NCBI RefSeq assembly: GCF_000789235.1 | Contig: NZ_KN525716.1 | Coordinates: 1,819,169 to 1,883,168, forward strand | DNA length: 64,000 bases | Origin: Wocania ichthyoenteri Th78 | Lineage (GTDB): Bacteria; Bacteroidota; Bacteroidia; Flavobacteriales; Flavobacteriaceae | Direction: 5' to 3' | Shown: positions 1 to 64,000 of the stretch, piece by piece | Numbering within the stretch: the first letter of the stretch is position 1 | How the letters are laid out: every line of letters begins with the position of its first letter | Notes under the pieces: generated by a model | What the model was told of the DNA's origin: nothing | Database searches by the model: none | The model's input: only the letters and a program-made list of their open reading frames with translations | Made by a program: the position numbers and the translations under genes

Positions 1-2253
1 ATTAAACTTTGAATAATTACTGTGTAATCTTCTACTTCTCCATATTGAAATGATTCGCAAGCTGTTGGAATCGCATTATACTTCATGGAAACACGCATTC
101 TTGTAGAACCTTCAACTGCTCCAGATGGTATGGTAAAATCCCCACTAACTGGTGTTGTTTTAGTTCGAGCATTAGTCCAAACTTGTTCGCCAGCATCATC
201 AAAATCACCATCAATATTATAATCAATCCAAACAGAATATCCTTCATTATAAACCGTTCCTGTCCAAGTTGGTGTAACTATAATTGTAAATTGAGTGTCT
301 TTAGTTAACGTTGTTGAAACACTTGTAAAATCAGTATAGAATTGTGCGCCAGAACTATTATCAATAGTATTTAATTGTACTCTGCCAATATATTCATCGT
401 TAACATTCGTGCTAGCAGAATCACAATAATTTAACTGCACATTTGTAGTTGTAAAATTGACAGAAGCACTATAAGGCGAACTACTTCCTCCATTACAATT
501 ACTTCTAACTTGAGCTTCGTATTGTGTTAGGGCGGTTAAACCTGTTAAATTAGTAGAAGCATCTGTTAGCCCGTTTACATCTGTCCAAGTAGACGATCCC
601 ACTTCTCTATACCTTAAATCATAAGTTGCACCAGAAGTAGCATCCCAACTTAATGATACAGATGTTGCACCTAAATTAAAAGCATTTAATCCCGTAGGAG
701 CAACTGCTCCAATTGGTGTTAATAAAACATCTGCTAAAGTAATCGTTTGATAATCTGAAATTGTTTGACCAGTTAAAGTAGCTGATTGGTAGCAAGGTGC
801 TTCAAAAAGAATATCATAGGTTCCTGCTTTTATTGGCCTATAATAATCGCCGTGAGAAATATCTGTTACAGTATGCGAACCATAAGCATCATGACCAACA
901 ATAGTTACTGTGGCATCAATAGGATTGTTTGTATTAGCATCTTTTACAGCTCCTCTAAAACCATAAGTGCCTTGAGTTAAATAATCTAACAATGCATCAC
1001 GATTGTAAAGCCAATAATTTACCAATTGGCTTTCGGGTAAAATTTTGGTATCCGATAGTTCTACAGTAATCTCTCTACACTGGTGGTAAAAGTTCATAAA
1101 ATCTTGTCTGCCTCCGTAAACACGATACCATTCTGCACCATGAGTTACACCAGGGCTAGGGTAGACATTACTGTCATCATCAGCGGTCATGTATGTTGTA
1201 TCTCCTAAAGCATCGCTATCATTTTGCGCATGAGTTGCATATTCAACACCTGTAAATTCAAACCAATTCCCGTCAGGATGTGTGTATTGACTAACATAAG
1301 CATTATCAAAAGGATAGTTTACCAATTCGGTACCACCATGAAAATTGGCAGAAATAACAAAATGATTTGCATCGGCCAGAGCCATAAACGCTAAAGTTTC
1401 TGTTTGGTACGCATTGCCATCGGTATGAGCTCCTTGTACGTTATCAGGATAATTTCTATTTAAATCTACGTTATTAGCATTGCCCCTTCTGGCATTGACA
1501 ACCGAAGTATTGCTAGTACTATTATGATATGTTCCATCTGGATTAGCGTTAGGGTTAATCCAAATTTCAGCATTTTCTACTAAGTTTTTAACTCTTGCAT
1601 GATCTGCATGTCCAGGATTTGAATATACCGTTAAAATATAATCTATTAAACTTAACATCATAGGATAGCCTGCAATTTCATCACCATGCATAGATGAAGT
1701 AAACAATAGTTTTGGTTCTTGCTCGTCAGTTGCAACATTATCTGATATTTTCACAAATAATAATTCTTTGTCGCCTTGAGTCGTTGTACCAATACTAAAT
1801 TTATCAACCAAAGTAGGGTAATCATTTTCAAAATCCTGCATTTGTTGAGCATATTGAGCATAAGTTGGATAATTAGCCACAGGAAAAGTAAGCGTGTTGG
1901 CAAGACCTTTTGCCGAAAGACCTTTTGAAGATTTAGATTTATTATCATAAATTAAATTTGCATCTACTTCATTTTCGCTCACTGGGACTTGAAAAGGAAT
2001 GTTTTTAGATTCAAATACTCTAAATTGTTTTTCATTTGCCCAAGCCTTAACCGTTTTAGTTTTCGAATCATAGTTTACTATAGAGAAGTCTTTAGTATAA
2101 TTATCGATTTCATGTTGGCTACTAACTTTAAACGTAAAGGTTAATTCGCCTTTAGTAGACAAGTATTTTTCTGCTTTCTGCGCATCATTCTTTTGAGAGA
2201 ACACAAAAGTAACATTCAATAAGATTACAAGTGATAGTAATAATTTTTTCATA
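1..2253 (-). CDS. Secreted M14 zinc carboxypeptidase with FN3 and GEVED-type domains (partial, 3' end outside window)
   Basis: The frame is open from an ATG at 2253 to the left edge, giving about 751 codons with no stop in the window. An N-terminal signal peptide (MKKLLLSLVILLNVTFVFS) predicts export. The peptidase domain shows the M14 zinc motif HGDE near residue 190, a second His in NFHGGTE near 305 and the catalytic-Glu region EITVELSD near 395. After it come a carboxypeptidase-regulatory-like beta domain (about 427-510), a fibronectin type III domain (about 516-600) and a GEVED-type domain ending in GEVEDYTV. M14 enzymes remove C-terminal residues from peptides, so a role in extracellular protein degradation is likely. 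The missing C-terminus probably carries further beta domains and perhaps a type IX secretion sorting domain, which is inference. Upstream, 780 bp separate it from scoB. Confidence 0.9.
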
Positions 2254-2704
2254 ATGGTTGGCTATTTGGTTAAAAGTTAGTTTGAAAATAGTAGTTTTTT
2301 AAAGATTAAAAATGTTTTTTATGGATAATTTTTATTCAATATGGTTTTTTACGGATAACCCATAATTTATATGTAGAAAAAGCTTACTTTTTGTGTTTTT
2401 TCTTTATAAAAATTATTATTATTCAATAAATCTAAAAAAAACTCAGCGGTCGAAGCTTTTATAGTAAACAAAATAATCTATAATTTATTAAATAGAAGAA
2501 TGAAATAGTAGTCTAGATATAACTATAGTTTTACAAATTAAACTCATCATAATACAACGAATCATTTTTTGCTTGAAACTGCTTTTTTGCAAAACTCAAA
2601 ATTTTTAAATTTACTAGATGATCTAAATGTATGTTTGCTCAATTATTAGCTAAGACCATAAGTGATAAAAAGGAATTAAATAGTGTAGATATTATCTTTA
2701 ATAA

Positions 2705-2760
2705 AACTAAAAAAGTATTTATGCTATCTTATAAATTATAGCATAAATACTTTTTTAGTT
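2705..2760. terminator. Perfect 23-bp inverted repeat, probable bidirectional terminator
   Basis: The arms at 2705-2727 and 2738-2760 are exact reverse complements around a 10-nt loop. Each arm has an A6/T6 tract near its outer end, so either strand gives a stem followed by T residues. It lies between the scoAB operon (minus strand, about 270 nt upstream) and the region preceding the carboxypeptidase gene. The stop codon of the 40-residue ORF lies at its inner edge. A terminator is the simplest reading; a mobile-element remnant is possible. Confidence 0.6.
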
Positions 2761-2858
2761 AAATACAGCAAGCTTTTTAAAAACCTTAAGTTTTCTCTAA
2801 GTGTTTCTTTTAATTTGCTTTCATTAAATGTAGGTTGTTCAGGTAGATTTGATTCCAT
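2736..2858 (-). CDS. Possible 40-residue small protein (hypothetical)
   Basis: An ATG at 2858 opens a 40-codon frame beginning MESNLPEQPTFNESKLK and continuing with an amphipathic, Lys/Leu-rich segment. Its TAA at 2736-2738 lies in the loop and first base of the right arm of the perfect inverted repeat. There is no recognisable family and no clear ribosome binding site. It may be a real small gene with its own terminator, the 5' remnant of a decayed gene, or chance. The composition looks protein-like, but the length gives little statistical support. Confidence 0.25.
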   Translation of the reverse strand: MESNLPEQPTFNESKLKETLRENLRFLKSLLYLTKKVFML

Positions 2859-3032
2859 AATTCTGTAGGTTAAGTTTAATGATAGATTTGGGAAAATCTT
2901 AAATTTGACTTGGTTAATTTGGGACAGTAAATATGGAACTTATTTTTAAATAATCAGATTAAAAACATATAAAATCGATAAAATGTAAATTATTTTAACA
3001 TTTAACATGCTTTTAGTCGGTCATCTTATTTT

Positions 3033-3686
3033 TTACAAACTCATTTCAGGAATATCGCCTTCAATAATCAACGTACCTTGGGTAGCGTTTTTAATATCTT
3101 CAACTGTAACTCCTGGAGCGCGTTCTAAAAGTTTAAAGCCTTTTTGTGTTACTTCTAAAACAGCTAAATTGGTGACTACCTTTTTTACACAACCAACACC
3201 AGTTAATGGTAGCGAACATTTTTTTAATAATTTTGACTCTCCTTTTTTATTAGTATGCATCATGGCTACAATAATGTTTTCGGCACTTGCAACTAAATCC
3301 ATGGCGCCTCCCATGCCTTTTACCATACGCCCTGGAATTTTCCAATTAGCAATATCCCCATTTTCAGCAACTTCCATCGCTCCTAAAATGGTTAAATCTA
3401 CATGTTGACCACGAATCATTGAAAAGCTCATAGCAGAATCAAAAAAACTAGCTCCTGGCAATGTGGTTATAGTTTGTTTACCTGCGTTAATAATATCAGC
3501 ATCTTCTTCTCCTTCAAAAGGAAATGGCCCCATACCTAAAACACCATTTTCACTTTGAAATTCAACTTCAATATCGTTTCTCACATAATTTGCAACTAAC
3601 GTAGGAATACCAATTCCTAAATTAACATAATAACCATCTTTTACTTCTTTAGCTATTCGCTTTGCTATACCTGTTTTATCTAACAT
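3033..3686 (-). CDS. scoB: 3-oxoacid CoA-transferase subunit B
   Basis: This is subunit B of a succinyl-CoA:3-ketoacid (acetoacetate) CoA-transferase, which moves CoA between succinyl-CoA and acetoacetate in ketone-body or short-chain acid metabolism. The family signature SENGVLGMGP is present, with Glu46 as the expected covalent catalytic residue, and the length of 217 residues is normal. I start at the ATG at 3686. The frame also offers a TTG two codons upstream that would overlap scoA, but the ATG lies two bases after the scoA stop, typical of translational coupling. It forms an operon with scoA. Which 3-oxoacid is used is inferred from the family, not from the sequence. Confidence 0.92.
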   Translation of the reverse strand: MLDKTGIAKRIAKEVKDGYYVNLGIGIPTLVANYVRNDIEVEFQSENGVLGMGPFPFEGEEDADIINAGKQTITTLPGASFFDSAMSFSMIRGQHVDLTILGAMEVAENGDIANWKIPGRMVKGMGGAMDLVASAENIIVAMMHTNKKGESKLLKKCSLPLTGVGCVKKVVTNLAVLEVTQKGFKLLERAPGVTVEDIKNATQGTLIIEGDIPEMSL

Positions 3687-3688
3687 AA

Positions 3689-4390
3689 TCAATCTCTTTG
3701 TCTAACTGTTCTTTGTTCAATGCGCTTTTCATATGTTTCTCCTTGGAAAATACGTTGCACAAAAATTCCTGGAATGTGTATTTGATTTGGATCTAGGCTT
3801 CCAAGAGGCACTAACTCTTCTACCTCAGCGACTGTTATTTTTGCTGCACCGCACATGTTTGGATTGAAATTTCTAGCAGTACCTTTAAAAATTAAATTAC
3901 CTGCCGCATCACCTTTCCATGCTTTTACAAAAGCAAAATCAGCATCAAAGGCATGTTCTAAAACATACATTTTTCCATTAAATTCTCGTGTTTCTTTATC
4001 ATCGGCAACTTCTGTCCCAAAACCTGCAGGCGTATAAATAGCAGGAAAACCTGCTTGTGCTGCACGACAACGTTCTGCTAATGTACCTTGAGGTATTAAC
4101 TCAACATCTAATTCTCCCGAAAGCATTTGTCGTTCAAACTCATCATTTTCTCCCACATAAGACGACACCATTTTTTTTATTTGTTTCTTTTGAAGTAATA
4201 AGCCCAATCCAAAATCATCTACTCCAGCATTATTAGAAATACAGGTTAACTCTTTCACTCCAAGTTTTACTAGTTCTGCTATGGCATTTTCCGGGATTCC
4301 GCTAAGTCCAAAACCACCAAGCATAAAAGTCATATTATCTTTAACGCCTTGAAGCGCTTCTTGAACGTTGGCTACTTTCTTATTAATCAT
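3689..4390 (-). CDS. scoA: 3-oxoacid CoA-transferase subunit A
   Basis: This is the alpha subunit of the two-chain CoA-transferase encoded with scoB. The N-terminus carries the family's glycine-rich segment ([16 protein letters not shown], about residues 22-37), which helps bind CoA. The length of 233 residues matches stand-alone A subunits. The gene is followed within two bases by scoB, so co-translation is likely. Upstream, a strong intrinsic terminator (4457-4480) ends the penicillin-binding protein transcript, so scoAB should have its own promoter in 4391-4456; I saw no exact consensus box there. Confidence 0.92.
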
Positions 4391-4456
4391 TAAGTTTCTT
4401 TTTATGTTGCATAAAATTACGAATAATTGAATAATAACATCAAAATATTATCAAAT

Positions 4457-4480
4457 AAAAAACCATTCTAAAAGAATGGC
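4457..4480 (-). terminator. Intrinsic terminator downstream of the PBP1A gene
   Basis: On the minus strand, a 7-bp stem (CCATTCT/AGAATGG, 4463-4479) with a 3-nt loop is followed by six T residues (4457-4462). It lies 48 bp after the PBP gene stop and before scoA, marking the end of the gldH-PBP transcript. Confidence 0.8.
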
Positions 4481-4527
4481 TTGAAATTTTAAGAATACAA
4501 TTAAATAAAATGTATAAGAATATGGAA

Positions 4528-6876
4528 TTAATTAAAATCTAAATCATCAGGAATAGCATCGCTTCCATCATCAATAACAGTTTTATCTTTAGCTTTAGAG
4601 CAATCAACAAGTATTGAAAGGTTTGTTGGTTCTTCAAAGTCTGCTTTAGAAATATTTAAAGTTTCATCGGCGTAACAGCTTTTCATATAAACACCCCAAA
4701 TTGGTAATGCCATAGCTGCTCCTTGACCGTAAGTAATACTTTTAAAATGTATAGATCTTTCTTCACCGCCAACCCAAACACCTGTTACCAAATTTGGCAC
4801 CATGCCCATAAACCACCCATCACTTTGGTTTTGTGTTGTTCCTGTTTTTCCAGCTATTGGATTCTCGAATTCGTAAGGATAGCCTGTAACCACTTCTCTA
4901 TAATCTGGTCTATAAGCATCTGCTCCTTTTGTTCGTAAACGAGCTCCTGAACCTGATTGTGTAACACCTTCCATAAGTTTTACAGTAACATAAGCGGTTT
5001 CTTCGCTTAAAACATCGTTGGTTTCTGGAGTAAATTGATATAAAATAGTACCGTTTTTATCTTCAATACTAGTTACCATAACAGGTTTTGTATACACGCC
5101 TTTATTAGCAAAGGTTGAGTAGGCGCCAACCATTTCGTATACACTTAAATCTGGAGTTCCTAAAGCAATAGATGGCACTGGAGGAATATCAGACTCTATA
5201 CCTAATTTTCTAGCTAAGTCTACAACGGTTTGTGGTCCAACTTTATCAATTAATCTAGCTGTAATGGTATTAACAGAGTTTGCTAAGGCGTTTTTTAATG
5301 TTCTGTTTCCTCCATAATCATTATCGCCTCCAGAATTTTTAGGGCACCATTCTTTTACATTTCCATGTTTATTTGCTTCTATACAAAAAGGGGTATCTGG
5401 AAATTCGTCGCAAGGAGATAAATGCAACTGATCTATGGCTGTAGCATAAACTAAAGGCTTAAAAGTAGAGCCTATTTGACGCTTACCTTGCTTTACCATA
5501 TCGTATTGAAAATGTCTATAATTCATGCCGCCAACCCAAGCTTTTACATGACCTGTTTGTGGGTTCATAGACATCATACCTGGTCGTAAAAACGATTTGT
5601 AATAACGTATAGAATCGATAGGCTTCATTATAGTATCTCTTTCTGAAGGCTTACCATCTTTCCATTCGAAAACAGTCATTTGAACTGGCTTATAAAATGA
5701 AGCTTCAATTTCTTTATCAGTTTTTTTTAAATCGTACTTCATGTGCCTCCTACGCTCTGATTGCCTCATAGAATTTCGTAGTAAAGTATCAATAGCGCCT
5801 TTAGTTAAATCTAAAAATGGTGCTGTAGGATTTCTATCAGGTGTGTTTTGATGGAAAAACTCAGCTTGTAGCCTAGGCATGTGTTGTTGTACTGCGTCTT
5901 CTGCATATTTTTGCATACGAGAATCGATAGTAGTATAAATTTTTAAACCATCATTATATAAACTATATTTTGTGCCATCTGGTTTTGGGTTCTTATTTAT
6001 CCAATCTTTCATAAAACCAGAAAGGTAGCCTCTAAAATAAGTTGCGATACCATCACGGTGAGATTGTGGTGTATAATTTAAATCTAAATCTGTTTTTTGA
6101 AGTGAATCTTTAATAGTTTCAGTTATGTAACCATATTTTTCCATCTGAGACAACACCACATTCCGTCTGTTTTTTACACCTACTGAATTCCTTCTTGGGT
6201 TATAAAGAGATGAATTAACAAACATCCCAACCAACATAGCAGCTTCTTTTATATCCAAGTCAATAGGTTCTTTATCAAAATAAATACGAGATGCGCTTCG
6301 AATACCATCACCATTATTACCAAAATCATAAATGTTGAAATATTGTGCCATAATCTCTTCTTTAGTGTACTGGCGCTCTAAACGTGTTGCGATAACCCAT
6401 TCTTTTATTTTTTGAGTATACTTATCCAATTTTTTGGATCTTACACCAATAAATAGTTGTCGTGCTAATTGCTGAGAAATTGTACTGGCGCCTCCTCTTT
6501 TTCCTAAAAAGGCAAAGGCTCTTAATGTGCCTCGGGCATCAATACCAGAATGCTCATGAAAACGGGCATCTTCAGTAGCAATTAATGCATCTACTAAATG
6601 TTGAGATAAATCGTCATAACCTACAGGTGTTCTATTATCATTAAAATAAAATTTTCCTAAGGTTTCACCATCAGCAGAAATAATTTCAGTTGCCAAATGG
6701 GTTTTAGGGTTTTCTAATTGGGTATGATCTGGCATCTCTCCAAGCCAACCCCATGAAGCTGCTAAAAATATTAGTATTACCGTAAGAATGCCTCCTGAAA
6801 ACAGTATCCAAAACCAACGGATATATTTTGAAAAATCTTGACTTGCTTTTGCTTGTTTCTTTTTTGCTTTTGCCAT
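4528..6876 (-). CDS. mrcA: Class A penicillin-binding protein 1A (bifunctional transglycosylase/transpeptidase)
   Basis: The 782-residue product polymerises lipid II and cross-links peptidoglycan. A cytoplasmic Lys-rich tail and one membrane segment (about residues 20-45) anchor it in the inner membrane. The GT51 domain shows EDARFHEHSG (catalytic Glu102), GGASTISQQLARQL and KEEIMAQYFN. The transpeptidase domain shows the active-site tetrad STFK (Ser470), SVN in the ALANSVNT segment, and KTGTT. All three transpeptidase motifs are intact, so both activities are expected. The gene lies 65 bp downstream of gldH in the same orientation and ends at a clear terminator, so it is probably the last gene of a ricT-gldH-mrcA operon. 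Confidence 0.95.
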   Translation of the reverse strand: MAKAKKKQAKASQDFSKYIRWFWILFSGGILTVILIFLAASWGWLGEMPDHTQLENPKTHLATEIISADGETLGKFYFNDNRTPVGYDDLSQHLVDALIATEDARFHEHSGIDARGTLRAFAFLGKRGGASTISQQLARQLFIGVRSKKLDKYTQKIKEWVIATRLERQYTKEEIMAQYFNIYDFGNNGDGIRSASRIYFDKEPIDLDIKEAAMLVGMFVNSSLYNPRRNSVGVKNRRNVVLSQMEKYGYITETIKDSLQKTDLDLNYTPQSHRDGIATYFRGYLSGFMKDWINKNPKPDGTKYSLYNDGLKIYTTIDSRMQKYAEDAVQQHMPRLQAEFFHQNTPDRNPTAPFLDLTKGAIDTLLRNSMRQSERRRHMKYDLKKTDKEIEASFYKPVQMTVFEWKDGKPSERDTIMKPIDSIRYYKSFLRPGMMSMNPQTGHVKAWVGGMNYRHFQYDMVKQGKRQIGSTFKPLVYATAIDQLHLSPCDEFPDTPFCIEANKHGNVKEWCPKNSGGDNDYGGNRTLKNALANSVNTITARLIDKVGPQTVVDLARKLGIESDIPPVPSIALGTPDLSVYEMVGAYSTFANKGVYTKPVMVTSIEDKNGTILYQFTPETNDVLSEETAYVTVKLMEGVTQSGSGARLRTKGADAYRPDYREVVTGYPYEFENPIAGKTGTTQNQSDGWFMGMVPNLVTGVWVGGEERSIHFKSITYGQGAAMALPIWGVYMKSCYADETLNISKADFEEPTNLSILVDCSKAKDKTVIDDGSDAIPDDLDFN

Positions 6877-6896
6877 TTAATTTTGAATATTAAATA

Positions 6897-6943
6897 CTTC
6901 TCGATACAATTCCTCATGCTTCGGAATCACTCGAAGTGACATT
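6897..6943. repeat. Dispersed intergenic repeat unit (CTTCTCGATAC...CTCGAAGTGACATT)
   Basis: This roughly 47-bp element fills the gap between gldH and mrcA and touches the gldH stop codon. Its ends, CTTCTCGATAC and CTCGAAGTGAC, together with related pieces elsewhere in the window (25822, 29542, and fragments near 26949 and 30466), suggest a short dispersed repeat family. The relationship is judged by eye. Confidence 0.45.
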
Positions 6944-7436
6944 AATTTTTTTGTGGTTTTTCAATCCTAAAGCCAATATCTGTAACACCTTCTAAATCAA
7001 CAACGCCATTAACTTTTCCGTTTTCTCGCATGGCGTGCTGAATGTTAACCATGTATTCTCCTGCTTCTTTAAAAACAACTTGTTCTTTATACCAAAGCTT
7101 GTTTTCTTTAACACCAGTTATTCCTGTACCTAAAAGTTTTCCGCTTGGATCTGCCATTTTATATTCTAAAGTGTCTTTTAAAGTTTTACCATGCGGAAAA
7201 ACCATTTCGACTATTAAATACAAATTGTTAAATTTATAATCGTTCGTATTTCTTAAATTAACAAACAAATTATAAGCATTTGTAGAATCTGGCGGATTAA
7301 CCTTAAAGCTTACTATACTATCTTTATGCCACGCATTGGGAACAGATTTGTAAGTGTCGAAAACACGATTAGAATCGCATGATGTTAATACTAAAGAAAA
7401 AACTAAAGAAAACAATACCGCACTACTTCGCTTCAT
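6942..7436 (-). CDS. gldH: Gliding motility lipoprotein GldH
   Basis: The 164-residue product begins with a lipoprotein signal peptide ending at LTSC (Cys20), so it is predicted to be lipid-anchored on the periplasmic side of the envelope. Its body matches my recollection of GldH, one of the lipoproteins needed for flavobacterial gliding. Such lipoproteins are associated with the type IX secretion and gliding machinery, though the biochemical role of GldH is unknown. Its start codon lies inside the 3' end of the upstream PSP1-domain gene (14-bp overlap), which indicates translational coupling. The PBP1A gene follows. Confidence 0.85.
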   Translation of the reverse strand: MKRSSAVLFSLVFSLVLTSCDSNRVFDTYKSVPNAWHKDSIVSFKVNPPDSTNAYNLFVNLRNTNDYKFNNLYLIVEMVFPHGKTLKDTLEYKMADPSGKLLGTGITGVKENKLWYKEQVVFKEAGEYMVNIQHAMRENGKVNGVVDLEGVTDIGFRIEKPQKN

Positions 7437-8655
7437 TTTTGTTTTTTTGAGGTTTTCTTCTGTTGTTTTTGTTTCTATTATTCTGATTTGGGTTATTTGG
7501 CTTAGCGTTTTTATTTGCCTGATTCCCTTTCTTTCTATTATTTCTACGTTTATTATTACGTTTTGGACTATCGAACCTTGTTAAACTATCTTGACCTACA
7601 ACGTTCTCAAACTCTGTTTTAGTATCTTCAATAAGGTCTGAAGCGTATTCTTCAAGGCTTGCTATTTTTTTATTTTTCTTATTGGCTTCAATAATTTCAT
7701 TGGCTTGATCTGTAGTTATTTTATGCCAATTCATCCATTCCCCTTCGTAAGCATACCACATGTGTCCTTTAAAAATATCGGTTTTTTGGCAAACTGCTGT
7801 TCCTTTTTCGGTTTTAAGTTTTATATCCGTTTTTGGAAATGCTTTTAAAGCATCTAAATAGGTGTCGAGTTCGTAATTTAAACAACATTTTAGCTTACCA
7901 CATTGTCCTGCTAATTTTTGTGGATTTAAAGATAATTGCTGGTAACGCGCTGCCGATGTGCTTACCGACCTAAAGTCGGTTAACCAAGTGGAGCAGCATA
8001 ACTCTCTTCCGCAAGAACCAATACCACCAAGTCTAGCAGCTTCTTGTCGAAACCCAACTTGTTTCATTTCTATACGTGTTCTAAACTCACGTGCAAATAG
8101 TTTTATAAGCTCTCTAAAATCTACTCGCTCTTCGGCTGTATAGTAAAAAGTGGCTTTACTAGCATCGCCTTGAAATTCGATATCTGAAATTTTCATCTGC
8201 AATTTCAAATCAATAGCAAATTGACGTGCCTTAACCTTCATAGCTTCTTCTTTGTCGCGTGCTGTCGACCAAATATCAATATCTTTTTGACTTGCTTTTC
8301 GGTAAATTTTTAAAATGTCGTCGCCTGTTTCTGAAATATTTTTGCGTTTCATTTGAACACGCACCAATTCCCCCGTAAGGGTAACCATACCAATATCATG
8401 ACCAGATTGCGCCTGTGTTGCAACCACATCGCCAATGCTTAGTGTTAAGTTTTCGGTATTATGATAGTAGTTTTTTCGTCCATTTTTAAAACGAACTTCT
8501 ACCCAGTTAAAAGGTTTTTCGCCATTAGGAAGCGACATGTTTGATAGCCAATCGAAAACAGTTAGTTTATTACAACTATCTGTACCGCAAGTGCCATTGT
8601 TTTTACATCCTTTTGGTTGACCGTCTTTTCCAGTTGAACAACTGTTACAAGCCAT
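7423..8655 (-). CDS. PSP1-domain protein, RicT/YaaT-like
   Basis: The 410-residue protein has a Cys-rich N-terminus (Cys 3, 6, 17, 23 and 28), a central PSP1 domain with the characteristic GSCGRELCCSTWL and QCGKLKCCLNYE motifs, and a low-complexity Asn/Lys/Arg-rich C-terminal tail of about 45 residues. In Bacillus, RicT/YaaT is part of an Fe-S-containing complex that affects RNA maturation and development; the function in Bacteroidota is not established. The basic tail suggests nucleic-acid contact (inference), and its coding sequence overlaps the start of gldH by 14 bp. The conserved cysteines fit metal or Fe-S binding. Confidence 0.85.
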   Translation of the reverse strand: MACNSCSTGKDGQPKGCKNNGTCGTDSCNKLTVFDWLSNMSLPNGEKPFNWVEVRFKNGRKNYYHNTENLTLSIGDVVATQAQSGHDIGMVTLTGELVRVQMKRKNISETGDDILKIYRKASQKDIDIWSTARDKEEAMKVKARQFAIDLKLQMKISDIEFQGDASKATFYYTAEERVDFRELIKLFAREFRTRIEMKQVGFRQEAARLGGIGSCGRELCCSTWLTDFRSVSTSAARYQQLSLNPQKLAGQCGKLKCCLNYELDTYLDALKAFPKTDIKLKTEKGTAVCQKTDIFKGHMWYAYEGEWMNWHKITTDQANEIIEANKKNKKIASLEEYASDLIEDTKTEFENVVGQDSLTRFDSPKRNNKRRNNRKKGNQANKNAKPNNPNQNNRNKNNRRKPQKNKNEAK

Positions 8656-8795
8656 AAATTTCTATATATTGAATCCGTTAATAATCAAATTATTACGAAT
8701 GAAGGTTTATAAATCTTTTGAAACGTAAATATAAGATTATTCTAAAGACTTAAAACAAAGAATTTATAGTTGTTGGTTTTAGTTGAAGTTTGAGC

Positions 8796-9863
8796 TTATT
8801 TCTTTTTTAAAACTTCAAAAATATTTCTTAAGTCTTTTTTATAAGGCAGGTGGTCTGCACGTCCTTTTTTGAAAATATCATTACTATTACCTTGCCCTTT
8901 ACGGAGTTCTTTTTGCTCTTCGAAGGGTAATGCGTGTATGTCTTTACAATTGGTTGAACAGCAGTTATTCATTTCTGCCTTACAAGCATCACATTGAATA
9001 AATAATAAATGGCAAGCATCATTAGCACAATTAGTATGTATATCTGCAGGTTTACCACATTGATGACAACAAGCAATAACATCGTCACTAATTTTTTCAG
9101 CTCTGCGTTCATCAAAAACAAAATTTTTGCCAATAAATTTATTTTCTAAATGCTTTTCGTTTACTTGTCTTGTATACTCAATAATACCGCCTTCTAATTG
9201 ATACACATTTTTAAAACCTTTGTGCTTAAAATACGCGCTAGCTTTTTCGCAACGAATACCACCGGTGCAATACATAACTAGGTTTTTATCTTCTTTATGA
9301 TCTTTTAAATCGGCTTCAATTATGTCTAACGATTCTCTAAACGTATCAACATCTGGAGTAACGGCATTTTTAAAATGACCTATTTCACTTTCGTAATGGT
9401 TTCGCATGTCTACCAAAACCGTTTTATCGTCTTCAATAAGGCTGTTAAACTTATTTGCGTCAACATGAATGCCTTTGTTGGTAACATCAAAAGTATCATC
9501 GTTTAAACCATCTGCAACAATTTTATGACGCACTTTTACTTTAAGTTTTAAAAACGACATATTATCTTGCTCTACAGCAATATTTAAACGAATACCTTTT
9601 AAAAAATCGATAGTATCTAAATGTGTTTTAAATTCGTTAAAACGATCTGCCGGAAGTGATAGTTGCCCATTAATACCTTCGTGTGCTACGTAGATTCTAC
9701 CAAGAACATCTAAAGCGTTCCAAGCAATAAATAATTGATCTCTAAATTCTTGAGGATTGGTAATTTTAGCGTATTGATAAAAAGAAAGTGTTAATCGATC
9801 TTTACCTGCTTTTTCGATTAATTCGGCTCTTTCTTTAGCGCTTAATTTATTGTACAGTTGCAT
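8796..9863 (-). CDS. trhO: tRNA uridine(34) hydroxylase TrhO (rhodanese-related, YceA family)
   Basis: TrhO catalyses oxygen-dependent 5-hydroxylation of U34 in tRNA anticodons. The 355-residue product has an N-terminal acylphosphatase-like region, a rhodanese domain with the active-site loop CTGGIRC (Cys199 and Cys205), and a Cys-rich C-terminal segment with several CxxC pairs, likely a zinc-binding module. Its length and layout match the family. It stands alone: 140 bp separate it from ricT, and it diverges from recA. A TATTTTTG box on the minus strand (9904-9911) could be its -7 element, but I see no matching -33 element. Confidence 0.9.
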   Translation of the reverse strand: MQLYNKLSAKERAELIEKAGKDRLTLSFYQYAKITNPQEFRDQLFIAWNALDVLGRIYVAHEGINGQLSLPADRFNEFKTHLDTIDFLKGIRLNIAVEQDNMSFLKLKVKVRHKIVADGLNDDTFDVTNKGIHVDANKFNSLIEDDKTVLVDMRNHYESEIGHFKNAVTPDVDTFRESLDIIEADLKDHKEDKNLVMYCTGGIRCEKASAYFKHKGFKNVYQLEGGIIEYTRQVNEKHLENKFIGKNFVFDERRAEKISDDVIACCHQCGKPADIHTNCANDACHLLFIQCDACKAEMNNCCSTNCKDIHALPFEEQKELRKGQGNSNDIFKKGRADHLPYKKDLRNIFEVLKKK

Positions 9864-9940
9864 GCTATACTAATGCTTTAAGGTTAAAAAATATTTTAAA
9901 ATACAAAAATACAATTTTAAAAGGATAGCGCAGTATGTTG

Positions 9941-10047
9941 TATAAAAAAAGCACTTTAATTTACATAAAGTGCTTTATAAAACAGTTCGAGTTAGTTTAT
10001 ATTCAAACCATTAATAGGTAAATTTCATAGCAAAATCTTCCTGCGTT
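9941..10047 (-). ncRNA. Candidate ECF-sigma-controlled small RNA between trhO and recA
   Basis: There is no protein gene here on the minus strand. A promoter-like motif (10051-10081) and a well-formed minus-strand intrinsic terminator (9944-9976) define a potential transcript of about 100 nt. The promoter motif closely matches the one in front of the ECF sigma operon at 11212, with the same 15-nt spacer. The transcript contains a five-codon mini-ORF (ATG followed by AAATTTACCTATTAA) with an AGGA-like site upstream, so a leader peptide is also possible. If the terminator leaks, the RNA could be a leader of trhO. The start and end are estimates. Confidence 0.4.
9944..9976 (-). terminator. Orphan intrinsic terminator between divergent trhO and recA
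   Basis: An 11-bp perfect stem (AAAGCACTTTA at 9948-9958 with its complement at 9966-9976) and a 7-nt loop precede a T7 run when read on the minus strand. No annotated gene lies upstream of it on that strand, since recA is on the plus strand. It therefore points to an unannotated minus-strand transcript. Confidence 0.65.
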
Positions 10048-10050
10048 TAC

Positions 10051-10081
10051 TAATAGATGCAAAATGTATAAAAAGGTTGCG
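10051..10081 (-). promoter_or_regulatory. Putative ECF-sigma promoter (CGCAACC-N15-CATCTATTA)
   Basis: Read on the minus strand, CGCAACC (10075-10081) is followed after exactly 15 nt by CATCTATTA (10051-10059). The same two blocks with the same spacing precede the sigma factor operon at 11212-11242, and about 11 of 15 spacer bases also agree. An AAC core in the -35 region and a CATCTA-like -10 fit the general style of ECF promoters. Assignment to this sigma factor is inference. Confidence 0.45.
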
Positions 10082-10146
10082 TGATAAAATTGTATTGTGA
10101 AAAAACTTATAGTATTTTAGCATACATAATTTCAGAAAAACAGAAA

Positions 10147-11157
10147 ATGAGCAACGAAAAAGAAAAAGAAGCAAAATTAAAAGCACTAAAACTTACATTA
10201 GATAAATTAGATAAAGCATACGGTAAAGGCACCGTAATGAAAATGAGTGACCAAGCAGTTGTAGATGTTGATGCTATTCCATCGGGATCTTTAGGTTTAG
10301 ATATTGCCTTAGGCGTTGGTGGCTATCCACGTGGTCGTGTAATAGAAATTTACGGACCAGAATCATCTGGTAAAACGACTTTAACTTTACATGCTATTGC
10401 TGAAGCTCAAAAAGCGGGAGGTATTGCTGCGTTTATTGATGCAGAGCATGCTTTTGATCGATTTTACGCAGAAAAACTAGGTGTAGACATTGACAATTTA
10501 ATAATCTCGCAACCCGATAATGGCGAGCAAGCTTTAGAAATTGCCGATAATTTAATTCGCTCAGGTGCTATTGATATTGTGGTTATAGATTCCGTTGCTG
10601 CACTAACTCCTAAAAGTGAAATTGAAGGTGAAATGGGAGACTCGAAAATGGGCTTACATGCACGTTTAATGTCTCAAGCTTTAAGAAAACTTACTGGGTC
10701 TATTAGTAAAACCAATTGTACCGTAATTTTTATTAACCAATTACGTGAAAAAATTGGTGTTATGTTTGGCAACCCAGAAACCACAACCGGTGGTAATGCT
10801 TTAAAATTTTATGCATCGGTTAGATTAGACATTAGACGTTCTACTCAAATTAAAGATAGCAACGGTAATGTTTTAGGAAACAAAACTAGAGTAAAAGTAG
10901 TTAAAAATAAAGTAGCTCCTCCTTTTAAACTAGCAGAGTTTGATATTATGTATGGAGAAGGCGTAAGCAAAGTAGGAGAAATTTTAGATGTAGCTGTTGA
11001 GCACGAAATAGTTAAGAAAAGCGGCTCGTGGTTTAGTTATGATGATACTAAACTTGGCCAAGGGCGAGATGCCGTAAAAGCTATTATAAAAGACAACCCC
11101 GAACTCATGGACGAGCTCGAAGATAAAATTAGAAACATTTTAAAAGCATCAGAATAA
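10147..11157 (+). CDS. recA: Recombinase RecA
   Basis: RecA forms ATP-dependent filaments on single-stranded DNA and drives homologous recombination and repair. I place the start at the ATG at 10147 ([16 protein letters not shown]), giving 336 residues as in relatives. An upstream in-frame GTG at 10081 would add 22 residues unlike the family and overlap the reversed promoter motif. Walker A is GPESSGKT (residues 70-77), and the core motifs (e.g. [29 protein letters not shown]) are intact, with an acidic C-terminus. It is monocistronic, closed by a strong terminator at 11162. No SOS-type operator was recognised upstream. Confidence 0.97.
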
Positions 11158-11161
11158 ATAA

Positions 11162-11189
11162 AAAATCCCGAATTTTCGGGATTTTTTTT
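11162..11189 (+). terminator. Intrinsic terminator of recA
   Basis: An 11-bp stem (AAAATCCCGAA/TTCGGGATTTT) with a 2-nt apical gap (effectively a slightly shorter stem) starts four bases after the recA stop and runs into T8. Confidence 0.9.
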
Positions 11190-11211
11190 ATATAATTAAA
11201 TTAATATTACA

Positions 11212-11242
11212 CGCAACCTTTTAATTTATTTGGCATCTATAA
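11212..11242 (+). promoter_or_regulatory. Putative autoregulated ECF-sigma promoter
   Basis: CGCAACC (11212-11218), a 15-nt spacer and CATCTATAA (11234-11242) lie about 45 bp ahead of the lipoprotein-sigma-membrane protein operon. The motif recurs at 10051-10081 on the other strand. ECF sigma factors commonly activate their own operons, which makes this the best candidate autoregulatory site. Confidence 0.5.
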
Positions 11243-11286
11243 ATACAAAAACATGTATTAAACAGAAAAATTAAAAATTATTTGCA

Positions 11287-11697
11287 ATGAAAAAGTTAGT
11301 CGCCCTAAGCTTAGCTTTATTTTTATTTGCGTCATGCAGTATTGATGATGATAGCACAAATTATAGCTTTGAAATATTACCAATAGAAAGTGTTGATATT
11401 CCTAACGAGTTTACTTTAGGTGAAGTTTATCCCATAACAGTTTCTTATTTTAGACCTTCAACATGTCACTCTTTTAAAGAGTTTTATTATTTAAAAGAAA
11501 ATAATCAGCGTACTGTTGCCGCTATTAATTATGTATTTGATAATAATAGTTGTGAAACACTTACAGAAGAATTAGTAGAAGCAACATTTAATTTTATTGT
11601 TACCAGTAATGGATCATATATATTTAAGTTTTGGCAAGGTGAAGGTGATAATGGAGAAGATCAATACCTAATTATAGAAGTGCCTGTTACAAATTAA
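11287..11697 (+). CDS. Small lipoprotein of unknown function, first gene of the sigma operon
   Basis: The 136-residue product starts with a short lipoprotein signal peptide ending in FASC (Cys17), followed by an acidic stretch (SIDDDS). The rest looks like a compact beta-rich domain with two Cys residues (in STCHSF and NNSCETL) that could form a disulphide. I recognise no named family. It begins about 45 bp downstream of the putative ECF promoter, and the sigma gene starts 30 bp after its stop. It is therefore probably co-transcribed with the sigma factor and may be part of the envelope signal that controls it (inference). Confidence 0.75.
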   Translation: MKKLVALSLALFLFASCSIDDDSTNYSFEILPIESVDIPNEFTLGEVYPITVSYFRPSTCHSFKEFYYLKENNQRTVAAINYVFDNNSCETLTEELVEATFNFIVTSNGSYIFKFWQGEGDNGEDQYLIIEVPVTN

Positions 11698-11727
11698 GTT
11701 TAAGTATTAATAAATACGTGTTTTAAT

Positions 11728-12270
11728 TTGAGTTTAAACCAACTCATAGAAAATTGTAGAATTAATGATACTAAAGCCCAAGGAGAATTATACAAACTCT
11801 TTTCGAGTAAATTATTCTCTGTATGCTTGAAGTATTCGAGAAACTATGCCGAAGCAGAAGATAATTTACAAGATGCTTTTTTAACAATTTTTGATAAAAT
11901 AGAACAATATAAAAGTAAAGGCTCTTTTGAGGGTTGGTTAAAACGAATAACAATAAACACCGTTTTGCAACGCTACCGAAACGAAAAAGTTTTTGATATT
12001 ATAAATGAAAATGTAGCCGATGAAGTTGAATTAGAGATTGATGAAGATAATGTCTCTTTAGATTATCTCTTAAAAATAATCCAAGAATTGCCAGATCGTT
12101 ACAGATTAGTATTTAACCTTTATGTTTTAGATGGTTATTCGCATAAAGAAATAGCAGATATGCTAAGTATAAATATAGGGACTTCAAAATCTAATTTAGC
12201 TCGTGCTAGACAAGCTTTAAAAGAAACTATTGAAAATCATAAAACAAGACAAAGTTTACAATCCTTATAA
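11728..12270 (+). CDS. ECF-type RNA polymerase sigma factor
   Basis: The 180-residue protein has sigma region 2 (about residues 22-90, including DNLQDAFLTIFDKIEQY and the GWLKRITIN segment) and region 4 (about 115-170, helix-turn-helix YSHKEIADMLSINIGTSKSNLARARQ). There is no region 1 or 3, as expected for the ECF group. The start is a TTG at 11728 (MSLNQLIENCRIND), which fits the usual N-terminus of Bacteroidota homologues; no ATG lies close by. The stop is immediately followed by the ATG of the next gene. It probably directs transcription of its own operon through the motif at 11212. Confidence 0.9.
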   Translation: MSLNQLIENCRINDTKAQGELYKLFSSKLFSVCLKYSRNYAEAEDNLQDAFLTIFDKIEQYKSKGSFEGWLKRITINTVLQRYRNEKVFDIINENVADEVELEIDEDNVSLDYLLKIIQELPDRYRLVFNLYVLDGYSHKEIADMLSINIGTSKSNLARARQALKETIENHKTRQSLQSL

Positions 12271-13815
12271 ATGAGTGATAAAAAACATATAGACAGATTA
12301 TTTCAGGAGCGTTTTAAAGATTTTGAAGCGACTCCTAGCGATACTGTTTGGGAAAATATTGAAGCCAAATTAAATAAGAAAAAGAAGAAACGACGTGTTA
12401 TTCCTATTTGGTGGCGTTACGCTGGTATTGCTGCTTTATTATTGCTTTTATTAACTGTTGGTGGTTTATTTAATGGTAATGATTCTGAAGATCTTCCAAC
12501 AAACCAGGTTGTTGAAACTGAAGATATAAATCTTGAGAAATCTAATACTACTGAGGATAATAATTCGACTATTAATATTGAAAAAGAAGATAAAATTATA
12601 GATATAGAAGATGATGCTATTGCAGGATCTAATACAGAAAAAGAATCTGCTGAAAAAGCTTCAGAAACTAAAATTGATAATACTCAAAAAGATATTACAC
12701 CTTCAAACGAAACATCTGTTGCTGAAAATGCCTCTTCAAAACTTAAAAATGAAGGTACACAAAAATCGCAGTTACCTTCAAATAAAAAATCAAATATCGG
12801 TGATGTCATTGTAAAAACAGATAATACAACGGTAATTACTCAAAATTCAAAAGAAAAAAATAATAAGGCGATTCAAAATAAAAATCCCCAAATTGATATC
12901 AATAAAGCAAAGCATATAATTAACAATTCAACAAAAAAAAATACCGCTATTGCGGAAGTAAAACCCGATGATATTTCGACAGACGCAATAACCAAAACCG
13001 AAGCTATTGCCGATAACAGCACCAAAGAAAACACGCTTACCATTGAGGAAGTATTAGATAAAAACAAAGATATTATTGAAGAAGAGAAAGACGAAAAATT
13101 AAATAGGTGGAGTATCGCCCCAAATGCTGCGCCTGTTTATTTTAGTAGTTTAGGAGAAGGTTCTTCAATAGATCCGCAATTTAACAACAACTCGAAAAGT
13201 GGCGAACTTAATATGAGTTACGGTATTAAAGCCAGTTATGCTGTTAATAATAAATTAAGTATTCGTACGGGTATAAACAAAGTTAATTTGGGTTACAATA
13301 CCAATAATGTTGTAGTCTTTCAATCTATTAGTTCTAGCTCTAACTTATTACAAAATGTAAATACAAACAGTAATACTGCTGCTGATGCCGTTTCAATAAT
13401 TAGTGGTAATAGTTTAAATTCTTCTAAAAGTCCGGAAGCTTTTACGAAAAGTTCAAATACTTCTATTAATCAAGACATAGGATACATTGAAGTGCCTTTG
13501 GAAATTCAATATGCACTTACGAATAAAAAATTAGGTGTTAATTTAATTGGTGGTTTTAGCTCGTTCTTTTTAAATAAAAATGAAATATTCTCAGAGGTTT
13601 CTGGTTCTCGAACCCTTTTAGGAGAAGCTAATAACATAAACAATGTAAGCTATAGTGCTAATTTTGGTGTGGGATTAAATTATAAAGTTTCAAAAAAAAT
13701 AGATTTGAATTTTGAGCCTATGTTCAAATATCAAATCAATACGTTTAATAATACGTCTGGTAATTTTAAACCTTATTTTATTGGGGTTTATACCGGATTT
13801 GCTATTAAGTTTTAG
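12271..13815 (+). CDS. Sigma-associated membrane protein with inner-membrane segment and C-terminal outer-membrane beta-barrel-like domain
   Basis: The 514-residue protein follows the sigma gene with zero spacing. Residues 1-46 are hydrophilic and very basic at their end (KKKKKRR), and 47-67 form one hydrophobic segment. Residues about 70-270 are a low-complexity Asn/Lys/Glu/Thr-rich linker. The remaining 240 residues show alternating beta-strand patterns and end in Phe (GVYTGFAIKF), like PorT-type outer membrane barrels. The N-terminal 45 residues sit where an anti-sigma domain would be, so this is likely the regulator partner of the ECF factor. Whether one chain really spans both membranes is open. 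Confidence 0.75.
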   Translation: MSDKKHIDRLFQERFKDFEATPSDTVWENIEAKLNKKKKKRRVIPIWWRYAGIAALLLLLLTVGGLFNGNDSEDLPTNQVVETEDINLEKSNTTEDNNSTINIEKEDKIIDIEDDAIAGSNTEKESAEKASETKIDNTQKDITPSNETSVAENASSKLKNEGTQKSQLPSNKKSNIGDVIVKTDNTTVITQNSKEKNNKAIQNKNPQIDINKAKHIINNSTKKNTAIAEVKPDDISTDAITKTEAIADNSTKENTLTIEEVLDKNKDIIEEEKDEKLNRWSIAPNAAPVYFSSLGEGSSIDPQFNNNSKSGELNMSYGIKASYAVNNKLSIRTGINKVNLGYNTNNVVVFQSISSSSNLLQNVNTNSNTAADAVSIISGNSLNSSKSPEAFTKSSNTSINQDIGYIEVPLEIQYALTNKKLGVNLIGGFSSFFLNKNEIFSEVSGSRTLLGEANNINNVSYSANFGVGLNYKVSKKIDLNFEPMFKYQINTFNNTSGNFKPYFIGVYTGFAIKF

Positions 13816-14248
13816 GTTTTTGGTTAGATCTAGATATGGGTTTCCTTTAAGCTCGGAAATCAATATCAAGAAAAACTGCTCTCCCCAGAGCAGTTTTTTA
13901 TTTTTTAAAACCAAGAATTATTTTTCTCCAATGTAAAAATACCGAACCTCTTTGATGGTGATTATCAACTAAATTAAAGTAAAAATAGTACCAATAATGA
14001 TGTTTTTCTTGATTTTTGACATTATGATCCCACTTGATTTTGGTTTTTTAATTTTTATAATCATCATACAAAACTATAATCACTTCTTGATTTAAAATAT
14101 TTTATTTTCTTGAGAAAATGAATTAAAGCCAATTATTAAGCTGCAAAAAAATTAGTGTGTTAAATTTCACAAATATCCTCCTTTTTATTTTTTGATTAGA
14201 AGTAATAAACTCTATTAACCGCATTTAACTGTTTTTTTACTACTTGTT
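13816..14248. other. Intergenic region downstream of the sigma operon
   Basis: About 430 bp lie between the convergent sigma operon and the minus-strand 157-residue gene. It contains the sigma-operon terminator (13871-13898). I saw no convincing ORF, RNA gene or repeat in the rest, which is AT-rich. Confidence 0.6.
13871..13900 (+). terminator. Intrinsic terminator of the sigma factor operon
   Basis: A perfect 12-bp stem (AAAAACTGCTCT at 13871-13882 and its complement at 13887-13898) with a CCCC loop continues into T residues. It lies 56 bp after the last gene. The A-tract on the left arm makes it usable from the minus strand too. Confidence 0.9.
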
Positions 14249-14722
14249 TTATATAATTATCTCAGGAAAATATCTTACTTCCTTTATTGTAATTAATTTC
14301 TTCTTTACATCATCCCCATCAATTAATAATATTTTCTTTGCTTTACTAAATAACTTCAAAGTTTCAGCATAACCAATTTTATCTATAACCTTCTTTGTTA
14401 ATATTATGCTTTTGTTTTTCCTTAAAAAACTTTTATTTACGGAAACCTTGAGAGCCTTTATATTATTTGATTGGTCATCAAAATTCAAATAAGTCCAATA
14501 ATGTAGCGAGAGAGATTCTTTATTATATTTACTATCAATAAAATAATAGTAATAGGATATTGTCTCTATATCATTTTTCTGCTTGCTTTCTCTTTTCTCA
14601 ACGGATAAATCCTTAGCAGTATCAAAATAAACTATTAATACTTCTTGGCTTTTTATCCTTTCTAAATCTTGAGAAAAAACAGTTGTACTTATAAAGCAAA
14701 GAAAAATGGTTAAATATTTCAT
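14249..14722 (-). CDS. Exported protein of unknown function
   Basis: The 157-residue protein begins with a signal peptide (MKYLTIFLCFISTTVFS) with no lipobox Cys, so it should be a soluble periplasmic or secreted protein. The mature part is rich in Lys and beta-strand-like segments and is not a family I recognise. Its ATG lies 10 bp after the stop of the HExxH lipoprotein gene, so the two are very probably one operon and may act together. No domain, metal site or catalytic motif is visible. Confidence 0.7.
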   Translation of the reverse strand: MKYLTIFLCFISTTVFSQDLERIKSQEVLIVYFDTAKDLSVEKRESKQKNDIETISYYYYFIDSKYNKESLSLHYWTYLNFDDQSNNIKALKVSVNKSFLRKNKSIILTKKVIDKIGYAETLKLFSKAKKILLIDGDDVKKKLITIKEVRYFPEIII

Positions 14723-14732
14723 TTTATTTTAT

Positions 14733-16406
14733 TTAGTTACTACAATTTATTGAAAACCCACCAACTCCAACAGATTTGTATGTCTGATAGTTCTTTTCTT
14801 CATTAGATCCCACAGGTAATTCTTGTTTAAAGGTATCTGTATTTTGCAACCCAACCATACTGAAATAATAATAAAATTGATCCCAGTTCCAAGGTAATTC
14901 ATCCCCCGATGGATTAACTTCATCTATAAATGTGTAATTATTTTCAGCTCCTTGCTGATGAGATAAAGGTATTAAAGAATCCTTAATATCTGCCATAACC
15001 TCAGACATTGTAGGAATCATATTATCAAACATAAATTCATGTTGAGATTGGGAACCACAAGAAGGCTCATAATAAGTGTTTAATAACTCCCCAAAACTCA
15101 TGTTGTTAAGATCATTTAAAATTTCTTTAGCAGGTGTACCGACATTACAATTAATATGTTTGATTTGTAAATAAGCATGAATGGATTCATGCAAAATTGC
15201 AGTTGCAAGTGAAAAAGCGCTAACCCCTATTTTCGTTTTATTAATTTTAATTGTAACATTTAGCTCTTTTATAGAACCATCTAAATTTAACTTCCCCTCT
15301 GTTTGTGTAGTTGCTGTAGGCTGATTAGTTGACGGTTGTATAGCAGGAATATTTTCTGCTAATTCAAATTTAACGTTTAAATTCTTATTCTCTCCAAATG
15401 TATCTAAAAATAACGTTTTAAATTTTGGTGACTTTGTAAGTTTGTCATAAACACACAAAATTTTCTCATTATGAATATCATCCGTAGAGATTTTATCACA
15501 AGGTGTTTTTGTAATCTCTTTTAAATCAACATTAAATGGAGAATTTTTACTATAATATGCATTAAGTACATCAAGAGAAGCTGCACACTCTGCATCACTT
15601 CCATCTTGATTAATTGGGGAAGATATGGTATCGTCTGTACCTGGTCCACTAGATGTGTCCCCTCCACTTGAACTTCCACCACCTGGACCAGAAGGACCAC
15701 CACCATCTCCTCCTGATGAAGCACCTCCTCCCGGAGAACAGTAGGAAGATTTTAAAACCCACATAAATTCTGGGTCTTCCTCATTGCCTGCACCTACTAA
15801 TTCACCTTCATCACCTAGATCTATTTCTACTACAACCCATTCTTCAACACAGCCACCTTTTGCACTAGATGCTTTTGATTTTGACCCTTTATTTAAAAAT
15901 GAAGTATCAAAATCAATTAATTGATATTGTGTAGTTCTGCTACTTAATAAGTCAGCATCTAAATTATTAAACACTTCATTACTAAACTCTTCTTTTGTAA
16001 ATCCATAGGTTACAATGTAAGCGTTATAGCCACCTTCACTATTTAAAGATAACAGTAAATTCTCTAGTTGATTAGTATTAGGATTATCTCTTATTATGGA
16101 AAAATTATAAGAATGGTAATCTTCTTTCTCAATGTACTTAACGTAATCTGTGTTTATAGAAAAGCCCTGTTCAGCATTATATAAAACATCTCTGTTAGAA
16201 TTCTTTTGAGAAGAAAACTTTTGTAATTTACTTATAGCTTTACTGTTAGATTGAATTTCATTAAAATCTATAATCTTTACAGTAATTTCTGAAGTGTTTT
16301 GATTTGAGTCAAAGCCTTCTTTTTGACAGCTATTAAATAATAAAGAAATTCCAAAAAATAGAATTCCTAGTTTCAAATAATTTTTAAAATTAAATTTCAT
16401 AAGCAT
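14733..16406 (-). CDS. Lipoprotein with HExxH putative zinc-metallopeptidase motif
   Basis: The 557-residue product has a lipoprotein signal peptide ending FNSC (Cys27; Cys25 if the second Met at 16400 is the start). It then has an N-terminal domain of about 180 residues, a Gly/Ser/Pro-rich flexible linker (roughly 222-255) and a C-terminal domain with HESIH (His406-His410) in an ILHESIHAYL helix. HExxH is the zinc-binding motif of many metallopeptidases; the third ligand is not obvious. No established family was recognised. A surface lipoprotein carrying a tethered protease-like domain is the best description. It heads a two-gene operon with the 157-residue exported protein. Confidence 0.75.
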   Translation of the reverse strand: MLMKFNFKNYLKLGILFFGISLLFNSCQKEGFDSNQNTSEITVKIIDFNEIQSNSKAISKLQKFSSQKNSNRDVLYNAEQGFSINTDYVKYIEKEDYHSYNFSIIRDNPNTNQLENLLLSLNSEGGYNAYIVTYGFTKEEFSNEVFNNLDADLLSSRTTQYQLIDFDTSFLNKGSKSKASSAKGGCVEEWVVVEIDLGDEGELVGAGNEEDPEFMWVLKSSYCSPGGGASSGGDGGGPSGPGGGSSSGGDTSSGPGTDDTISSPINQDGSDAECAASLDVLNAYYSKNSPFNVDLKEITKTPCDKISTDDIHNEKILCVYDKLTKSPKFKTLFLDTFGENKNLNVKFELAENIPAIQPSTNQPTATTQTEGKLNLDGSIKELNVTIKINKTKIGVSAFSLATAILHESIHAYLQIKHINCNVGTPAKEILNDLNNMSFGELLNTYYEPSCGSQSQHEFMFDNMIPTMSEVMADIKDSLIPLSHQQGAENNYTFIDEVNPSGDELPWNWDQFYYYFSMVGLQNTDTFKQELPVGSNEEKNYQTYKSVGVGGFSINCSN

Positions 16407-16654
16407 ATATAATTAAAGCTAATAGTTATATGCTACTAAATAATAATGAGGGAGGATTGCTATTTTATAAACCTAAAACATTTTTTTTGTAATAAAATAC
16501 TTGTATTTGTTAAAATTTCAGAGTTTTAATGAATATCTTAAATTACTGCTGTGGGAAACCCGTAAAAGTTGTGTTTTTTATAAATTTTTTGGATTAAAAT
16601 AAGATTCAAAGTTTTAATATTCCAGTTAAAGTTTTTCGCTTTAGGCGACTTCTT

Positions 16655-17392
16655 TTAGCTGTTAAAAGTCTCTAATTGCTTTAAAATAGCACTTCTCGCT
16701 TCTGCATTTAGAACCTTTGTGTCATCAACCGTTAAATTTTCAGTAGACAAAAATTTATGAATTTTAACACGCATTTTTCCCGGACCTCCGCTAAAAAAAG
16801 TATACGAAAAACGTTTTTTATTATCGGCAAAGGTTAATGGCACAATGGGTATTTTATGATTAATTGCTAATCTAAAAGCGCCATCTTTAAACTCATCTAA
16901 TTCTATATGTTCCTCGGGTACGCCACCTTCAGGAAAAATACAAATACTTACCCCAGTTTGTAATCGGCGTTGCGCTCTTAAAAAAACAGCTTGTCTACTT
17001 TTTGCAGAACTTCTATCAACCAAAATACAAGTGCGTTTATAGAAAAACCCAAAAAGAGGGATTTTAACCAACTCCTTTTTGCCAACAAAAACAAACGGGT
17101 TTTTAACCGAAACTAACATGAGCATAATATCTGCCATAGAAGTGTGGTTAGCAATAAACATATAGCTTTTATTTTTTTCTGGCGTTTGTTCACGCTCTAT
17201 AATTGGTCTAAATCCCATACCAATTAAAATAACTTTTGCCCAAAAACGTGCCAATTTAAAAAAGAACGGATACCAAGACTCTTTTAGAATAGAAATTAAA
17301 AGAATAGGAAACATAATCAGTATTGGTAAAGCTACAAGAATGTAGAACCAAATACGGTAAAATGTCCAAAAAGTGTACTCTATAATTTTCAT
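16655..17392 (-). CDS. plsC: 1-acyl-sn-glycerol-3-phosphate acyltransferase (PlsC family)
   Basis: PlsC acylates lysophosphatidic acid to phosphatidic acid at the inner membrane. The product shows an N-terminal hydrophobic segment (about residues 14-36), the catalytic HX4D box NHTSMAD (His83, Asp88) and the substrate-binding FPEGGVPEE motif. I choose the ATG at 17392 (245 residues). In-frame alternatives at 17398 and 17452 exist, and the longest adds 20 residues unlike the family. It diverges from the GlsB-like gene at 17460. Substrate range within the acyltransferase family cannot be told from sequence. Confidence 0.88.
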   Translation of the reverse strand: MKIIEYTFWTFYRIWFYILVALPILIMFPILLISILKESWYPFFFKLARFWAKVILIGMGFRPIIEREQTPEKNKSYMFIANHTSMADIMLMLVSVKNPFVFVGKKELVKIPLFGFFYKRTCILVDRSSAKSRQAVFLRAQRRLQTGVSICIFPEGGVPEEHIELDEFKDGAFRLAINHKIPIVPLTFADNKKRFSYTFFSGGPGKMRVKIHKFLSTENLTVDDTKVLNAEARSAILKQLETFNS

Positions 17393-17459
17393 TTGCATCA
17401 AAAATACTATTATAAATTGATTATCTTTAAAACATAATAACTTTAAAATCATAAAAACT

Positions 17460-17702
17460 ATGGGTTTACTTTATGCATTATTAATAGGTGCCATTGCTGG
17501 TTGGTTAGCAGGAAAGCTAATGAAAGGCGGTGGCTTTGGATTATTACTAAACATCGTTATTGGTATTATTGGTGGCTTAGTTGGTAATTGGCTTTTTGCA
17601 ACACTAAACATTAACTTTATTGATGGTGTTATTGGAGACATTTTAACAGGTGCTATTGGTGCTTCGGTTATATTATTTATAGCTGGTTTATTTAAAAAAT
17701 AG
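17460..17702 (+). CDS. GlsB/YeaQ/YmgE-family small membrane protein
   Basis: This 80-residue protein is almost entirely hydrophobic with three Gly-rich membrane segments (GAIAGWLAGKLMKGGGFG, then IVIGIIGGLVGNWLF, then GAIGASVILFIAGLF). This is the layout of the transglycosylase-associated or GlsB family, linked to general stress in other bacteria but without a known activity. It is a single gene, starting close to the divergent plsC and ending at a terminator just 22 bp downstream. Confidence 0.88.
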   Translation: MGLLYALLIGAIAGWLAGKLMKGGGFGLLLNIVIGIIGGLVGNWLFATLNINFIDGVIGDILTGAIGASVILFIAGLFKK

Positions 17703-17723
17703 ACCTTTATTTAACATATTCTT

Positions 17724-17749
17724 AAAAAGTGGCTGTTGCCGCTTTTTTT
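17724..17749 (+). terminator. Intrinsic terminator of the GlsB-like gene
   Basis: A 10-bp stem with one T-G pair (AAAAAGTGGC/GCCGCTTTTT) and a TGTT loop ends in T residues, between the GlsB-like gene and trpS. Confidence 0.8.
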
Positions 17750-17766
17750 ATTGGGTAACTTATCTT

Positions 17767-17774
17767 TAAATTTG
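17767..17774 (+). promoter_or_regulatory. Putative -7 promoter element of trpS (TAAATTTG)
   Basis: TAAATTTG matches the Bacteroidota -7 consensus TAnnTTTG and lies 17 bp before the trpS ATG, just after the preceding terminator. I found no TTTG -33 block at the usual 19-21 nt, so this rests on position and one box. Confidence 0.4.
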
Positions 17775-17791
17775 CGCTTTATATTAAAACT

Positions 17792-18760
17792 ATGGCAAGA
17801 ATACTTACAGGAATACAAAGTACAGGGACACCGCATTTAGGAAATATTTTAGGTGCCATTATTCCTGCAATAGACATGGCAAATACTCCTGAGAACGATT
17901 CGTTTTTGTTTATAGCAAATTTGCATACATTAACGCAAATTAAAGATGCCGAAACTTTACGCACAAATACGTATTCTACCGCTGCTACCTGGTTAGCCTT
18001 TGGATTAGATATTGAAAAAACTGTGTTTTACAGACAAAGTGATGTGCCGCAAGTAACCGAATTATCATGGTATCTAAGTTGTTTTTTTCCATATCAGCGT
18101 TTAACCTTGGCACATAGTTTTAAAGATAAAGCCGATAGATTAGAAGATGTAAATTCTGGTTTATTTGCATATCCCATGCTTATGGCTGCCGATATTTTGT
18201 TATATGATGCCGAAATTATCCCTGTTGGAAAAGATCAATTACAGCATATTGAAATGACACGCGATGTAGCCTCTCGTTTTCATGCAAAAATGGGAGAAAC
18301 CTTTGTGCTTCCCGAAGGAAAAATACAAGAAAACACGATGCTTATTCCGGGAACAGATGGTGAGAAAATGAGCAAAAGTAGAAATAACATCATCAATATA
18401 TTTTTAGATGATAAAAAACTACGCAAGCAAATCATGTCTATTGAAACCGATAGCACCCCACTTGAAGAACCTAAAGATTGGAGTACTTGTAACTGTTTTG
18501 CTATTTATAATTTATTGGCAAATGATGCTCAAATTAAAACTATGAAAGCCAATTACGAAAATGGTAACTATGGTTATGGGCACGCAAAACAAGCCTTGTT
18601 TGAATTGATTGTTGACAAATTTGCCACACAACGCGAGCGTTATAATTATTATATGAGTAACCTCAACAAAATTGATGCTGCATTAGCAGTTGGAGCTGAA
18701 AAAGCGAAAGTTGTTGCAGATAATGTTTTGAATAGGGTTAGAGAAAAGGTTGGGTATTAA
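17792..18760 (+). CDS. trpS: Tryptophan--tRNA ligase
   Basis: TrpRS charges tRNA(Trp) in the cytoplasm. The 322-residue product is a class I synthetase with the HIGH-type motif TPHLGN (residues 13-18) and the KMSKS motif (192-196, in GEKMSKSRNN). Its length and motif spacing match bacterial TrpRS. The gene is monocistronic, sitting between a terminator and a 100-bp gap. No T-box or trp leader was recognised, as expected outside Firmicutes. Confidence 0.95.
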   Translation: MARILTGIQSTGTPHLGNILGAIIPAIDMANTPENDSFLFIANLHTLTQIKDAETLRTNTYSTAATWLAFGLDIEKTVFYRQSDVPQVTELSWYLSCFFPYQRLTLAHSFKDKADRLEDVNSGLFAYPMLMAADILLYDAEIIPVGKDQLQHIEMTRDVASRFHAKMGETFVLPEGKIQENTMLIPGTDGEKMSKSRNNIINIFLDDKKLRKQIMSIETDSTPLEEPKDWSTCNCFAIYNLLANDAQIKTMKANYENGNYGYGHAKQALFELIVDKFATQRERYNYYMSNLNKIDAALAVGAEKAKVVADNVLNRVREKVGY

Positions 18761-18862
18761 CACCCTTTTTTAACCAATTACATAAACGCTATACTTGTCC
18801 TAAATATTGTCTTTTTGGGTTAAAAACCTCATAATTGATTTTCATTTTTTACTTTTTCTAAA

Positions 18863-19672
18863 ATGCATCAAAAAACAAAAGACATTCTAAAACGTTATGA
18901 TGGTTTTCTAGAAACACCTTGTTTATGGAAACAACATGCAGTTTTTAATTTAAAGCAGTTTTATATTAAATCTAAATCAACAAAAATTGATATTGAAATT
19001 GATGAAAAATTGCGTCTTGGAAAATACATAGAACGCTTAGTTTCTTTTGAATTACAGCAAGAAAAATTAATTTCTATTTTGTCTGAAAATATTCAAATTC
19101 AAAATGGAAAAACAACTTTAGGCGAGCTGGATTGTTTGCTTTTAAAAAATGAAAAAGCTATTCATTTAGAAATTATCTATAAGTTTTATATTTATGATGA
19201 TTCCATAGGTGCTTCCGAAATTGAGCATTTTATCGGTCCCAATAAAAAAGATGCTTTAGTTGAAAAATTAAAAAAACTAAGCCAAAAACAATTGCCGCTT
19301 TTACATTCTGAAGAAGCTAAAAATTATTTAAAAACTCTAAACTTGAATTCGGCTAAAATGGAACAGCAAGTCTATTTTAAAGCACAATTGTTTGTTCCAT
19401 TTCAGAAAAAAATCATTTTAAAAACATTAAATCAAAATTGTATTTCAGGGTTCTATATTTACAAAAAACAGATGCAACAGTTTTCTGATTGTAAATTTTA
19501 TATTCCAAAAAAGATAGATTGGATTATAGCAACGCATTCAAACGTAAATTGGTCAAATTTCGAATCTTTTAAAAAGGCATCTGACACCTATTTGGAAAGA
19601 CAATTTTCACCACTTTGTTGGATAAAATTTCCTAACGGTATACTTAAAAAATTCTTTTTAGTGTGGTGGTAG
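18863..19672 (+). CDS. DUF1853 family protein
   Basis: The 269-residue protein begins RYDGFLETPCLW and carries LGELDCLLL followed by HLEIIYKFYIYD, the segment I associate with DUF1853. The E-L-D plus E-x(3)-K arrangement resembles the core of PD-(D/E)XK nuclease-like folds, so a nuclease or nuclease-derived role is possible. That is inference, and no function is established to my knowledge. It is cytoplasmic, with no signal or membrane segment. It stands between trpS and the convergent dprA, ending 10 bp before the dprA stop. Confidence 0.75.
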   Translation: MHQKTKDILKRYDGFLETPCLWKQHAVFNLKQFYIKSKSTKIDIEIDEKLRLGKYIERLVSFELQQEKLISILSENIQIQNGKTTLGELDCLLLKNEKAIHLEIIYKFYIYDDSIGASEIEHFIGPNKKDALVEKLKKLSQKQLPLLHSEEAKNYLKTLNLNSAKMEQQVYFKAQLFVPFQKKIILKTLNQNCISGFYIYKKQMQQFSDCKFYIPKKIDWIIATHSNVNWSNFESFKKASDTYLERQFSPLCWIKFPNGILKKFFLVWW

Positions 19673-19681
19673 TATTGGCTA

Positions 19682-20806
19682 TTAAACCACCTCAAATAAC
19701 TTCCCAGGCAACGGCCTAATAACGCCTTTTAATTCCATAGTTAACAAAATACTAGCCACTTTAAAAATGGGCATTTCGCAATTAATAGCGATTACATCTA
19801 ATAGTTGTTTCTCGTTTGCTTTTAGGTAATTATAAATAATTTTTTCAGTGGTATCTAACTCAACAAATAGCTGTTTTTGTATGGTTGGTTTGGTTATTGA
19901 GCCTGTCGAAATATCATCTTCCTCCAACTGCCAATTCAAAATATAAGGTACATCTAAAGGATTGGAAAGCATGTGTGCCTTTTGGTGCTTTATCAAATTA
20001 TTACAACCCACACTTTGCGAATCTGTTATGCGCCCAGGAACTGCAAATACATCGCGGTTATACGAATTTGCAATATCGGCAGTAACTAAACTTCCACCTT
20101 TTTCAGCAGACTCTATAACAATCGTAGCTTCACTTAAACCAGCAATAATTCTATTTCTTTTTAAAAAATTGTTTTTATTAAAGGTGTCACTACTCCAGAA
20201 ATCGGTAAAAAACCCACCATGTTTTTTAACTTCAGCCATGTATTTTTTATGCACTTTTGGGTAAATGGTATGCATCCCATGTGCTAAACAGCCAATGGTT
20301 TGTAAATTGTGTTTTAAAGCTGCTTTATGCGCTGTTATATCGGTTCCATAAGCATAACCTGAAACAATTATGGGATTATAAGGCACCAGTGCTTCAATCA
20401 AATTCTCGCAAAATGCAATACCATTTGTTGTGATTTTTCTTGCACCAACAATACTAATAATGTGTTGTTGCTTTAAATTAATATGTCCTGATTGAAACAA
20501 TACAATAGGGCCATCAATACAATGTTTTAATTTTTCAGGATAACTGTCTCCTTTAAAATATAAAACCTTGAGTTGGTTTTCTTTAATAAATTTTATCTCT
20601 TTTTCTGCTTCTTTTAAATGATAAGTTTCAAACAAATCACTTAAAATAACACTACCAATTCCATCAATTTTAAGCAGGTTTTGCTTTTTTTCTTTTAAAA
20701 CAGCCTCAGCAGAACCGCAATGAGAAATGAGCCTTTTGGCAGTAATATCGCCAATATTTGGTACATGCTGTAAGGCTAAAGTATAAAGCAAACTATTTTC
20801 TGTCAT
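19682..20806 (-). CDS. dprA: DNA-processing protein DprA
   Basis: DprA protects incoming single-stranded DNA and loads RecA during natural transformation. The 374-residue product (from MTENSLLYTLALQHV) has an N-terminal helix-hairpin-helix-like region, a Rossmann-like SMF domain (SIVGARKITTNG, SGYAYGTDITAHKAAL, GGSLVTADIANSYNRDVFAVPG) and a C-terminal winged-helix segment. I use the ATG at 20806 because relatives begin with MTE; another ATG lies three codons upstream. A fragment resembling the dispersed repeats (TTGAGCCTGTCGAAAT, 19897-19912) lies inside the coding sequence, in the linker before the winged helix. Confidence 0.92.
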   Translation of the reverse strand: MTENSLLYTLALQHVPNIGDITAKRLISHCGSAEAVLKEKKQNLLKIDGIGSVILSDLFETYHLKEAEKEIKFIKENQLKVLYFKGDSYPEKLKHCIDGPIVLFQSGHINLKQQHIISIVGARKITTNGIAFCENLIEALVPYNPIIVSGYAYGTDITAHKAALKHNLQTIGCLAHGMHTIYPKVHKKYMAEVKKHGGFFTDFWSSDTFNKNNFLKRNRIIAGLSEATIVIESAEKGGSLVTADIANSYNRDVFAVPGRITDSQSVGCNNLIKHQKAHMLSNPLDVPYILNWQLEEDDISTGSITKPTIQKQLFVELDTTEKIIYNYLKANEKQLLDVIAINCEMPIFKVASILLTMELKGVIRPLPGKLFEVV

Positions 20807-20897
20807 CGTAAACATTTGGTTTTAAAGCTACAATAAAAGAATTTTTCGACTGTTAATAAATACTTCGCTCGAAATTTTATCTGAAAGCATAATTTTT

Positions 20898-20905
20898 TAA
20901 CTTTG
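20898..20905 (+). promoter_or_regulatory. Putative -7 element directly before the HU/SPOR gene (TAACTTTG)
   Basis: TAACTTTG fits TAnnTTTG and ends only 5 nt before the ATG at 20911. If it is used, the mRNA would have a leader of only a few bases. No good -33 TTTG is present at 19-21 nt (the sequence there is T-rich). Confidence 0.4.
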
Positions 20906-20910
20906 TTTTT

Positions 20911-21846
20911 ATGCAATTAGAAACCTACATAAGCGATTTATTATATAGATATGAGTGTGTTACGATTCCAGAATTTGGATCTTTTTTAACGCAACGCGTA
21001 TCTGCTTCGATTAATAATTCAACACATGCGTTTTATCCGCCAAAAAAAGCGGTGTCGTTTAACGAGCAAATTCAGCAAAACGATGGACTATTAGCACACT
21101 ATATTGCCGATGTAGAAAAAATTCCTTTTGAGATTGCTTCCAAAAAAATTGCGAAACGTGTTAAAATACTTAAATCGTATTTAACCCAAGGTGAAACACT
21201 TACGTTTAATAATATTGGCGAAGTGGTATTTAATAATGAGGGCAAAATTTTATTTGAACCAACTTATAATCTTAACTATTTAACCGATTCATTTGGTTTA
21301 TCTCAATTTACATCACCTTCCGTAACTCGCGAAGTATACAAGAAAGAGGTTGAGCAAATTGAAAACGTAATTCCGCTTACCGTTTCTCTTGAAAAACGTA
21401 AAACTAGACCGTATTTAAAATATGCAGCTGTAGCTTTAGTTGCATTAACGCTTGGTGGTTTTGCTGCTTCTAATTTTTATGTTAATCAAATTGAAACACA
21501 CAACCAATTAGCGCAAGAAGAAGCGACAAAACAACTAGATACTAAAATACAGCAAGCTACTTTTAGTTTGAACCCATTACCTGCTATTACCTTAAATGTC
21601 TCTAAACAAACTGGCAATTATCATATTGTTGCAGGCGCTTTTAGAGTTGAAGAAAACTGTAATAAAATAATAAACAAGCTAAAAAAAGATGGTTTTAGCG
21701 CCAGAAAAATTGGCGTAAACAAATACGGTTTACACGAAGTGGTTTATGCGAGTTACGAAAATGGTCAAGAGGCACTTAAAGCCATCCGCGAGATTAGAAA
21801 AACACACAATAAAGATGCGTGGTTACTAGTTAAAAAACTCGATTAA
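20911..21846 (+). CDS. HU-like and SPOR domain membrane protein
   Basis: The 311-residue protein has two N-terminal regions resembling the HU/CCDC81-type domains found in Bacteroidota (about residues 1-110; for instance the IPEFGSFLTQR segment). One membrane segment follows (about 168-190) and then a C-terminal SPOR domain (about 228-311, YHIVAGAFRVEENCNK...). SPOR domains bind denuded glycan strands in peptidoglycan at division septa. An HU-like domain on the cytoplasmic side could contact nucleoid DNA or another protein. A link between chromosome and cell wall is therefore conceivable but unproven. It is monocistronic and divergent from dprA. Confidence 0.82.
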   Translation: MQLETYISDLLYRYECVTIPEFGSFLTQRVSASINNSTHAFYPPKKAVSFNEQIQQNDGLLAHYIADVEKIPFEIASKKIAKRVKILKSYLTQGETLTFNNIGEVVFNNEGKILFEPTYNLNYLTDSFGLSQFTSPSVTREVYKKEVEQIENVIPLTVSLEKRKTRPYLKYAAVALVALTLGGFAASNFYVNQIETHNQLAQEEATKQLDTKIQQATFSLNPLPAITLNVSKQTGNYHIVAGAFRVEENCNKIINKLKKDGFSARKIGVNKYGLHEVVYASYENGQEALKAIREIRKTHNKDAWLLVKKLD

Positions 21847-21896
21847 GCTCTAAAACAATTCACGCCTTTTTACTTCTTTAATACTTAAAAGCATAG

Positions 21897-21904
21897 TACC
21901 TTTG
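21897..21904 (+). promoter_or_regulatory. Putative -7 element of the thioesterase gene (TACCTTTG)
   Basis: TACCTTTG is an exact TAnnTTTG match placed 22 bp before the ATG at 21927, in the short gap after the HU/SPOR gene. The -33 block is not clear. Confidence 0.4.
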
Positions 21905-21926
21905 CAACATCATTAAAATAAAAGTG

Positions 21927-22436
21927 ATGCAAGCAAAAACACCCGAGCAATCAAAAACAACGCTTACCGATATGGTTTTACCTGGTGAAACCAACCCGCT
22001 AAATAATTTATTTGGTGGTGAACTACTTGCGCGAATGGATCGTGCCGCTAGTATTGCAGCTAGAAGACACAGTAGACGTATTGTTGTTACCGCATCGGTT
22101 AATCATGTAGCATTTAATAAAGCCGTTCCTTTAGGTAGCGTAGTTACCGTTGAAGCTAAGGTGTCTCGTGCCTTTAAAACTTCTATGGAAGTATTTATTG
22201 ATGTTTGGATTGAAGACAGAGAATCTGGTGAAAAATCTAAAGCTAACGAAGCCATTTACACCTTTGTTGCTGTTGATGATACTGGTAGACCTGTTTCTGT
22301 TCCAGAAGTACATCCACAAACCAATTTAGAAAAAGAGCGTTTTGATGCTGCATTACGTCGTAAACAATTAAGTTTGTTGTTGGCTGGTAAAATCACACCA
22401 GATAAAGCTACCGAACTTAAGGCTTTGTTTGAGTAA
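21927..22436 (+). CDS. Acyl-CoA thioesterase (hotdog fold)
   Basis: The 169-residue cytoplasmic protein shows the hotdog-family layout with NPLNNLFGGELLARMDRAAS near the N-terminus, followed by VVTASVNHVAFNKAVPLGSVV and the VEAKV strand, typical of YciA/BFIT-like acyl-CoA hydrolases. The ATG at 21927 is preferred over an adjacent GTG at 21924. It likely cleaves acyl-CoA to free acid plus CoA; chain-length preference cannot be read from sequence. It ends 15 bp before the convergent EnvC-like gene. Confidence 0.88.
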   Translation: MQAKTPEQSKTTLTDMVLPGETNPLNNLFGGELLARMDRAASIAARRHSRRIVVTASVNHVAFNKAVPLGSVVTVEAKVSRAFKTSMEVFIDVWIEDRESGEKSKANEAIYTFVAVDDTGRPVSVPEVHPQTNLEKERFDAALRRKQLSLLLAGKITPDKATELKALFE

Positions 22437-22451
22437 TTTAAATATAATTTG

Positions 22452-23681
22452 CTAATACATTTTATAAATCCAAGACGCAGGATTTTGGGTATTACTTTCT
22501 TTAGAAATACTAAAACTTAGTATTGTCTCTCCATTTATTTTATTAGTATAAACTTCGCCTATTTCTTGTTTAGTAACAACTTTATCACCTTCTTTTACAT
22601 AAACTTTAGAAAGGTTTTTGTAGTAAGTAATGTAGTTACCATGACGAATTATAACTATAGGGTTTACATTTTTCATTCTAACAACATCTATAACTTCGCC
22701 ATTAAAAATAGATCTTACTTTAGCGTTTTTTTCGGTAGCAATTCTAACACCATTACTTTTAATGGTTAACGACCGATTAATAGGATGCGGTTGTGTGCCA
22801 TAGCGCACTTTTACAATACCCTTCTCAACTGGCCAACTCAGTTTCCCTTTGTTCGATTCAAAATCTTTTGCCAAAGCTTTCCCCGCTGGTGTTAAAGCAA
22901 ATGTTTTTGAGCTTGAAGATTTCCCTGCTTTTTTATTAGATTTTGCAATAGCTGCTTTTATAATTTTGTCTATTTCGGCATCAATTCTATTTGCTTCGCG
23001 CTGTCTTTTATTAATTTGAGACGTGTAAAGATTAATGTTATTTTTAATAGATTTCATTAAAACTTCATGCTGCTTGCGTTCGGTTTCTAATGATTTTTGA
23101 GTCACTTTATTTTCTGTTATTAGCTTTTGTTTATCTTCTTTTTGCTTTAATAAATTGGCATTAATGTTTTGTAATTCTGCCGTTTTTCCTTTTATAGTTT
23201 CTCCTTGTTGCTTTTGATGGTCACCATATTGTTTAATGTATTGTAATCTTTTATAGGCTTGTTTAAAGTCGTTAGAAGACAACAAAAACATAATCCTACT
23301 TTGTTGGTTTTTGCTTTTATAAGACTTAACAAGCATTGCTGCATAATCTTCTTTTAATTGCTTTAATTCCGCACGAAGTTTGGTAATTTGCTTTTGATTC
23401 GAATTAATTTCTCTAGTAATTAAATTCGCTTGTTGGTTAGTAACTTTAATTAAGTTATTTAACACATTTATTTTATAATTAAAATCTTCAATTAATGACA
23501 ATTGTGATTTTTCTTTTGACTTATTTTCTAAGCGTAATTCATTAATTTTCTGTATTTCGCGTCGTAATTCTTGTCGTCGTGTTTCTAACTCTTTTTGCTT
23601 ATTATTTTGCGATGAACCCAAAGCAAAACACAAACAAAACCCAAGTAGCATTAAAAATTTATATGTGTGTTTGTTATTCAA
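22452..23681 (-). CDS. EnvC-like murein hydrolase activator with degenerate LytM domain
   Basis: The 409-residue protein has a signal peptide (TTG start at 23681, two bases after the upstream stop) and a long coiled coil of about 230 residues. Its C-terminal LytM/M23 domain begins near WPVEKGIVKVRYG. In active M23 enzymes the metal ligands sit in HxxxD and HxH motifs. Here the HxH position reads SFSIS and the usual YAHL reads YKNL, so zinc ligands appear lost, as in EnvC. The likely role is activation of cell-separation amidases at the septum. It is the last gene of an operon with the DUF4292 and TPR genes. Confidence 0.85.
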   Translation of the reverse strand: MNNKHTYKFLMLLGFCLCFALGSSQNNKQKELETRRQELRREIQKINELRLENKSKEKSQLSLIEDFNYKINVLNNLIKVTNQQANLITREINSNQKQITKLRAELKQLKEDYAAMLVKSYKSKNQQSRIMFLLSSNDFKQAYKRLQYIKQYGDHQKQQGETIKGKTAELQNINANLLKQKEDKQKLITENKVTQKSLETERKQHEVLMKSIKNNINLYTSQINKRQREANRIDAEIDKIIKAAIAKSNKKAGKSSSSKTFALTPAGKALAKDFESNKGKLSWPVEKGIVKVRYGTQPHPINRSLTIKSNGVRIATEKNAKVRSIFNGEVIDVVRMKNVNPIVIIRHGNYITYYKNLSKVYVKEGDKVVTKQEIGEVYTNKINGETILSFSISKESNTQNPASWIYKMY

Positions 23682-23683
23682 TG

Positions 23684-24451
23684 TTATAGCTTAATTTCTT
23701 TAAAACCAGAAGGTATTTTAAACGGAAAACGTAAGTCTTCATTTAACGATACGTTTTTAAATTCTAGCTTTATAATGGTTTCTTGATTTGATTCAACAGC
23801 ATTAATTTTCACATACTGTGGTAATGTTTGACTACCAACTTTTTGATACGACAAATAATCAATCTGTAAAATCCTTTGTTCTTTTGGTTGTGATATTTGC
23901 TGCGATTTCACTTTAAAATGCGACGGATCTAACAAAAAAAAGATTTCAAATAAATCGCGTTGCTTTTTAGGTTGAAGCACATAAATATTATCATCAATAC
24001 TCGCCTTATAAACATCGTCTTTTAAATTAAATAATGTTTCTCCTAATAATAAATTTTGAACTTTTTGAAAGTCTAATTCTGTACCTAATAAACCACTTAA
24101 ATACTCATAATTCCCTTCAAAATAAGTATTATCCAACTTGTTATAAAAACTAACTTTTTCTGGTGTTACTTTGGCTCTTATAACAGAAAAAGTTGCGCTT
24201 ATCCAAAATATTTCATCCTTTTTTGCTCTAAATGAGACTGAATGTGTTTGCTCTTTTTGGTTTTGAAAATAGGTTATTTTAAGTTTAGCTTGCAGTGTCT
24301 TAAAACTTGCTGCTTGTTTTGCGTTTTCCTTTATTAATTGTCTTGTAGATAAGTTATAATTTGCTACACCAGCACTAATTGTTTTGCTTGATTTACAACT
24401 AACCGCAAGCAATGTAATAAGTGTAAAAACGATATAAGTATATCTATTCAT
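23684..24451 (-). CDS. DUF4292 lipoprotein
   Basis: The 255-residue product has a lipoprotein signal peptide ending AVSC (Cys19). The remaining sequence (SFKTLQAKLKITYF, then FWISATFSVIRAKVTPE) matches DUF4292 as I know it, a Bacteroidota family whose predicted shape recalls LolA/LolB-type half-barrels that bind lipid. An envelope lipid- or lipoprotein-handling role is inference. Its start overlaps the TPR gene stop by one base and the EnvC gene follows after two bases, so the three are tightly coupled. Confidence 0.85.
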   Translation of the reverse strand: MNRYTYIVFTLITLLAVSCKSSKTISAGVANYNLSTRQLIKENAKQAASFKTLQAKLKITYFQNQKEQTHSVSFRAKKDEIFWISATFSVIRAKVTPEKVSFYNKLDNTYFEGNYEYLSGLLGTELDFQKVQNLLLGETLFNLKDDVYKASIDDNIYVLQPKKQRDLFEIFFLLDPSHFKVKSQQISQPKEQRILQIDYLSYQKVGSQTLPQYVKINAVESNQETIIKLEFKNVSLNEDLRFPFKIPSGFKEIKL

Positions 24452-25812
24452 TAATTTGAGGTTTCTATTTGTTTTGCCTTATCACTAAACGTTTTTGCCT
24501 TAACCGTATTGTTTAACAAGGTATATGCTTTACTTAATTGATTATAAAAATCTGCCTCCATTTTAGTATCGTCAATAATATAATCTAATCCAGATTCTAA
24601 AACTTCGATAGCTTTTTTAGATTGATTTAAAGCGTTTAACACCACTCCATTTATTAAATAAAATATGGGTTGAGATGGATACTTTTCTAAAGCACTATTG
24701 CTTTTTTCTGAAGCTAAATTATATTTTTTCAAATCAATATAAAGCAATAATACATTACGTAAAACTTGAAAGTTATCGACCTCTAAAACCAAAGCATCTT
24801 CGTAATATTTTAAGGCTTTAGTTTTATCGCCATTTTTTAAATAATACTGTCCTAACTCAACTAAAGTTTTACTATTATTACTATCGCCAACAAGCGAAGT
24901 GACTTCAACTAAATCTGCTTCATACTCTGGATTATTACGAACAAAATTTACAAAATCTGATAATACTTTAAGCTTAGCATCTGGTTTTATTTGGTTGCTT
25001 TTTAAAACTATTTTCATAGATTCAATAGCATTTTCAGTATTATTATCATCTAAATAAAACTTGTATAAAGCTAAGTGAACCATTTGCGAATTCGGATTAA
25101 TTTTAAGCAGCTCTTTCGCAGTTTCAAAAGCTTTATCCTTTTCGTTATTTTCGCTGTATCGAAAAATAAGGGCTAAATAATTCGACTCTTTATCTGGATT
25201 ATTCTCAACACGCGATTCTAGGTTTTTAATTTGGTCTTTTTTTCGTCCAGTAGCTTCGTAAATTTTATTACGAAGCATATCTCTAGCAACCGATATTCCA
25301 AACTCTAAATCCAATTCATCTAAAATTTTTAAAGCCTCATTATAATTTTTTGTGCGCACGTAAAGCGATGCTAAATCTTCTTTGTAATCTGGATGATATT
25401 TTACAAGTTGTTTAACTGTTTTTATGGCTTTATCATAATCATTCTGTTCAGCATAAAAACCATATAATTCATCTAAAAACCACTCATTATCGGGTTCTTT
25501 TTTTATAGCATCTTTAAAAGCATCTTCGGCAGCACCAAAATTTTTAAGCTTGATATAGTTTTTTCCTAATTCGAAATATAAAACAGATACAGAATTATCT
25601 ATTTCAATACATTTTAAAAGCACTTCAACTGATCGATCGTAATTCTCAATACCCTTTTGTTTTAAAGCTTCGTAAAAAAGTTCTTGAAATTTATCATCTA
25701 CATTTCCTAAATCGTCATATGGTTTTTTATTAAAATCTACTTGGGCATAGTTTTCCTGTGGAAAGAAAAATGTTCCAAGGATAAAGAGAAATATGTAGAT
25801 TCTTTGTTTCAT
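24451..25812 (-). CDS. Exported tetratricopeptide repeat protein
   Basis: The 453-residue protein starts with a signal peptide (KQRIYIFLFILGTFF) and is built of tandem TPR helices from about residue 40 to the end (for example ALKYYEDALVLEVDN). TPR arrays are protein-binding scaffolds, so this is probably a periplasmic adaptor for its operon partners, DUF4292 and EnvC. The three genes are joined by 1-base and 2-base junctions. The upstream nucleotidyltransferase gene is 50 bp away, separated by a dispersed repeat fragment. Confidence 0.88.
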   Translation of the reverse strand: MKQRIYIFLFILGTFFFPQENYAQVDFNKKPYDDLGNVDDKFQELFYEALKQKGIENYDRSVEVLLKCIEIDNSVSVLYFELGKNYIKLKNFGAAEDAFKDAIKKEPDNEWFLDELYGFYAEQNDYDKAIKTVKQLVKYHPDYKEDLASLYVRTKNYNEALKILDELDLEFGISVARDMLRNKIYEATGRKKDQIKNLESRVENNPDKESNYLALIFRYSENNEKDKAFETAKELLKINPNSQMVHLALYKFYLDDNNTENAIESMKIVLKSNQIKPDAKLKVLSDFVNFVRNNPEYEADLVEVTSLVGDSNNSKTLVELGQYYLKNGDKTKALKYYEDALVLEVDNFQVLRNVLLLYIDLKKYNLASEKSNSALEKYPSQPIFYLINGVVLNALNQSKKAIEVLESGLDYIIDDTKMEADFYNQLSKAYTLLNNTVKAKTFSDKAKQIETSN

Positions 25813-25821
25813 TTAAAAAAA

Positions 25822-25848
25822 CCTTTCGACTGTGCTCAAGGTGACATT
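25822..25848. repeat. Dispersed short repeat (CCTTTCGACTGTGCTCAAGG unit)
   Basis: This roughly 27-bp unit fills most of the gap between the nucleotidyltransferase and TPR genes. A diverged copy stands at 29542-29569 downstream of atpG, and partial matches occur at 26949-26967. Such short elements are spread between flavobacterial genes; copy comparison here is by eye. Confidence 0.45.
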
Positions 25849-25862
25849 AACAATTTCAAATA

Positions 25863-26882
25863 CTATTCCAAAACAGAATAATCGCCAATACTTATACTCG
25901 TAAAATCACCATTATATTTTACATGATTACCAATCATGGCGTTATCTAAATTAGCATTTTTAATAGTAGTATGGGTTTGAATTAAGCTATTTTTAACGGT
26001 TGTGTTCTCAATAACACTATCGTTTCCAACAGAAACAAATGGTCCAACAGTGCTGTTTTTAAGCACTACATTGTCTCCAATAAAACATGGTTCAATAATA
26101 TTTGAGTTATCTAATTTAGCTGATGAAGCCACTAATTGCTCGTCTCCATCGGCTTTTAAAAAACCTAACATCCGTTGATTGGTTTCTATGGTTATAGCTT
26201 TGTTTCCACAATCCATCCATTCATCAACGGTGCCAGTTTTAAATACTTTACCATCTGCCATCATGCGTTTAATACCATCATTAATTTGGTATTCGCCACC
26301 ATTCATAATGTTTTCGTCAAGAATTTCTTGTAGCTTTCCTTTTAAAACGGCAACATCTTTAAAATAGTAAATTCCTATAACGGCTTGATTGCTTATAAAA
26401 GTTTCAGGTTTTTCAACTAGCTCAACAATTTCATTATTTTCGTTAAGTTTTACCACACCGTAGGCTTCAGGGTTTTCGACTTGCTTGGTCCAAATAACAG
26501 CATCGGCTTTGTTATCTAAATCAAACTCAGCTCTAATCAACGTATCGGCATACGCAATAACCGCAGGTCCCGAAAGCGATGGTTTAGCACACATAATAGC
26601 ATGACCTGTACCCAATGGTAAATCTTGACGGTAAATAGATGCCTTGGCACCTAAACTTTCGGCTAAAGCTTCTAAACTTTTCACAACATCGTCTCCAAAC
26701 CAAGCTGGATCACCTAAAACAAAAGCAATTTCTTCGATAGATTGTTTTAAAACTTTTGCAATATCTTTTACTAATCGATGAACAATAGGTTGTCCTGCAA
26801 CTGGAATTAATGGTTTTGGTACAGTTAAACTATGTGGGCGTAAACGAGAACCTCGTCCTGCCATGGGTACTATTATTTTCAT
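25863..26882 (-). CDS. Sugar-phosphate nucleotidyltransferase with left-handed beta-helix tail
   Basis: The 339-residue enzyme makes an NDP-sugar from NTP and a sugar 1-phosphate. The N-terminal nucleotidyltransferase signature is GRGSRLRPHSL...PKPLIPVAG (about residues 9-30), with AYADTLI and GEYQINDGI further on. The C-terminal hexapeptide-like repeats (IEPCFIGDNVVLKNS, VGNDSVIENTTVKNS) form a left-handed beta-helix. The best match is glucose-1-phosphate uridylyl/thymidylyltransferase-like; the exact sugar and nucleotide are not determinable. It clusters with dut and a flippase gene and may supply polysaccharide synthesis. Confidence 0.85.
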   Translation of the reverse strand: MKIIVPMAGRGSRLRPHSLTVPKPLIPVAGQPIVHRLVKDIAKVLKQSIEEIAFVLGDPAWFGDDVVKSLEALAESLGAKASIYRQDLPLGTGHAIMCAKPSLSGPAVIAYADTLIRAEFDLDNKADAVIWTKQVENPEAYGVVKLNENNEIVELVEKPETFISNQAVIGIYYFKDVAVLKGKLQEILDENIMNGGEYQINDGIKRMMADGKVFKTGTVDEWMDCGNKAITIETNQRMLGFLKADGDEQLVASSAKLDNSNIIEPCFIGDNVVLKNSTVGPFVSVGNDSVIENTTVKNSLIQTHTTIKNANLDNAMIGNHVKYNGDFTSISIGDYSVLE

Positions 26883-26899
26883 TAGTTTTATTTTTTGTC

Positions 26900-26919
26900 A
26901 TTCCCTTGTAGAAGGGAAT
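26900..26919. repeat. Small inverted repeat in the dut-nucleotidyltransferase gap
   Basis: ATTCCCTT (26900-26907) and AAGGGAAT (26912-26919) form an 8-bp perfect stem with a GTAG loop inside a 110-bp gap. No T-run follows on the minus strand, so it is not a good terminator for the operon. It could be a processing site or a short repeat element. Confidence 0.45.
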
Positions 26920-26992
26920 CTTTTCAATATTAAATTTTATTTCAATTAGGTATCGACTGCACTCAATCTAAAAAGTTGATTTGTGTATTTGT

Positions 26993-27427
26993 TTATTTGA
27001 CTCCAGTACTTCCAAAACCACCTTCACCACGAGAGGTTTCAGATAATTCATTTACCTCGACCCATTCAGCACGTTCATGTTTTGCGATTACTAATTGTGC
27101 AATACGTTCGCCTTTATTAATAACAAAGTCTTCATTTGAAAGATTAACCAAAATCACGCCTATTTCACCTCGGTAGTCTGCATCAACTGTTCCGGGGGCA
27201 TTTAAAACGGTAATGCCTTTTTTAGCTGCTAATCCGCTACGTGGTCGCACTTGTGCTTCATAACCTATTGGTAATTCTATAAATAAGCCTGTGCCTACTA
27301 TACTACGTTCTAAAGGTTTTAAGACTCTTGATTCTGATATATTCGCACGTAAATCCATTCCTGCTGATGCTACAGTTTCGTAATGCGGTAAATCGTGACT
27401 AGATTTATTTATTATTTTAATTTGCAT
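26993..27427 (-). CDS. dut: dUTP diphosphatase
   Basis: Dut hydrolyses dUTP to dUMP, keeping uracil out of DNA and feeding dTMP synthesis. The 144-residue protein shows all five motifs of trimeric dUTPases in order: [34 protein letters not shown], the QLV region (GERIAQLVI) and the C-terminal GEGGFGSTG arm. It lies 8 bp downstream of the flippase gene in the same direction, so it is probably co-transcribed with it. Confidence 0.96.
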
Positions 27428-27435
27428 ATTAACTT

Positions 27436-28878
27436 TTAATTTGAAATTCTATTTTTTTTCAATATTAGTTTTAATTCCTTTCGTTCCAAAAAAGCAACTA
27501 TTACCACAAAGAGCAACAAAAATACAGTTCCTAATAAAATATTTCTATCTAAATGATAATAAGTTATGAAACTTAATGATGTACTTACTATAAGATAAAT
27601 TGCAATTCGACTTAAATCATAAGGTACCGGATAATACTTTCTACCTAATACATATGAAATTAGCATCATTAAACTATAGGCAATAAGTGTTGCATAAGCA
27701 CAAGCCATAAAACCTATTTTAGGAATAAACATGATATTAAATCCAATAGTAATCGCTGCCCCAGTAAGCGAAATATACATTCCGAAACGTGTACGGTCTG
27801 TAAGCTTATACCAAATTGAAAGGTTATGATAAATACCTAAACAAAGATTAGCTAACAAAACAATTGGTACTATATCTAAAGCCAATAAATAGCTTTCTTT
27901 TTTTATAAAAATTGGTCTTAACAAATCTATATATATCACAACAAACATTAAACCCAAAGCACCAACTATGGTAAAATATTTTAAAATAGTTGCGTAGGTT
28001 TGTGTTGCATTTTCTTTAACAGAATGATTAAAGAAAAACGGTTCTGCTCCCATTCGAAAGGCTTGAATAAATAAGGTCATAAACACAGCTAATTTGTAAC
28101 ATGCGCTATATGCTCCATTAACAAACTCGCCTTCAAGTTGTGGTAACAACCATTTATCTAAATTTTCATTGATTACAAAAGCTAATCCTGCAATCATGAT
28201 AGGCCAGCCGTAGCTTAAGAATTGTTTCAGAACTTTAAATTCAAAATTTAGTTTAGCTTTAAAGAAATAAGGCAATACTAAAATTAAAACGAATGCACTA
28301 GCAATAAGGTTTGCTATAAATATGTACTCTACATTGTTTTCAACATTAAATAATGATCTCAATCCTTCTGATCCATAGGTTGTAGATAGTAGAAGCACAT
28401 TTAAAAGCACCATAATAAAAACATTAATCAATTTGATTGATGCAAATTTTATTGGTCTTCCCGTGACTCTTAAATAAGCAAATGGGATTACAATTAAGGT
28501 GTCAATAAGTGTAATACCAACAAGAAGTGAATAGAAATCCGTATTGATTCTTAACGCTTCTGAAATTGGAACTCTAAATAAAAATAGCAATATTCCAAAA
28601 ATAAAAGTACTAACAACAATGGTTATTATTGCTGTAGACAAAACTCTATCTTTATCTTTGTTTTTACTAAAAAATCTAAAAAAAGATGTTTCCATTCCAT
28701 AAGTAAGAATGACATTAAAAAAGGCTGCAACTACGTAAAATTCTGTGTTTTCAGAATAGCCTTCATTAGGAAGCACATCTGTATGCAAACGCACTAAAAG
28801 AAAGTTAATCAGTCTAGGCAATACAATAGCCAAACCATAGATAACTGTATCTTTAAAGAAAGTTTTTAGTACGCTCAA
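27436..28878 (-). CDS. Polysaccharide flippase (Wzx/MATE-like, oligosaccharidyl-lipid transporter)
   Basis: The 480-residue protein is strongly hydrophobic with about 12-14 predicted membrane helices and starts with [20 protein letters not shown], typical of polysaccharide-export (PST) flippases. It likely moves lipid-linked saccharides across the inner membrane. The start is a TTG at 28878, with no better ATG nearby. On the minus strand a TATCTTTG box (28926-28933) could serve as the -7 element. It sits upstream of dut and the nucleotidyltransferase, well apart from the main polysaccharide locus after 47 kb. Confidence 0.88.
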
Positions 28879-28963
28879 AGGATATATTTTGTTCTGCTAA
28901 AAATACGTTTTTAGCTAACGTAAACCAAAGATAAGTTATTGCTTTATTAGGTCTCACAGTTAG

Positions 28964-29446
28964 CTAATGCTTAGGTTTCTTTAAAAGAATATTTGAGATT
29001 TTAAAATACTTAAGTGTATTTCCTTGTTTGTAGCTAATAACACATTCGTTGTCTTCTAATTTAAAAGGTGCTTTTTTAGGAAGTTCGGGTACTTCATTAC
29101 CATATTCTGCATATGGGTCGCTACTCATTATAATATCCTTTTTTTGATTTGTAGCGGCTTTGAAACGACCTATAAAAAGTGGTTTTTTAGAAGCTTCTAA
29201 TTTAGCTTGTTGCCCTTTAAAATAAACACTATCTAATATTATGCTATTAGGATTTGATGTTACAGGAATAAATAAATTAAATCTAGAATCGCCGCCCTTT
29301 ACATCTTCTATCAAATGTTGATAATATACTTCTCCAATTATAAAAGGCACAGCATTTTGAAGTTTTTTAGTTGTTGAACACTTAGAAAAACTAATCATAA
29401 CTAAAAGCATTAATAATGTGTTTGATATGTTTTTAATGGTTTTCAT
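28964..29446 (-). CDS. Lipoprotein of unknown function
   Basis: The 160-residue protein has a hydrophobic N-terminal signal with Cys23 in the context SFSKC. Lys before the Cys is unusual for a lipobox, so lipidation is probable rather than certain. The mature part is beta-rich with the core PVTSNPNSIILDSVYFKGQ, and I cannot place it in a named family. It stands alone between the ATP synthase operon and the flippase gene. Confidence 0.7.
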   Translation of the reverse strand: MKTIKNISNTLLMLLVMISFSKCSTTKKLQNAVPFIIGEVYYQHLIEDVKGGDSRFNLFIPVTSNPNSIILDSVYFKGQQAKLEASKKPLFIGRFKAATNQKKDIIMSSDPYAEYGNEVPELPKKAPFKLEDNECVISYKQGNTLKYFKISNILLKKPKH

Positions 29447-29496
29447 TTCAATATAATTGAATATTATAAAGATATTATTTGCAAAATGGATGCCAT

Positions 29497-29526
29497 AAAA
29501 AAAAGCCTCACGAAATGTGAGGCTTT
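29497..29526 (-). terminator. Intrinsic terminator of the ATP synthase operon
   Basis: A perfect 10-bp GC-containing stem (AAAGCCTCAC at 29502-29511 and its complement at 29517-29526) precedes T8 on the minus strand, about 55 bp after the atpG stop. Confidence 0.9.
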
Positions 29527-29541
29527 ATATCTATTAAAAAT

Positions 29542-29569
29542 ACCTTTCGGTTATACTCAAGGTAATATT
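29542..29569. repeat. Diverged copy of the dispersed CTTTCG...CTCAAGGT repeat
   Basis: TACCTTTCGGTTATACTCAA and the bases after it resemble the unit at 25822-25848. It lies between the atpG stop and the operon terminator. Confidence 0.4.
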
Positions 29570-29578
29570 TTAAATTTA

Positions 29579-30439
29579 TTAATTGTTCAACGCTTCCGCT
29601 CCACCAACAATCTCAAGAATTTCATTGGTAATAGCTGCTTGACGTGCTTTATTGTAAGTTAACTTAAGCTGGTCTCTTAACTCTGTTGCGTTATCTGTTG
29701 CTTTATGCATTGCTGTCATACGTGCACCATGTTCGCTAGCAAAGCTATCTCTTATTCCTTTAAATAACTGTGTTTTTAATGACTTAGGTATTAATTGCTC
29801 AACGATCTCAATTTTTGATGGTTCAAAAATATAATCTGAATTATTATCAGCTTCGCCTTCAACAGGAACAATTGGTAAAAACTGCTCGGTCATTACAATT
29901 TGCGTAGCGGCATTTTTAAACTTGTTGTAAACAATTTCGATTTTATCGAACTCTCCTGTAACAAATTTTCCCATTAGCATTTCAGCTATTTCAGAAACAT
30001 TATCAAAAGTTAAATCATCGAAAACTTCACTTTTGTTAGCAATAACTCTATTTTGCTTTGCAAAAGCATCATTTGCTTTTTTACCTATTGCAACTACAGA
30101 AACTTTTTTATCTGCATACACATTGCTTATTAAGTGCTGTGTTTGCTTAATAATGTTAGAATTAAACGCTCCACATAAACCTCTATTAGAGGTAATAGGA
30201 ACAATTAAAACGTTTTTTACCTCACGTTGCGTTGAGAATTTACTTCCTGAATCTGCATCTAAAGTGGCGCTTAAACTTTGTAAAAGCTCAGTTAATTTAT
30301 CTGCATAAGGACGCATTGCGGTAATAGCATCTTGTGCCTTCTTTAGCTTTGCAGCAGATACCATTTTCATGGCACTGGTAATCTGCATCGTTGAAGATAC
30401 TGATGATATTCTGTTACGTATTTCTTTTAAATTTGCCAT
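29579..30439 (-). CDS. atpG: ATP synthase F1 subunit gamma
   Basis: The gamma subunit is the rotating central shaft of F1. The 286-residue product starts with ANLKEIRNRISSVSSTMQIT and carries the conserved SAAKLKKAQ near the N-terminus and the C-terminal helix with RQAAITNEILEIVGGAEAL, as in all bacterial gamma subunits. It is the last gene of the operon, followed by a strong terminator. The beta and epsilon genes (atpD, atpC), which follow gamma in many bacteria, are absent here and must lie elsewhere. Confidence 0.97.
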   Translation of the reverse strand: MANLKEIRNRISSVSSTMQITSAMKMVSAAKLKKAQDAITAMRPYADKLTELLQSLSATLDADSGSKFSTQREVKNVLIVPITSNRGLCGAFNSNIIKQTQHLISNVYADKKVSVVAIGKKANDAFAKQNRVIANKSEVFDDLTFDNVSEIAEMLMGKFVTGEFDKIEIVYNKFKNAATQIVMTEQFLPIVPVEGEADNNSDYIFEPSKIEIVEQLIPKSLKTQLFKGIRDSFASEHGARMTAMHKATDNATELRDQLKLTYNKARQAAITNEILEIVGGAEALNN

Positions 30440-30495
30440 TCTTTATTTTTATAAAGACTCTTCGCAATAAGCAAAAAGTGACATTAGTTTAATAA

Positions 30496-32076
30496 TTAAG
30501 CTCTGTATTTACCTGATAAATCTTTAGCTACATTTGTTAATGTATCTGTAACCTCATCAGTTAATTTACCTGCTTTTAAAGTGTCTAAAATACCTCTATG
30601 TTTTGCGTTTAAGAATTCAATGAAATCTCTTTCAAATTCTTTTACTTTTTCAACAGGTACGTCTCTTAATAAATTTTTAGACCCTGCATAAATAATAGCA
30701 ACTTGATCTTCAACTGTAAACGGATCGTTTTGTGCTTGTTTTAAAATTTCAACGTTACGTTTTCCTTTTTCAATTACATTTAAAGTTACAGCATCTAAAT
30801 CTGAACCAAACTTTGCGAATGCTTCTAATTCACGGAATTGTGCTTGGTCTAATTTTAAAGTACCTGCTACTTTTTTCATTGATTTAATCTGCGCATTACC
30901 ACCAACACGAGATACCGAAATACCTACGTTAATTGCCGGACGTACACCAGAGTTGAATAAATCACCATCTAAGAAAATTTGTCCATCTGTAATAGAGATT
31001 ACGTTTGTTGGAATATATGCAGAAACATCACCCGCTTGCGTTTCAATAATTGGTAGCGCTGTTAACGACCCTCCACCTTTCACTAATGGTTTTAATGAAT
31101 CTGGTAAATCGTTCATATCTTTAGCGATACTATCATCATTAATAACTTTTGCAGAACGCTCTAATAATCTTGAGTGTAAATAGAAAACGTCACCTGGATA
31201 CGCCTCACGTCCTGGTGGACGACGTAATAATAAAGATACCTCACGGTAAGCTACGGCTTGTTTAGATAAATCATCATAGATAATTAAAGCTGGACGACCA
31301 GTATCTCTGAAGTATTCACCAATTGCAGCTCCCGCGAAAGGCGCATATACTTGCATTGGTGCAGGATCTGATGCATTTGCAGCAACAATAGTTGTATAAG
31401 CTAAAGCACCTTTTTCTTCTAATGTTTTAGCAATTAACGCTACCGTTGATGCTTTTTGACCAACAGCAACATATATACAGTATACAGGCTCACCTGCATC
31501 GTAAAATTCTTTTTGATTTAAAATGGTATCAATACATACAGCGGTTTTACCAGTTTGTCTATCTCCAATAACCAATTCACGTTGACCACGACCTACAGGA
31601 ATCATCGCATCGATAGATTTAATACCTGTTTGTAATGGCTCTGTTACTGGCTCACGGAAAATAACACCAGGAGCTTTACGTTCTAATGGCATTTCGTAAG
31701 TCTTACCAGAAATTGGTCCTTTACCATCAATAGGGCTTCCTAATGTGTCAACAACACGACCAACAATACCTTCACCAACATTAATAGAAGCGATACGTCC
31801 AGTACGTTTTACTGTAGAGCCTTCAACTACTGCTATAGAGTGTCCTAGTAATACGATACCAACATTGTCTTCTTCTAGGTTAAGTACAATACCTTCAAGA
31901 CCGCCATCAAATTCTACTAACTCACCATATTGAGCATTAGACAATCCGTAAGCACGTACAATACCATCACCTACTGTTAATACTGTTCCTACCTCGTCTA
32001 ATGAAGCTGATGCTTCAAAACCTGATAGTTGTTGTTTTAAGATTGCTGATATTTCAGCTGGTTTTACTTCTGCCAT
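30496..32076 (-). CDS. atpA: ATP synthase F1 subunit alpha
   Basis: Alpha forms the non-catalytic nucleotide-binding sites of the F1 hexamer. The 526-residue protein has the alpha-type Walker [10 protein letters not shown], a [15 protein letters not shown] segment, and the P-type sequence [20 protein letters not shown] typical of alpha. It lies 6 bp downstream of atpH and 56 bp upstream of atpG. Confidence 0.98.
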
Positions 32077-32082
32077 TTTATT

Positions 32083-32619
32083 TTAATTTAAAGTAAATTC
32101 TCTTTTTAACTTATTTAATTTGTTTCCTATACTAGCGTTGTATTGTTTGTCTCCAACACGTAAGATGAAACCTCCTAAAATCTCTGCATCTACAATATTG
32201 TTAACTTCCACATCTTTTCCTGTAAGTTCTTTCGCTTTTGCTAAAACCTTAACTTTTAAATCATCTGTTAAGGGAATTGCAGTTGTTACTTGTGCAATTT
32301 GAATCCCTTTTAATTCATCATACAAACGGTTATAACTAGTAGCTACATCATTTAAAAGTGCTAATCTTCTGTTTGTAATAAGGGTATCTATCATAGTAGT
32401 TGTCATTGCGTTTGAGCCTTTAAAAACCTCAAGCAATACAGCCTTTTTATTAGATGATTTAACTACAGGGCTTTGAAGCATACTATTTAAGTCTTTATTA
32501 CCTGCAATAGTTGTTGCAATTAACTTCATGTCATTATTTACAACCTCAGCTATATTCTTATCTGATGCTAAACTTAAAATTGCTTTTGCGTAACGTACTG
32601 CTGCTCTTGCTCCCGCCAT
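32083..32619 (-). CDS. atpH: ATP synthase F1 subunit delta
   Basis: Delta (OSCP-like) connects the peripheral stalk to the top of F1. The 178-residue protein has an N-terminal six-helix region (AVRYAKAILSLASDKN) and the C-terminal ILGGFILRVGDKQYNASIGNKL motif that defines the family. It is separated from atpF and atpA by about 6 bp on each side. Confidence 0.96.
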   Translation of the reverse strand: MAGARAAVRYAKAILSLASDKNIAEVVNNDMKLIATTIAGNKDLNSMLQSPVVKSSNKKAVLLEVFKGSNAMTTTMIDTLITNRRLALLNDVATSYNRLYDELKGIQIAQVTTAIPLTDDLKVKVLAKAKELTGKDVEVNNIVDAEILGGFILRVGDKQYNASIGNKLNKLKREFTLN

Positions 32620-32625
32620 TATTTC

Positions 32626-33120
32626 TTAGTTTAATTTTGCTTCACCTAACATAGACTCAACTAATTCTAATTGTTTGTCTTTATTAGATAATTCTTGACG
32701 TACTACTTTTTCTGCAATATCTAATGATAAGCCTGCAACATGATTTTTAAGCTCTGCCATAGCAGATTTCTTTTCGCTTTCAATAGCAGCTTGTGCTTGC
32801 TCAATCATTTTGTTTGCTTGTGCTTGTGCTTCATCTTTAGCATCAGTAATCATTTTTGCTTTTATATCGCGTGCTTCTTTAAGCATTGCTTCACGTTCTG
32901 CACGGGCTTCTTTTAAAATACGTTCATTATCTGCATGAAGATTCTCCATCTCTTTACGCGCCTCTTCTGCAGATGCTAAAGCATTCTTAATTCCATCTTC
33001 TCTTTCTTCAACTGCTCCTAAAATAGGTTTCCAAGCAAATTTTCTTAAAATGAATAGCAATACTAAAAATGTAATTGCTGTCCAAAAAACCAATCCAAAT
33101 TGAGGTGTAATTAAATCCAT
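32626..33120 (-). CDS. atpF: ATP synthase F0 subunit b
   Basis: Subunit b is the peripheral stalk. The start is the ATG at 33120 (MDLITPQFGLVFWTAITFL), giving 164 residues. An upstream in-frame ATG would add 16 residues and run into the terminator-like hairpin at 33152-33188. One N-terminal membrane helix (about residues 9-28) is followed by a long charged helix (KPILGAVEEREDGIKNALAS and onward). Its translation start lies just after the hairpin that separates it from atpE. Confidence 0.95.
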   Translation of the reverse strand: MDLITPQFGLVFWTAITFLVLLFILRKFAWKPILGAVEEREDGIKNALASAEEARKEMENLHADNERILKEARAEREAMLKEARDIKAKMITDAKDEAQAQANKMIEQAQAAIESEKKSAMAELKNHVAGLSLDIAEKVVRQELSNKDKQLELVESMLGEAKLN

Positions 33121-33151
33121 TTCTTTTTTTGTTTTAAATAACTTAAATTTT

Positions 33152-33188
33152 AAAAAATACTGAAGCAACCAACCGTTACTTCAGTATT
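33152..33188 (-). terminator. Intra-operon terminator-like hairpin between atpE and atpF
   Basis: On the minus strand a perfect 10-bp stem (AATACTGAAG/CTTCAGTATT, 33156-33165 and 33179-33188) with a 13-nt loop is followed by T6 (33152-33157 region). It starts about 10 bp after the atpE stop and ends about 30 bp before the atpF start. It could act as a partial terminator or as a 3'-end stabiliser that raises atpE over the downstream genes. Confidence 0.6.
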
Positions 33189-33197
33189 CTTAGGTTT

Positions 33198-33422
<225 letters not shown>

Positions 33423-33426
33423 TTAA

Positions 33427-34512
33427 TTAATGATGTTCTTCTTCTGTTGCCATACCAAAATAAAGGGCTGACAATATTGTAAATATATATGCTTGTATTG
33501 CTGTAACAATAATTTCTATAACTGTAATAAACAATGAGAATGCTACAGATACTGGTGCAATTGCAACAGACTTAAATACAAATATTAATGACATTAATGC
33601 TAATATAATAACGTGTCCTGCTGTGATGTTAGCAAACAAACGAATCATTAACGAGATTGGTTTTACAAACATCCCGATAATTTCTATTGGCATTAAAAAT
33701 ATTTTCATTGGTACAGGAACACCAGGCATCCAAAAGATATGTTTCCAGTAATTCTTGTTACCACTAAATGTTGTGATTATAAAAGTAAATACCGCTAGTG
33801 TACATGTAAATGCAATATTACCACTTAAGTTAGCGCCATTTAAAATGGGGATTAAACCAAATATATTATTTATCCAGATAAAGAAAAAGATGGTTAGCAA
33901 GTAAGGCATGTACCTTTTATATTTACGCTCACCAATCATTGGTTTTCCTATTTCATCTCTAACAAATACTACAAGTGGCTCAATAAAACCTGCAATTCCT
34001 GTTGGTACATTATCATCAGATTTTTTATAACGTCTAGCAGTTGCAAAAAAGATTAGCAACAAAACGATTACCGAAACCCACATCATAAACACATTTCGTG
34101 TGATTGAGATATTTAATGGTTTAGAGGCATTGGTTGGATGATGTTCTGCATCAAAACTAACAGCGTTAGCTCCCGCCTCTAATTGATATATTTTTTCGTG
34201 AAATTTAACGAATTTACCACCGTTCTTTTCAACAATAGTTTTACCCGAATCATCATGATGAAACGCACTAGACATAAACGTCGTTAAACCATTATCTGTC
34301 CAAAGTATAATTGGTAAAGGAATAGATATTGGCTTTCCTTTCCAGTCAAAAATATGAAACTCATGTGCATCTTTTACGTGATGCAAAATCATTTCTTTGG
34401 CATTGAACTCTTTGTCGTCTTTGTTGTCTGAATCTTCTATTGCATATCCAGCAAATGATATTGCTAAAAATAATGCAGAAAATAATACGTTCTTAAAGGT
34501 GTTTAATGTCAT
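33427..34512 (-). CDS. atpB: ATP synthase F0 subunit a
   Basis: Subunit a forms the ion half-channels next to the c-ring. The 361-residue protein is longer than the E. coli type because of an N-terminal extension of about 120 residues with a signal-like start, a feature seen in Bacteroidota. The membrane part contains the essential Arg in KPISLMIRLFANITAGHV and the C-terminal ITVIEIIVTAIQAYIFTIL helix. It is the first gene after the operon promoter at 34551-34581. Confidence 0.96.
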   Translation of the reverse strand: MTLNTFKNVLFSALFLAISFAGYAIEDSDNKDDKEFNAKEMILHHVKDAHEFHIFDWKGKPISIPLPIILWTDNGLTTFMSSAFHHDDSGKTIVEKNGGKFVKFHEKIYQLEAGANAVSFDAEHHPTNASKPLNISITRNVFMMWVSVIVLLLIFFATARRYKKSDDNVPTGIAGFIEPLVVFVRDEIGKPMIGERKYKRYMPYLLTIFFFIWINNIFGLIPILNGANLSGNIAFTCTLAVFTFIITTFSGNKNYWKHIFWMPGVPVPMKIFLMPIEIIGMFVKPISLMIRLFANITAGHVIILALMSLIFVFKSVAIAPVSVAFSLFITVIEIIVTAIQAYIFTILSALYFGMATEEEHH

Positions 34513-34550
34513 TCTGTATCGCTTAAAAATACCTTACTTTAAATTCGGTG

Positions 34551-34581
34551 CAAATGTACACACATAAAATGAATTGACAAA
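34551..34581 (-). promoter_or_regulatory. Bacteroidota-type promoter of the ATP synthase operon (TTTG-N19-TACATTTG)
   Basis: On the minus strand, TTTG (34578-34581) is followed by exactly 19 nt and TACATTTG (34551-34558), a full match to the Bacteroidota housekeeping consensus TTTG-N19-21-TAnnTTTG. It lies 39 bp before the atpB ATG, so transcription should start near 34545. Confidence 0.8.
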
Positions 34582-34639
34582 TAATAATTTAATGATTATT
34601 TAGCTGTGGTTTTTTAAGTGAGTTAAGTTTATGGACTCG

Positions 34640-35038
34640 TTACTTTTTTTGAAGAATTCTAGTTACAGAATACACTTCAAATGCAAGAAAAATAAAATAA
34701 GGAATAAAGAAATTGGCAAGGTCATATCCTTTTTGTTCTGGTTTGGATAAAATCCATGGCAACAAGAATACAACTGTTAATATCATTTTTAAAAGCATTC
34801 CCAGTATGAAAGCATTAAATACTTCTGTTTTACCAACAGACTCTCGGTAATTAATTATAGTATAGATTATAATAACTGTAACTAAATGAAACATATAGAT
34901 GTGCCACAATGGAAAAAATAATATAACGCCTTTAGTAAAATGAAAGTTTAAGTAAGTGTGAATTCCAAATAATAAAACACTTAAAGCAATGAGCTGAATA
35001 AGAAAATTAGACGTTCTCTTTTTAAAAAGGTTATTCAT
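34640..35038 (-). CDS. DUF6168 family membrane protein
   Basis: The protein is 132 residues from the ATG at 35038, which follows the AtpZ stop by one base. It has four hydrophobic segments and resembles DUF6168, a flavobacterial family located next to ATP synthase genes. Its position between atpZ and atpB suggests an assembly or accessory role similar to AtpI, which is inference. An in-frame ATG 27 bp upstream would overlap atpZ. Confidence 0.72.
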   Translation of the reverse strand: MNNLFKKRTSNFLIQLIALSVLLFGIHTYLNFHFTKGVILFFPLWHIYMFHLVTVIIIYTIINYRESVGKTEVFNAFILGMLLKMILTVVFLLPWILSKPEQKGYDLANFFIPYFIFLAFEVYSVTRILQKK

Positions 35039-35039
35039 T

Positions 35040-35288
35040 TTATTGTTCTTCTTTTGAAGTTGCAATAATACGTCTAATTATATATATTATTGATATAATT
35101 ACTGAAGACAATGCACCAAAAAGTGTAAATAAGCTATGCTTATTTGGGTAGTTTTCATCTAACTTATACCCTATAAAAGTGCCGACACCGATAATAGCAA
35201 ACATTTGAATGGCAAGTCCTGAAAATCTAGCGTAAGTATTAAGCTGTCTTTTCGGTTTCTGACTGTGTTTTTGGTTGTTGTTGTCCAC
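35040..35288 (-). CDS. AtpZ/AtpI family protein
   Basis: The 82-residue protein has a basic N-terminus and two membrane helices (LAIQMFAIIGVGTFIGYKLD and the LFTLFGALSSVIISIIYIIRR region), the AtpZ/AtpI pattern. Members help assemble the c-ring or move magnesium and calcium near F0. The start is a GTG at 35288 that lies 50 bp inside the 3' end of the bactofilin gene, in another frame, so its first 17 codons are read twice. The next Met is within the first membrane helix and would be too late. Confidence 0.85.
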   Translation of the reverse strand: MDNNNQKHSQKPKRQLNTYARFSGLAIQMFAIIGVGTFIGYKLDENYPNKHSLFTLFGALSSVIISIIYIIRRIIATSKEEQ

Positions 35289-35667
35289 TTTTATTCATTT
35301 CTTTTACAGTACCTTTCATAATACAGGTCACATTAAATGTTGCCCCAGGTTCAACCGCTAGTTTTCCAACAATTACTTCACCTTCAATATGCGCTGCTGT
35401 TTTTAATGTAAGTGTGCCAGATAGCGATAGCTTTCCTGAAAACTTACCTTCAAAATAAGCATCGGTTCCTTGCAAGGTTCCTTTTATAAAACCTGCTTTA
35501 CCTACAACTACTTTTCCAGTAGTTTTTATATTGCCTTCTATAATCCCATCAACCCTAAAATCGCCTTCGCTATTAAAGTCACCTACAATTTTAGTGCCTT
35601 GAGATATAATATTTTGACTCGATGTTCCTTCTACCATGTTTTTATCTTTTTTATTATCAGAGAACAT
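35239..35667 (-). CDS. Bactofilin (polymer-forming cytoskeletal protein)
   Basis: Bactofilins polymerise without nucleotide into filaments that position envelope machinery. The 142-residue protein has short hydrophilic tails around a beta-helical core of repeating hydrophobic-Gly units (about residues 22-120: GDFRVDGIIEGNIKTTGKVV and following). The C-terminal tail is Gln/Lys-rich and is overlapped by the atpZ start. It lies 13 bp after the PorW/SprE-like gene. Confidence 0.9.
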   Translation of the reverse strand: MFSDNKKDKNMVEGTSSQNIISQGTKIVGDFNSEGDFRVDGIIEGNIKTTGKVVVGKAGFIKGTLQGTDAYFEGKFSGKLSLSGTLTLKTAAHIEGEVIVGKLAVEPGATFNVTCIMKGTVKEMNKSGQQQPKTQSETEKTA

Positions 35668-35680
35668 AATGTTATTAATT

Positions 35681-38239
35681 TTAATTATTACTGATGTTTA
35701 AATACGTGTCCAAATTTTTATGAATCTGGACGATTTGATAATTTGCAGATGATATTGCAAAATAAGGTTCGGTTATTTTTCGATTATCTTCTTTGGTTAA
35801 TAACTGGTCGAATGTTTTAGCAACCTGAGCATTTTTTAAACCATGAATAATAACGAATGTAGTGTTTGGGTTATAAACATCAACTGATGTTTTTAAAGTA
35901 TAATACTTTACATTTTTTAAAACAGTATCTAACGTGTTTTTAAAAGCTTCTATCTTATCAGAATCTGAGTTTTCAAATTTATAAACCACTTTAAAGTTGG
36001 TTGAAACATCGTCGGTTTCTTCAACAAAATCAGTACTTGCTATTTTTGGTAAAACCTCAGACTCTATCTTCTGCGCTTGCAGACCTTCTGGTGTGTTAGC
36101 AAATGTAATAGCTACATAATTAATGGCTTTTTTATAAGCATCGTAACCAAATAATCTACCTATTGCCGTGGCTTTTAAAAGTTCAAATTTTGAAACTATG
36201 GGATCCCCATCAAACGCATTTATATAAGTTTCGCATTTAGATATTACTTCTTCGTATTCTTGATTTTTATGCTGAGCGTATACGTTTTCATATACATTTT
36301 CAGGGCTATTCTCATCTTTTAAACTAACTAAATCTGGATTGTTTAAAATGGTTGCGTAGCGCGATTCTGGATAGTTTGTAATAATCTCATTTTTAGCAAT
36401 GGAAGCTTCATCACCTTCCCCTAGTAATTCATAAATCTTATATAAATTATACCTTGATGGCACTATCAATCGTTCTTCTGGATTACTGTTTAGTAAGTTT
36501 TGAAATTTGCTTTTTGCTAAATGGTATTCTTTAAACTTCTCTTTGTAAATGAGTCCTAGTTGATAATATGCAAAATTGCGATCTTTTAAAATACTATCAA
36601 TTACTTTCCCTTCGGAAGGAATTTTAGAAATGTAATACTGCGGATCGAACCGTTCTTCATCCGATGCGGAAGCTACTATACTAATGTCTGATACAGTATT
36701 TCCTGTACCTGAAATTGTTTTGTTAGACCATCTCCAATTATCTTCTAACGTTCTGTTGCCCCAAATTTTAATAAACTCATTTTTTCCATACGCCACTGTA
36801 GTGGGGTTATAAAAATAAAATAAAGTAGCTTGATTTGGTGTAGTATTATTTTGTGCTTGTCCTCCAATTTTATTATTAACCGTTGCTAAGCCTGTGTTGC
36901 GTTCTGCAGCTTCGGCTTTTTCCTTTTCTTCTTCGGCTTTAACTTTTAAAGTTTCAACAAACGACTTAAAATATTCTAATCGTTCTGTTTCAGAAAAGTT
37001 TACTAATTGTAAAACACTATCGTTTACTCGAGCAACGTTTTCATAATAGATAACATCTTCTAAATTGTCTCGTTTCCTTTTAATGATACGATATGGTTTA
37101 GAGTTTAATAGCAAATTTGTCATCGTGCTATCGTAATAATTACCAGCGATTTCATATCTAGAGGTATCAAAACTCATATCGCCAAGGGTTTGATAATTTT
37201 TAGCTCTTAACAATTTATCTTGCGAATTGGTACGCAACGATTTATTATAATAAGCCACTGCTAAAGAATCTGATTGATTGTTTAAATGGTACTCGCCAAT
37301 TTGATGGTAAATCTTATCTAAATACGGTCTGTTTTCTCTATTTTCTTCAAGTTCATTAAGATGTTCTAAAAGCACTATTTTATCTTCAGTTTCATAATCG
37401 AAATTTTTAATTTTCTCAATATTAGCACTAATCATGTAAATTCGAGGCGTTTTTCTATTGAGCTCAATAACCTTATCAAATGCTATATTAGCACTGTCTT
37501 TATAACCTAATGTGTTATAGAGTTGTCCTTGAATAAAACGATAACGTCCTCGTTCGTCGTTACTTTTAGTTGCATTTGCCGCAATTTCTAATTGAGTAAT
37601 AGCACTATCTACAGATTTGGTGTTTAAATACGCTTGTGCTAATATAGAAGTAGCATCGGCTAAATCTTGATCATCCAGCTCTTCTTCTTCCAATAAGCGT
37701 TTTAATTTTTTTATAGCAATTTCGTTATTATCTAAACGAATATTAGCTTTTTCACGCCAAATTTTAACTTGATTTATTTTATCACTGGTAGGATATTTAT
37801 TAAGAATATTATTAAACGCCGCCAATGCCGGTACAAAACGCTGATCGAAATAACGCGCCTTTCCCAACAATAAATACGCCTCGTCTATTTGCGGATTTTT
37901 CTCTTTGCCTTCAATATTTATACTGTGTTTCTGAATGGCTTTTATCGCTTTTTCTTCGGCTCTATTAAAGCTTTCATTTTTAGATTGCCCAGGTAGCACA
38001 ACCTCTTCTTGGATTTGCATACGCTCGATAGGAAGAATGTCCCAATAATTATCGGCATAACTTTCGTTTAAAGTACTTCTTCCTTGTTCTAAAGCTAAGT
38101 AGCCATTATAAAGCGCATTAAACTCGGTTGTAACTGCGTGGTAATTTCTAGTAAGGAAGGTGTCTTTTTTTCTGGAGCAACTTGTTACTAAGATAACAGA
38201 AAATATTATGAATAATATGGGTTTTATAAATCCTTTCAA
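35681..38239 (-). CDS. TPR lipoprotein, PorW/SprE-like type IX secretion component
   Basis: The 852-residue product has a lipoprotein signal ending VTSC (Cys21; TTG start at 38239) followed by a conserved N-terminal segment (TRNYHAVTTEFNALYNGYLA) and many TPR-like helices (about 110-340 and 550-690). A coiled Glu-rich stretch lies near 440. Size, lipobox and this N-terminus match SprE of gliding flavobacteria, whose P. gingivalis counterpart PorW connects parts of the type IX secretion system. Upstream lies an independent ABC transporter pair. Co-location with bactofilin and the ATP synthase accessory genes suggests one transcript from this gene to DUF6168. Confidence 0.75.
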   Translation of the reverse strand: MKGFIKPILFIIFSVILVTSCSRKKDTFLTRNYHAVTTEFNALYNGYLALEQGRSTLNESYADNYWDILPIERMQIQEEVVLPGQSKNESFNRAEEKAIKAIQKHSINIEGKEKNPQIDEAYLLLGKARYFDQRFVPALAAFNNILNKYPTSDKINQVKIWREKANIRLDNNEIAIKKLKRLLEEEELDDQDLADATSILAQAYLNTKSVDSAITQLEIAANATKSNDERGRYRFIQGQLYNTLGYKDSANIAFDKVIELNRKTPRIYMISANIEKIKNFDYETEDKIVLLEHLNELEENRENRPYLDKIYHQIGEYHLNNQSDSLAVAYYNKSLRTNSQDKLLRAKNYQTLGDMSFDTSRYEIAGNYYDSTMTNLLLNSKPYRIIKRKRDNLEDVIYYENVARVNDSVLQLVNFSETERLEYFKSFVETLKVKAEEEKEKAEAAERNTGLATVNNKIGGQAQNNTTPNQATLFYFYNPTTVAYGKNEFIKIWGNRTLEDNWRWSNKTISGTGNTVSDISIVASASDEERFDPQYYISKIPSEGKVIDSILKDRNFAYYQLGLIYKEKFKEYHLAKSKFQNLLNSNPEERLIVPSRYNLYKIYELLGEGDEASIAKNEIITNYPESRYATILNNPDLVSLKDENSPENVYENVYAQHKNQEYEEVISKCETYINAFDGDPIVSKFELLKATAIGRLFGYDAYKKAINYVAITFANTPEGLQAQKIESEVLPKIASTDFVEETDDVSTNFKVVYKFENSDSDKIEAFKNTLDTVLKNVKYYTLKTSVDVYNPNTTFVIIHGLKNAQVAKTFDQLLTKEDNRKITEPYFAISSANYQIVQIHKNLDTYLNISNN

Positions 38240-38344
38240 TGCTAGTTTTTTAGTCTAATAAATAACTGAAAAGTACAGTTATTATTATTCGATATCGTAA
38301 AAATAAGCATCTTTTTGGATTTAGCTATAAAAATCAATTGGCTT

Positions 38345-39052
38345 TTAAACTGCCTCCGTTCCCGAAAAATGTGCTTCAAGTTCTTTTAAAGTGGCATCAC
38401 TTGTATTTAAATCTTTAACTATTTCGCCTTTTTCAAGCACTACAATACGTTCGCAAACATCGGTTACATGCATTAAATCGTGACTGGAAATTAATACCGT
38501 AACCCCTTGCTTTTCGGCTAAATCTTTAATAATGCCTTTTAATCGAATTTGTGTTGTGGGGTCCAAGTTTGCAAAAGGCTCATCTAAAATAATAACTTCG
38601 GGGTTACCAATAAGCGCAGCAACGATTCCTGCTTTTTTCTGATTTCCTTTGCTCAAATCGCGTAAATACTTTTTTTGCCCCAGAATTTCTCCGTGGAAAA
38701 AATCTGAAAATTGATTTACTAATGTATCAACATCGGCTTTATTTTGTCCGCGTAACTCGCCAATAAAATAAAAGTATTCTTCGGCTGTTAAATAGCCTAT
38801 TAAAAAGCTTTCATCAATAAAAGCCGATGTAAACGGTTTCCAATCTTCACTCTCATGAACCAAAACGTTATTATTTTTAATATGCCCCGTTGTAGGCTGA
38901 ATTAAATCTAATAACAAGCTAAAGTACGTGGTTTTTCCAGCTCCGTTATTACCAACTAAACCAAAGCTTTGCCCTTTAGGAATATCAAGATTTTCAATAT
39001 TTAAAACAAGGTTGTTGTTGTATTTTTTTGAAAGATTTGATGTTGTAATCAT
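38345..39052 (-). CDS. ABC transporter ATP-binding protein
   Basis: The 235-residue ATPase shows Walker A GNNGAGKT (residues 34-41), the signature as LSKGNQKKAG, Walker B VIILDEP and the H-loop SSHDLMH. I start at the ATG at 39052; an earlier in-frame ATG would overlap the permease gene by 23 bp. It probably energises the adjacent DUF5687 membrane protein as an exporter. The substrate is unknown. Confidence 0.9.
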   Translation of the reverse strand: MITTSNLSKKYNNNLVLNIENLDIPKGQSFGLVGNNGAGKTTYFSLLLDLIQPTTGHIKNNNVLVHESEDWKPFTSAFIDESFLIGYLTAEEYFYFIGELRGQNKADVDTLVNQFSDFFHGEILGQKKYLRDLSKGNQKKAGIVAALIGNPEVIILDEPFANLDPTTQIRLKGIIKDLAEKQGVTVLISSHDLMHVTDVCERIVVLEKGEIVKDLNTSDATLKELEAHFSGTEAV

Positions 39053-39062
39053 TATAGTTGTA

Positions 39063-40535
39063 TTAATTATTTTGTTTGTAAGCATCTAAAGTTTTGTATT
39101 TTTCAGATTTATATACCTTCTCTATAATATCAAAAACTTTATTTTTAAATAAAAGCCCGGCAATTCCACATATCGCTACTAATGTAAAACCAAAAACTTC
39201 ACCAAGTATAAAATGCCCAATAGCATAAATTACCATTGGTAAAACCAATTTAGGAATAGTGAGTAATAGTGTTTTGGCATTAAATGATTTCTTGTCACCA
39301 AAGGCCTTTTTATTAGATGTTAAATCTATAGGTGTTTTTATATAAGCGCCTCCCCAGAGTACCATATGTGAATTTACTCCAATATTATAAATTGCTCCAA
39401 CTACAACAGCAACATAGGCTTGCCAGCCAAAATACAAATAAAAGGAAGCTAAAACTGTTGTTACTATAGTTGCAATAACCATTAAATACCATTTAGATGA
39501 GATATACTCTTTATATCTAATGTTTTGACTCATCATTAATGGGTAATAAGCACTGTCCCAGCTTGGTACAAATTGCCCAAAACTGAATAGGAATCCACCA
39601 GACACAAAAATACCTGCAAAAATTCTCCAAAAAGGTCCTTTATAGGCTTCAATAGAGTTTGTGAAAAACAAAAGCCCATAAAAAATAAATAAAAAACTCA
39701 TCAACAAGGTTGTTTTTGACCGCTTATTCCTTTTTAATAATCTAATGTCATTTTTTAAAAATTTTGAAACACTACCAAAACGATTTAACCAAGCAAAATC
39801 TTCTGCCTGCACAATGTTTATCTTTTTTGCTAAACCTGCATCAAGGTAAAAATTCTTCTTAAAATAATTGAATGCCATTTTATACAACACTACCATTAAT
39901 AATAATGGAATTAATGCTAAATATGGTGCGTTATAAAATGATTCAAATATTGGAGAAGTAAATGTTGTTACATCAAAAACATTATAATACATCAATCCGC
40001 CAAGTACCACTAAAAACGAAATAACACTATAAAAAACAACGTCTTTGCTGTTTACAAAAACATTAATAAAATTGTTGCAGTATACTAGTGCAAAAACAGC
40101 TATATGCCAACCTAAAACATTAATAAAAGGATAACCCTCTATGACAAGCACAACAGAAAAAGGAATAAAAAAGAAAGCATGTACAAGGTTAAAGAAAGAT
40201 ATAATAGTTTTGTTTAAAGCAAAACTTACTACTTTACTCTTTTTAATAGGCAAATACAGTAATGGTCTAATGTTCACTAACGGCATTGCTTGTAGGAAAT
40301 AACGAAATACTAAATCAAAAACCACATAGAATACCAAAAATTTGTTAATCGTTTCTAATGGATCGAGGTTTAATTCATTTTCAATAAAGTAATATGCTCC
40401 AACTCCTAAACCAAAAAAAGAGACTATCATCCATAATGCACTAAAGCCTAATAAGATCTTAAAAAAGAGATTCATTTTGAATGAAGCAGACCTAAAAAAA
40501 GACTTCCATTCTAAATTTACAAAATGCTTAATCAT
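39063..40535 (-). CDS. DUF5687 family ABC-type membrane subunit
   Basis: The 490-residue protein has about 10-12 hydrophobic helices and the N-terminal segment IKHFVNLEWKSFFRSASFK that I associate with DUF5687. The ATPase gene starts 10 bp after its stop, so the pair forms a two-gene operon encoding an ABC-2-like exporter. Nothing in the sequence reveals the substrate. Confidence 0.82.
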   Translation of the reverse strand: MIKHFVNLEWKSFFRSASFKMNLFFKILLGFSALWMIVSFFGLGVGAYYFIENELNLDPLETINKFLVFYVVFDLVFRYFLQAMPLVNIRPLLYLPIKKSKVVSFALNKTIISFFNLVHAFFFIPFSVVLVIEGYPFINVLGWHIAVFALVYCNNFINVFVNSKDVVFYSVISFLVVLGGLMYYNVFDVTTFTSPIFESFYNAPYLALIPLLLMVVLYKMAFNYFKKNFYLDAGLAKKINIVQAEDFAWLNRFGSVSKFLKNDIRLLKRNKRSKTTLLMSFLFIFYGLLFFTNSIEAYKGPFWRIFAGIFVSGGFLFSFGQFVPSWDSAYYPLMMSQNIRYKEYISSKWYLMVIATIVTTVLASFYLYFGWQAYVAVVVGAIYNIGVNSHMVLWGGAYIKTPIDLTSNKKAFGDKKSFNAKTLLLTIPKLVLPMVIYAIGHFILGEVFGFTLVAICGIAGLLFKNKVFDIIEKVYKSEKYKTLDAYKQNN

Positions 40536-40634
40536 AGTTTTGGTTAGTTATATTTTTAAGTTTAGTTTAATGTATTAGTAAACCTTTTATCTCAATTGTT
40601 ACAAATAAAGTTAAAATTTAAAAATCATCTTCAC

Positions 40635-40642
40635 TATTTTTG
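40635..40642 (+). promoter_or_regulatory. Putative -7 element of the reductase gene (TATTTTTG)
   Basis: TATTTTTG matches TAnnTTTG and lies 14 bp before the ATG at 40657, in the 121-bp gap between divergent genes. No TTTG block is present at the expected -33 distance. Confidence 0.35.
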
Positions 40643-40656
40643 TCAAAAATTTATAT

Positions 40657-41712
40657 ATGTCATCATTTCATAAACTCACTATAAAAGAAATAAAAAGAGA
40701 AACTAGTAAAGCGATCAGCATTAGTTTTAATATTCCTGAAAATTTAAAAGACACATTTTCTTTTAAAGCTGGACAGTACATCACATTAAAAACTGAAATT
40801 GATGGACATGAAGTGCGCCGCGATTACTCACTTTGTTCTTCACCAAAAAGTGGTGAGATAAAGGTTGCCGTAAAAGAAGTTAAAGATGGTACATTTTCAG
40901 CTTATGCCAATACCACATTAAAAGCTGGGGATGCTTTAGACGTTGCTCCACCAAAAGGGCGTTTTGTTTTCGAGCCTAACGATTCTAAAACTAAAAACAT
41001 AGCTGCATTTGCAGCAGGAAGTGGTATAACACCTATTTTAAGTATTATTAAATGTGCTTTAGAAGAAGAAATTTTAAGTAAAGTTATTTTGGTTTTTGGT
41101 AATAAAAAGACTGAAGACACTATGTTTTTAAACGAACTTTTAGAGCTTCAACATCAATATAAAGATCGTTTTTCTATTCAATTTGTATTTAGTCAAGCTG
41201 ATGAAGACGATGCTATTTTTGGTCGTATTGAAAAAAGCACGGTTAACTACGTCATGAAAAATAAGCACAAACATATTGATGTTGATGCTTATTATTTATG
41301 TGGGCCAGAAGCCATGATTCATACGGTTAAAGATGTTTTAACCGAACACGATATTGATGAAAACCGTATTCATTTTGAACTTTTTAAAGCGGCAAAACCT
41401 GCTGAAATTGAAGAAGGTGTTACCGCTAGCGGAAAAACCAAAATAACCGTTGTTGTTGATGACGAAACGACAACTTTCGAAATGTCTGCTAAACAAACCG
41501 TACTTGAAGCAGCCTTAGATGAAGATTTAGATGCGCCATATTCTTGTCAAGGCGGTATTTGTAGCAGTTGTATTGCCCGTATTACAGAAGGTGAAGCGAC
41601 GATGAGGCAAAATAATATTTTAACAGAAAGTGAAGTTGCTGAAGGTTTAATTTTAACTTGTCAAGCACATCCAACAACGCCAACACTTGTTATTGATTAT
41701 GATGATGTTTAG
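40657..41712 (+). CDS. Ferredoxin--NAD(P)H reductase with C-terminal 2Fe-2S domain (PaaE/PaaK-like)
   Basis: The 351-residue cytoplasmic flavoprotein has an FAD-binding domain with RRDYSLCSSP, an NAD(P)-binding domain with AAGSGITPILSIIK and CGPEAMI, and a plant-type ferredoxin domain at about residues 265-351. Its 2Fe-2S cysteines are in CQGGICSSC plus a distal CQAHP. It should pass electrons from NAD(P)H to an oxygenase or other acceptor. Phenylacetyl-CoA epoxidase reductase is the closest family known to me, but no paa genes are present, so the partner is unknown. It is a single gene. Confidence 0.85.
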   Translation: MSSFHKLTIKEIKRETSKAISISFNIPENLKDTFSFKAGQYITLKTEIDGHEVRRDYSLCSSPKSGEIKVAVKEVKDGTFSAYANTTLKAGDALDVAPPKGRFVFEPNDSKTKNIAAFAAGSGITPILSIIKCALEEEILSKVILVFGNKKTEDTMFLNELLELQHQYKDRFSIQFVFSQADEDDAIFGRIEKSTVNYVMKNKHKHIDVDAYYLCGPEAMIHTVKDVLTEHDIDENRIHFELFKAAKPAEIEEGVTASGKTKITVVVDDETTTFEMSAKQTVLEAALDEDLDAPYSCQGGICSSCIARITEGEATMRQNNILTESEVAEGLILTCQAHPTTPTLVIDYDDV

Positions 41713-41744
41713 AAAAAGACGCTAAACTTTAGATCGCTTCGCTG

Positions 41745-42767
41745 TTAGATAATAGATACAATTTTATTAACTATAGTTTCTGGAGTAATACTTCTTGACG
41801 CTTCTTTATAGTTTTCTGGGTATTTATTCCCGTAAATTGAGGTTGGTATTTTAGGGTATTGATTTCTATTGGCAATCAAAGCATAATCTTCAGGTTGATT
41901 AAATGGCGCAAAACCAGCAAATGGATGTGTAACGCCCCAAATAGTAACCACCTTTATGCCTAACATAGTGGCAATATGAGCATTGCCCGAATCCATAGAA
42001 AGCATCACATCTAAATTTGAAATGATATCCATTTCTTCATTTAACGTCAACTTTCCTGCAAGATTAATGACGTTTTCAAATTCATTTTCAAAACCATCTA
42101 ATAAATCTATTTCATGAGTTCCTCCTCCAAATAAAATCACTTTATAATCTTTTGAAAAGATTTCAATAACTTGTTTCATTAAATCCAAAGGATACATTTT
42201 TCCCTCGTGAGCCGCAAAAGGAGCAATCCCAATTCTTTTTTTTGAATCTTCACCTAAAATCAATTGGAGGTTTTGATTTAAATCTGCTTTTTTAGGAAAT
42301 GTTGGTTTGGTTAAATCTAAAGGAAAACCCAATGTTTGAAAAACATCGGCATAGCGTTGATGTGTAGTTTTAAGTTGTTTGAATGCTTTTCCAGAAGTTA
42401 AAAGACGTTTTTCTTTTCTGCCTTTATCAACGGAAACAAAGCGCTTGCACCGAATAAACTTTTTTAAAATCTTGCTTCTTAAAACACTGTGTAAATCGGC
42501 AATAGCATAAAAATGATTGTCTCTGTTAAGTTGTCTCGCTAATTTGTAAAGTCCGAAAACGCCTTTATGTTTTTCTTTAACCTCAACTGGAAAAACAGTA
42601 ACATTCTGTAAATTTCTAAAAAAAGGTTTAAAAAAGGATTTTGTTAAAACGGTTATTTTAACATCGGGATGTTGTTGCGATAAAGCACACAAAATAGGAA
42701 CCGTCATAGCGACATCGCCCATAGCAGAGAGACGAATAACTAGGATATGTTTTGATGGTTTTGGCAT
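41745..42767 (-). CDS. Glycosyltransferase family 9 (heptosyltransferase-like)
   Basis: The 340-residue protein begins HILVIRLSAMGDVAMTVPIL and contains IAPFAAHEGKMYPLD and MLSMDSGNAHIATMLG, the signatures of GT9 enzymes that add heptose or related sugars to the LPS core on the cytoplasmic face. The sugar donor cannot be deduced. The DUF4254 gene lies upstream in the same direction, with a broken ORF between them. GT9 and DUF4254 genes often neighbour each other in flavobacteria (recollection). Confidence 0.88.
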   Translation of the reverse strand: MPKPSKHILVIRLSAMGDVAMTVPILCALSQQHPDVKITVLTKSFFKPFFRNLQNVTVFPVEVKEKHKGVFGLYKLARQLNRDNHFYAIADLHSVLRSKILKKFIRCKRFVSVDKGRKEKRLLTSGKAFKQLKTTHQRYADVFQTLGFPLDLTKPTFPKKADLNQNLQLILGEDSKKRIGIAPFAAHEGKMYPLDLMKQVIEIFSKDYKVILFGGGTHEIDLLDGFENEFENVINLAGKLTLNEEMDIISNLDVMLSMDSGNAHIATMLGIKVVTIWGVTHPFAGFAPFNQPEDYALIANRNQYPKIPTSIYGNKYPENYKEASRSITPETIVNKIVSII

Positions 42768-42801
42768 CTCAACTTATATGGGATAAAATTATGGAACAGA
42801 T

Positions 42802-43356
42802 TCAGGAATATTGTGTTCTTGTATGGTTTGTTGCTTGAGCTAAAGATAGTAAAAAGAAAGAAGCCTTGTTTATGGTAAAATAAATGTATGTACATTTAAA
42901 AGTTTTATTGTTTAATTCATCCATTTCTTTCATCAGCATTTCGTTCAATATAAAAATATTTGATAGGCTTCTCGTATCACTTTTACGAATGCCACCTTCA
43001 AAAATCAAGTGTTTCCCTTCTAGTTTTATACAAGCATTTCTACTGTCCATTAGGGATTGAGCAGTTGCGCTCCCTAAAATTAATTCAGAAAATTTGCTTT
43101 TTCCACCAGAGAAATTGAAAGTATCTGATCTTGAAATAAAAGAAAGAAATTTCGCTTCAGTTAAAGCTCAAGAAACAAATTTATCTTTAAGATTGCTTTT
43201 TCTAGATTTGAGAATAATTTGTATTCTTCTTTTATTCCATTTAACAAAAACTTCGACTGTCCAATTATTCTGTTTTTCAACAAGTCTAACCTCTCCTTCG
43301 AGTAAGGTTTTCATTGAGTGAATTATAGATTGGGTGAATTTATGATTCTCGTCCAA
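42802..43356 (-). pseudogene. ORF of unknown function interrupted by an in-frame TGA
   Basis: One minus-strand frame is open from a TTG at 43356 to a stop at 42802 except for a single TGA at 43168-43170. The upstream half gives 62 residues (MDENHKFTQSIIHSMKTL...), and after the stop 121 more codons follow, including the segment NIFILNEMLMKEMDELNNKT. The composition is protein-like on both sides, which suggests a gene of about 184 residues broken by a nonsense mutation. It could also be two small genes, since an ATG at 43050 opens the second half. The family is not recognised. It begins 17 bp after the DUF4254 stop, so it may once have been the next gene of that operon. Confidence 0.4.
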
Positions 43357-43373
43357 AAGCTCTCAATAAACTA

Positions 43374-43982
43374 TTATTTCTGCGAACGCAATACAGGATT
43401 TAATTCATCATCATTGTACATCTTCATTTGCTTGTAAACCTTCATATATTTATCGCCGTTTTCAATGTCGCTTAAAAGTGTATCGATGGCTGTAGATAAA
43501 TCTACACGTTGTTCTAATAAAACATTTAACTTTGTTTGGCAAGCTGCTCTATGCGAATCAGAAGCATCAGTTCTTGTCGCTTCTTCATTCATATGATATA
43601 CTTTCAATGCTAAAATAGATAACCTATCAACACCCCAAGCTGGACTTTCAGTGTTAATCGTGGCATCATCTTTTACGTTAGCATTTTTATATTTTTCAAG
43701 AAAATAACTATCAATATATTCTACCATATCGGTTCTATCTTGATTTGATGCATCAATTTGTCGTTTTAAAGTTAAAGCTGCAACAGGATCAATTTGTGGG
43801 TCGCGAATAATGTCTTCGTAATGCCATTGCACCGTATCAATCCAACATTTTCTATATAATAAATGTTCTAACAAATTTGTGTCTTTGTTATAAACATTAA
43901 TAAAAGGTTGGTCTACCGTGTTAATTACATGATATTTTTCTATAACGTCTTGAAAAATTTTATTGGCTTTACTTGTAAACAT
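43374..43982 (-). CDS. DUF4254 family protein
   Basis: The 202-residue soluble protein shows the DUF4254 pattern: LLYRKCWIDTVQWHYEDIIRDP, then SPAWGVDRLSILALKVYHM. It is helical with no signal peptide. No biochemical function is established to my knowledge. Such genes sit beside LPS glycosyltransferases in Bacteroidota, and here GT9 lies downstream, so an LPS-related role is inferred from context. It diverges from upp. Confidence 0.85.
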   Translation of the reverse strand: MFTSKANKIFQDVIEKYHVINTVDQPFINVYNKDTNLLEHLLYRKCWIDTVQWHYEDIIRDPQIDPVAALTLKRQIDASNQDRTDMVEYIDSYFLEKYKNANVKDDATINTESPAWGVDRLSILALKVYHMNEEATRTDASDSHRAACQTKLNVLLEQRVDLSTAIDTLLSDIENGDKYMKVYKQMKMYNDDELNPVLRSQK

Positions 43983-44056
43983 AATGTGTTAATTTTAAAG
44001 CGTAAATATACTTCTAAATAATTAACTTTACTATTTCAAAATAACAAAAAACCAAG

Positions 44057-44716
44057 ATGCACATTCATAATTTATCTCAACAAAACTCTGTTTTAAATAC
44101 GTTTATTTCTGAAATACGAGACGTTACTATTCAAAAAGACAGCATGCGTTTTAGACGAAATATTGAGCGTATTGGAGAAGTTTTAGGGTATGAAATGAGT
44201 AAATCTTTAAGTTTTAAAAATTCGGAAATTAAAACACCTCTTGCGAGTTGCTCTATGGGTTTATTAGAGAATGATATTGTTTTATGTTCTATTTTAAGAG
44301 CTGGTATCCCGTTACATAACGGCTTACTTAATTATTTTGATACCGCTGAGAATGCTTTTATTTCGGCATATAGACATCATAAGGAAAACCCTGAAAGTTT
44401 TGAAATTATTGTAGAGTATTTAGCCTGTCCAGATTTAGAAAATAAAACCTTAATTCTTGCCGATCCTATGCTGGCAACTGGTCAATCTATGGTTGCTACT
44501 TTTGAAGCTTTAAAACCTTTTGGTATACCTAAAGAGGTACATTTAGTTAGTGTTATTGGAGCTCAAGAAGGTGTTGATTATGTTAATAAAACATTCAATA
44601 AAAACACACATTTATGGATTGCTGCTATAGATGAAACTTTAAATGATAAAGGCTATATTATCCCTGGACTTGGTGACGCAGGCGATTTGGCTTTTGGTAA
44701 AAAGCTACAACAATAA
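44057..44716 (+). CDS. upp: Uracil phosphoribosyltransferase
   Basis: Upp salvages uracil to UMP using PRPP. The 219-residue protein contains the PRPP-binding loop LILADPMLATGQSM and the uracil-binding C-terminal region with GYIIPGLGDAGDLAFG, both hallmarks of the family. It is a single gene whose 3' end overlaps that of the convergent DUF6427 gene by 12 bp. Confidence 0.95.
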   Translation: MHIHNLSQQNSVLNTFISEIRDVTIQKDSMRFRRNIERIGEVLGYEMSKSLSFKNSEIKTPLASCSMGLLENDIVLCSILRAGIPLHNGLLNYFDTAENAFISAYRHHKENPESFEIIVEYLACPDLENKTLILADPMLATGQSMVATFEALKPFGIPKEVHLVSVIGAQEGVDYVNKTFNKNTHLWIAAIDETLNDKGYIIPGLGDAGDLAFGKKLQQ

Positions 44717-45628
44717 CATTATAAAAGGAACTACAATTATAACCGAAAGAAACAACTCTTTAAACCATTTTTCTTCTATAATTTCAATGTAATTAGCTAT
44801 TATAATGGCTAAAGGCGCAAACAAAAATAAAAACTCGCTGCCATTTTTATTTGGTGCAAATACTATAATTAAAAAACCTATGAATACTGCAAATAAAACC
44901 ACGTAATATGATGGTCTGAAAGCTTTCTTCTTTTGTTTAATATTTTTTATATAGAAAATAGAGGCCCACATTCCGAAAGAAAATAGCATCGTTATTATTA
45001 CTACATATTGCATCAAATTATAATCACTAAAATTGTAACTTACTTCTGGTAAACTACTAAATATTCCAAAAAACCTATCGTGCCAAATTATAGAAATACT
45101 AATTGAAATTAAAAAAACGGTTAATAATCCTGTAAACGGAATCAACCAATGTCTAATACTACTATCAGTATATAAAAGCAATGTGATAATAATAAGCACA
45201 AAAAACAATATAGCCCAAAAATAAAATAGTGCTGCAATACCAAACCAAAAAGCAGCATCAAATAATTTTTTATTGACATTTATTTGAGAGCGCAAACTTA
45301 TAATTCGCCTATAACCAAGCAACACAAAAAAGTTAGCAAAAATAATATCTGGGCTACTTACCGCTTGCGGAAGTGCTAATAAAAACAAGCTATACAGTAC
45401 AATTTCGAAATTATTTTTTTGCGTTAAACTATTCTTTTCAACAATAAAGCTAAGCGCCAAAACAGACACGTAGCAAACAAGAAACAAAAGTGTGTTTTTA
45501 AAAAAAAACGAAACGGTTATAGGTGCTTCAACATGCTTTACATGAAATACAATAAAAGCCAAAAGCGTAATAAAAAAAACAATCGTGAAATTTATTGGTT
45601 TAGATTTATTAAAAATGCTTGTAATCAT
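44705..45628 (-). CDS. DUF6427 family membrane protein
   Basis: The 307-residue protein is almost wholly hydrophobic with about eight to ten membrane helices and no catalytic motif that I recognise. Sequence and neighbourhood (upp on one side, a small membrane protein and purD on the other) match DUF6427 as found in flavobacteria. Its function is unknown. It overlaps upp tail-to-tail by 12 bp. Confidence 0.75.
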   Translation of the reverse strand: MITSIFNKSKPINFTIVFFITLLAFIVFHVKHVEAPITVSFFFKNTLLFLVCYVSVLALSFIVEKNSLTQKNNFEIVLYSLFLLALPQAVSSPDIIFANFFVLLGYRRIISLRSQINVNKKLFDAAFWFGIAALFYFWAILFFVLIIITLLLYTDSSIRHWLIPFTGLLTVFLISISISIIWHDRFFGIFSSLPEVSYNFSDYNLMQYVVIITMLFSFGMWASIFYIKNIKQKKKAFRPSYYVVLFAVFIGFLIIVFAPNKNGSEFLFLFAPLAIIIANYIEIIEEKWFKELFLSVIIVVPFIMLLL

Positions 45629-45698
45629 TAACTCTTTTTGTATTTTTGTAACGTAAATATACTAACTATATATTCGGTTATAAAATAATATAATACAC

Positions 45699-45926
45699 AT
45701 GAAAGATTTCTTTTACGCTATACAAGATTTATTTGTTGATGTGCTTTTTGCGCCTTACGATGCTTTAAGAGCACTAGAACTTGATAACTGGTTTGCAGCA
45801 AACACAGTGTCTTGGCTATTCTTAATCATAGGTTTTGTTGCTATGGTTTATTGGATGGGACAACTTAGAATTTTTGATAATAACAACGAAGAAGATAAAA
45901 GTATTTCTTCGCACTCTTATCTATAA
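45699..45926 (+). CDS. Small membrane protein (DUF6341-like)
   Basis: The 75-residue protein has one clear membrane helix (about residues 35-52, SWLFLIIGFVAMVYWMG) between a hydrophobic amphipathic N-terminal region and an acidic Asn/Glu/Asp tail. Its position next to upp, DUF6427 and purD fits the small family DUF6341, though I am only fairly sure. A TATTTTTG box at 45641-45648 could be its promoter -7 element. It overlaps the convergent purD by 6 bp. Confidence 0.7.
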   Translation: MKDFFYAIQDLFVDVLFAPYDALRALELDNWFAANTVSWLFLIIGFVAMVYWMGQLRIFDNNNEEDKSISSHSYL

Positions 45927-47192
45927 ATCGAAACCAATATCTTTACGATAATTCATCTTATCAAAATGTAGTTTTTCTATACTTTGGTAAGATTTTTTTA
46001 TGGCTTCTTTATAGGTGTTTCCGTAAGAAGTTATAGCCATTACACGTCCGCCTGAGGTTACTATTTTATCATCCTGTATTTGCGCGCCTGCATGAAACGG
46101 GATAGAGTGTTCAATATGCTCAACACCAGAAATTTCTTTTCCTTTTTCGTAAGCCTCAGGATAACCCCCAGATACTAACATAATAGTTGTTGCAGCACGT
46201 TCATCAATTTCTATATCAATCTTATCTAAAGTTTGATTAGACATTGCTTGAAGTATTTCAACAAAATCGTTTTTTAAACGTGGCAAAACCACTTCGGTTT
46301 CCGGATCTCCCATTCTAACATTATACTCAATAACTTTAGGGTCGTCTCCAACTTTAATAAGTCCTATAAACACAAATCCTACATACGGTAAATTATCCTT
46401 TTTAAAGCCGTTAATAGTAGGTTTTACAATACGTTCTTCAATTTTATTAAGAAACTCATCAGTTGCAAATGGCACTGGAGAAACTGCCCCCATACCACCA
46501 GTATTTAATCCTGTATCGCCTTCTCCAATACGTTTATAATCTTTAGCAGTTGGTAAAATTTTATAGTTTTTACCATCGGTTAATACAAAGCAGCTTAATT
46601 CAATGCCATCTAAAAACTCCTCAATAACAACTTTTGTACTCGCTTCGCCAAATTTAGCATCAACCAACATACTTTTTAATTCCGCTTTAGCTTCATCCAA
46701 ATTATTTAAAATAACAACACCTTTTCCTGCTGCTAAACCATCTGCTTTTAAAACGTAAGGTGGATTTAATGTTTCTAAAAACGCATAGCCTTTTTCAACA
46801 GATTCTTTTGTAAAACTCTCGTAGGCCGCCGTTGGAATATTATGCCTATATAAAAACTCTTTTGCAAATTCTTTACTACCTTCTAATTCGGCCGCTTTTT
46901 GTTGTGGCCCAATAACTGAAACATGCTTTAAGTCATCATCATTTAAAAAGAAATCATGTACACCTTTTACCAATGGGTCTTCTGGCCCAACAACGACCAT
47001 ATCGATATTTTCATTTAAAACCAAAGTTTTAATGGCTTCAAAATCGGTTACTCCAATATTTACATTAGTTGCAATTTCTGCTGTTCCAGAGTTCCCTGGA
47101 GCTACATAAAGATCTTTACATAAAGGACTTTGAGCAATTTTCCAAGCAAAAGTGTGTTCTCTTCCGCCAGAACCCAATACTAAAATATTCAT
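45921..47192 (-). CDS. purD: Phosphoribosylamine--glycine ligase
   Basis: PurD makes glycinamide ribonucleotide in purine synthesis. The 423-residue protein starts MNILVLGSGGREH at 47192 (an in-frame ATG nine codons upstream adds no family sequence). It has the ATP-grasp motifs YVLKADGLAAGKGV, GLNTGGMGAVSP and EYNVRMGDPETEVVL. A TATTTTTG box on the minus strand (47217-47224) may be its -7 element. Confidence 0.95.
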   Translation of the reverse strand: MNILVLGSGGREHTFAWKIAQSPLCKDLYVAPGNSGTAEIATNVNIGVTDFEAIKTLVLNENIDMVVVGPEDPLVKGVHDFFLNDDDLKHVSVIGPQQKAAELEGSKEFAKEFLYRHNIPTAAYESFTKESVEKGYAFLETLNPPYVLKADGLAAGKGVVILNNLDEAKAELKSMLVDAKFGEASTKVVIEEFLDGIELSCFVLTDGKNYKILPTAKDYKRIGEGDTGLNTGGMGAVSPVPFATDEFLNKIEERIVKPTINGFKKDNLPYVGFVFIGLIKVGDDPKVIEYNVRMGDPETEVVLPRLKNDFVEILQAMSNQTLDKIDIEIDERAATTIMLVSGGYPEAYEKGKEISGVEHIEHSIPFHAGAQIQDDKIVTSGGRVMAITSYGNTYKEAIKKSYQSIEKLHFDKMNYRKDIGFDL

Positions 47193-47285
47193 TGTGGTGT
47201 AGTTTTTTATAATGCGCAAAAATAAAACTAATGCTACGAATACACGAATATTTTTTATTTACTTTACAAAAATTATCTTTTTCTT

Positions 47286-48605
47286 TTGAAATTATTTGAT
47301 CTTTCATTAAAACTAAAAGGCTTCCCAATAAAAGAAGCTAAAACGCATTTGGAATTTATTCAAAATAAAAATGATGATAACTTTAAATCTTACCAAGAAA
47401 CTAGAAAACAAGATATTGTTTTATATCATTTAAATCATAACCCTTTTTACAAAACGTTTGCAAAACATGCTAATCCTTTAGATTGGAATAGTATTCCAGT
47501 GATGACCAAACAGGATTTGCAACAGCCTTTGCAATCGCTTTTATCTGATGGCTTTTCAAAAAGCAATGTTTATATCGATAAAACTTCAGGTGCTTCGGGA
47601 ACACCGTTTATTTTTTCAAAAGACAAGTTCTGCCATGCCTTAACTTGGGCTGTTATTCAAGATAGATTTGGTTGGTATAATATTGATTTCAACACCTCGA
47701 AACAAGCGCGATTTTATGGTATTCCATTAGATAAAAAAGGATATTACTCAGAAAAACTAAAAGATTTTGTGAGCAACAGAACTCGATTTGATGTGTTCGA
47801 TTTAAGCGACACCGCTTTTGATAACTGGCTCTCAACATTTAAAACAAAACCCATTGAATATATAAATGGCTACACTAGCCCTATTGTGCAGTTTGCCAAA
47901 CATTTACAACGTAAAAATCTGGTACTTAAAAGCGTTTGCGAATCTTTGCGAATTTGTATTGTGACTTCTGAAATGCTTTTTGATGACGACAAACAACTTA
48001 TGGAAACCCAATTTGGAGTGCCCGTTGTTAATGAATATGGGGCTTCTGAATTGGATTTAATTGCTTTTGAAAATCCAAATAACGAATGGCAAGCGAATAG
48101 CGAAACCCTTTTTGTAGAGGTTTTAGACGAGCAGAATAACGTGTTGCCATTAGGTGAAGAAGGTCGGTTAGTTATCACGTCACTTTACAATAAGTCGCAA
48201 CCATTTATTCGTTACGATATTGGCGATATTGGCGTGCTATCAAAAGAAAGTACCCTTAAAAAGCCCATTCTTGAAAAACTAGTGGGCAGAACCAATGATA
48301 TGGCTATTTTACCCAGTGGAAAAAAAGCGGCAGGCCTTACTTTTTACTATATTACCAAAAGCATTATTGCAGACGATGGTCATGTAAAAGAGTTTGTAAT
48401 AGAGCAGCAAAAGCTTGATACGTTTAAAATTATGTATGTGAGCGATAAGCTCCTTTCTAAAGAAAAAGAAGCTGTAATTAAAAATGAAATGCAGCTATAT
48501 CTTGAAAAAGGTTTGCATATACTTTTTGAAAAACAAGACTATTTACAACGCTCTAAAAGTGGTAAACTAAAACAGTTTTCATCATTAATACCAAAAAAAC
48601 AATGA
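47286..48605 (+). CDS. CapK/PaaK-like adenylate-forming enzyme of a polysaccharide locus
   Basis: The 439-residue protein belongs to the phenylacetate-CoA ligase-like AMP-forming family: YIDKTSGASGTPFIFSKD (phosphate-binding loop), VVNEYGASELDLIAFE and RYDIGDIGVL. CapK-type members are found in capsule clusters, where they may activate an acyl group for sugar decoration. That role is inferred from context. The start is a TTG at 47286, since the family N-terminus (KLFDLSLKLKGFPI) begins there and no ATG is close. It overlaps wecB by 4 bp, so it is the first gene of a three-gene operon. Confidence 0.82.
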   Translation: MKLFDLSLKLKGFPIKEAKTHLEFIQNKNDDNFKSYQETRKQDIVLYHLNHNPFYKTFAKHANPLDWNSIPVMTKQDLQQPLQSLLSDGFSKSNVYIDKTSGASGTPFIFSKDKFCHALTWAVIQDRFGWYNIDFNTSKQARFYGIPLDKKGYYSEKLKDFVSNRTRFDVFDLSDTAFDNWLSTFKTKPIEYINGYTSPIVQFAKHLQRKNLVLKSVCESLRICIVTSEMLFDDDKQLMETQFGVPVVNEYGASELDLIAFENPNNEWQANSETLFVEVLDEQNNVLPLGEEGRLVITSLYNKSQPFIRYDIGDIGVLSKESTLKKPILEKLVGRTNDMAILPSGKKAAGLTFYYITKSIIADDGHVKEFVIEQQKLDTFKIMYVSDKLLSKEKEAVIKNEMQLYLEKGLHILFEKQDYLQRSKSGKLKQFSSLIPKKQ

Positions 48606-49696
48606 AAATAACTATTATCGCGGGTGCGCGTCCTAACTTTATGAAAATAGCTCCGATAATTGACGCTATAAAGAAAAAGAAGTCTGAAGGTTTCGATATT
48701 AATTATAGATTGGTTCATACAGGTCAGCATTACGATAAAAATTTAAGCGATACTTTTTTCGAAGAATTAAACATTCCTTTTCCAGATTTAAATTTAGAAG
48801 TAAAAAGTGGCTCACAAGCAGAACAAACTGCAGCAATTATGATTGGTTTTGAAAAAGAATTGGAACAAAATCCATGCGATTTAGTAATGGTTGTTGGCGA
48901 TGTAACCTCAACCATGGCCTGTACCATTGTAGCCAAAAAAGCAGGTATAAAAGTAGCACATGTTGAGGCTGGCATTCGATCTGGAGATATGAATATGCCC
49001 GAAGAAATAAATAGAATTGTAACTGATAGTTTAACTGATTATTTTTTTACAACCTCTACTTACGCTAATAATAATCTGGTGCAGTTGGGTGTGTTGGAAA
49101 GCAATATTTTTTTTGTTGGAAACGTGATGATTGATACATTACGAAAGCATGAAAACAGATTAAAACAACCTAATATTTGGAATAATTTAAAATTAAAGGA
49201 AAAACAATATTTGGTAATGACACTTCATAGACCAAGTAATGTTGATGAAGAATATCAATTAAAAAGTCTAATTGCACAAATAGTGATATTAGGTAAAGAC
49301 TTCCCTATTGTCTTTCCTGTCCATCCCAGAACCAAAAAGCTATTACAAGGTCTTGATTTGAATTTTGAAAATCTTCATTATATAGAACCTTTAGGGTATT
49401 TAGAGTTTAATTTTTTAGTTAAAAACGCTTTTGGTGTTTTAACAGATTCTGGCGGAATAACAGAAGAAACCACAGTTATGAATGTGCCTTGTATAACGCT
49501 TCGTAATTCTACTGAACGTCCTGAAACATGCGAAATAGGAACCAACATTTTAGTTGGAAACAACCCTGTAAAAATTGAAGCTGCTTTTAAAAATTTACTC
49601 TCTGGAAATTGGAAAAGCAGTAAAATTCCTGAGCTTTGGGATGGAAAAGCTGCCGAACGAATCATTAATCATTTGGTTGAAATTTATAGGCTATAA
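48602..49696 (+). CDS. wecB: UDP-N-acetylglucosamine 2-epimerase (non-hydrolysing)
   Basis: WecB interconverts UDP-GlcNAc and UDP-ManNAc. The 364-residue product shows IIAGARPNFMKIAPII, HTGQHYD, HVEAGIRSGDMNMPEEINR and LTDSGGITEETTVMNVP, which define the family. UDP-ManNAc made here is a plausible donor for the WecG/TagA-type transferase at 54763. It overlaps the CapK-like gene by ATGA-type coupling, and the GT4 gene starts directly after its stop. Confidence 0.93.
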   Translation: MKITIIAGARPNFMKIAPIIDAIKKKKSEGFDINYRLVHTGQHYDKNLSDTFFEELNIPFPDLNLEVKSGSQAEQTAAIMIGFEKELEQNPCDLVMVVGDVTSTMACTIVAKKAGIKVAHVEAGIRSGDMNMPEEINRIVTDSLTDYFFTTSTYANNNLVQLGVLESNIFFVGNVMIDTLRKHENRLKQPNIWNNLKLKEKQYLVMTLHRPSNVDEEYQLKSLIAQIVILGKDFPIVFPVHPRTKKLLQGLDLNFENLHYIEPLGYLEFNFLVKNAFGVLTDSGGITEETTVMNVPCITLRNSTERPETCEIGTNILVGNNPVKIEAAFKNLLSGNWKSSKIPELWDGKAAERIINHLVEIYRL

Positions 49697-50860
49697 ATGA
49701 AAGATATTCTAATAATAACTAATTACTTTCCTCCTGAAACTGGTGCAGCATCAAATAGAATTTTTCATTTAGCCGAAGGACTACAAAAACATCATTTTAA
49801 GGCATCAGTAATTACGCCATTACCTAATTATCCAACAGGAAAAATATTCAACGAATATAAAGGTAAGTTTAAACATATTTCAACAGAAAAAGGTGTTAAA
49901 ATATTTAGATTATGGATTTATGCTAGCAACTCAAAAAATAAATTATTACGTTTATTTGCTATGCTTTCGTATAGTTTTAACTTGGTTTGCTTTTTTCTAT
50001 GTAATAAAATTCCTAAAACAGTAATTGTTCAATCACCGCCTTTATTAGTCGCTTTCACTAGTGTACTTTTTTTACGTTCTAAAAAGCGTAAACTCATTTT
50101 GAATGTGAGCGATTTATGGCCTATTGCAGGCTTAAAATTAGGAGCTTTGAAAAAGAATTTTAGTTATAAAATACTTGAGAAAATTGAACGGTTTAATTAT
50201 AAAAATTCCGATTTAATCTTAGGGCAAAGCGAAGAAATAATTACACATATAAAATCCGTTTTTCCCGAAAAGGATACATTTTTATATAGAAATTACCCGA
50301 ATTTTTTTTCTCTTGAAATTAATCATAAAAACAAACCTAAAGAAAAATTAACACTAGTATACGCTGGTTTACTGGGTGTTGCTCAAGGCATTTATAAGCT
50401 CATACAACATTTAGATTATACAAATATTGAGTTTCATATTTATGGTAATGGCGCAGAACAAGAAAAGATTAAAGCTTTTATTAACAATAACCCAAACTCG
50501 CCTATTTTCTACCATGGAGAAATGTCTAGAAATAAACTTCACAAAGCTCTATTACAATACGATGTGACCATTATTCCTTTGTTAAACAGGATTTATGGTT
50601 CTGTACCTTCAAAGATATTTGAATATGCACGATTAGGTTTGCCCATAATTTATTTTGGTGGGGGAGAAGGTGAAACCATTATTAAAGACAATCAGTTGGG
50701 TTGGATTGCAAAAGCTGGTAATTATAATGATTTGAATAAAGTAATTGCAAAGATTAAGTCCTTTAATATAGATTTAGAATTAAAACAAAAAATTAAAAAA
50801 ACCGCTCTTAATAATTTTGATTTTAATTCACAACTAAATGTATTGATTGAGAAAATTTAG
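49697..50860 (+). CDS. Glycosyltransferase family 4 (WbuB-like)
   Basis: The 387-residue protein starts IITNYFPPETGAASNRIFHLAEGL and has the GT4 C-terminal donor-binding region GSVPSKIFEYARLGLPIIYFGGGEGE. It is a GT-B retaining transferase that would add a sugar to the growing lipid-linked repeat unit; donor and acceptor are unknown. It follows wecB with no gap. Its last 4 bp overlap the end of the convergent phosphoglycosyltransferase gene. Confidence 0.88.
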   Translation: MKDILIITNYFPPETGAASNRIFHLAEGLQKHHFKASVITPLPNYPTGKIFNEYKGKFKHISTEKGVKIFRLWIYASNSKNKLLRLFAMLSYSFNLVCFFLCNKIPKTVIVQSPPLLVAFTSVLFLRSKKRKLILNVSDLWPIAGLKLGALKKNFSYKILEKIERFNYKNSDLILGQSEEIITHIKSVFPEKDTFLYRNYPNFFSLEINHKNKPKEKLTLVYAGLLGVAQGIYKLIQHLDYTNIEFHIYGNGAEQEKIKAFINNNPNSPIFYHGEMSRNKLHKALLQYDVTIIPLLNRIYGSVPSKIFEYARLGLPIIYFGGGEGETIIKDNQLGWIAKAGNYNDLNKVIAKIKSFNIDLELKQKIKKTALNNFDFNSQLNVLIEKI

Positions 50861-52209
50861 TATGCTTTTTCTTCGCCTTTTAAAGCATTTAAAAACGTTT
50901 GAATAATAATTTTTATATCTAAAAGTAATGACCAGTTTTCTATATAAAAAATATCATATTTTACTCTGTTAATAATGTCTTTATCTTTTTCTATTTCTCC
51001 TCTAAACCCACTTATTTGTGCTAAACCTGTGATTCCTGGTTTAACAAAATGACGAACCATGAATTTATCAATTTTTTGCGCAAACATGTTAGTATGACTA
51101 ACCATATGTGGTCGAGGGCCAACAACAGACATATCACCAAACAACACATTAAAAAATTGAGGCAACTCATCTATACTTGTTTTACGAATAAATCTGCCTA
51201 TTTTAGTTATTCGTTGATCTCCTTTTCTTGCTTGATGTAAATTAGCCTCTTTGTTTGGGGTCATAGACCTAAATTTGTAACAATCAAACTCTTCATAATT
51301 AAACCCATTTCTGGATTGTTTGAAAAATACTGGACCTTTAGATTCAAGCTTTATCAAAATTGCCAAGATTGGAGTTAACCAAGACAATATAAAAACAATG
51401 ATACATGATGAAAATAAGATATCGAATAGGCGTTTTAAAAATTTATTTAAAGATTCTTGAAGCGGAATGGACCTAATGGATAAAATTGGAATATAATCAT
51501 AGTACTCATATTTAAGTTTTTTAGTAAAAATATCTTTATTATCAGGGATAAACTTTAGTTCTCTTAAATTGTTATCAGCAAAATCAATTAAACGATTAAT
51601 TTGTTGGTTAGATAATTCTGCTATCGAAAAATATATTTCGTCAATATCATTTTCAATAACATAGCTAAAACACTCTTGCAAAGAAAAATCGTTTTTATTG
51701 GCATTAAACTGTTTCATGAACTTATATCCAAAGTCAAGTCTATCATTAAACGTTTTTATTAATTGTCGGGTTTTTTCATTTTTACCTATAACAACCACAT
51801 TTCTTATATTTCCTCTTAAAATCGACCTGTATCTTTTAAGTAAAACAAAGCTCAAAATCTTTACTGTGGAGATTAACACAAAAACTGTTGCTAGATAATT
51901 AGCTAAACCCAATCTACTTATATTTGGCTGTTTGAAAAACCCTATGTAAGCATACAGTATTATTGTGAAAAAAACTATTTGCCTTATTAAAAGTGGTATT
52001 ATTTGAATAATTTTTGTATGCCTTTGAACTTCGTAAAAATAGTTCTTTAATGAAATAATTATCCATAGTAGAGACAAATAACAAACAAAAAGATAAATAT
52101 TTGTTACATTCAATCTAAACAAAAAAACAGTAGCAATTATTATACTTAAATCTATAGCCCCAAATAATGGCTTCATAAAATTTGAATATCTACCCTGTCT
52201 ATAATTCAC
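50857..52209 (-). CDS. Polyprenyl glycosylphosphotransferase (undecaprenyl-phosphate sugar-1-P transferase, WcaJ-like)
   Basis: This enzyme starts repeat-unit assembly by moving a sugar 1-phosphate to undecaprenyl phosphate. The 450-residue protein has four N-terminal membrane helices, a central CoA-binding-like domain, a fifth hydrophobic segment (near 260-285) and the C-terminal PglC-like domain with KRLFDILFS, FDCYKFRSMTPN and the SIDELPQFFNVLFGDMSVVGPRP motif. The start is a GTG at 52209, one base after the upstream stop, with a purine-rich site in front. It is coupled to the UDP-glucuronate decarboxylase gene. Confidence 0.92.
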   Translation of the reverse strand: MNYRQGRYSNFMKPLFGAIDLSIIIATVFLFRLNVTNIYLFVCYLSLLWIIISLKNYFYEVQRHTKIIQIIPLLIRQIVFFTIILYAYIGFFKQPNISRLGLANYLATVFVLISTVKILSFVLLKRYRSILRGNIRNVVVIGKNEKTRQLIKTFNDRLDFGYKFMKQFNANKNDFSLQECFSYVIENDIDEIYFSIAELSNQQINRLIDFADNNLRELKFIPDNKDIFTKKLKYEYYDYIPILSIRSIPLQESLNKFLKRLFDILFSSCIIVFILSWLTPILAILIKLESKGPVFFKQSRNGFNYEEFDCYKFRSMTPNKEANLHQARKGDQRITKIGRFIRKTSIDELPQFFNVLFGDMSVVGPRPHMVSHTNMFAQKIDKFMVRHFVKPGITGLAQISGFRGEIEKDKDIINRVKYDIFYIENWSLLLDIKIIIQTFLNALKGEEKAY

Positions 52210-52210
52210 C

Positions 52211-53197
52211 TTATCTTCTTATATGATTATTAAAATCTTTATGTTCACTTTTATACAATTCTTCTTTTGATAGAGATTTAAAATATTCGAAAGTTTTTTT
52301 CATACCTTCTTCTCTTCCAACTTTTGGCTCCCAATTTAATACTTTTTTTGCTAGAGATATGTCTGGTTGTCTTTGTAATGGGTCGTCTACTGGTAAATCT
52401 TTATAAATTACCCTTTGTTCTGTTCCTGTTAATTTAATAATCTCTTCTGCAAAATCTTTAATAGTTATTTCATGCGGATTACCAATGTTAACTGGATAGG
52501 AATAATCACTTAACAGCAAATTATATATACCTTCTACCTGATCGTTTACATAACAAAACGAACGGGTTTGCATTCCATTTCCAAAAATAGTTAAATCTTC
52601 GCCTCTTAAAGCTTGCCCCATAAATGCTGGTATAACTCTACCATCATTAAGTCGCATTCTTGGTCCATAGGTATTAAATATACGAACTATACGCGTTTCC
52701 AAACCATGAAATCTATGATATGCCATGGTGATAGATTCTTGAAAGCGTTTTGCTTCATCATAAACACCCCGTGGTCCAATGGTATTGACGTTGCCGTAAT
52801 AATCTTCCGTTTGTGGGTGTACCAAAGGATCTCCATAGACCTCAGATGTTGAGGCTATAAGTATTCGTGCTTTTTTAGCTTTAGCTAGCCCCAATAAATT
52901 ATGCGTTCCTAAAGAGCCGACTTTTAGGGTTTGAATAGGGATTTTTAAATAATCAATAGGACTTGCTGGTGATGCGAAATGTAGAATATAATCTAAACCG
53001 CCTTCTATACTTACAAACTCGGTGACATCATGCTCAATAAACTCGAAATTTGGATTGTTTTCTAAATGCTGAAGGTTCTTTTTATCACCTGTAATAAAGT
53101 TATCCATTCCAATAACATGGTAATTTTCTTTTATAAATCGATCACATAAGTGTGAGCCCAAAAAACCTGCTGCTCCTGTAATTAAAACTTTTTTCAA
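52211..53197 (-). CDS. UDP-glucuronate decarboxylase (UDP-xylose synthase-type SDR)
   Basis: The 328-residue extended SDR converts UDP-glucuronate to UDP-xylose. It shows the NAD-binding motif [20 protein letters not shown], the catalytic Tyr146 and Lys150 in VYDEAKR, and [17 protein letters not shown], closely matching UXS. The upstream Ugd enzyme would supply its substrate. The start is a TTG at 53197 with AGAAAGG a few bases in front. A TATTTTTG box (53229-53236, minus) is a possible -7 element. A terminator separates it from ugd, so it can be transcribed on its own. Confidence 0.88.
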
Positions 53198-53260
53198 ACC
53201 TTTCTAATAAATTATGATATTTCTGTTCCAAAAATAATCAAACCTTTCTACCTTTTAATT

Positions 53261-53307
53261 AAAAAAACTGTACAATTTCAGAATTGAATTCCAAAATTGT
53301 ACAGTTT
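53261..53307 (-). terminator. Intrinsic terminator downstream of ugd
   Basis: A perfect 14-bp stem (arms 53265-53278 and 53294-53307) with a 15-nt loop is followed on the minus strand by a T7 run, about 25 bp after the ugd stop. Confidence 0.85.
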
Positions 53308-53330
53308 AATGTCTTTTTTTGTTTTTTAAA

Positions 53331-54731
53331 TTAATTTCCGCTACCTATTTTATAATAGGTAAAACCTATTTCTTCCAAAGTTTTTTTATCTAAAATTCCC
53401 CTCCCATCAAATATAAATGCAGGCTTCTGCATATTATCATATACTTGTTTCCAATTGTAATTCTTAAACTCATCCCACTCAGTTAAAATAGCTATAGCAT
53501 GAGATTCTTTGCAGGCTTCATAAGGATCTAAACAAACCTTTAATAAATCTTTGTTTTCTTTAGGAGAACGAGAGTTTAAATATTCTAAATCAGCATAAAT
53601 TCTTTCCTCTGTAACCTTAGGATCAAAAACCGCTATTTTTGCTTGTTCGCTTAAAAGGTTATCAGCAACTTTTATGGCAGGAGACTCACGAGTATCATTA
53701 GTATCCTTTTTAAATGCCCAACCTAAAAACGTTATTTTTTTACCAGAAACGGTGTTATACAAAGTACTAACAATATTATCTGAAAAGCGATTTTTTTGAT
53801 GGTCATTCATAATAATCACTTGCTCCCAATAATCTGCTACTTTATTTAAACCATAGCTTTTAGCAATATAAACAAGATTTAATATATCTTTTTGAAAGCA
53901 AGACCCACCAAAACCAACAGAAGCATTTAAAAATTTAGAACCAATTCTTGAATCCATCCCTATAGCTTTTGAAACTTCTTTAATATCTGCTCCAGTTTTT
54001 TCGCATATTTCGGACATAGCATTTATTGATGACACACGCTGCGCTAAAAATGCATTAGCAGTAAGTTTTGAAAGCTCTGAAGACCAAACATTAGTTGTTA
54101 GAATCTTATCTTTTGGTACCCAATTAGAATAAATACCTACCAAGGCTTGAACAGCTATTTCTCCTTCTTTAGTTGAAGTGTCTCCGCCAATTAATACCCG
54201 GTCTGGGTTAAGTAAGTCTTGTACTGCTGTTCCTTCTGCCAAAAATTCTGGGTTTGATAAAATTTGAAATTTGACCCCATTCCCCGTATTGTCCAAAATG
54301 CTCTTTATTGCTGAGGCAGTTCTAACTGGCAAAGTAGATTTTTCGACTACTATTTTGTCTTGTTTTGCTACTTTAGCTATTTGTCTGGCACATAATTCTA
54401 TATATTTTAAATCGGCAGCCATACCTTTTCCTTTTCCGTAGGTTTTTGTAGGCGTATTTACCGATATAAAAATCATTTCTGCCTCATCTATGGCTTTATC
54501 AATATCTGTTGAGAAAAAAAGGTTTTTGCCTCTGGTTTCTTTAACAATATCTGCAAGACCAGGTTCGAATATAGGTAGCTCGTCAAGGTTTTTGGAGTTC
54601 CATGCGGCTATTCTAGATTCATTAATATCTACAACAGTAACTTCAATATAAGGGCATTGTTTAGCTATTACTGCCATAGTTGGGCCTCCAACGTAGCCTG
54701 CTCCTATACAGCAAATGGTTTTTATCTTCAT
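53331..54731 (-). CDS. ugd: UDP-glucose 6-dehydrogenase (long, eukaryote-like type)
   Basis: Ugd oxidises UDP-glucose to UDP-glucuronate with two NAD. The 466-residue protein has the N-terminal Rossmann motif [14 protein letters not shown] and the catalytic Cys278 in [10 protein letters not shown]. Its C-terminal UDP-binding domain starts near [20 protein letters not shown]. Length and N-terminus match the animal-type UGDH group rather than the shorter common bacterial one. It sits upstream of the UXS-type decarboxylase, its logical next step. Minus-strand boxes TAAGTTTG and TAGTTTTG (54750-54765) are candidate promoter elements. Confidence 0.93.
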
Positions 54732-54762
54732 GTTTTTATGGTGAAGTTACAAACTTACAAAA

Positions 54763-55512
54763 CTAATGTGAATTAGATTTTCTAAATTTTTCTTTAAGAA
54801 CCAAGATTATAAACTTACTATTGCCTACTAAATACCGCTTCCACATTCGTCTAGGTTCTTGAATGAAACGGTAAAACCACTCTAAGCCTGTATTTTGCAT
54901 CCAAACAGGGGCACGTTTTACCTTTCCGGACACCACATCAAAACTACCTCCAACGCCCATAATAAAATTTACATTGCTTAGTAATTTCTTGTTTTCATAC
55001 AAGAAATTTTCCTTTGTTGGTGAACTTATCGCAACAAATAGAATATTGGCTCCACTGTTTGAAATTTGTTTTGCTATATTTTGTTCGTCTTCTTTTTTAA
55101 AATACCCGTTTCTATAACCAGCAATTATATTGGGCGAGTATTCGTTTGAATATCTATCGACTACAGCTTTAACAACGTCCTCTTTAGCCCCAAAAAAGAA
55201 AATTTTATACTGATTTTGGTGTGCTAATCTAACTAACTCAATCATTAAATCAATTCCGGCTACGCGCTCTTTTAAAGGTTTTCCTAAAACTTTAGATGCC
55301 CATACAACCGCTTGTCCATCAGCATTAATTAAATCAGACTCATTGACACTTTTACGCAATTGTAAATCTGATTGCATGGCTACAATTTTCCCGGCATTTA
55401 CAACTACATGATGTAATTGCAGACCTTTTTCTATTCCAGCCTCAATAGACTTTAACGTTTCTTCCATTGAAAAGTTATCAATTGAAGTATTTAAAATATT
55501 AATCTTTTCCAT
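54763..55512 (-). CDS. WecG/TagA/CpsF family glycosyltransferase
   Basis: The 249-residue protein belongs to GT26, with VVVNAGKIVAMQ, LINADGQAVVWAS, KIFFFGAKEDVV and GVGGSFDVVSGKVKRAP in order. Members transfer ManNAc-type sugars to lipid-linked GlcNAc, consistent with wecB in the same locus. I use the ATG at 55512; an in-frame ATG four codons earlier lies further inside the upstream gene. It overlaps that gene by 14 bp, so the two are translationally coupled. Confidence 0.9.
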   Translation of the reverse strand: MEKINILNTSIDNFSMEETLKSIEAGIEKGLQLHHVVVNAGKIVAMQSDLQLRKSVNESDLINADGQAVVWASKVLGKPLKERVAGIDLMIELVRLAHQNQYKIFFFGAKEDVVKAVVDRYSNEYSPNIIAGYRNGYFKKEDEQNIAKQISNSGANILFVAISSPTKENFLYENKKLLSNVNFIMGVGGSFDVVSGKVKRAPVWMQNTGLEWFYRFIQEPRRMWKRYLVGNSKFIILVLKEKFRKSNSH

Positions 55513-56674
55513 TCTCTTTTTCAAACTCTAAAAAATAGTAACTAAATGCATAAAACATCCATGCTTGTGCCCAACGAATATATGGAATCTTGGACATAAC
55601 TGTTTTCTTTTTTTGATAATAAAAATACCCTTTACATGACTGCATATTCTCTATTGTCCAGTTTAATACTTTATCAACTAAAGGTTTTTCTTTTGATAAA
55701 ACATTTAATTTCTTCAATGTGACAATAAGTTGAGCGGGAGCATGGATGTCTATAGGATAAGTTTTATCATTATAATATTTTGAAATTCCACAATCAGTAA
55801 AAAATGTTTCCAAGTAATACTTAAGCCCTCTATCAATATTATTCTTAAATGAAAAGTCTTTGGATATTTGCTGATAAGTAGTTATGCACTCTAAATTATA
55901 CCCAGTGTGAAAATTATCTATCCATTGATGAAAATGCAATGTACCATAAGCCCATGACCCGTTTTTATTTTGTTTTTTACAAACATACGAAACCACTTTT
56001 TTAGCACTAATTAATAACTCATCATTCTTTGTGTGCTGGTAAATCAAACATAGTAATTTAGCACCTAATAGACCAGCATTAAATACTTGAGTGTTGTCTA
56101 ATGGAGAATATGAAAACGTATAGTTTTTTTCATCATCATAAGTCTTATTTAAATCATTTAGAACAAATTTAGATGCGCTTATAGCTGCATTTAAGCATTC
56201 TTTATTTTTTGTTACCCCATACGACTCTAAAAGGGCCTCTGTAATAAATGTAGTCGCCACAACAGTTGGAGTGTGCTTAGGCTGAAAAAAAGCTCTAGCT
56301 TGCCAATCAAAATTATAACCCCAACATGCTCCCGAATACCCTTTTGTTTGAAGTTCTAAAATTTTATTGGTAAGAAAATTAATTTTTTCTAAGGTTTCTG
56401 ATTTATTTTCGATTTTATAAAGATTACAATACCCTATTAAAAATAAACCTAACCCTTTTGGATTATAATCTTTTTTAATTCCAAAAAGAGACCTTAGGTT
56501 TATTGGGTTTCTTTTAAAAAGTTGAATCCAAGCGAGTCTAAAAAAAGGTAATTTACCAAGAGGTGTTTTTTGTATTATCCAACTATTTAGTCCATCATAT
56601 GGATCCCATCCTTTGAAACTATTTTCTTCACAATAAACTTTTAACTGAAGAAAACTCTTGTAAAAAAAATCCAT
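55499..56674 (-). CDS. Predicted alpha/alpha-toroid protein of the polysaccharide locus, function unknown
   Basis: The 391-residue soluble protein has repeated helical hairpins with WGYNFDWQARAFFQPKHTPT, NGSWAYGTLHFHQWIDNFHTG and IRWAQAWMFYAFSYY. This pattern suggests an alpha/alpha toroid like those of many glycan-active enzymes. Aromatic and acidic residues in these motifs could form a sugar-binding cleft. I know similar genes in Bacteroidota polysaccharide clusters, sometimes mislabelled as unrelated enzymes, but no proven activity. It overlaps the WecG-type gene by 14 bp and lies 57 bp after the bi-domain oxidoreductase. Confidence 0.7.
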   Translation of the reverse strand: MDFFYKSFLQLKVYCEENSFKGWDPYDGLNSWIIQKTPLGKLPFFRLAWIQLFKRNPINLRSLFGIKKDYNPKGLGLFLIGYCNLYKIENKSETLEKINFLTNKILELQTKGYSGACWGYNFDWQARAFFQPKHTPTVVATTFITEALLESYGVTKNKECLNAAISASKFVLNDLNKTYDDEKNYTFSYSPLDNTQVFNAGLLGAKLLCLIYQHTKNDELLISAKKVVSYVCKKQNKNGSWAYGTLHFHQWIDNFHTGYNLECITTYQQISKDFSFKNNIDRGLKYYLETFFTDCGISKYYNDKTYPIDIHAPAQLIVTLKKLNVLSKEKPLVDKVLNWTIENMQSCKGYFYYQKKKTVMSKIPYIRWAQAWMFYAFSYYFLEFEKENGKD

Positions 56675-56731
56675 TTAAAATATATTATAAAATCTAACTA
56701 TTCAAAAACTAATAAAATAATCATATTAACA

Positions 56732-58876
56732 CTAAATTTCCTGAGGCAAACCAGTGGCAATACTATCTAAAATCTTAAATGTGGTTAATGTTGTTAAATA
56801 AATCGATTCAAAAGGTATAGGAGAGGTTTTATTTGATTTTAAAGAACTTATAAAAGCTTCAATCTCTTGTTTGTGTCCCTTTCCATCAAGCTTTAACTTT
56901 ACGACCTTATTTGATTGGTGTATTTCACCGCTTCGAAAATCATGAATTCTTCCAATAGTGCCTCCTGAAAATACCTCTACTAATTCTTTAGGTAAAGATT
57001 TATCCCCATTTCCTAAATACAATAAATTTCCAATTGAGCCATCTTGAAAAGAAATAGTTATTGATATGTTATCTTCTGGTGTAAGTTTAGTGTTTTCTGT
57101 TTTAACACATGCTGCATATACTTTAATTGGCTTAGAAGAAGTAAAAAATTGCATTAAATCAATAAAATGGCACATTTCTCCTATTACTCTCCCTCCTCCA
57201 AGGTTTGGGTTTTGTGTCCAATGTTCCTTAGGTAAAAACCCAGCATTTACCCTAATGTTTATAACTTTAGCCTCATTGTTTTTTGAAAAAACTTCATTGA
57301 TTTTCTCTGCAATCGGAGAAAACCTTCTATTAAACCCTACCATTAATTTTGATTTACTTTTTAAGTAAGCCTCTTTAACTTTGTCTAATTCATCTAAATT
57401 CATAGCTATGGGTTTTTCCACAAAAACATGTTTCCCGGAGTTTAAAGCCTCTATAGTATACGAGCTATGTGAGTTATGAGGTGTAGCAATAAAAACAGTA
57501 TTTATTTCAGAACTGCCTATAATATCTTTAGCATCTGAAGATGCTTTGGAAAATTCAAATTTTGAACCTACATTTTTTGCTGTAATGCCTTTAGTTGTCA
57601 CTACTGTGTCTAGTGAAACTCCTTGTTTTTTTACATGAGGAATTAAATAGCTTTGAGCAAAACTTCCTGCTCCTATAAACCCTACATTAATATCACTAAT
57701 ATTTGGAGTTGAATCTAAAGAGACTAAGCTACTTTCTTTCTTATCATTTTGATCATATTTTAATAAAATCCCAATGTGAGGCTCTCTTGTTTTTCCTAGC
57801 ACAATATCATATGCTTTATCAGCTTCATCAATATCGAAAATATGTGTAATAAGATTGTCTAATTTGACAGCTCCTTGAGAAATTAAGCCTAAAAAAGTTT
57901 CCATATTTCGTTGTTCTGTATATCGAACATAGGCGTATGGATAATCTTCTCCATCTTCCTCATATTTTGTATCATACCGCCCAGGTCCATAGGAACATGA
58001 CATTTTCAACTCTAATTCTTTACGGTAAAAATCTGGATCTCTTGGTATGTCCATTTTCACAGCACCAACAACAACAACCTTACCTTTTTTTCTGCTAATA
58101 ATAGCTGAGAGTTCAATAGGATCGTTAGAAGGCGCCGCCGCAGTAATAATAACACTATCAAAACCATGCCCATTTGTAAAACCATCAATAGATGTAAGCA
58201 AGTTAGGGTTGTTTCTTAAAAGAGCTTCTTCAGCGCCACTTTCTATTGCTAGGTCAACTAAGTTTTTAGATAAATCTACACCAAAAACCTTACACCCGTT
58301 AGCTCGTAATAGTTGAACTGTAAGCTGACCCAATAACCCTAAACCTATAACACATACTTTGTCTCCTAGCCTAGGATCTGCTTGTCTCACCCCTTGCATA
58401 GCTATGGCTCCCAAAGTTGTAAAACTTGCTTCTTTAAAAGATACATTATCAGGTATTTTTGCTACAAGGTTTTGAGGTATTCCTACTATCTCAGAATGAG
58501 ATGCGTAGTCTTGACCAGCGCATGCTACTCGATCTCCGGGTTTAAACCTACTATCGCTATCTAAAGATGCTAAAACCACTCCTGATGTACTATACCCCAA
58601 TGCTTTTAAAGAATCTAGTTTGGTTTTAACTTTATCGATTGTAGCCTTTAATCCTTCTTTTTTGATGTTTTGAAGTACTTGGGCCACTAAATCTGGTCGT
58701 TGTTTAGCTTTTCCTAAAAGGTTAGCTTTCCCTACTTTTACAGTACCTCTCTCTGTTCCTGCACTAATTAAAGAAAACTTATTCTCGACCAACACCATAT
58801 TGTTAGAAATTGAAGGTTTAGGTACTTCATCAACATAAAGTTCTCCAGTTTTAAAGTTTTGTATTACTTGTTTCAT
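56732..58876 (-). CDS. Bi-domain oxidoreductase (MDR-type dehydrogenase fused to Gfo/Idh/MocA)
   Basis: The 714-residue protein joins an N-terminal zinc-type alcohol dehydrogenase-like domain (residues about 1-370, with GYSTSGVVL and the cofactor motif GLGLLGQLTVQLLRANG) to a C-terminal Gfo/Idh/MocA domain (about 395-714, with VGFIGAGSFAQSYLIPH and EKPIAMNLDELD). Both carry NAD(P)-binding folds, suggesting two-step oxidation and reduction of a sugar or nucleotide sugar in one chain. Similar fusions occur in other surface-polysaccharide clusters; the substrate is unknown. It is transcribed toward the WecG-type gene. Confidence 0.88.
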   Translation of the reverse strand: MKQVIQNFKTGELYVDEVPKPSISNNMVLVENKFSLISAGTERGTVKVGKANLLGKAKQRPDLVAQVLQNIKKEGLKATIDKVKTKLDSLKALGYSTSGVVLASLDSDSRFKPGDRVACAGQDYASHSEIVGIPQNLVAKIPDNVSFKEASFTTLGAIAMQGVRQADPRLGDKVCVIGLGLLGQLTVQLLRANGCKVFGVDLSKNLVDLAIESGAEEALLRNNPNLLTSIDGFTNGHGFDSVIITAAAPSNDPIELSAIISRKKGKVVVVGAVKMDIPRDPDFYRKELELKMSCSYGPGRYDTKYEEDGEDYPYAYVRYTEQRNMETFLGLISQGAVKLDNLITHIFDIDEADKAYDIVLGKTREPHIGILLKYDQNDKKESSLVSLDSTPNISDINVGFIGAGSFAQSYLIPHVKKQGVSLDTVVTTKGITAKNVGSKFEFSKASSDAKDIIGSSEINTVFIATPHNSHSSYTIEALNSGKHVFVEKPIAMNLDELDKVKEAYLKSKSKLMVGFNRRFSPIAEKINEVFSKNNEAKVINIRVNAGFLPKEHWTQNPNLGGGRVIGEMCHFIDLMQFFTSSKPIKVYAACVKTENTKLTPEDNISITISFQDGSIGNLLYLGNGDKSLPKELVEVFSGGTIGRIHDFRSGEIHQSNKVVKLKLDGKGHKQEIEAFISSLKSNKTSPIPFESIYLTTLTTFKILDSIATGLPQEI

Positions 58877-58905
58877 ATTTAATTTTTTTAATAAGCTATT
58901 TCTAA

Positions 58906-59838
58906 CTATTGCTCTTTATATTCATCATCATAAATTAAAGCATCATTATAAACAATGTCGTCAATATTATATTTTGATGCCCACGTTCTGACTCCGTCTT
59001 TTCTAAATTGCCCTACAAAGAAAGAAATGGTAGAAGCTGGTAATATCCTTTTTGCTATTGATAGATTTGGATATCTTGTAGATTTCATTTTATACTTATC
59101 GAAATAAAAATCTAAATTCTTCAATTTCTCATTATTCTTGATTTTACAGTGGAGAAAAAACCTATTTTTCAAATCTTTATCATTTGCATTTTGTTTAATG
59201 AAATATAGGATATTATCGTTATATAATAAATCAAATCCCTCGGCTCTTTTTATAAAATACCCATAGTTAAATACATTTTCCAGCTCTTTATCAAAAATAT
59301 TAAACTTAGAATCTATTTTATTTAAGTACCTATTGTCGTATGTCTCATGTTTAATTTTATCTGAGGAAATATATTTGTTCCAGAGTCTGCTTTTATTAAC
59401 CCCAAGTTTCCCAAAATTCACCTTAAATGGTTTATCAACGTTTATTTCAATAGGTATTTTAATTTCGCATATTAAAAGGCTTGCATACTTGTTTAGATTT
59501 TCTACTTTCTTTTTCTTAACTACAAAATCCAGGTTCTGCAATTCTTTCCCATCTTGTAAAACATGGAAAAAATATTCAGAATCTGGTTTATCAATCCCAT
59601 CGTCTTGAATTAAAAATATGCTTCTTCCCAATATTACTATATCAAACCCTATATTGTTAGAAACAAACAACCCATCCTTAAAAGCTTTATCAATTTTATC
59701 ATCATTTTCTGTTTTTGAATCATTTAATTCTTTTTTCAATTCTAATTCATTAAATGTTTCGTTGATAGAAGCTTTATTTTTATTATTACAATTGGTGAAA
59801 ACTAAATATAAGAGTAATAGTAAAGTTGTTTTTTTCAT
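58906..59838 (-). CDS. Lipoprotein with two tandem homologous domains, function unknown
   Basis: The 310-residue product has a lipoprotein signal ending FTNC (Cys17) and an acidic linker. Two similar halves follow, about 52-165 and 187-300. Both show the order GxF...GFD, a SIFLIQ/ILYFIK strand, YFFHVLQDGKEL/RFFLHCKIKNNEKL, LDF, then VNFGKLGVNKSRLWNKY/FFVGQFRKDGVRTWASKY. The duplication is visible by eye although identity is modest. I recognise no named domain. It lies between the Wzy-like gene and the oxidoreductase and may be an outer-membrane accessory of the glycan pathway. Confidence 0.7.
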   Translation of the reverse strand: MKKTTLLLLLYLVFTNCNNKNKASINETFNELELKKELNDSKTENDDKIDKAFKDGLFVSNNIGFDIVILGRSIFLIQDDGIDKPDSEYFFHVLQDGKELQNLDFVVKKKKVENLNKYASLLICEIKIPIEINVDKPFKVNFGKLGVNKSRLWNKYISSDKIKHETYDNRYLNKIDSKFNIFDKELENVFNYGYFIKRAEGFDLLYNDNILYFIKQNANDKDLKNRFFLHCKIKNNEKLKNLDFYFDKYKMKSTRYPNLSIAKRILPASTISFFVGQFRKDGVRTWASKYNIDDIVYNDALIYDDEYKEQ

Positions 59839-59847
59839 ACTGTTTTA

Positions 59848-61017
59848 TTACATTTTTTGCAAAGATATCTTTTTTTCATTCAAAAAATAGCTACAAAAAA
59901 TAATTAACCATAAAGATAGATTTATATTGTGTATGAAGTTGGAAACAAAAAAAGCCATTATAAAGAATGTTAAGAGGATAAACTTGTTTTCTTTACAATA
60001 AAATTTAACATATAGATATTTATAATAAAAATAGTATATTAAAATAGTTGCAAATATTCCAAAATAGAATATTAGATCAAAAAGTTCCATTTCTGGTCTA
60101 CGGATAGCCGAATAATCTATGCCCCCAAAAAGGAATAGTTTTAAGTTTTCATAAAAGGAGTTGCCTGAAATTATATTATTTAAAAGCTCGCTTCTATGAG
60201 ATGTTATAGAATTTACAAGTCCGTTTTCTTCATAAATTCTATAAAATAATGAGTATGTTTTTTTAAACGCGTTTGTTGAACAAAATATGGCTATTGCAAA
60301 TACAATGAAAACTATAATAGGCTTCATTCTCTTTTCCTTTGTAATCAACAGATAGATAAAAAATAATATTAAAAACAAGTAAATTGATTTTGTACCGGTA
60401 ATAAGTCCTATAAAAATTGCTAAAGCAAAAAGCAAGAAGTTTTTATAACTCCATTTTTTCATGAGCAAATAGTGATAATAAAAAATCATTAAACATGATA
60501 AGTAGCTAATTGAATCTCTAGAAAAAAATCCTGTGTAACCAAACCTTGCATCCGAGTAGCGTTTAAAAAAATCTATATCAAAAAAAACCGCAATAATCAT
60601 AAGGCTTGCATTAAATATATATATATATTCAATCAAAAAAATTGCTTTTTTTATTTCTTTATCGCGATTTAAAAGAGAGCTATAAACCAAATACATTGGC
60701 ATTATGTAAATATATCTTCCAAAAAATATAGAATTTTTAAAATTGAATTTGCTCTTAAAAAGAATTTGTTCTAACAAAAACAAAAATGATATTATGCCTA
60801 AAATCAACAATATTTCTTTATATTTTATTCGATTGTAATTTTTAGCTATTAAATAAAAAAATAACACTAAAAAAAGTGTTTTTATAATTAATGTTGGCCT
60901 AATATAAATAATGCTGTTTTTTGCAAAAACATGATAGATAATATCACTAATAAAAAAACCAATAATATTAAAGTAACATAAGGTGGCTAAACCTGAGTAA
61001 TTTTTAGTTATATCCAT
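59848..61017 (-). CDS. O-antigen polymerase-like membrane protein
   Basis: The 389-residue protein has about ten to twelve membrane helices and a larger loop near residues 255-320 (FYRIYEENGLVNSITSHRSEL, then FLFGGIDYSAIRRPEMELFD), the layout of Wzy polymerases and related enzymes. Primary sequence is poorly conserved in this group, so the call rests on topology and locus. It starts 23 bp from the divergent O-antigen ligase gene and is 9 bp upstream of the lipoprotein gene. Confidence 0.65.
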   Translation of the reverse strand: MDITKNYSGLATLCYFNIIGFFISDIIYHVFAKNSIIYIRPTLIIKTLFLVLFFYLIAKNYNRIKYKEILLILGIISFLFLLEQILFKSKFNFKNSIFFGRYIYIMPMYLVYSSLLNRDKEIKKAIFLIEYIYIFNASLMIIAVFFDIDFFKRYSDARFGYTGFFSRDSISYLSCLMIFYYHYLLMKKWSYKNFLLFALAIFIGLITGTKSIYLFLILFFIYLLITKEKRMKPIIVFIVFAIAIFCSTNAFKKTYSLFYRIYEENGLVNSITSHRSELLNNIISGNSFYENLKLFLFGGIDYSAIRRPEMELFDLIFYFGIFATILIYYFYYKYLYVKFYCKENKFILLTFFIMAFFVSNFIHNINLSLWLIIFCSYFLNEKKISLQKM

Positions 61018-61024
61018 ATCTTTG
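61017..61024 (+). promoter_or_regulatory. Putative -7 element for the O-antigen ligase gene (TATCTTTG)
   Basis: TATCTTTG fits TAnnTTTG and lies 16 bp before the ATG at 61041. It touches the start codon of the divergent polymerase-like gene. A -33 TTTG is not evident. Confidence 0.35.
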
Positions 61025-61040
61025 CTAAATTATCCCTTCT

Positions 61041-62321
61041 ATGATACAATTTTTAAAAAACCCAGACACCGTTATAAATTATTTATTTGCAATTGTAGCA
61101 TTTACGATTCCGCTTCCTATGCTTATAAATAATATTGCAATCATCTTTCTTATTTTGGGAATTTGTATTGTTTTGAAAAGTAATAATATAAAAAAAATCC
61201 GTTGGAATTATTTTTTCATACTATCTTCTATATTTTTTTTGCAGATTCTAGGCCTATTATATCCTGATCTAAACTCTAACTCGTACAAATATATTGAAAG
61301 AAACTTGGTGTTTTTTCTCATGCCGTTCTTTTTTTTATCCTATCAAAAAAAAGTTAATTTAAGAATTGTATTATTGGCTTTTTCTATTTGTGTAAGTATA
61401 TTGTGTTTTATATGTTTTACTAATATAGTGGTTGCCCTTTTAAAACATAATTCATCAAATAACATTTTATGGAATATTACCAACAAAAATTTAGCTGAAA
61501 AAGTGGGTTTAGAGCCTATATATTTTTCAATATATATTCTTTTATCAAATTTATATTTAATTTCTAAATACTTTAAAAACAAAACAAAAAATCACATATT
61601 AATACTTGTTGTTAACTCTATAATACTTATTCTTTTAGGGTCAAGAAATATAACTGTCTCTTATGTTTTTTTAACTGCTATTGCATTAGCCTTCTTTTTA
61701 AATAAAAATAAATTACCATTCAGAAATATTTTTTTAATCATAGGGGCCTTTTTATTATTCATTTTTAGCATTGCTTATTTAAACCCTGTTATTAAATGGC
61801 GATATATATCTGTTTTTAACACAACTTCTCTTGAAAAAAACATGCCACATTATAGCGAAAAAGGAGCTAGACTAAGAAAACAATTATGGACCTCTGCTAT
61901 TGAAATTGTATCCAAAAATCCTATTTTGGGTGTTGGTACTGGAAACTACACAGATGAGTTAAAAAGAACTTACCTTAAAAATAAATATAGAATCCCATTC
62001 AGAAAAGAATTAATAACACATAATCAATATTTAACCTATGCCGTTATGTTTGGTTATGTTGGATTGTTAGTTTTTGTGGTTTATATGGCATTTTTTATAA
62101 AATATTTCTATAAAAATAAACTACTTTTACCTCTTTTATTTTTAATTAGTATTATTTGTATTTGTGTTACAGAATCCTTTCTTTATGTTAATAAAGGCAT
62201 TGTTTTTTTCGCCTTTTTTAGTAACTTATTTTTAATCAATCATTTTCATGGAAAAAAAACCAAAAGTCCTATTCATATTTCAACTTCCTCCTCCAGTACA
62301 TGGCGCTTCATTGATGAATGA
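61041..62321 (+). CDS. O-antigen ligase/polymerase family protein
   Basis: The 426-residue protein has about ten to twelve membrane helices. Between residues about 275 and 340 it carries the family loop GARLRKQLWTSAIEIVSK, NPILGVGTGNYTDEL and HNQYLTYAVMFGYVGLL, typical of the Wzy_C/WaaL-type O-antigen ligase family. It either polymerises repeat units or joins glycan to lipid or protein. Its last 74 bp overlap the following glycosyltransferase in another frame, so the C-terminal 24 residues (Ser/Thr-rich) may be an unusual tail. Confidence 0.82.
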   Translation: MIQFLKNPDTVINYLFAIVAFTIPLPMLINNIAIIFLILGICIVLKSNNIKKIRWNYFFILSSIFFLQILGLLYPDLNSNSYKYIERNLVFFLMPFFFLSYQKKVNLRIVLLAFSICVSILCFICFTNIVVALLKHNSSNNILWNITNKNLAEKVGLEPIYFSIYILLSNLYLISKYFKNKTKNHILILVVNSIILILLGSRNITVSYVFLTAIALAFFLNKNKLPFRNIFLIIGAFLLFIFSIAYLNPVIKWRYISVFNTTSLEKNMPHYSEKGARLRKQLWTSAIEIVSKNPILGVGTGNYTDELKRTYLKNKYRIPFRKELITHNQYLTYAVMFGYVGLLVFVVYMAFFIKYFYKNKLLLPLLFLISIICICVTESFLYVNKGIVFFAFFSNLFLINHFHGKKTKSPIHISTSSSSTWRFIDE

Positions 62322-63366
62322 TTTAATAAATCAAAGCCATGCAATTAATAACAATATTATTTTTGACCCATACTATATTAACTTAACTACGGCCAAAGAT
62401 ATTAATGATGTTGGAAAAAATAAATTTTCAAAATACTTTGGAGCTCTAAGTATTTATAAAAAGTTGTTACTTACTCTTTTAAAGAATAAAATTGATTTAT
62501 CTTATATAACATTGTCTCCTCATGGAATTGCTTTTTATAAAGATTCCTTGATTATTTTAATTTTACGCCTTTTTAGAATCAAGCGTGTAATTCATCTTCA
62601 TGGAAAAGGGATCAATGCTATTATTAAAACAAATAGATTCAAAAAAAGCCTTTATGCTTTTATTTTCAAAAATGCCAAAGTAATTCACCTTTCTCCTAAG
62701 TTATATTTTGACATTAAGGAGATTGTTAAAAAAGAAAACATTTACTTTCTTGCAAATGGTATAGGCCACAAAGAAGTTATTAAGAAAGAAAGCGTAAATA
62801 ATCGCCTTTTGTACCTATCAAATTTGCAAGAAACTAAAGGCTCTTTTATATTGTTGCAAGCTGCAAGAATCTTAAAAGAAAGAAATGTTGATTTTAATGT
62901 TGATTTTGTTGGAAAATGGCATAAGGACAAAAGTTTTAAAGAAAAATTCATATCCTATATTAGAGAGAACGGATTAAGCAATATTGTTAAACATCATGGA
63001 GCTAAATATGGAAAAGACAAGGAAACCTTTCTAGAAAACAGTTCTGTTTTTGTTCTTCCTACATTTTACAAAAATGAATGTTTCCCAATTTCTATTTTAG
63101 AAGCTATGTCGTATGGTTTAATCGTTATTTCTACATATGAGGGTGCTATTTCCGAAATTGTAGATAATAACAAAACAGGGCTTTTGCTTGACAAGGTTGA
63201 TCCGATCGAACTCGCAAATAAAATAGAGTTTCTATTAAAAAGCAAAGATAAAATGCTTGAAATGGGAGTTCAAGCCCAATCTAAATTTAAGTTATGCTAT
63301 ACCAAAGAAATCTTTGAAAACAAATTAATTCAAATTATATCTGATATTTTGAAAACTTATGAGTAA
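62248..63366 (+). CDS. Glycosyltransferase family 4
   Basis: The 372-residue GT-B protein starts KPKVLFIFQLPPPVHGASLM and contains RLLYLSNLQETKGSFILLQA (domain 2 start), NSSVFVLPTFYKNECFPISI and EAMSYGLIVISTYEGAISEI, the retaining GT4 donor-binding segment with the EX7E-like pair. Donor and acceptor are unknown. It starts at an ATG inside the ligase gene, followed by an A8 run. It ends overlapping the convergent O-antigen ligase gene by 32 bp. Confidence 0.88.
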   Translation: MEKKPKVLFIFQLPPPVHGASLMNDLINQSHAINNNIIFDPYYINLTTAKDINDVGKNKFSKYFGALSIYKKLLLTLLKNKIDLSYITLSPHGIAFYKDSLIILILRLFRIKRVIHLHGKGINAIIKTNRFKKSLYAFIFKNAKVIHLSPKLYFDIKEIVKKENIYFLANGIGHKEVIKKESVNNRLLYLSNLQETKGSFILLQAARILKERNVDFNVDFVGKWHKDKSFKEKFISYIRENGLSNIVKHHGAKYGKDKETFLENSSVFVLPTFYKNECFPISILEAMSYGLIVISTYEGAISEIVDNNKTGLLLDKVDPIELANKIEFLLKSKDKMLEMGVQAQSKFKLCYTKEIFENKLIQIISDILKTYE

Positions 63367-64000
63367 AAAAAAGAGCTATTGAAACCATGGCCCAGAAAAA
63401 ATTAATATCCATTATTGAAGCAGTTATTCCATAGGCCAAAACTGGAAGAAATAAAAGAACAAGAAAAGCACTCCTTGTTATTATTTTATAAAACTTTACA
63501 GTAATTAATATAAAAAAGGAAATCAACAAAAGCCCCCCTAAAACAAATAATTGCAATAATAAGTTATGCGGGGCTGGTATATAGCTTGTTCCAGATCTAA
63601 GTGGATACCAATGCTCAGGAGTCATAGATTTAGTAAATAAATCGTGAGTATCAAATCCATACCCAAAGATATAATCCATTAAGCCAAAATATTCTTGAAT
63701 GCCTTTAAAATAAATATTCCAAATAGAGCCTCTTCCAGTTAAAAATTGTGGATCAAAATAAGGAAAAGATAAATTGATGTTAAAATACGATAATTGTTCT
63801 TTTGGCATATATTTGAATATTATATAAGCTCCAAAAAACAATACAAATACAGATGATACAAACTTTATTTTCCGATACCTTTTATCAATAAATAAAAAAT
63901 AAAATAAGAATACCAATATACTTAAAACAAAGCCCATTTTTATTCTTACAATGAACATTATAAAGAGTAAAAAAAACAATATCACATATTTGCTTTTTTT
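63335..64000 (-). CDS. O-antigen ligase family membrane protein (partial, 5' end outside window)
   Basis: The frame is open from the right edge of the window to a stop at 63335, so the N-terminus is missing. A GTG at 63985 is only an internal candidate start. About 220 codons are visible with at least five hydrophobic segments and the periplasmic loop FLTGRGSIWNIYFKGIQEYF, YIFGYGFDTHD and PAPHNLLLQLFVLGGLL, typical of O-antigen ligases (the HN pair is conserved). It is the third polymerase/ligase-like gene of the locus. Confidence 0.78.
   Translation of the reverse strand, partial: KKSKYVILFFLLFIMFIVRIKMGFVLSILVFLFYFLFIDKRYRKIKFVSSVFVLFFGAYIIFKYMPKEQLSYFNINLSFPYFDPQFLTGRGSIWNIYFKGIQEYFGLMDYIFGYGFDTHDLFTKSMTPEHWYPLRSGTSYIPAPHNLLLQLFVLGGLLLISFFILITVKFYKIITRSAFLVLLFLPVLAYGITASIMDINFFWAMVSIALFFTHKFSKYQI

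Follow-up and report, generated by a model that had tools for sequence, protein, structure and literature searches.

In enterobacteria, a central part in envelope stress falls to small RNAs that depend on extracytoplasmic function (ECF) σ factors; the σE-dependent representatives include MicA, RybB, and MicL, and in Escherichia coli such RNAs adjust the mRNAs of envelope proteins. We know of no Hfq in Bacteroidota. As for flavobacteria, the YceA protein of Flavobacterium psychrophilum is presumably TrhO. In that species, ECF-type (SM6) promoters precede the small RNA Rfp11, a σ/anti-σ pair, and YceA (available portion of PMC9723704); thus, a small RNA with an ECF promoter has already been reported in the Flavobacteriaceae. 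The Dma/Das systems of Bacteroides thetaiotaomicron (ECF21) place an ECF gene beside that of a Dma protein in a three-gene operon; the Dma protein consists of an N-terminal anti-σ part, a membrane helix, a disordered tether, and a C-terminal β-barrel, and the term "sRNA" does not occur in the main text of that paper as far as it was accessible (PMC13088901, in part). FopS and GibS of B. thetaiotaomicron are short RNAs with a terminator, a single-stranded 5′ seed, and a role in control of surface proteins (PMC11697453, in part).

A Dma/Das-like sigma operon and its promoter motif

The window, that is, the whole 64,000-nt stretch of Wocania ichthyoenteri DNA that we analyzed, carries the following operon:

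11212..11240, plus strand: ECF-type promoter of the sigma operon, exact motif
11287..11697, plus strand: small lipoprotein-like gene, no Pfam family
11728..12270, plus strand: ECF-type sigma factor, Sigma70_r2 and Sigma70_r4_2 above cut-off
12271..13815, plus strand: Dma-like protein, predicted to have helices at the N terminus, a membrane helix, a long stretch of low confidence, and β-strands at the C terminus; OMP β-barrel Pfam matches below cut-off

Like Dma/Das, the operon has three genes, and its ECF σ gene adjoins a membrane-partner gene. The partner may share the Dma order of parts: a low-confidence structure prediction (mean pLDDT 47, pTM 0.33) places helices at residues 3-16, 24-34, and 46-66 and strands from 280 to 513, with most of 64-276 at low confidence. 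As a difference from Dma/Das, the operon lipoprotein has no Pfam match above cut-off.

An earlier note on this DNA had described the motif CGCAACC-N15-CATCTAT ahead of the operon and again, on the opposite strand, beside recA, with equal spacing and about 11 of 15 spacer bases in common. Both copies are borne out: they lie at 11212-11240 (plus) and 10053-10081 (minus), each range being 2 nt shorter than claimed, with zero mismatches and with N15 spacers identical at 11 of 15 bases. Since the core GCAACC-N15-CATCTA occurs five times in the whole 3.95-Mb genome and its reversed control not once, the copies exceed chance. Of the remaining exact copies, two lie upstream of lipoprotein-like genes (L001 and L003) and one upstream of a membrane-like microprotein of 28 aa (L004), and a copy with one mismatch (L006) stands ahead of a lipoprotein-like gene.

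Related loci were taken as the best 80 of 429 relatives in a σ-factor scan. In their trhO-recA and sigma-operon upstream regions, where the earlier note had suggested looking, a relaxed motif precedes the operon in 80 of 80 loci and stands beside recA in 78 of the 79 that have recA, with both places occupied in 78 of 79; corresponding counts for the exact motif are 66 of 80, 65 of 79, and 55 of 79. When GCAACC-N-[CT]ATCTA was tried with spacings of 12 to 19, 15 alone occurred (70 recA-side and 68 operon-side loci). We infer that the RNA is expressed and that its recA-side promoter is read by the operon's σ factor. The arrangement recalls the SM6 set of F. psychrophilum, in which a small RNA, a σ/anti-σ pair, and a TrhO-like gene stand behind ECF-type promoters; there, however, the −10 element is described as a CGT box, and Rfp11 is mapped far from YceA (available portion of PMC9723704).

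The predicted recA-side transcription unit

The unit beside recA comprises these features:

10053..10081, minus strand: ECF-type promoter of the recA-side transcript, exact motif (CGCAACC 10075-10081, CATCTAT 10053-10059)
9944..10046, minus strand: predicted small RNA of ~100 nt, defined by promoter and terminator; start inferred ~7 nt past the −10 box, T-run as its end
10020..10034, minus strand: conserved leader, TTTGCTATGAAATTT
10011..10028, minus strand: five-codon ORF, MKFTY, not conserved
9989..9996, minus strand: ACTAACTC box, which recurs in a structured form (below)
9948..9976, minus strand: intrinsic terminator hairpin, then T-run
9904..9911, minus strand: TATTTTTG, past the terminator and matching TAnnTTTG; probably the housekeeping −7 box belonging to trhO itself

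A minus-strand terminator without a gene ahead of it, closing a discrete unit of about 100 nt, had been claimed here. The terminator is present (stem 9948-9976 plus T-run) and its stem covaries in relatives; together with the promoter, it supports a predicted terminated unit of that size. Covariance model R2, of which the window sequence is itself a part, matches 9944-10055.

With trhO usually downstream on the same strand, and with an ECF-type SM6 promoter reported for F. psychrophilum YceA (available portion of PMC9723704), the transcript might be a leader or attenuator of trhO, in which read-through of the terminator lets the ECF factor raise TrhO. We consider this distinctly unlikely: between terminator and trhO, the window has a TAnnTTTG box, the housekeeping −7 consensus as stated in the available portion of PMC9723704; moreover, the element is still beside recA where the trhO start is 1461 nt (L022) or 2564 nt (L036) away and where trhO was not found within the examined stretch (L047, L052, and L059). 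Alternatively, the promoter might serve recA, with which it would interfere or, the two being divergent, be regulated in common, as its proximity would permit (62 to 307 nt from recA to the element in the 65 loci measured, window included). We give this hardly any credence, because the promoter is directed away from recA, from which the window motif is divergent, and is followed by a conserved leader and a terminator of its own.

The earlier note knew of no described small RNA here, and our searches agree. Rfam at the gathering score gave 0 matches in the whole window, and 9800-10200 and 20 structured-form loci gave sub-threshold matches only; a literature search returned no description of any microprotein or RNA encoded in the trhO-recA interval. 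Like MicA, RybB, and MicL, the window RNA is a predicted short, terminated RNA with the promoter of a putative envelope-stress ECF σ, alongside envelope genes. Unlike them, the recA-side locus also has a protein-coding state, and an exact-complement search gave no convincing target: for the exact 12-nt complement of the leader in its own genome, the sole other site lies inside a 482-aa reading frame. With FopS and GibS, the window RNA shares its predicted short length and terminator, and it may also share their single-stranded 5′ seed and control of surface proteins, but their promoters differ, FopS is multicopy, and the window RNA has no Rfam match (PMC11697453, in part).

Coding and ORF-less states of the locus

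In 21 of the 80 related loci, the recA-side transcript codes for a microprotein of ~30 aa (consensus MKFFKKTIxxKALGVSVTVxxNSxCKADGG, 19 rows aligned), for which Pfam gave nothing above cut-off. Averaged over pairs, its sequences differ by 0.21, 0.16, and 0.36 at the first, second, and third codon positions. With 20 of the 21 coding sequences used, median dN/dS is 0.30, and of 190 pairs, 181 were usable, all but one of which (180) stay under 1; on this sequence evidence, the microprotein is under purifying selection. At E ≤0.01, a microprotein profile has matches, some of them weak, in 63 of the 299 family genomes, and recA adjoins the microprotein in 25 of 25 parsed loci (25 of 30 were parsed). 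Against the window genome, the profile found nothing significant (best E, 0.27).

We placed the 79 relatives with recA and the window on a RecA+sigma+TrhO tree. Among these 80 loci, 21 have an intact ORF, 16 have remnants, 41 (window included) have no detectable ORF (ORF-less loci), and 2 are without, or nearly without, the promoter. The intact state requires seven changes on this tree, five of which are forced by well-supported branches.

Some coding loci depart from the common layout. In Tamlana laminarinivorans (L049), a lipoprotein-like ORF directly follows the promoter, and the microprotein lies farther downstream. In the Hyunsoonleella group (L047, L063, and L065), the microprotein frame ends right after the conserved cysteine; farther downstream, ahead of the terminator, comes (A/G)TGAAAAAGAAA, which the structured form has as well. 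Further loci have other divergent ORFs that, by eye, end in DGG or EGG.

The window transcript may be a relic, its microprotein gene lost and its promoter, leader, and terminator yet to decay. The window genome indeed has no microprotein ORF, the intact, remnant, and ORF-less states are scattered on the tree, and by eye the short forms resemble deletions of the coding part. Nevertheless, we regard a relic as unlikely, because promoter and leader are constrained in ORF-less loci. Across 40 of the 41 ORF-less loci, differences amount to 61% at recA fourfold sites versus 2.1% in the promoter boxes and 8.8% in the 10-nt leader core (30% in the promoter spacer), figures that are somewhat favorable because the loci were chosen by resemblance and the boxes and core were found by loose patterns. 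The short form also keeps a similar length, ~104 to 116 nt from −10 box to T-run in 28 aligned loci.

A five-codon mini-ORF inside the RNA had been raised as a further possibility. It exists (10011-10028, minus strand, MKFTY), but a functional role in the window lineage is unsupported and its start is not conserved: of 73 loci scored (window included), 11 have ATC or ATA at the start position, and 10 of these 11 are ORF-less; one locus, L058, is poorly aligned. The leader TTGCTAT-AA is retained even where the start codon is ATC (7 of 73 loci) or ATA (most of 4 loci). It seems very unlikely to us that a very short peptide begun at the leader AUG (MKFTY in the window, MKK-type elsewhere) is what acts, given these ATC and ATA codons and given that length and sequence beyond the second or third codon are variable by eye; in its favor, GTG replaces ATG in 13 of 73 loci, and the structured form again has AUG AAA AAG, along with Lys-synonymous variants.

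Conservation of the short form is mainly one of sequence, in UUUGCUAUGAAA and ACUAACUC; of the 41 ORF-less loci, 30 have ACTA(A/G)CTC and the other 11 lack it. The covariance check proposed in the earlier note came out in favor of the terminator stem, the sole strongly supported structure, but a further conserved internal hairpin in the short form is not supported. An internal hairpin that would present ACUAAC had a mean z of −0.81, and just 1 of 29 sequences beat 95% of shuffles. A leader hairpin was likewise rejected (mean z of −0.45 in 38 ORF-less loci, 3 of which beat 95% of shuffles); it is 66% paired on a model-fitted alignment, which leans to the model and whose 50 matches include three weak ones on the opposite strand.

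A structured form in other genera

Starting from the ACUAACUC box of the short RNA, we found a second form in the same place in other genera: a structured, ~140-nt RNA. Two promoter matches (L205 and L216) have ACTAACTC shortly past the promoter, upstream of trhO, and the combination of promoter and ACTAACTC within 4 to 34 nt occurred in 15 of 299 genomes (control, 0), with recA in 15 of 15 loci and trhO in 13 of 15. The structured form comprises a hairpin, a long stem whose loop holds CUAUGAAAAAG, and a terminator (14 loci). In an alignment of 14 of the 15 loci (L218, with a long insertion, was omitted), 87.4% of cells are paired (shuffles, 80.5%), 19 of 26 pairs show double changes (shuffles, 7.9), and covariation is 0.338 versus 0.225 in shuffles, 0 of 500 of which reached any of five measures; the structure was drawn on the same 14 sequences, and the shuffles ignore their relatedness. 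Slid versions of the structure score far lower.

A promoter-free covariance model of the structured form matched 50 of 299 genomes at E ≤0.01, 32 of them at E <1e-4. It returned 30 structured-form loci, including 15 outside the defining search, which are divergent from recA in 15 of 15 cases and have trhO in 14 of 15; the ACUAACUC box itself is missing in several of these 15, and several structured forms lack ACTA(A/G)CTC. The ECF-type promoter is conserved along with the RNA, in 78 of 79 loci and, in relaxed form, in 14 of the 15 structured-form loci outside the defining search. At order level, the model matched 4 of 296 genomes, including a weak match (E, 9.4e-4) in a genome from beyond the family; in this search, no genome of g127, the commonest genus among the rows listed (perhaps Flavobacterium), matched.

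The CUAUGAAAAAG loop of the long stem (L217-L231) is complementary to UUUUUCAUAG in the FopS query as printed in the accessible part of PMC11697453. That FopS/GibS query holds UUUUUCAUAG complementary to the structured-form CUAUGAAAAA motif, possibly by chance (PMC11697453, in part). It is conceivable that the CUAUGAAAAAG loop has a decoy role.

Linkage to the sigma operon

A profile of the operon lipoprotein (A6) matched 197 of 299 family genomes. The R1 model matched 218 of 299 overall, many through the promoter alone; we therefore scored as RNA positive the 90 genomes with an R1 match at E ≤1e-7 covering the leader (Form A) and the 32 with a structured-form match at E <1e-4 (Form B), two lists with zero overlap. 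Form A omits partial matches (G122 and G170), and genomes with weaker matches in or close to the expected position (e.g., G072, G009, G096, and G154) were scored negative. The operon lipoprotein is present in 119 of 122 RNA-positive versus 78 of 177 other genomes (Fisher p ~1e-25, shared ancestry ignored), and RNA and lipoprotein lie ≤2.5 kb apart in 101 of the 103 genomes with both places printed. We inspected 40 of the 78 lipoprotein-positive, RNA-negative genomes, 7 of which gave stretches without recA. The 33 loci with recA comprise 19 with the relaxed promoter, 5 with a near variant by eye, and 9 with, again by eye, nothing similar; in one of the 19 (L287), the promoter runs straight into a lipoprotein-like gene.

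Proposed role of the recA-side locus

Promoter, terminator, constraint, coding state, structured state, and operon linkage can all be read from the sequences themselves. Many marine flavobacteria have, beside recA, a small gene that an envelope-stress σ factor appears to turn on. The reading that we favor, as somewhat more probable than its negation, is that this locus of a Dma/Das-like σ system is coding in some lineages and RNA in others, the window transcript probably being a trans-acting small RNA. The Dma/Das-like ECF σ factor, presumably released on envelope disturbance, would transcribe several lipoprotein genes besides its own operon and would also give rise to a single short, intrinsically terminated transcript divergent from recA. 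This transcript would be an mRNA for the 30-aa microprotein, a shortened ORF-less form (as in the window), or, in other genera, the ~140-nt structured RNA. By analogy with σE small RNAs, the window RNA may act in trans on envelope-protein mRNAs via its leader core and ACUAACUC box. Weighing against this reading are the exact-complement search that gave no target, the weak internal hairpins of the short form, the loci of either form that lack ACTA(A/G)CTC, and the 14 of 33 lipoprotein-positive, RNA-negative loci that fail the relaxed promoter pattern.

The small RNA claimed in the earlier note thus stands with respect to its shared ECF-type promoter, its conservation, and its linkage and co-occurrence with the operon. 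It is, however, not simply a small RNA but one state of a locus, because in other genera the same transcript codes for the microprotein or forms a different structured RNA. We tentatively suggest, holding it possible but short of probable, that a syntenic, σ-controlled locus passes between coding and noncoding states, with RNA activity kept, the 30-aa microprotein lost repeatedly, and a structured RNA elsewhere. If true, the locus would be a natural series in which to follow how an mRNA turns into a regulatory RNA, or vice versa, while its regulation stays the same; if the RNA is real, the Dma/Das-like σ system gains a posttranscriptional arm. With many lineages having or lacking the protein on the same regulated transcript, RNA and protein functions should be separable by comparison.

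Other genes behind the same promoter

From a longer list of matches in relatives, we chose 20 promoter places for inspection by eye: 14 precede genes for lipoproteins or exported proteins, 3 precede a 28-aa microprotein, 2 are the structured RNA itself, and 1 is without the motif. The membrane-like 28-aa microprotein, which ends in FSVNKKT(D/E)P, lies directly behind the ECF promoter in four genomes (L004, L202, L203, and L206); in the window's own genome (L004; G000:C1:3128512-3128538, minus strand), it is followed by a terminator-like repeat. In four other places (L211-L214, four genomes), small exported or lipoprotein-like proteins with a common CxxIAFGxKPC stretch lie behind the same promoter. 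The trhO-recA spacers of L021, L034, L035, L039, L050, and L070, from several genera, hold a similar stretch around GCGCTAGGGAT (a variant in L050), which looks like a dispersed repeat.
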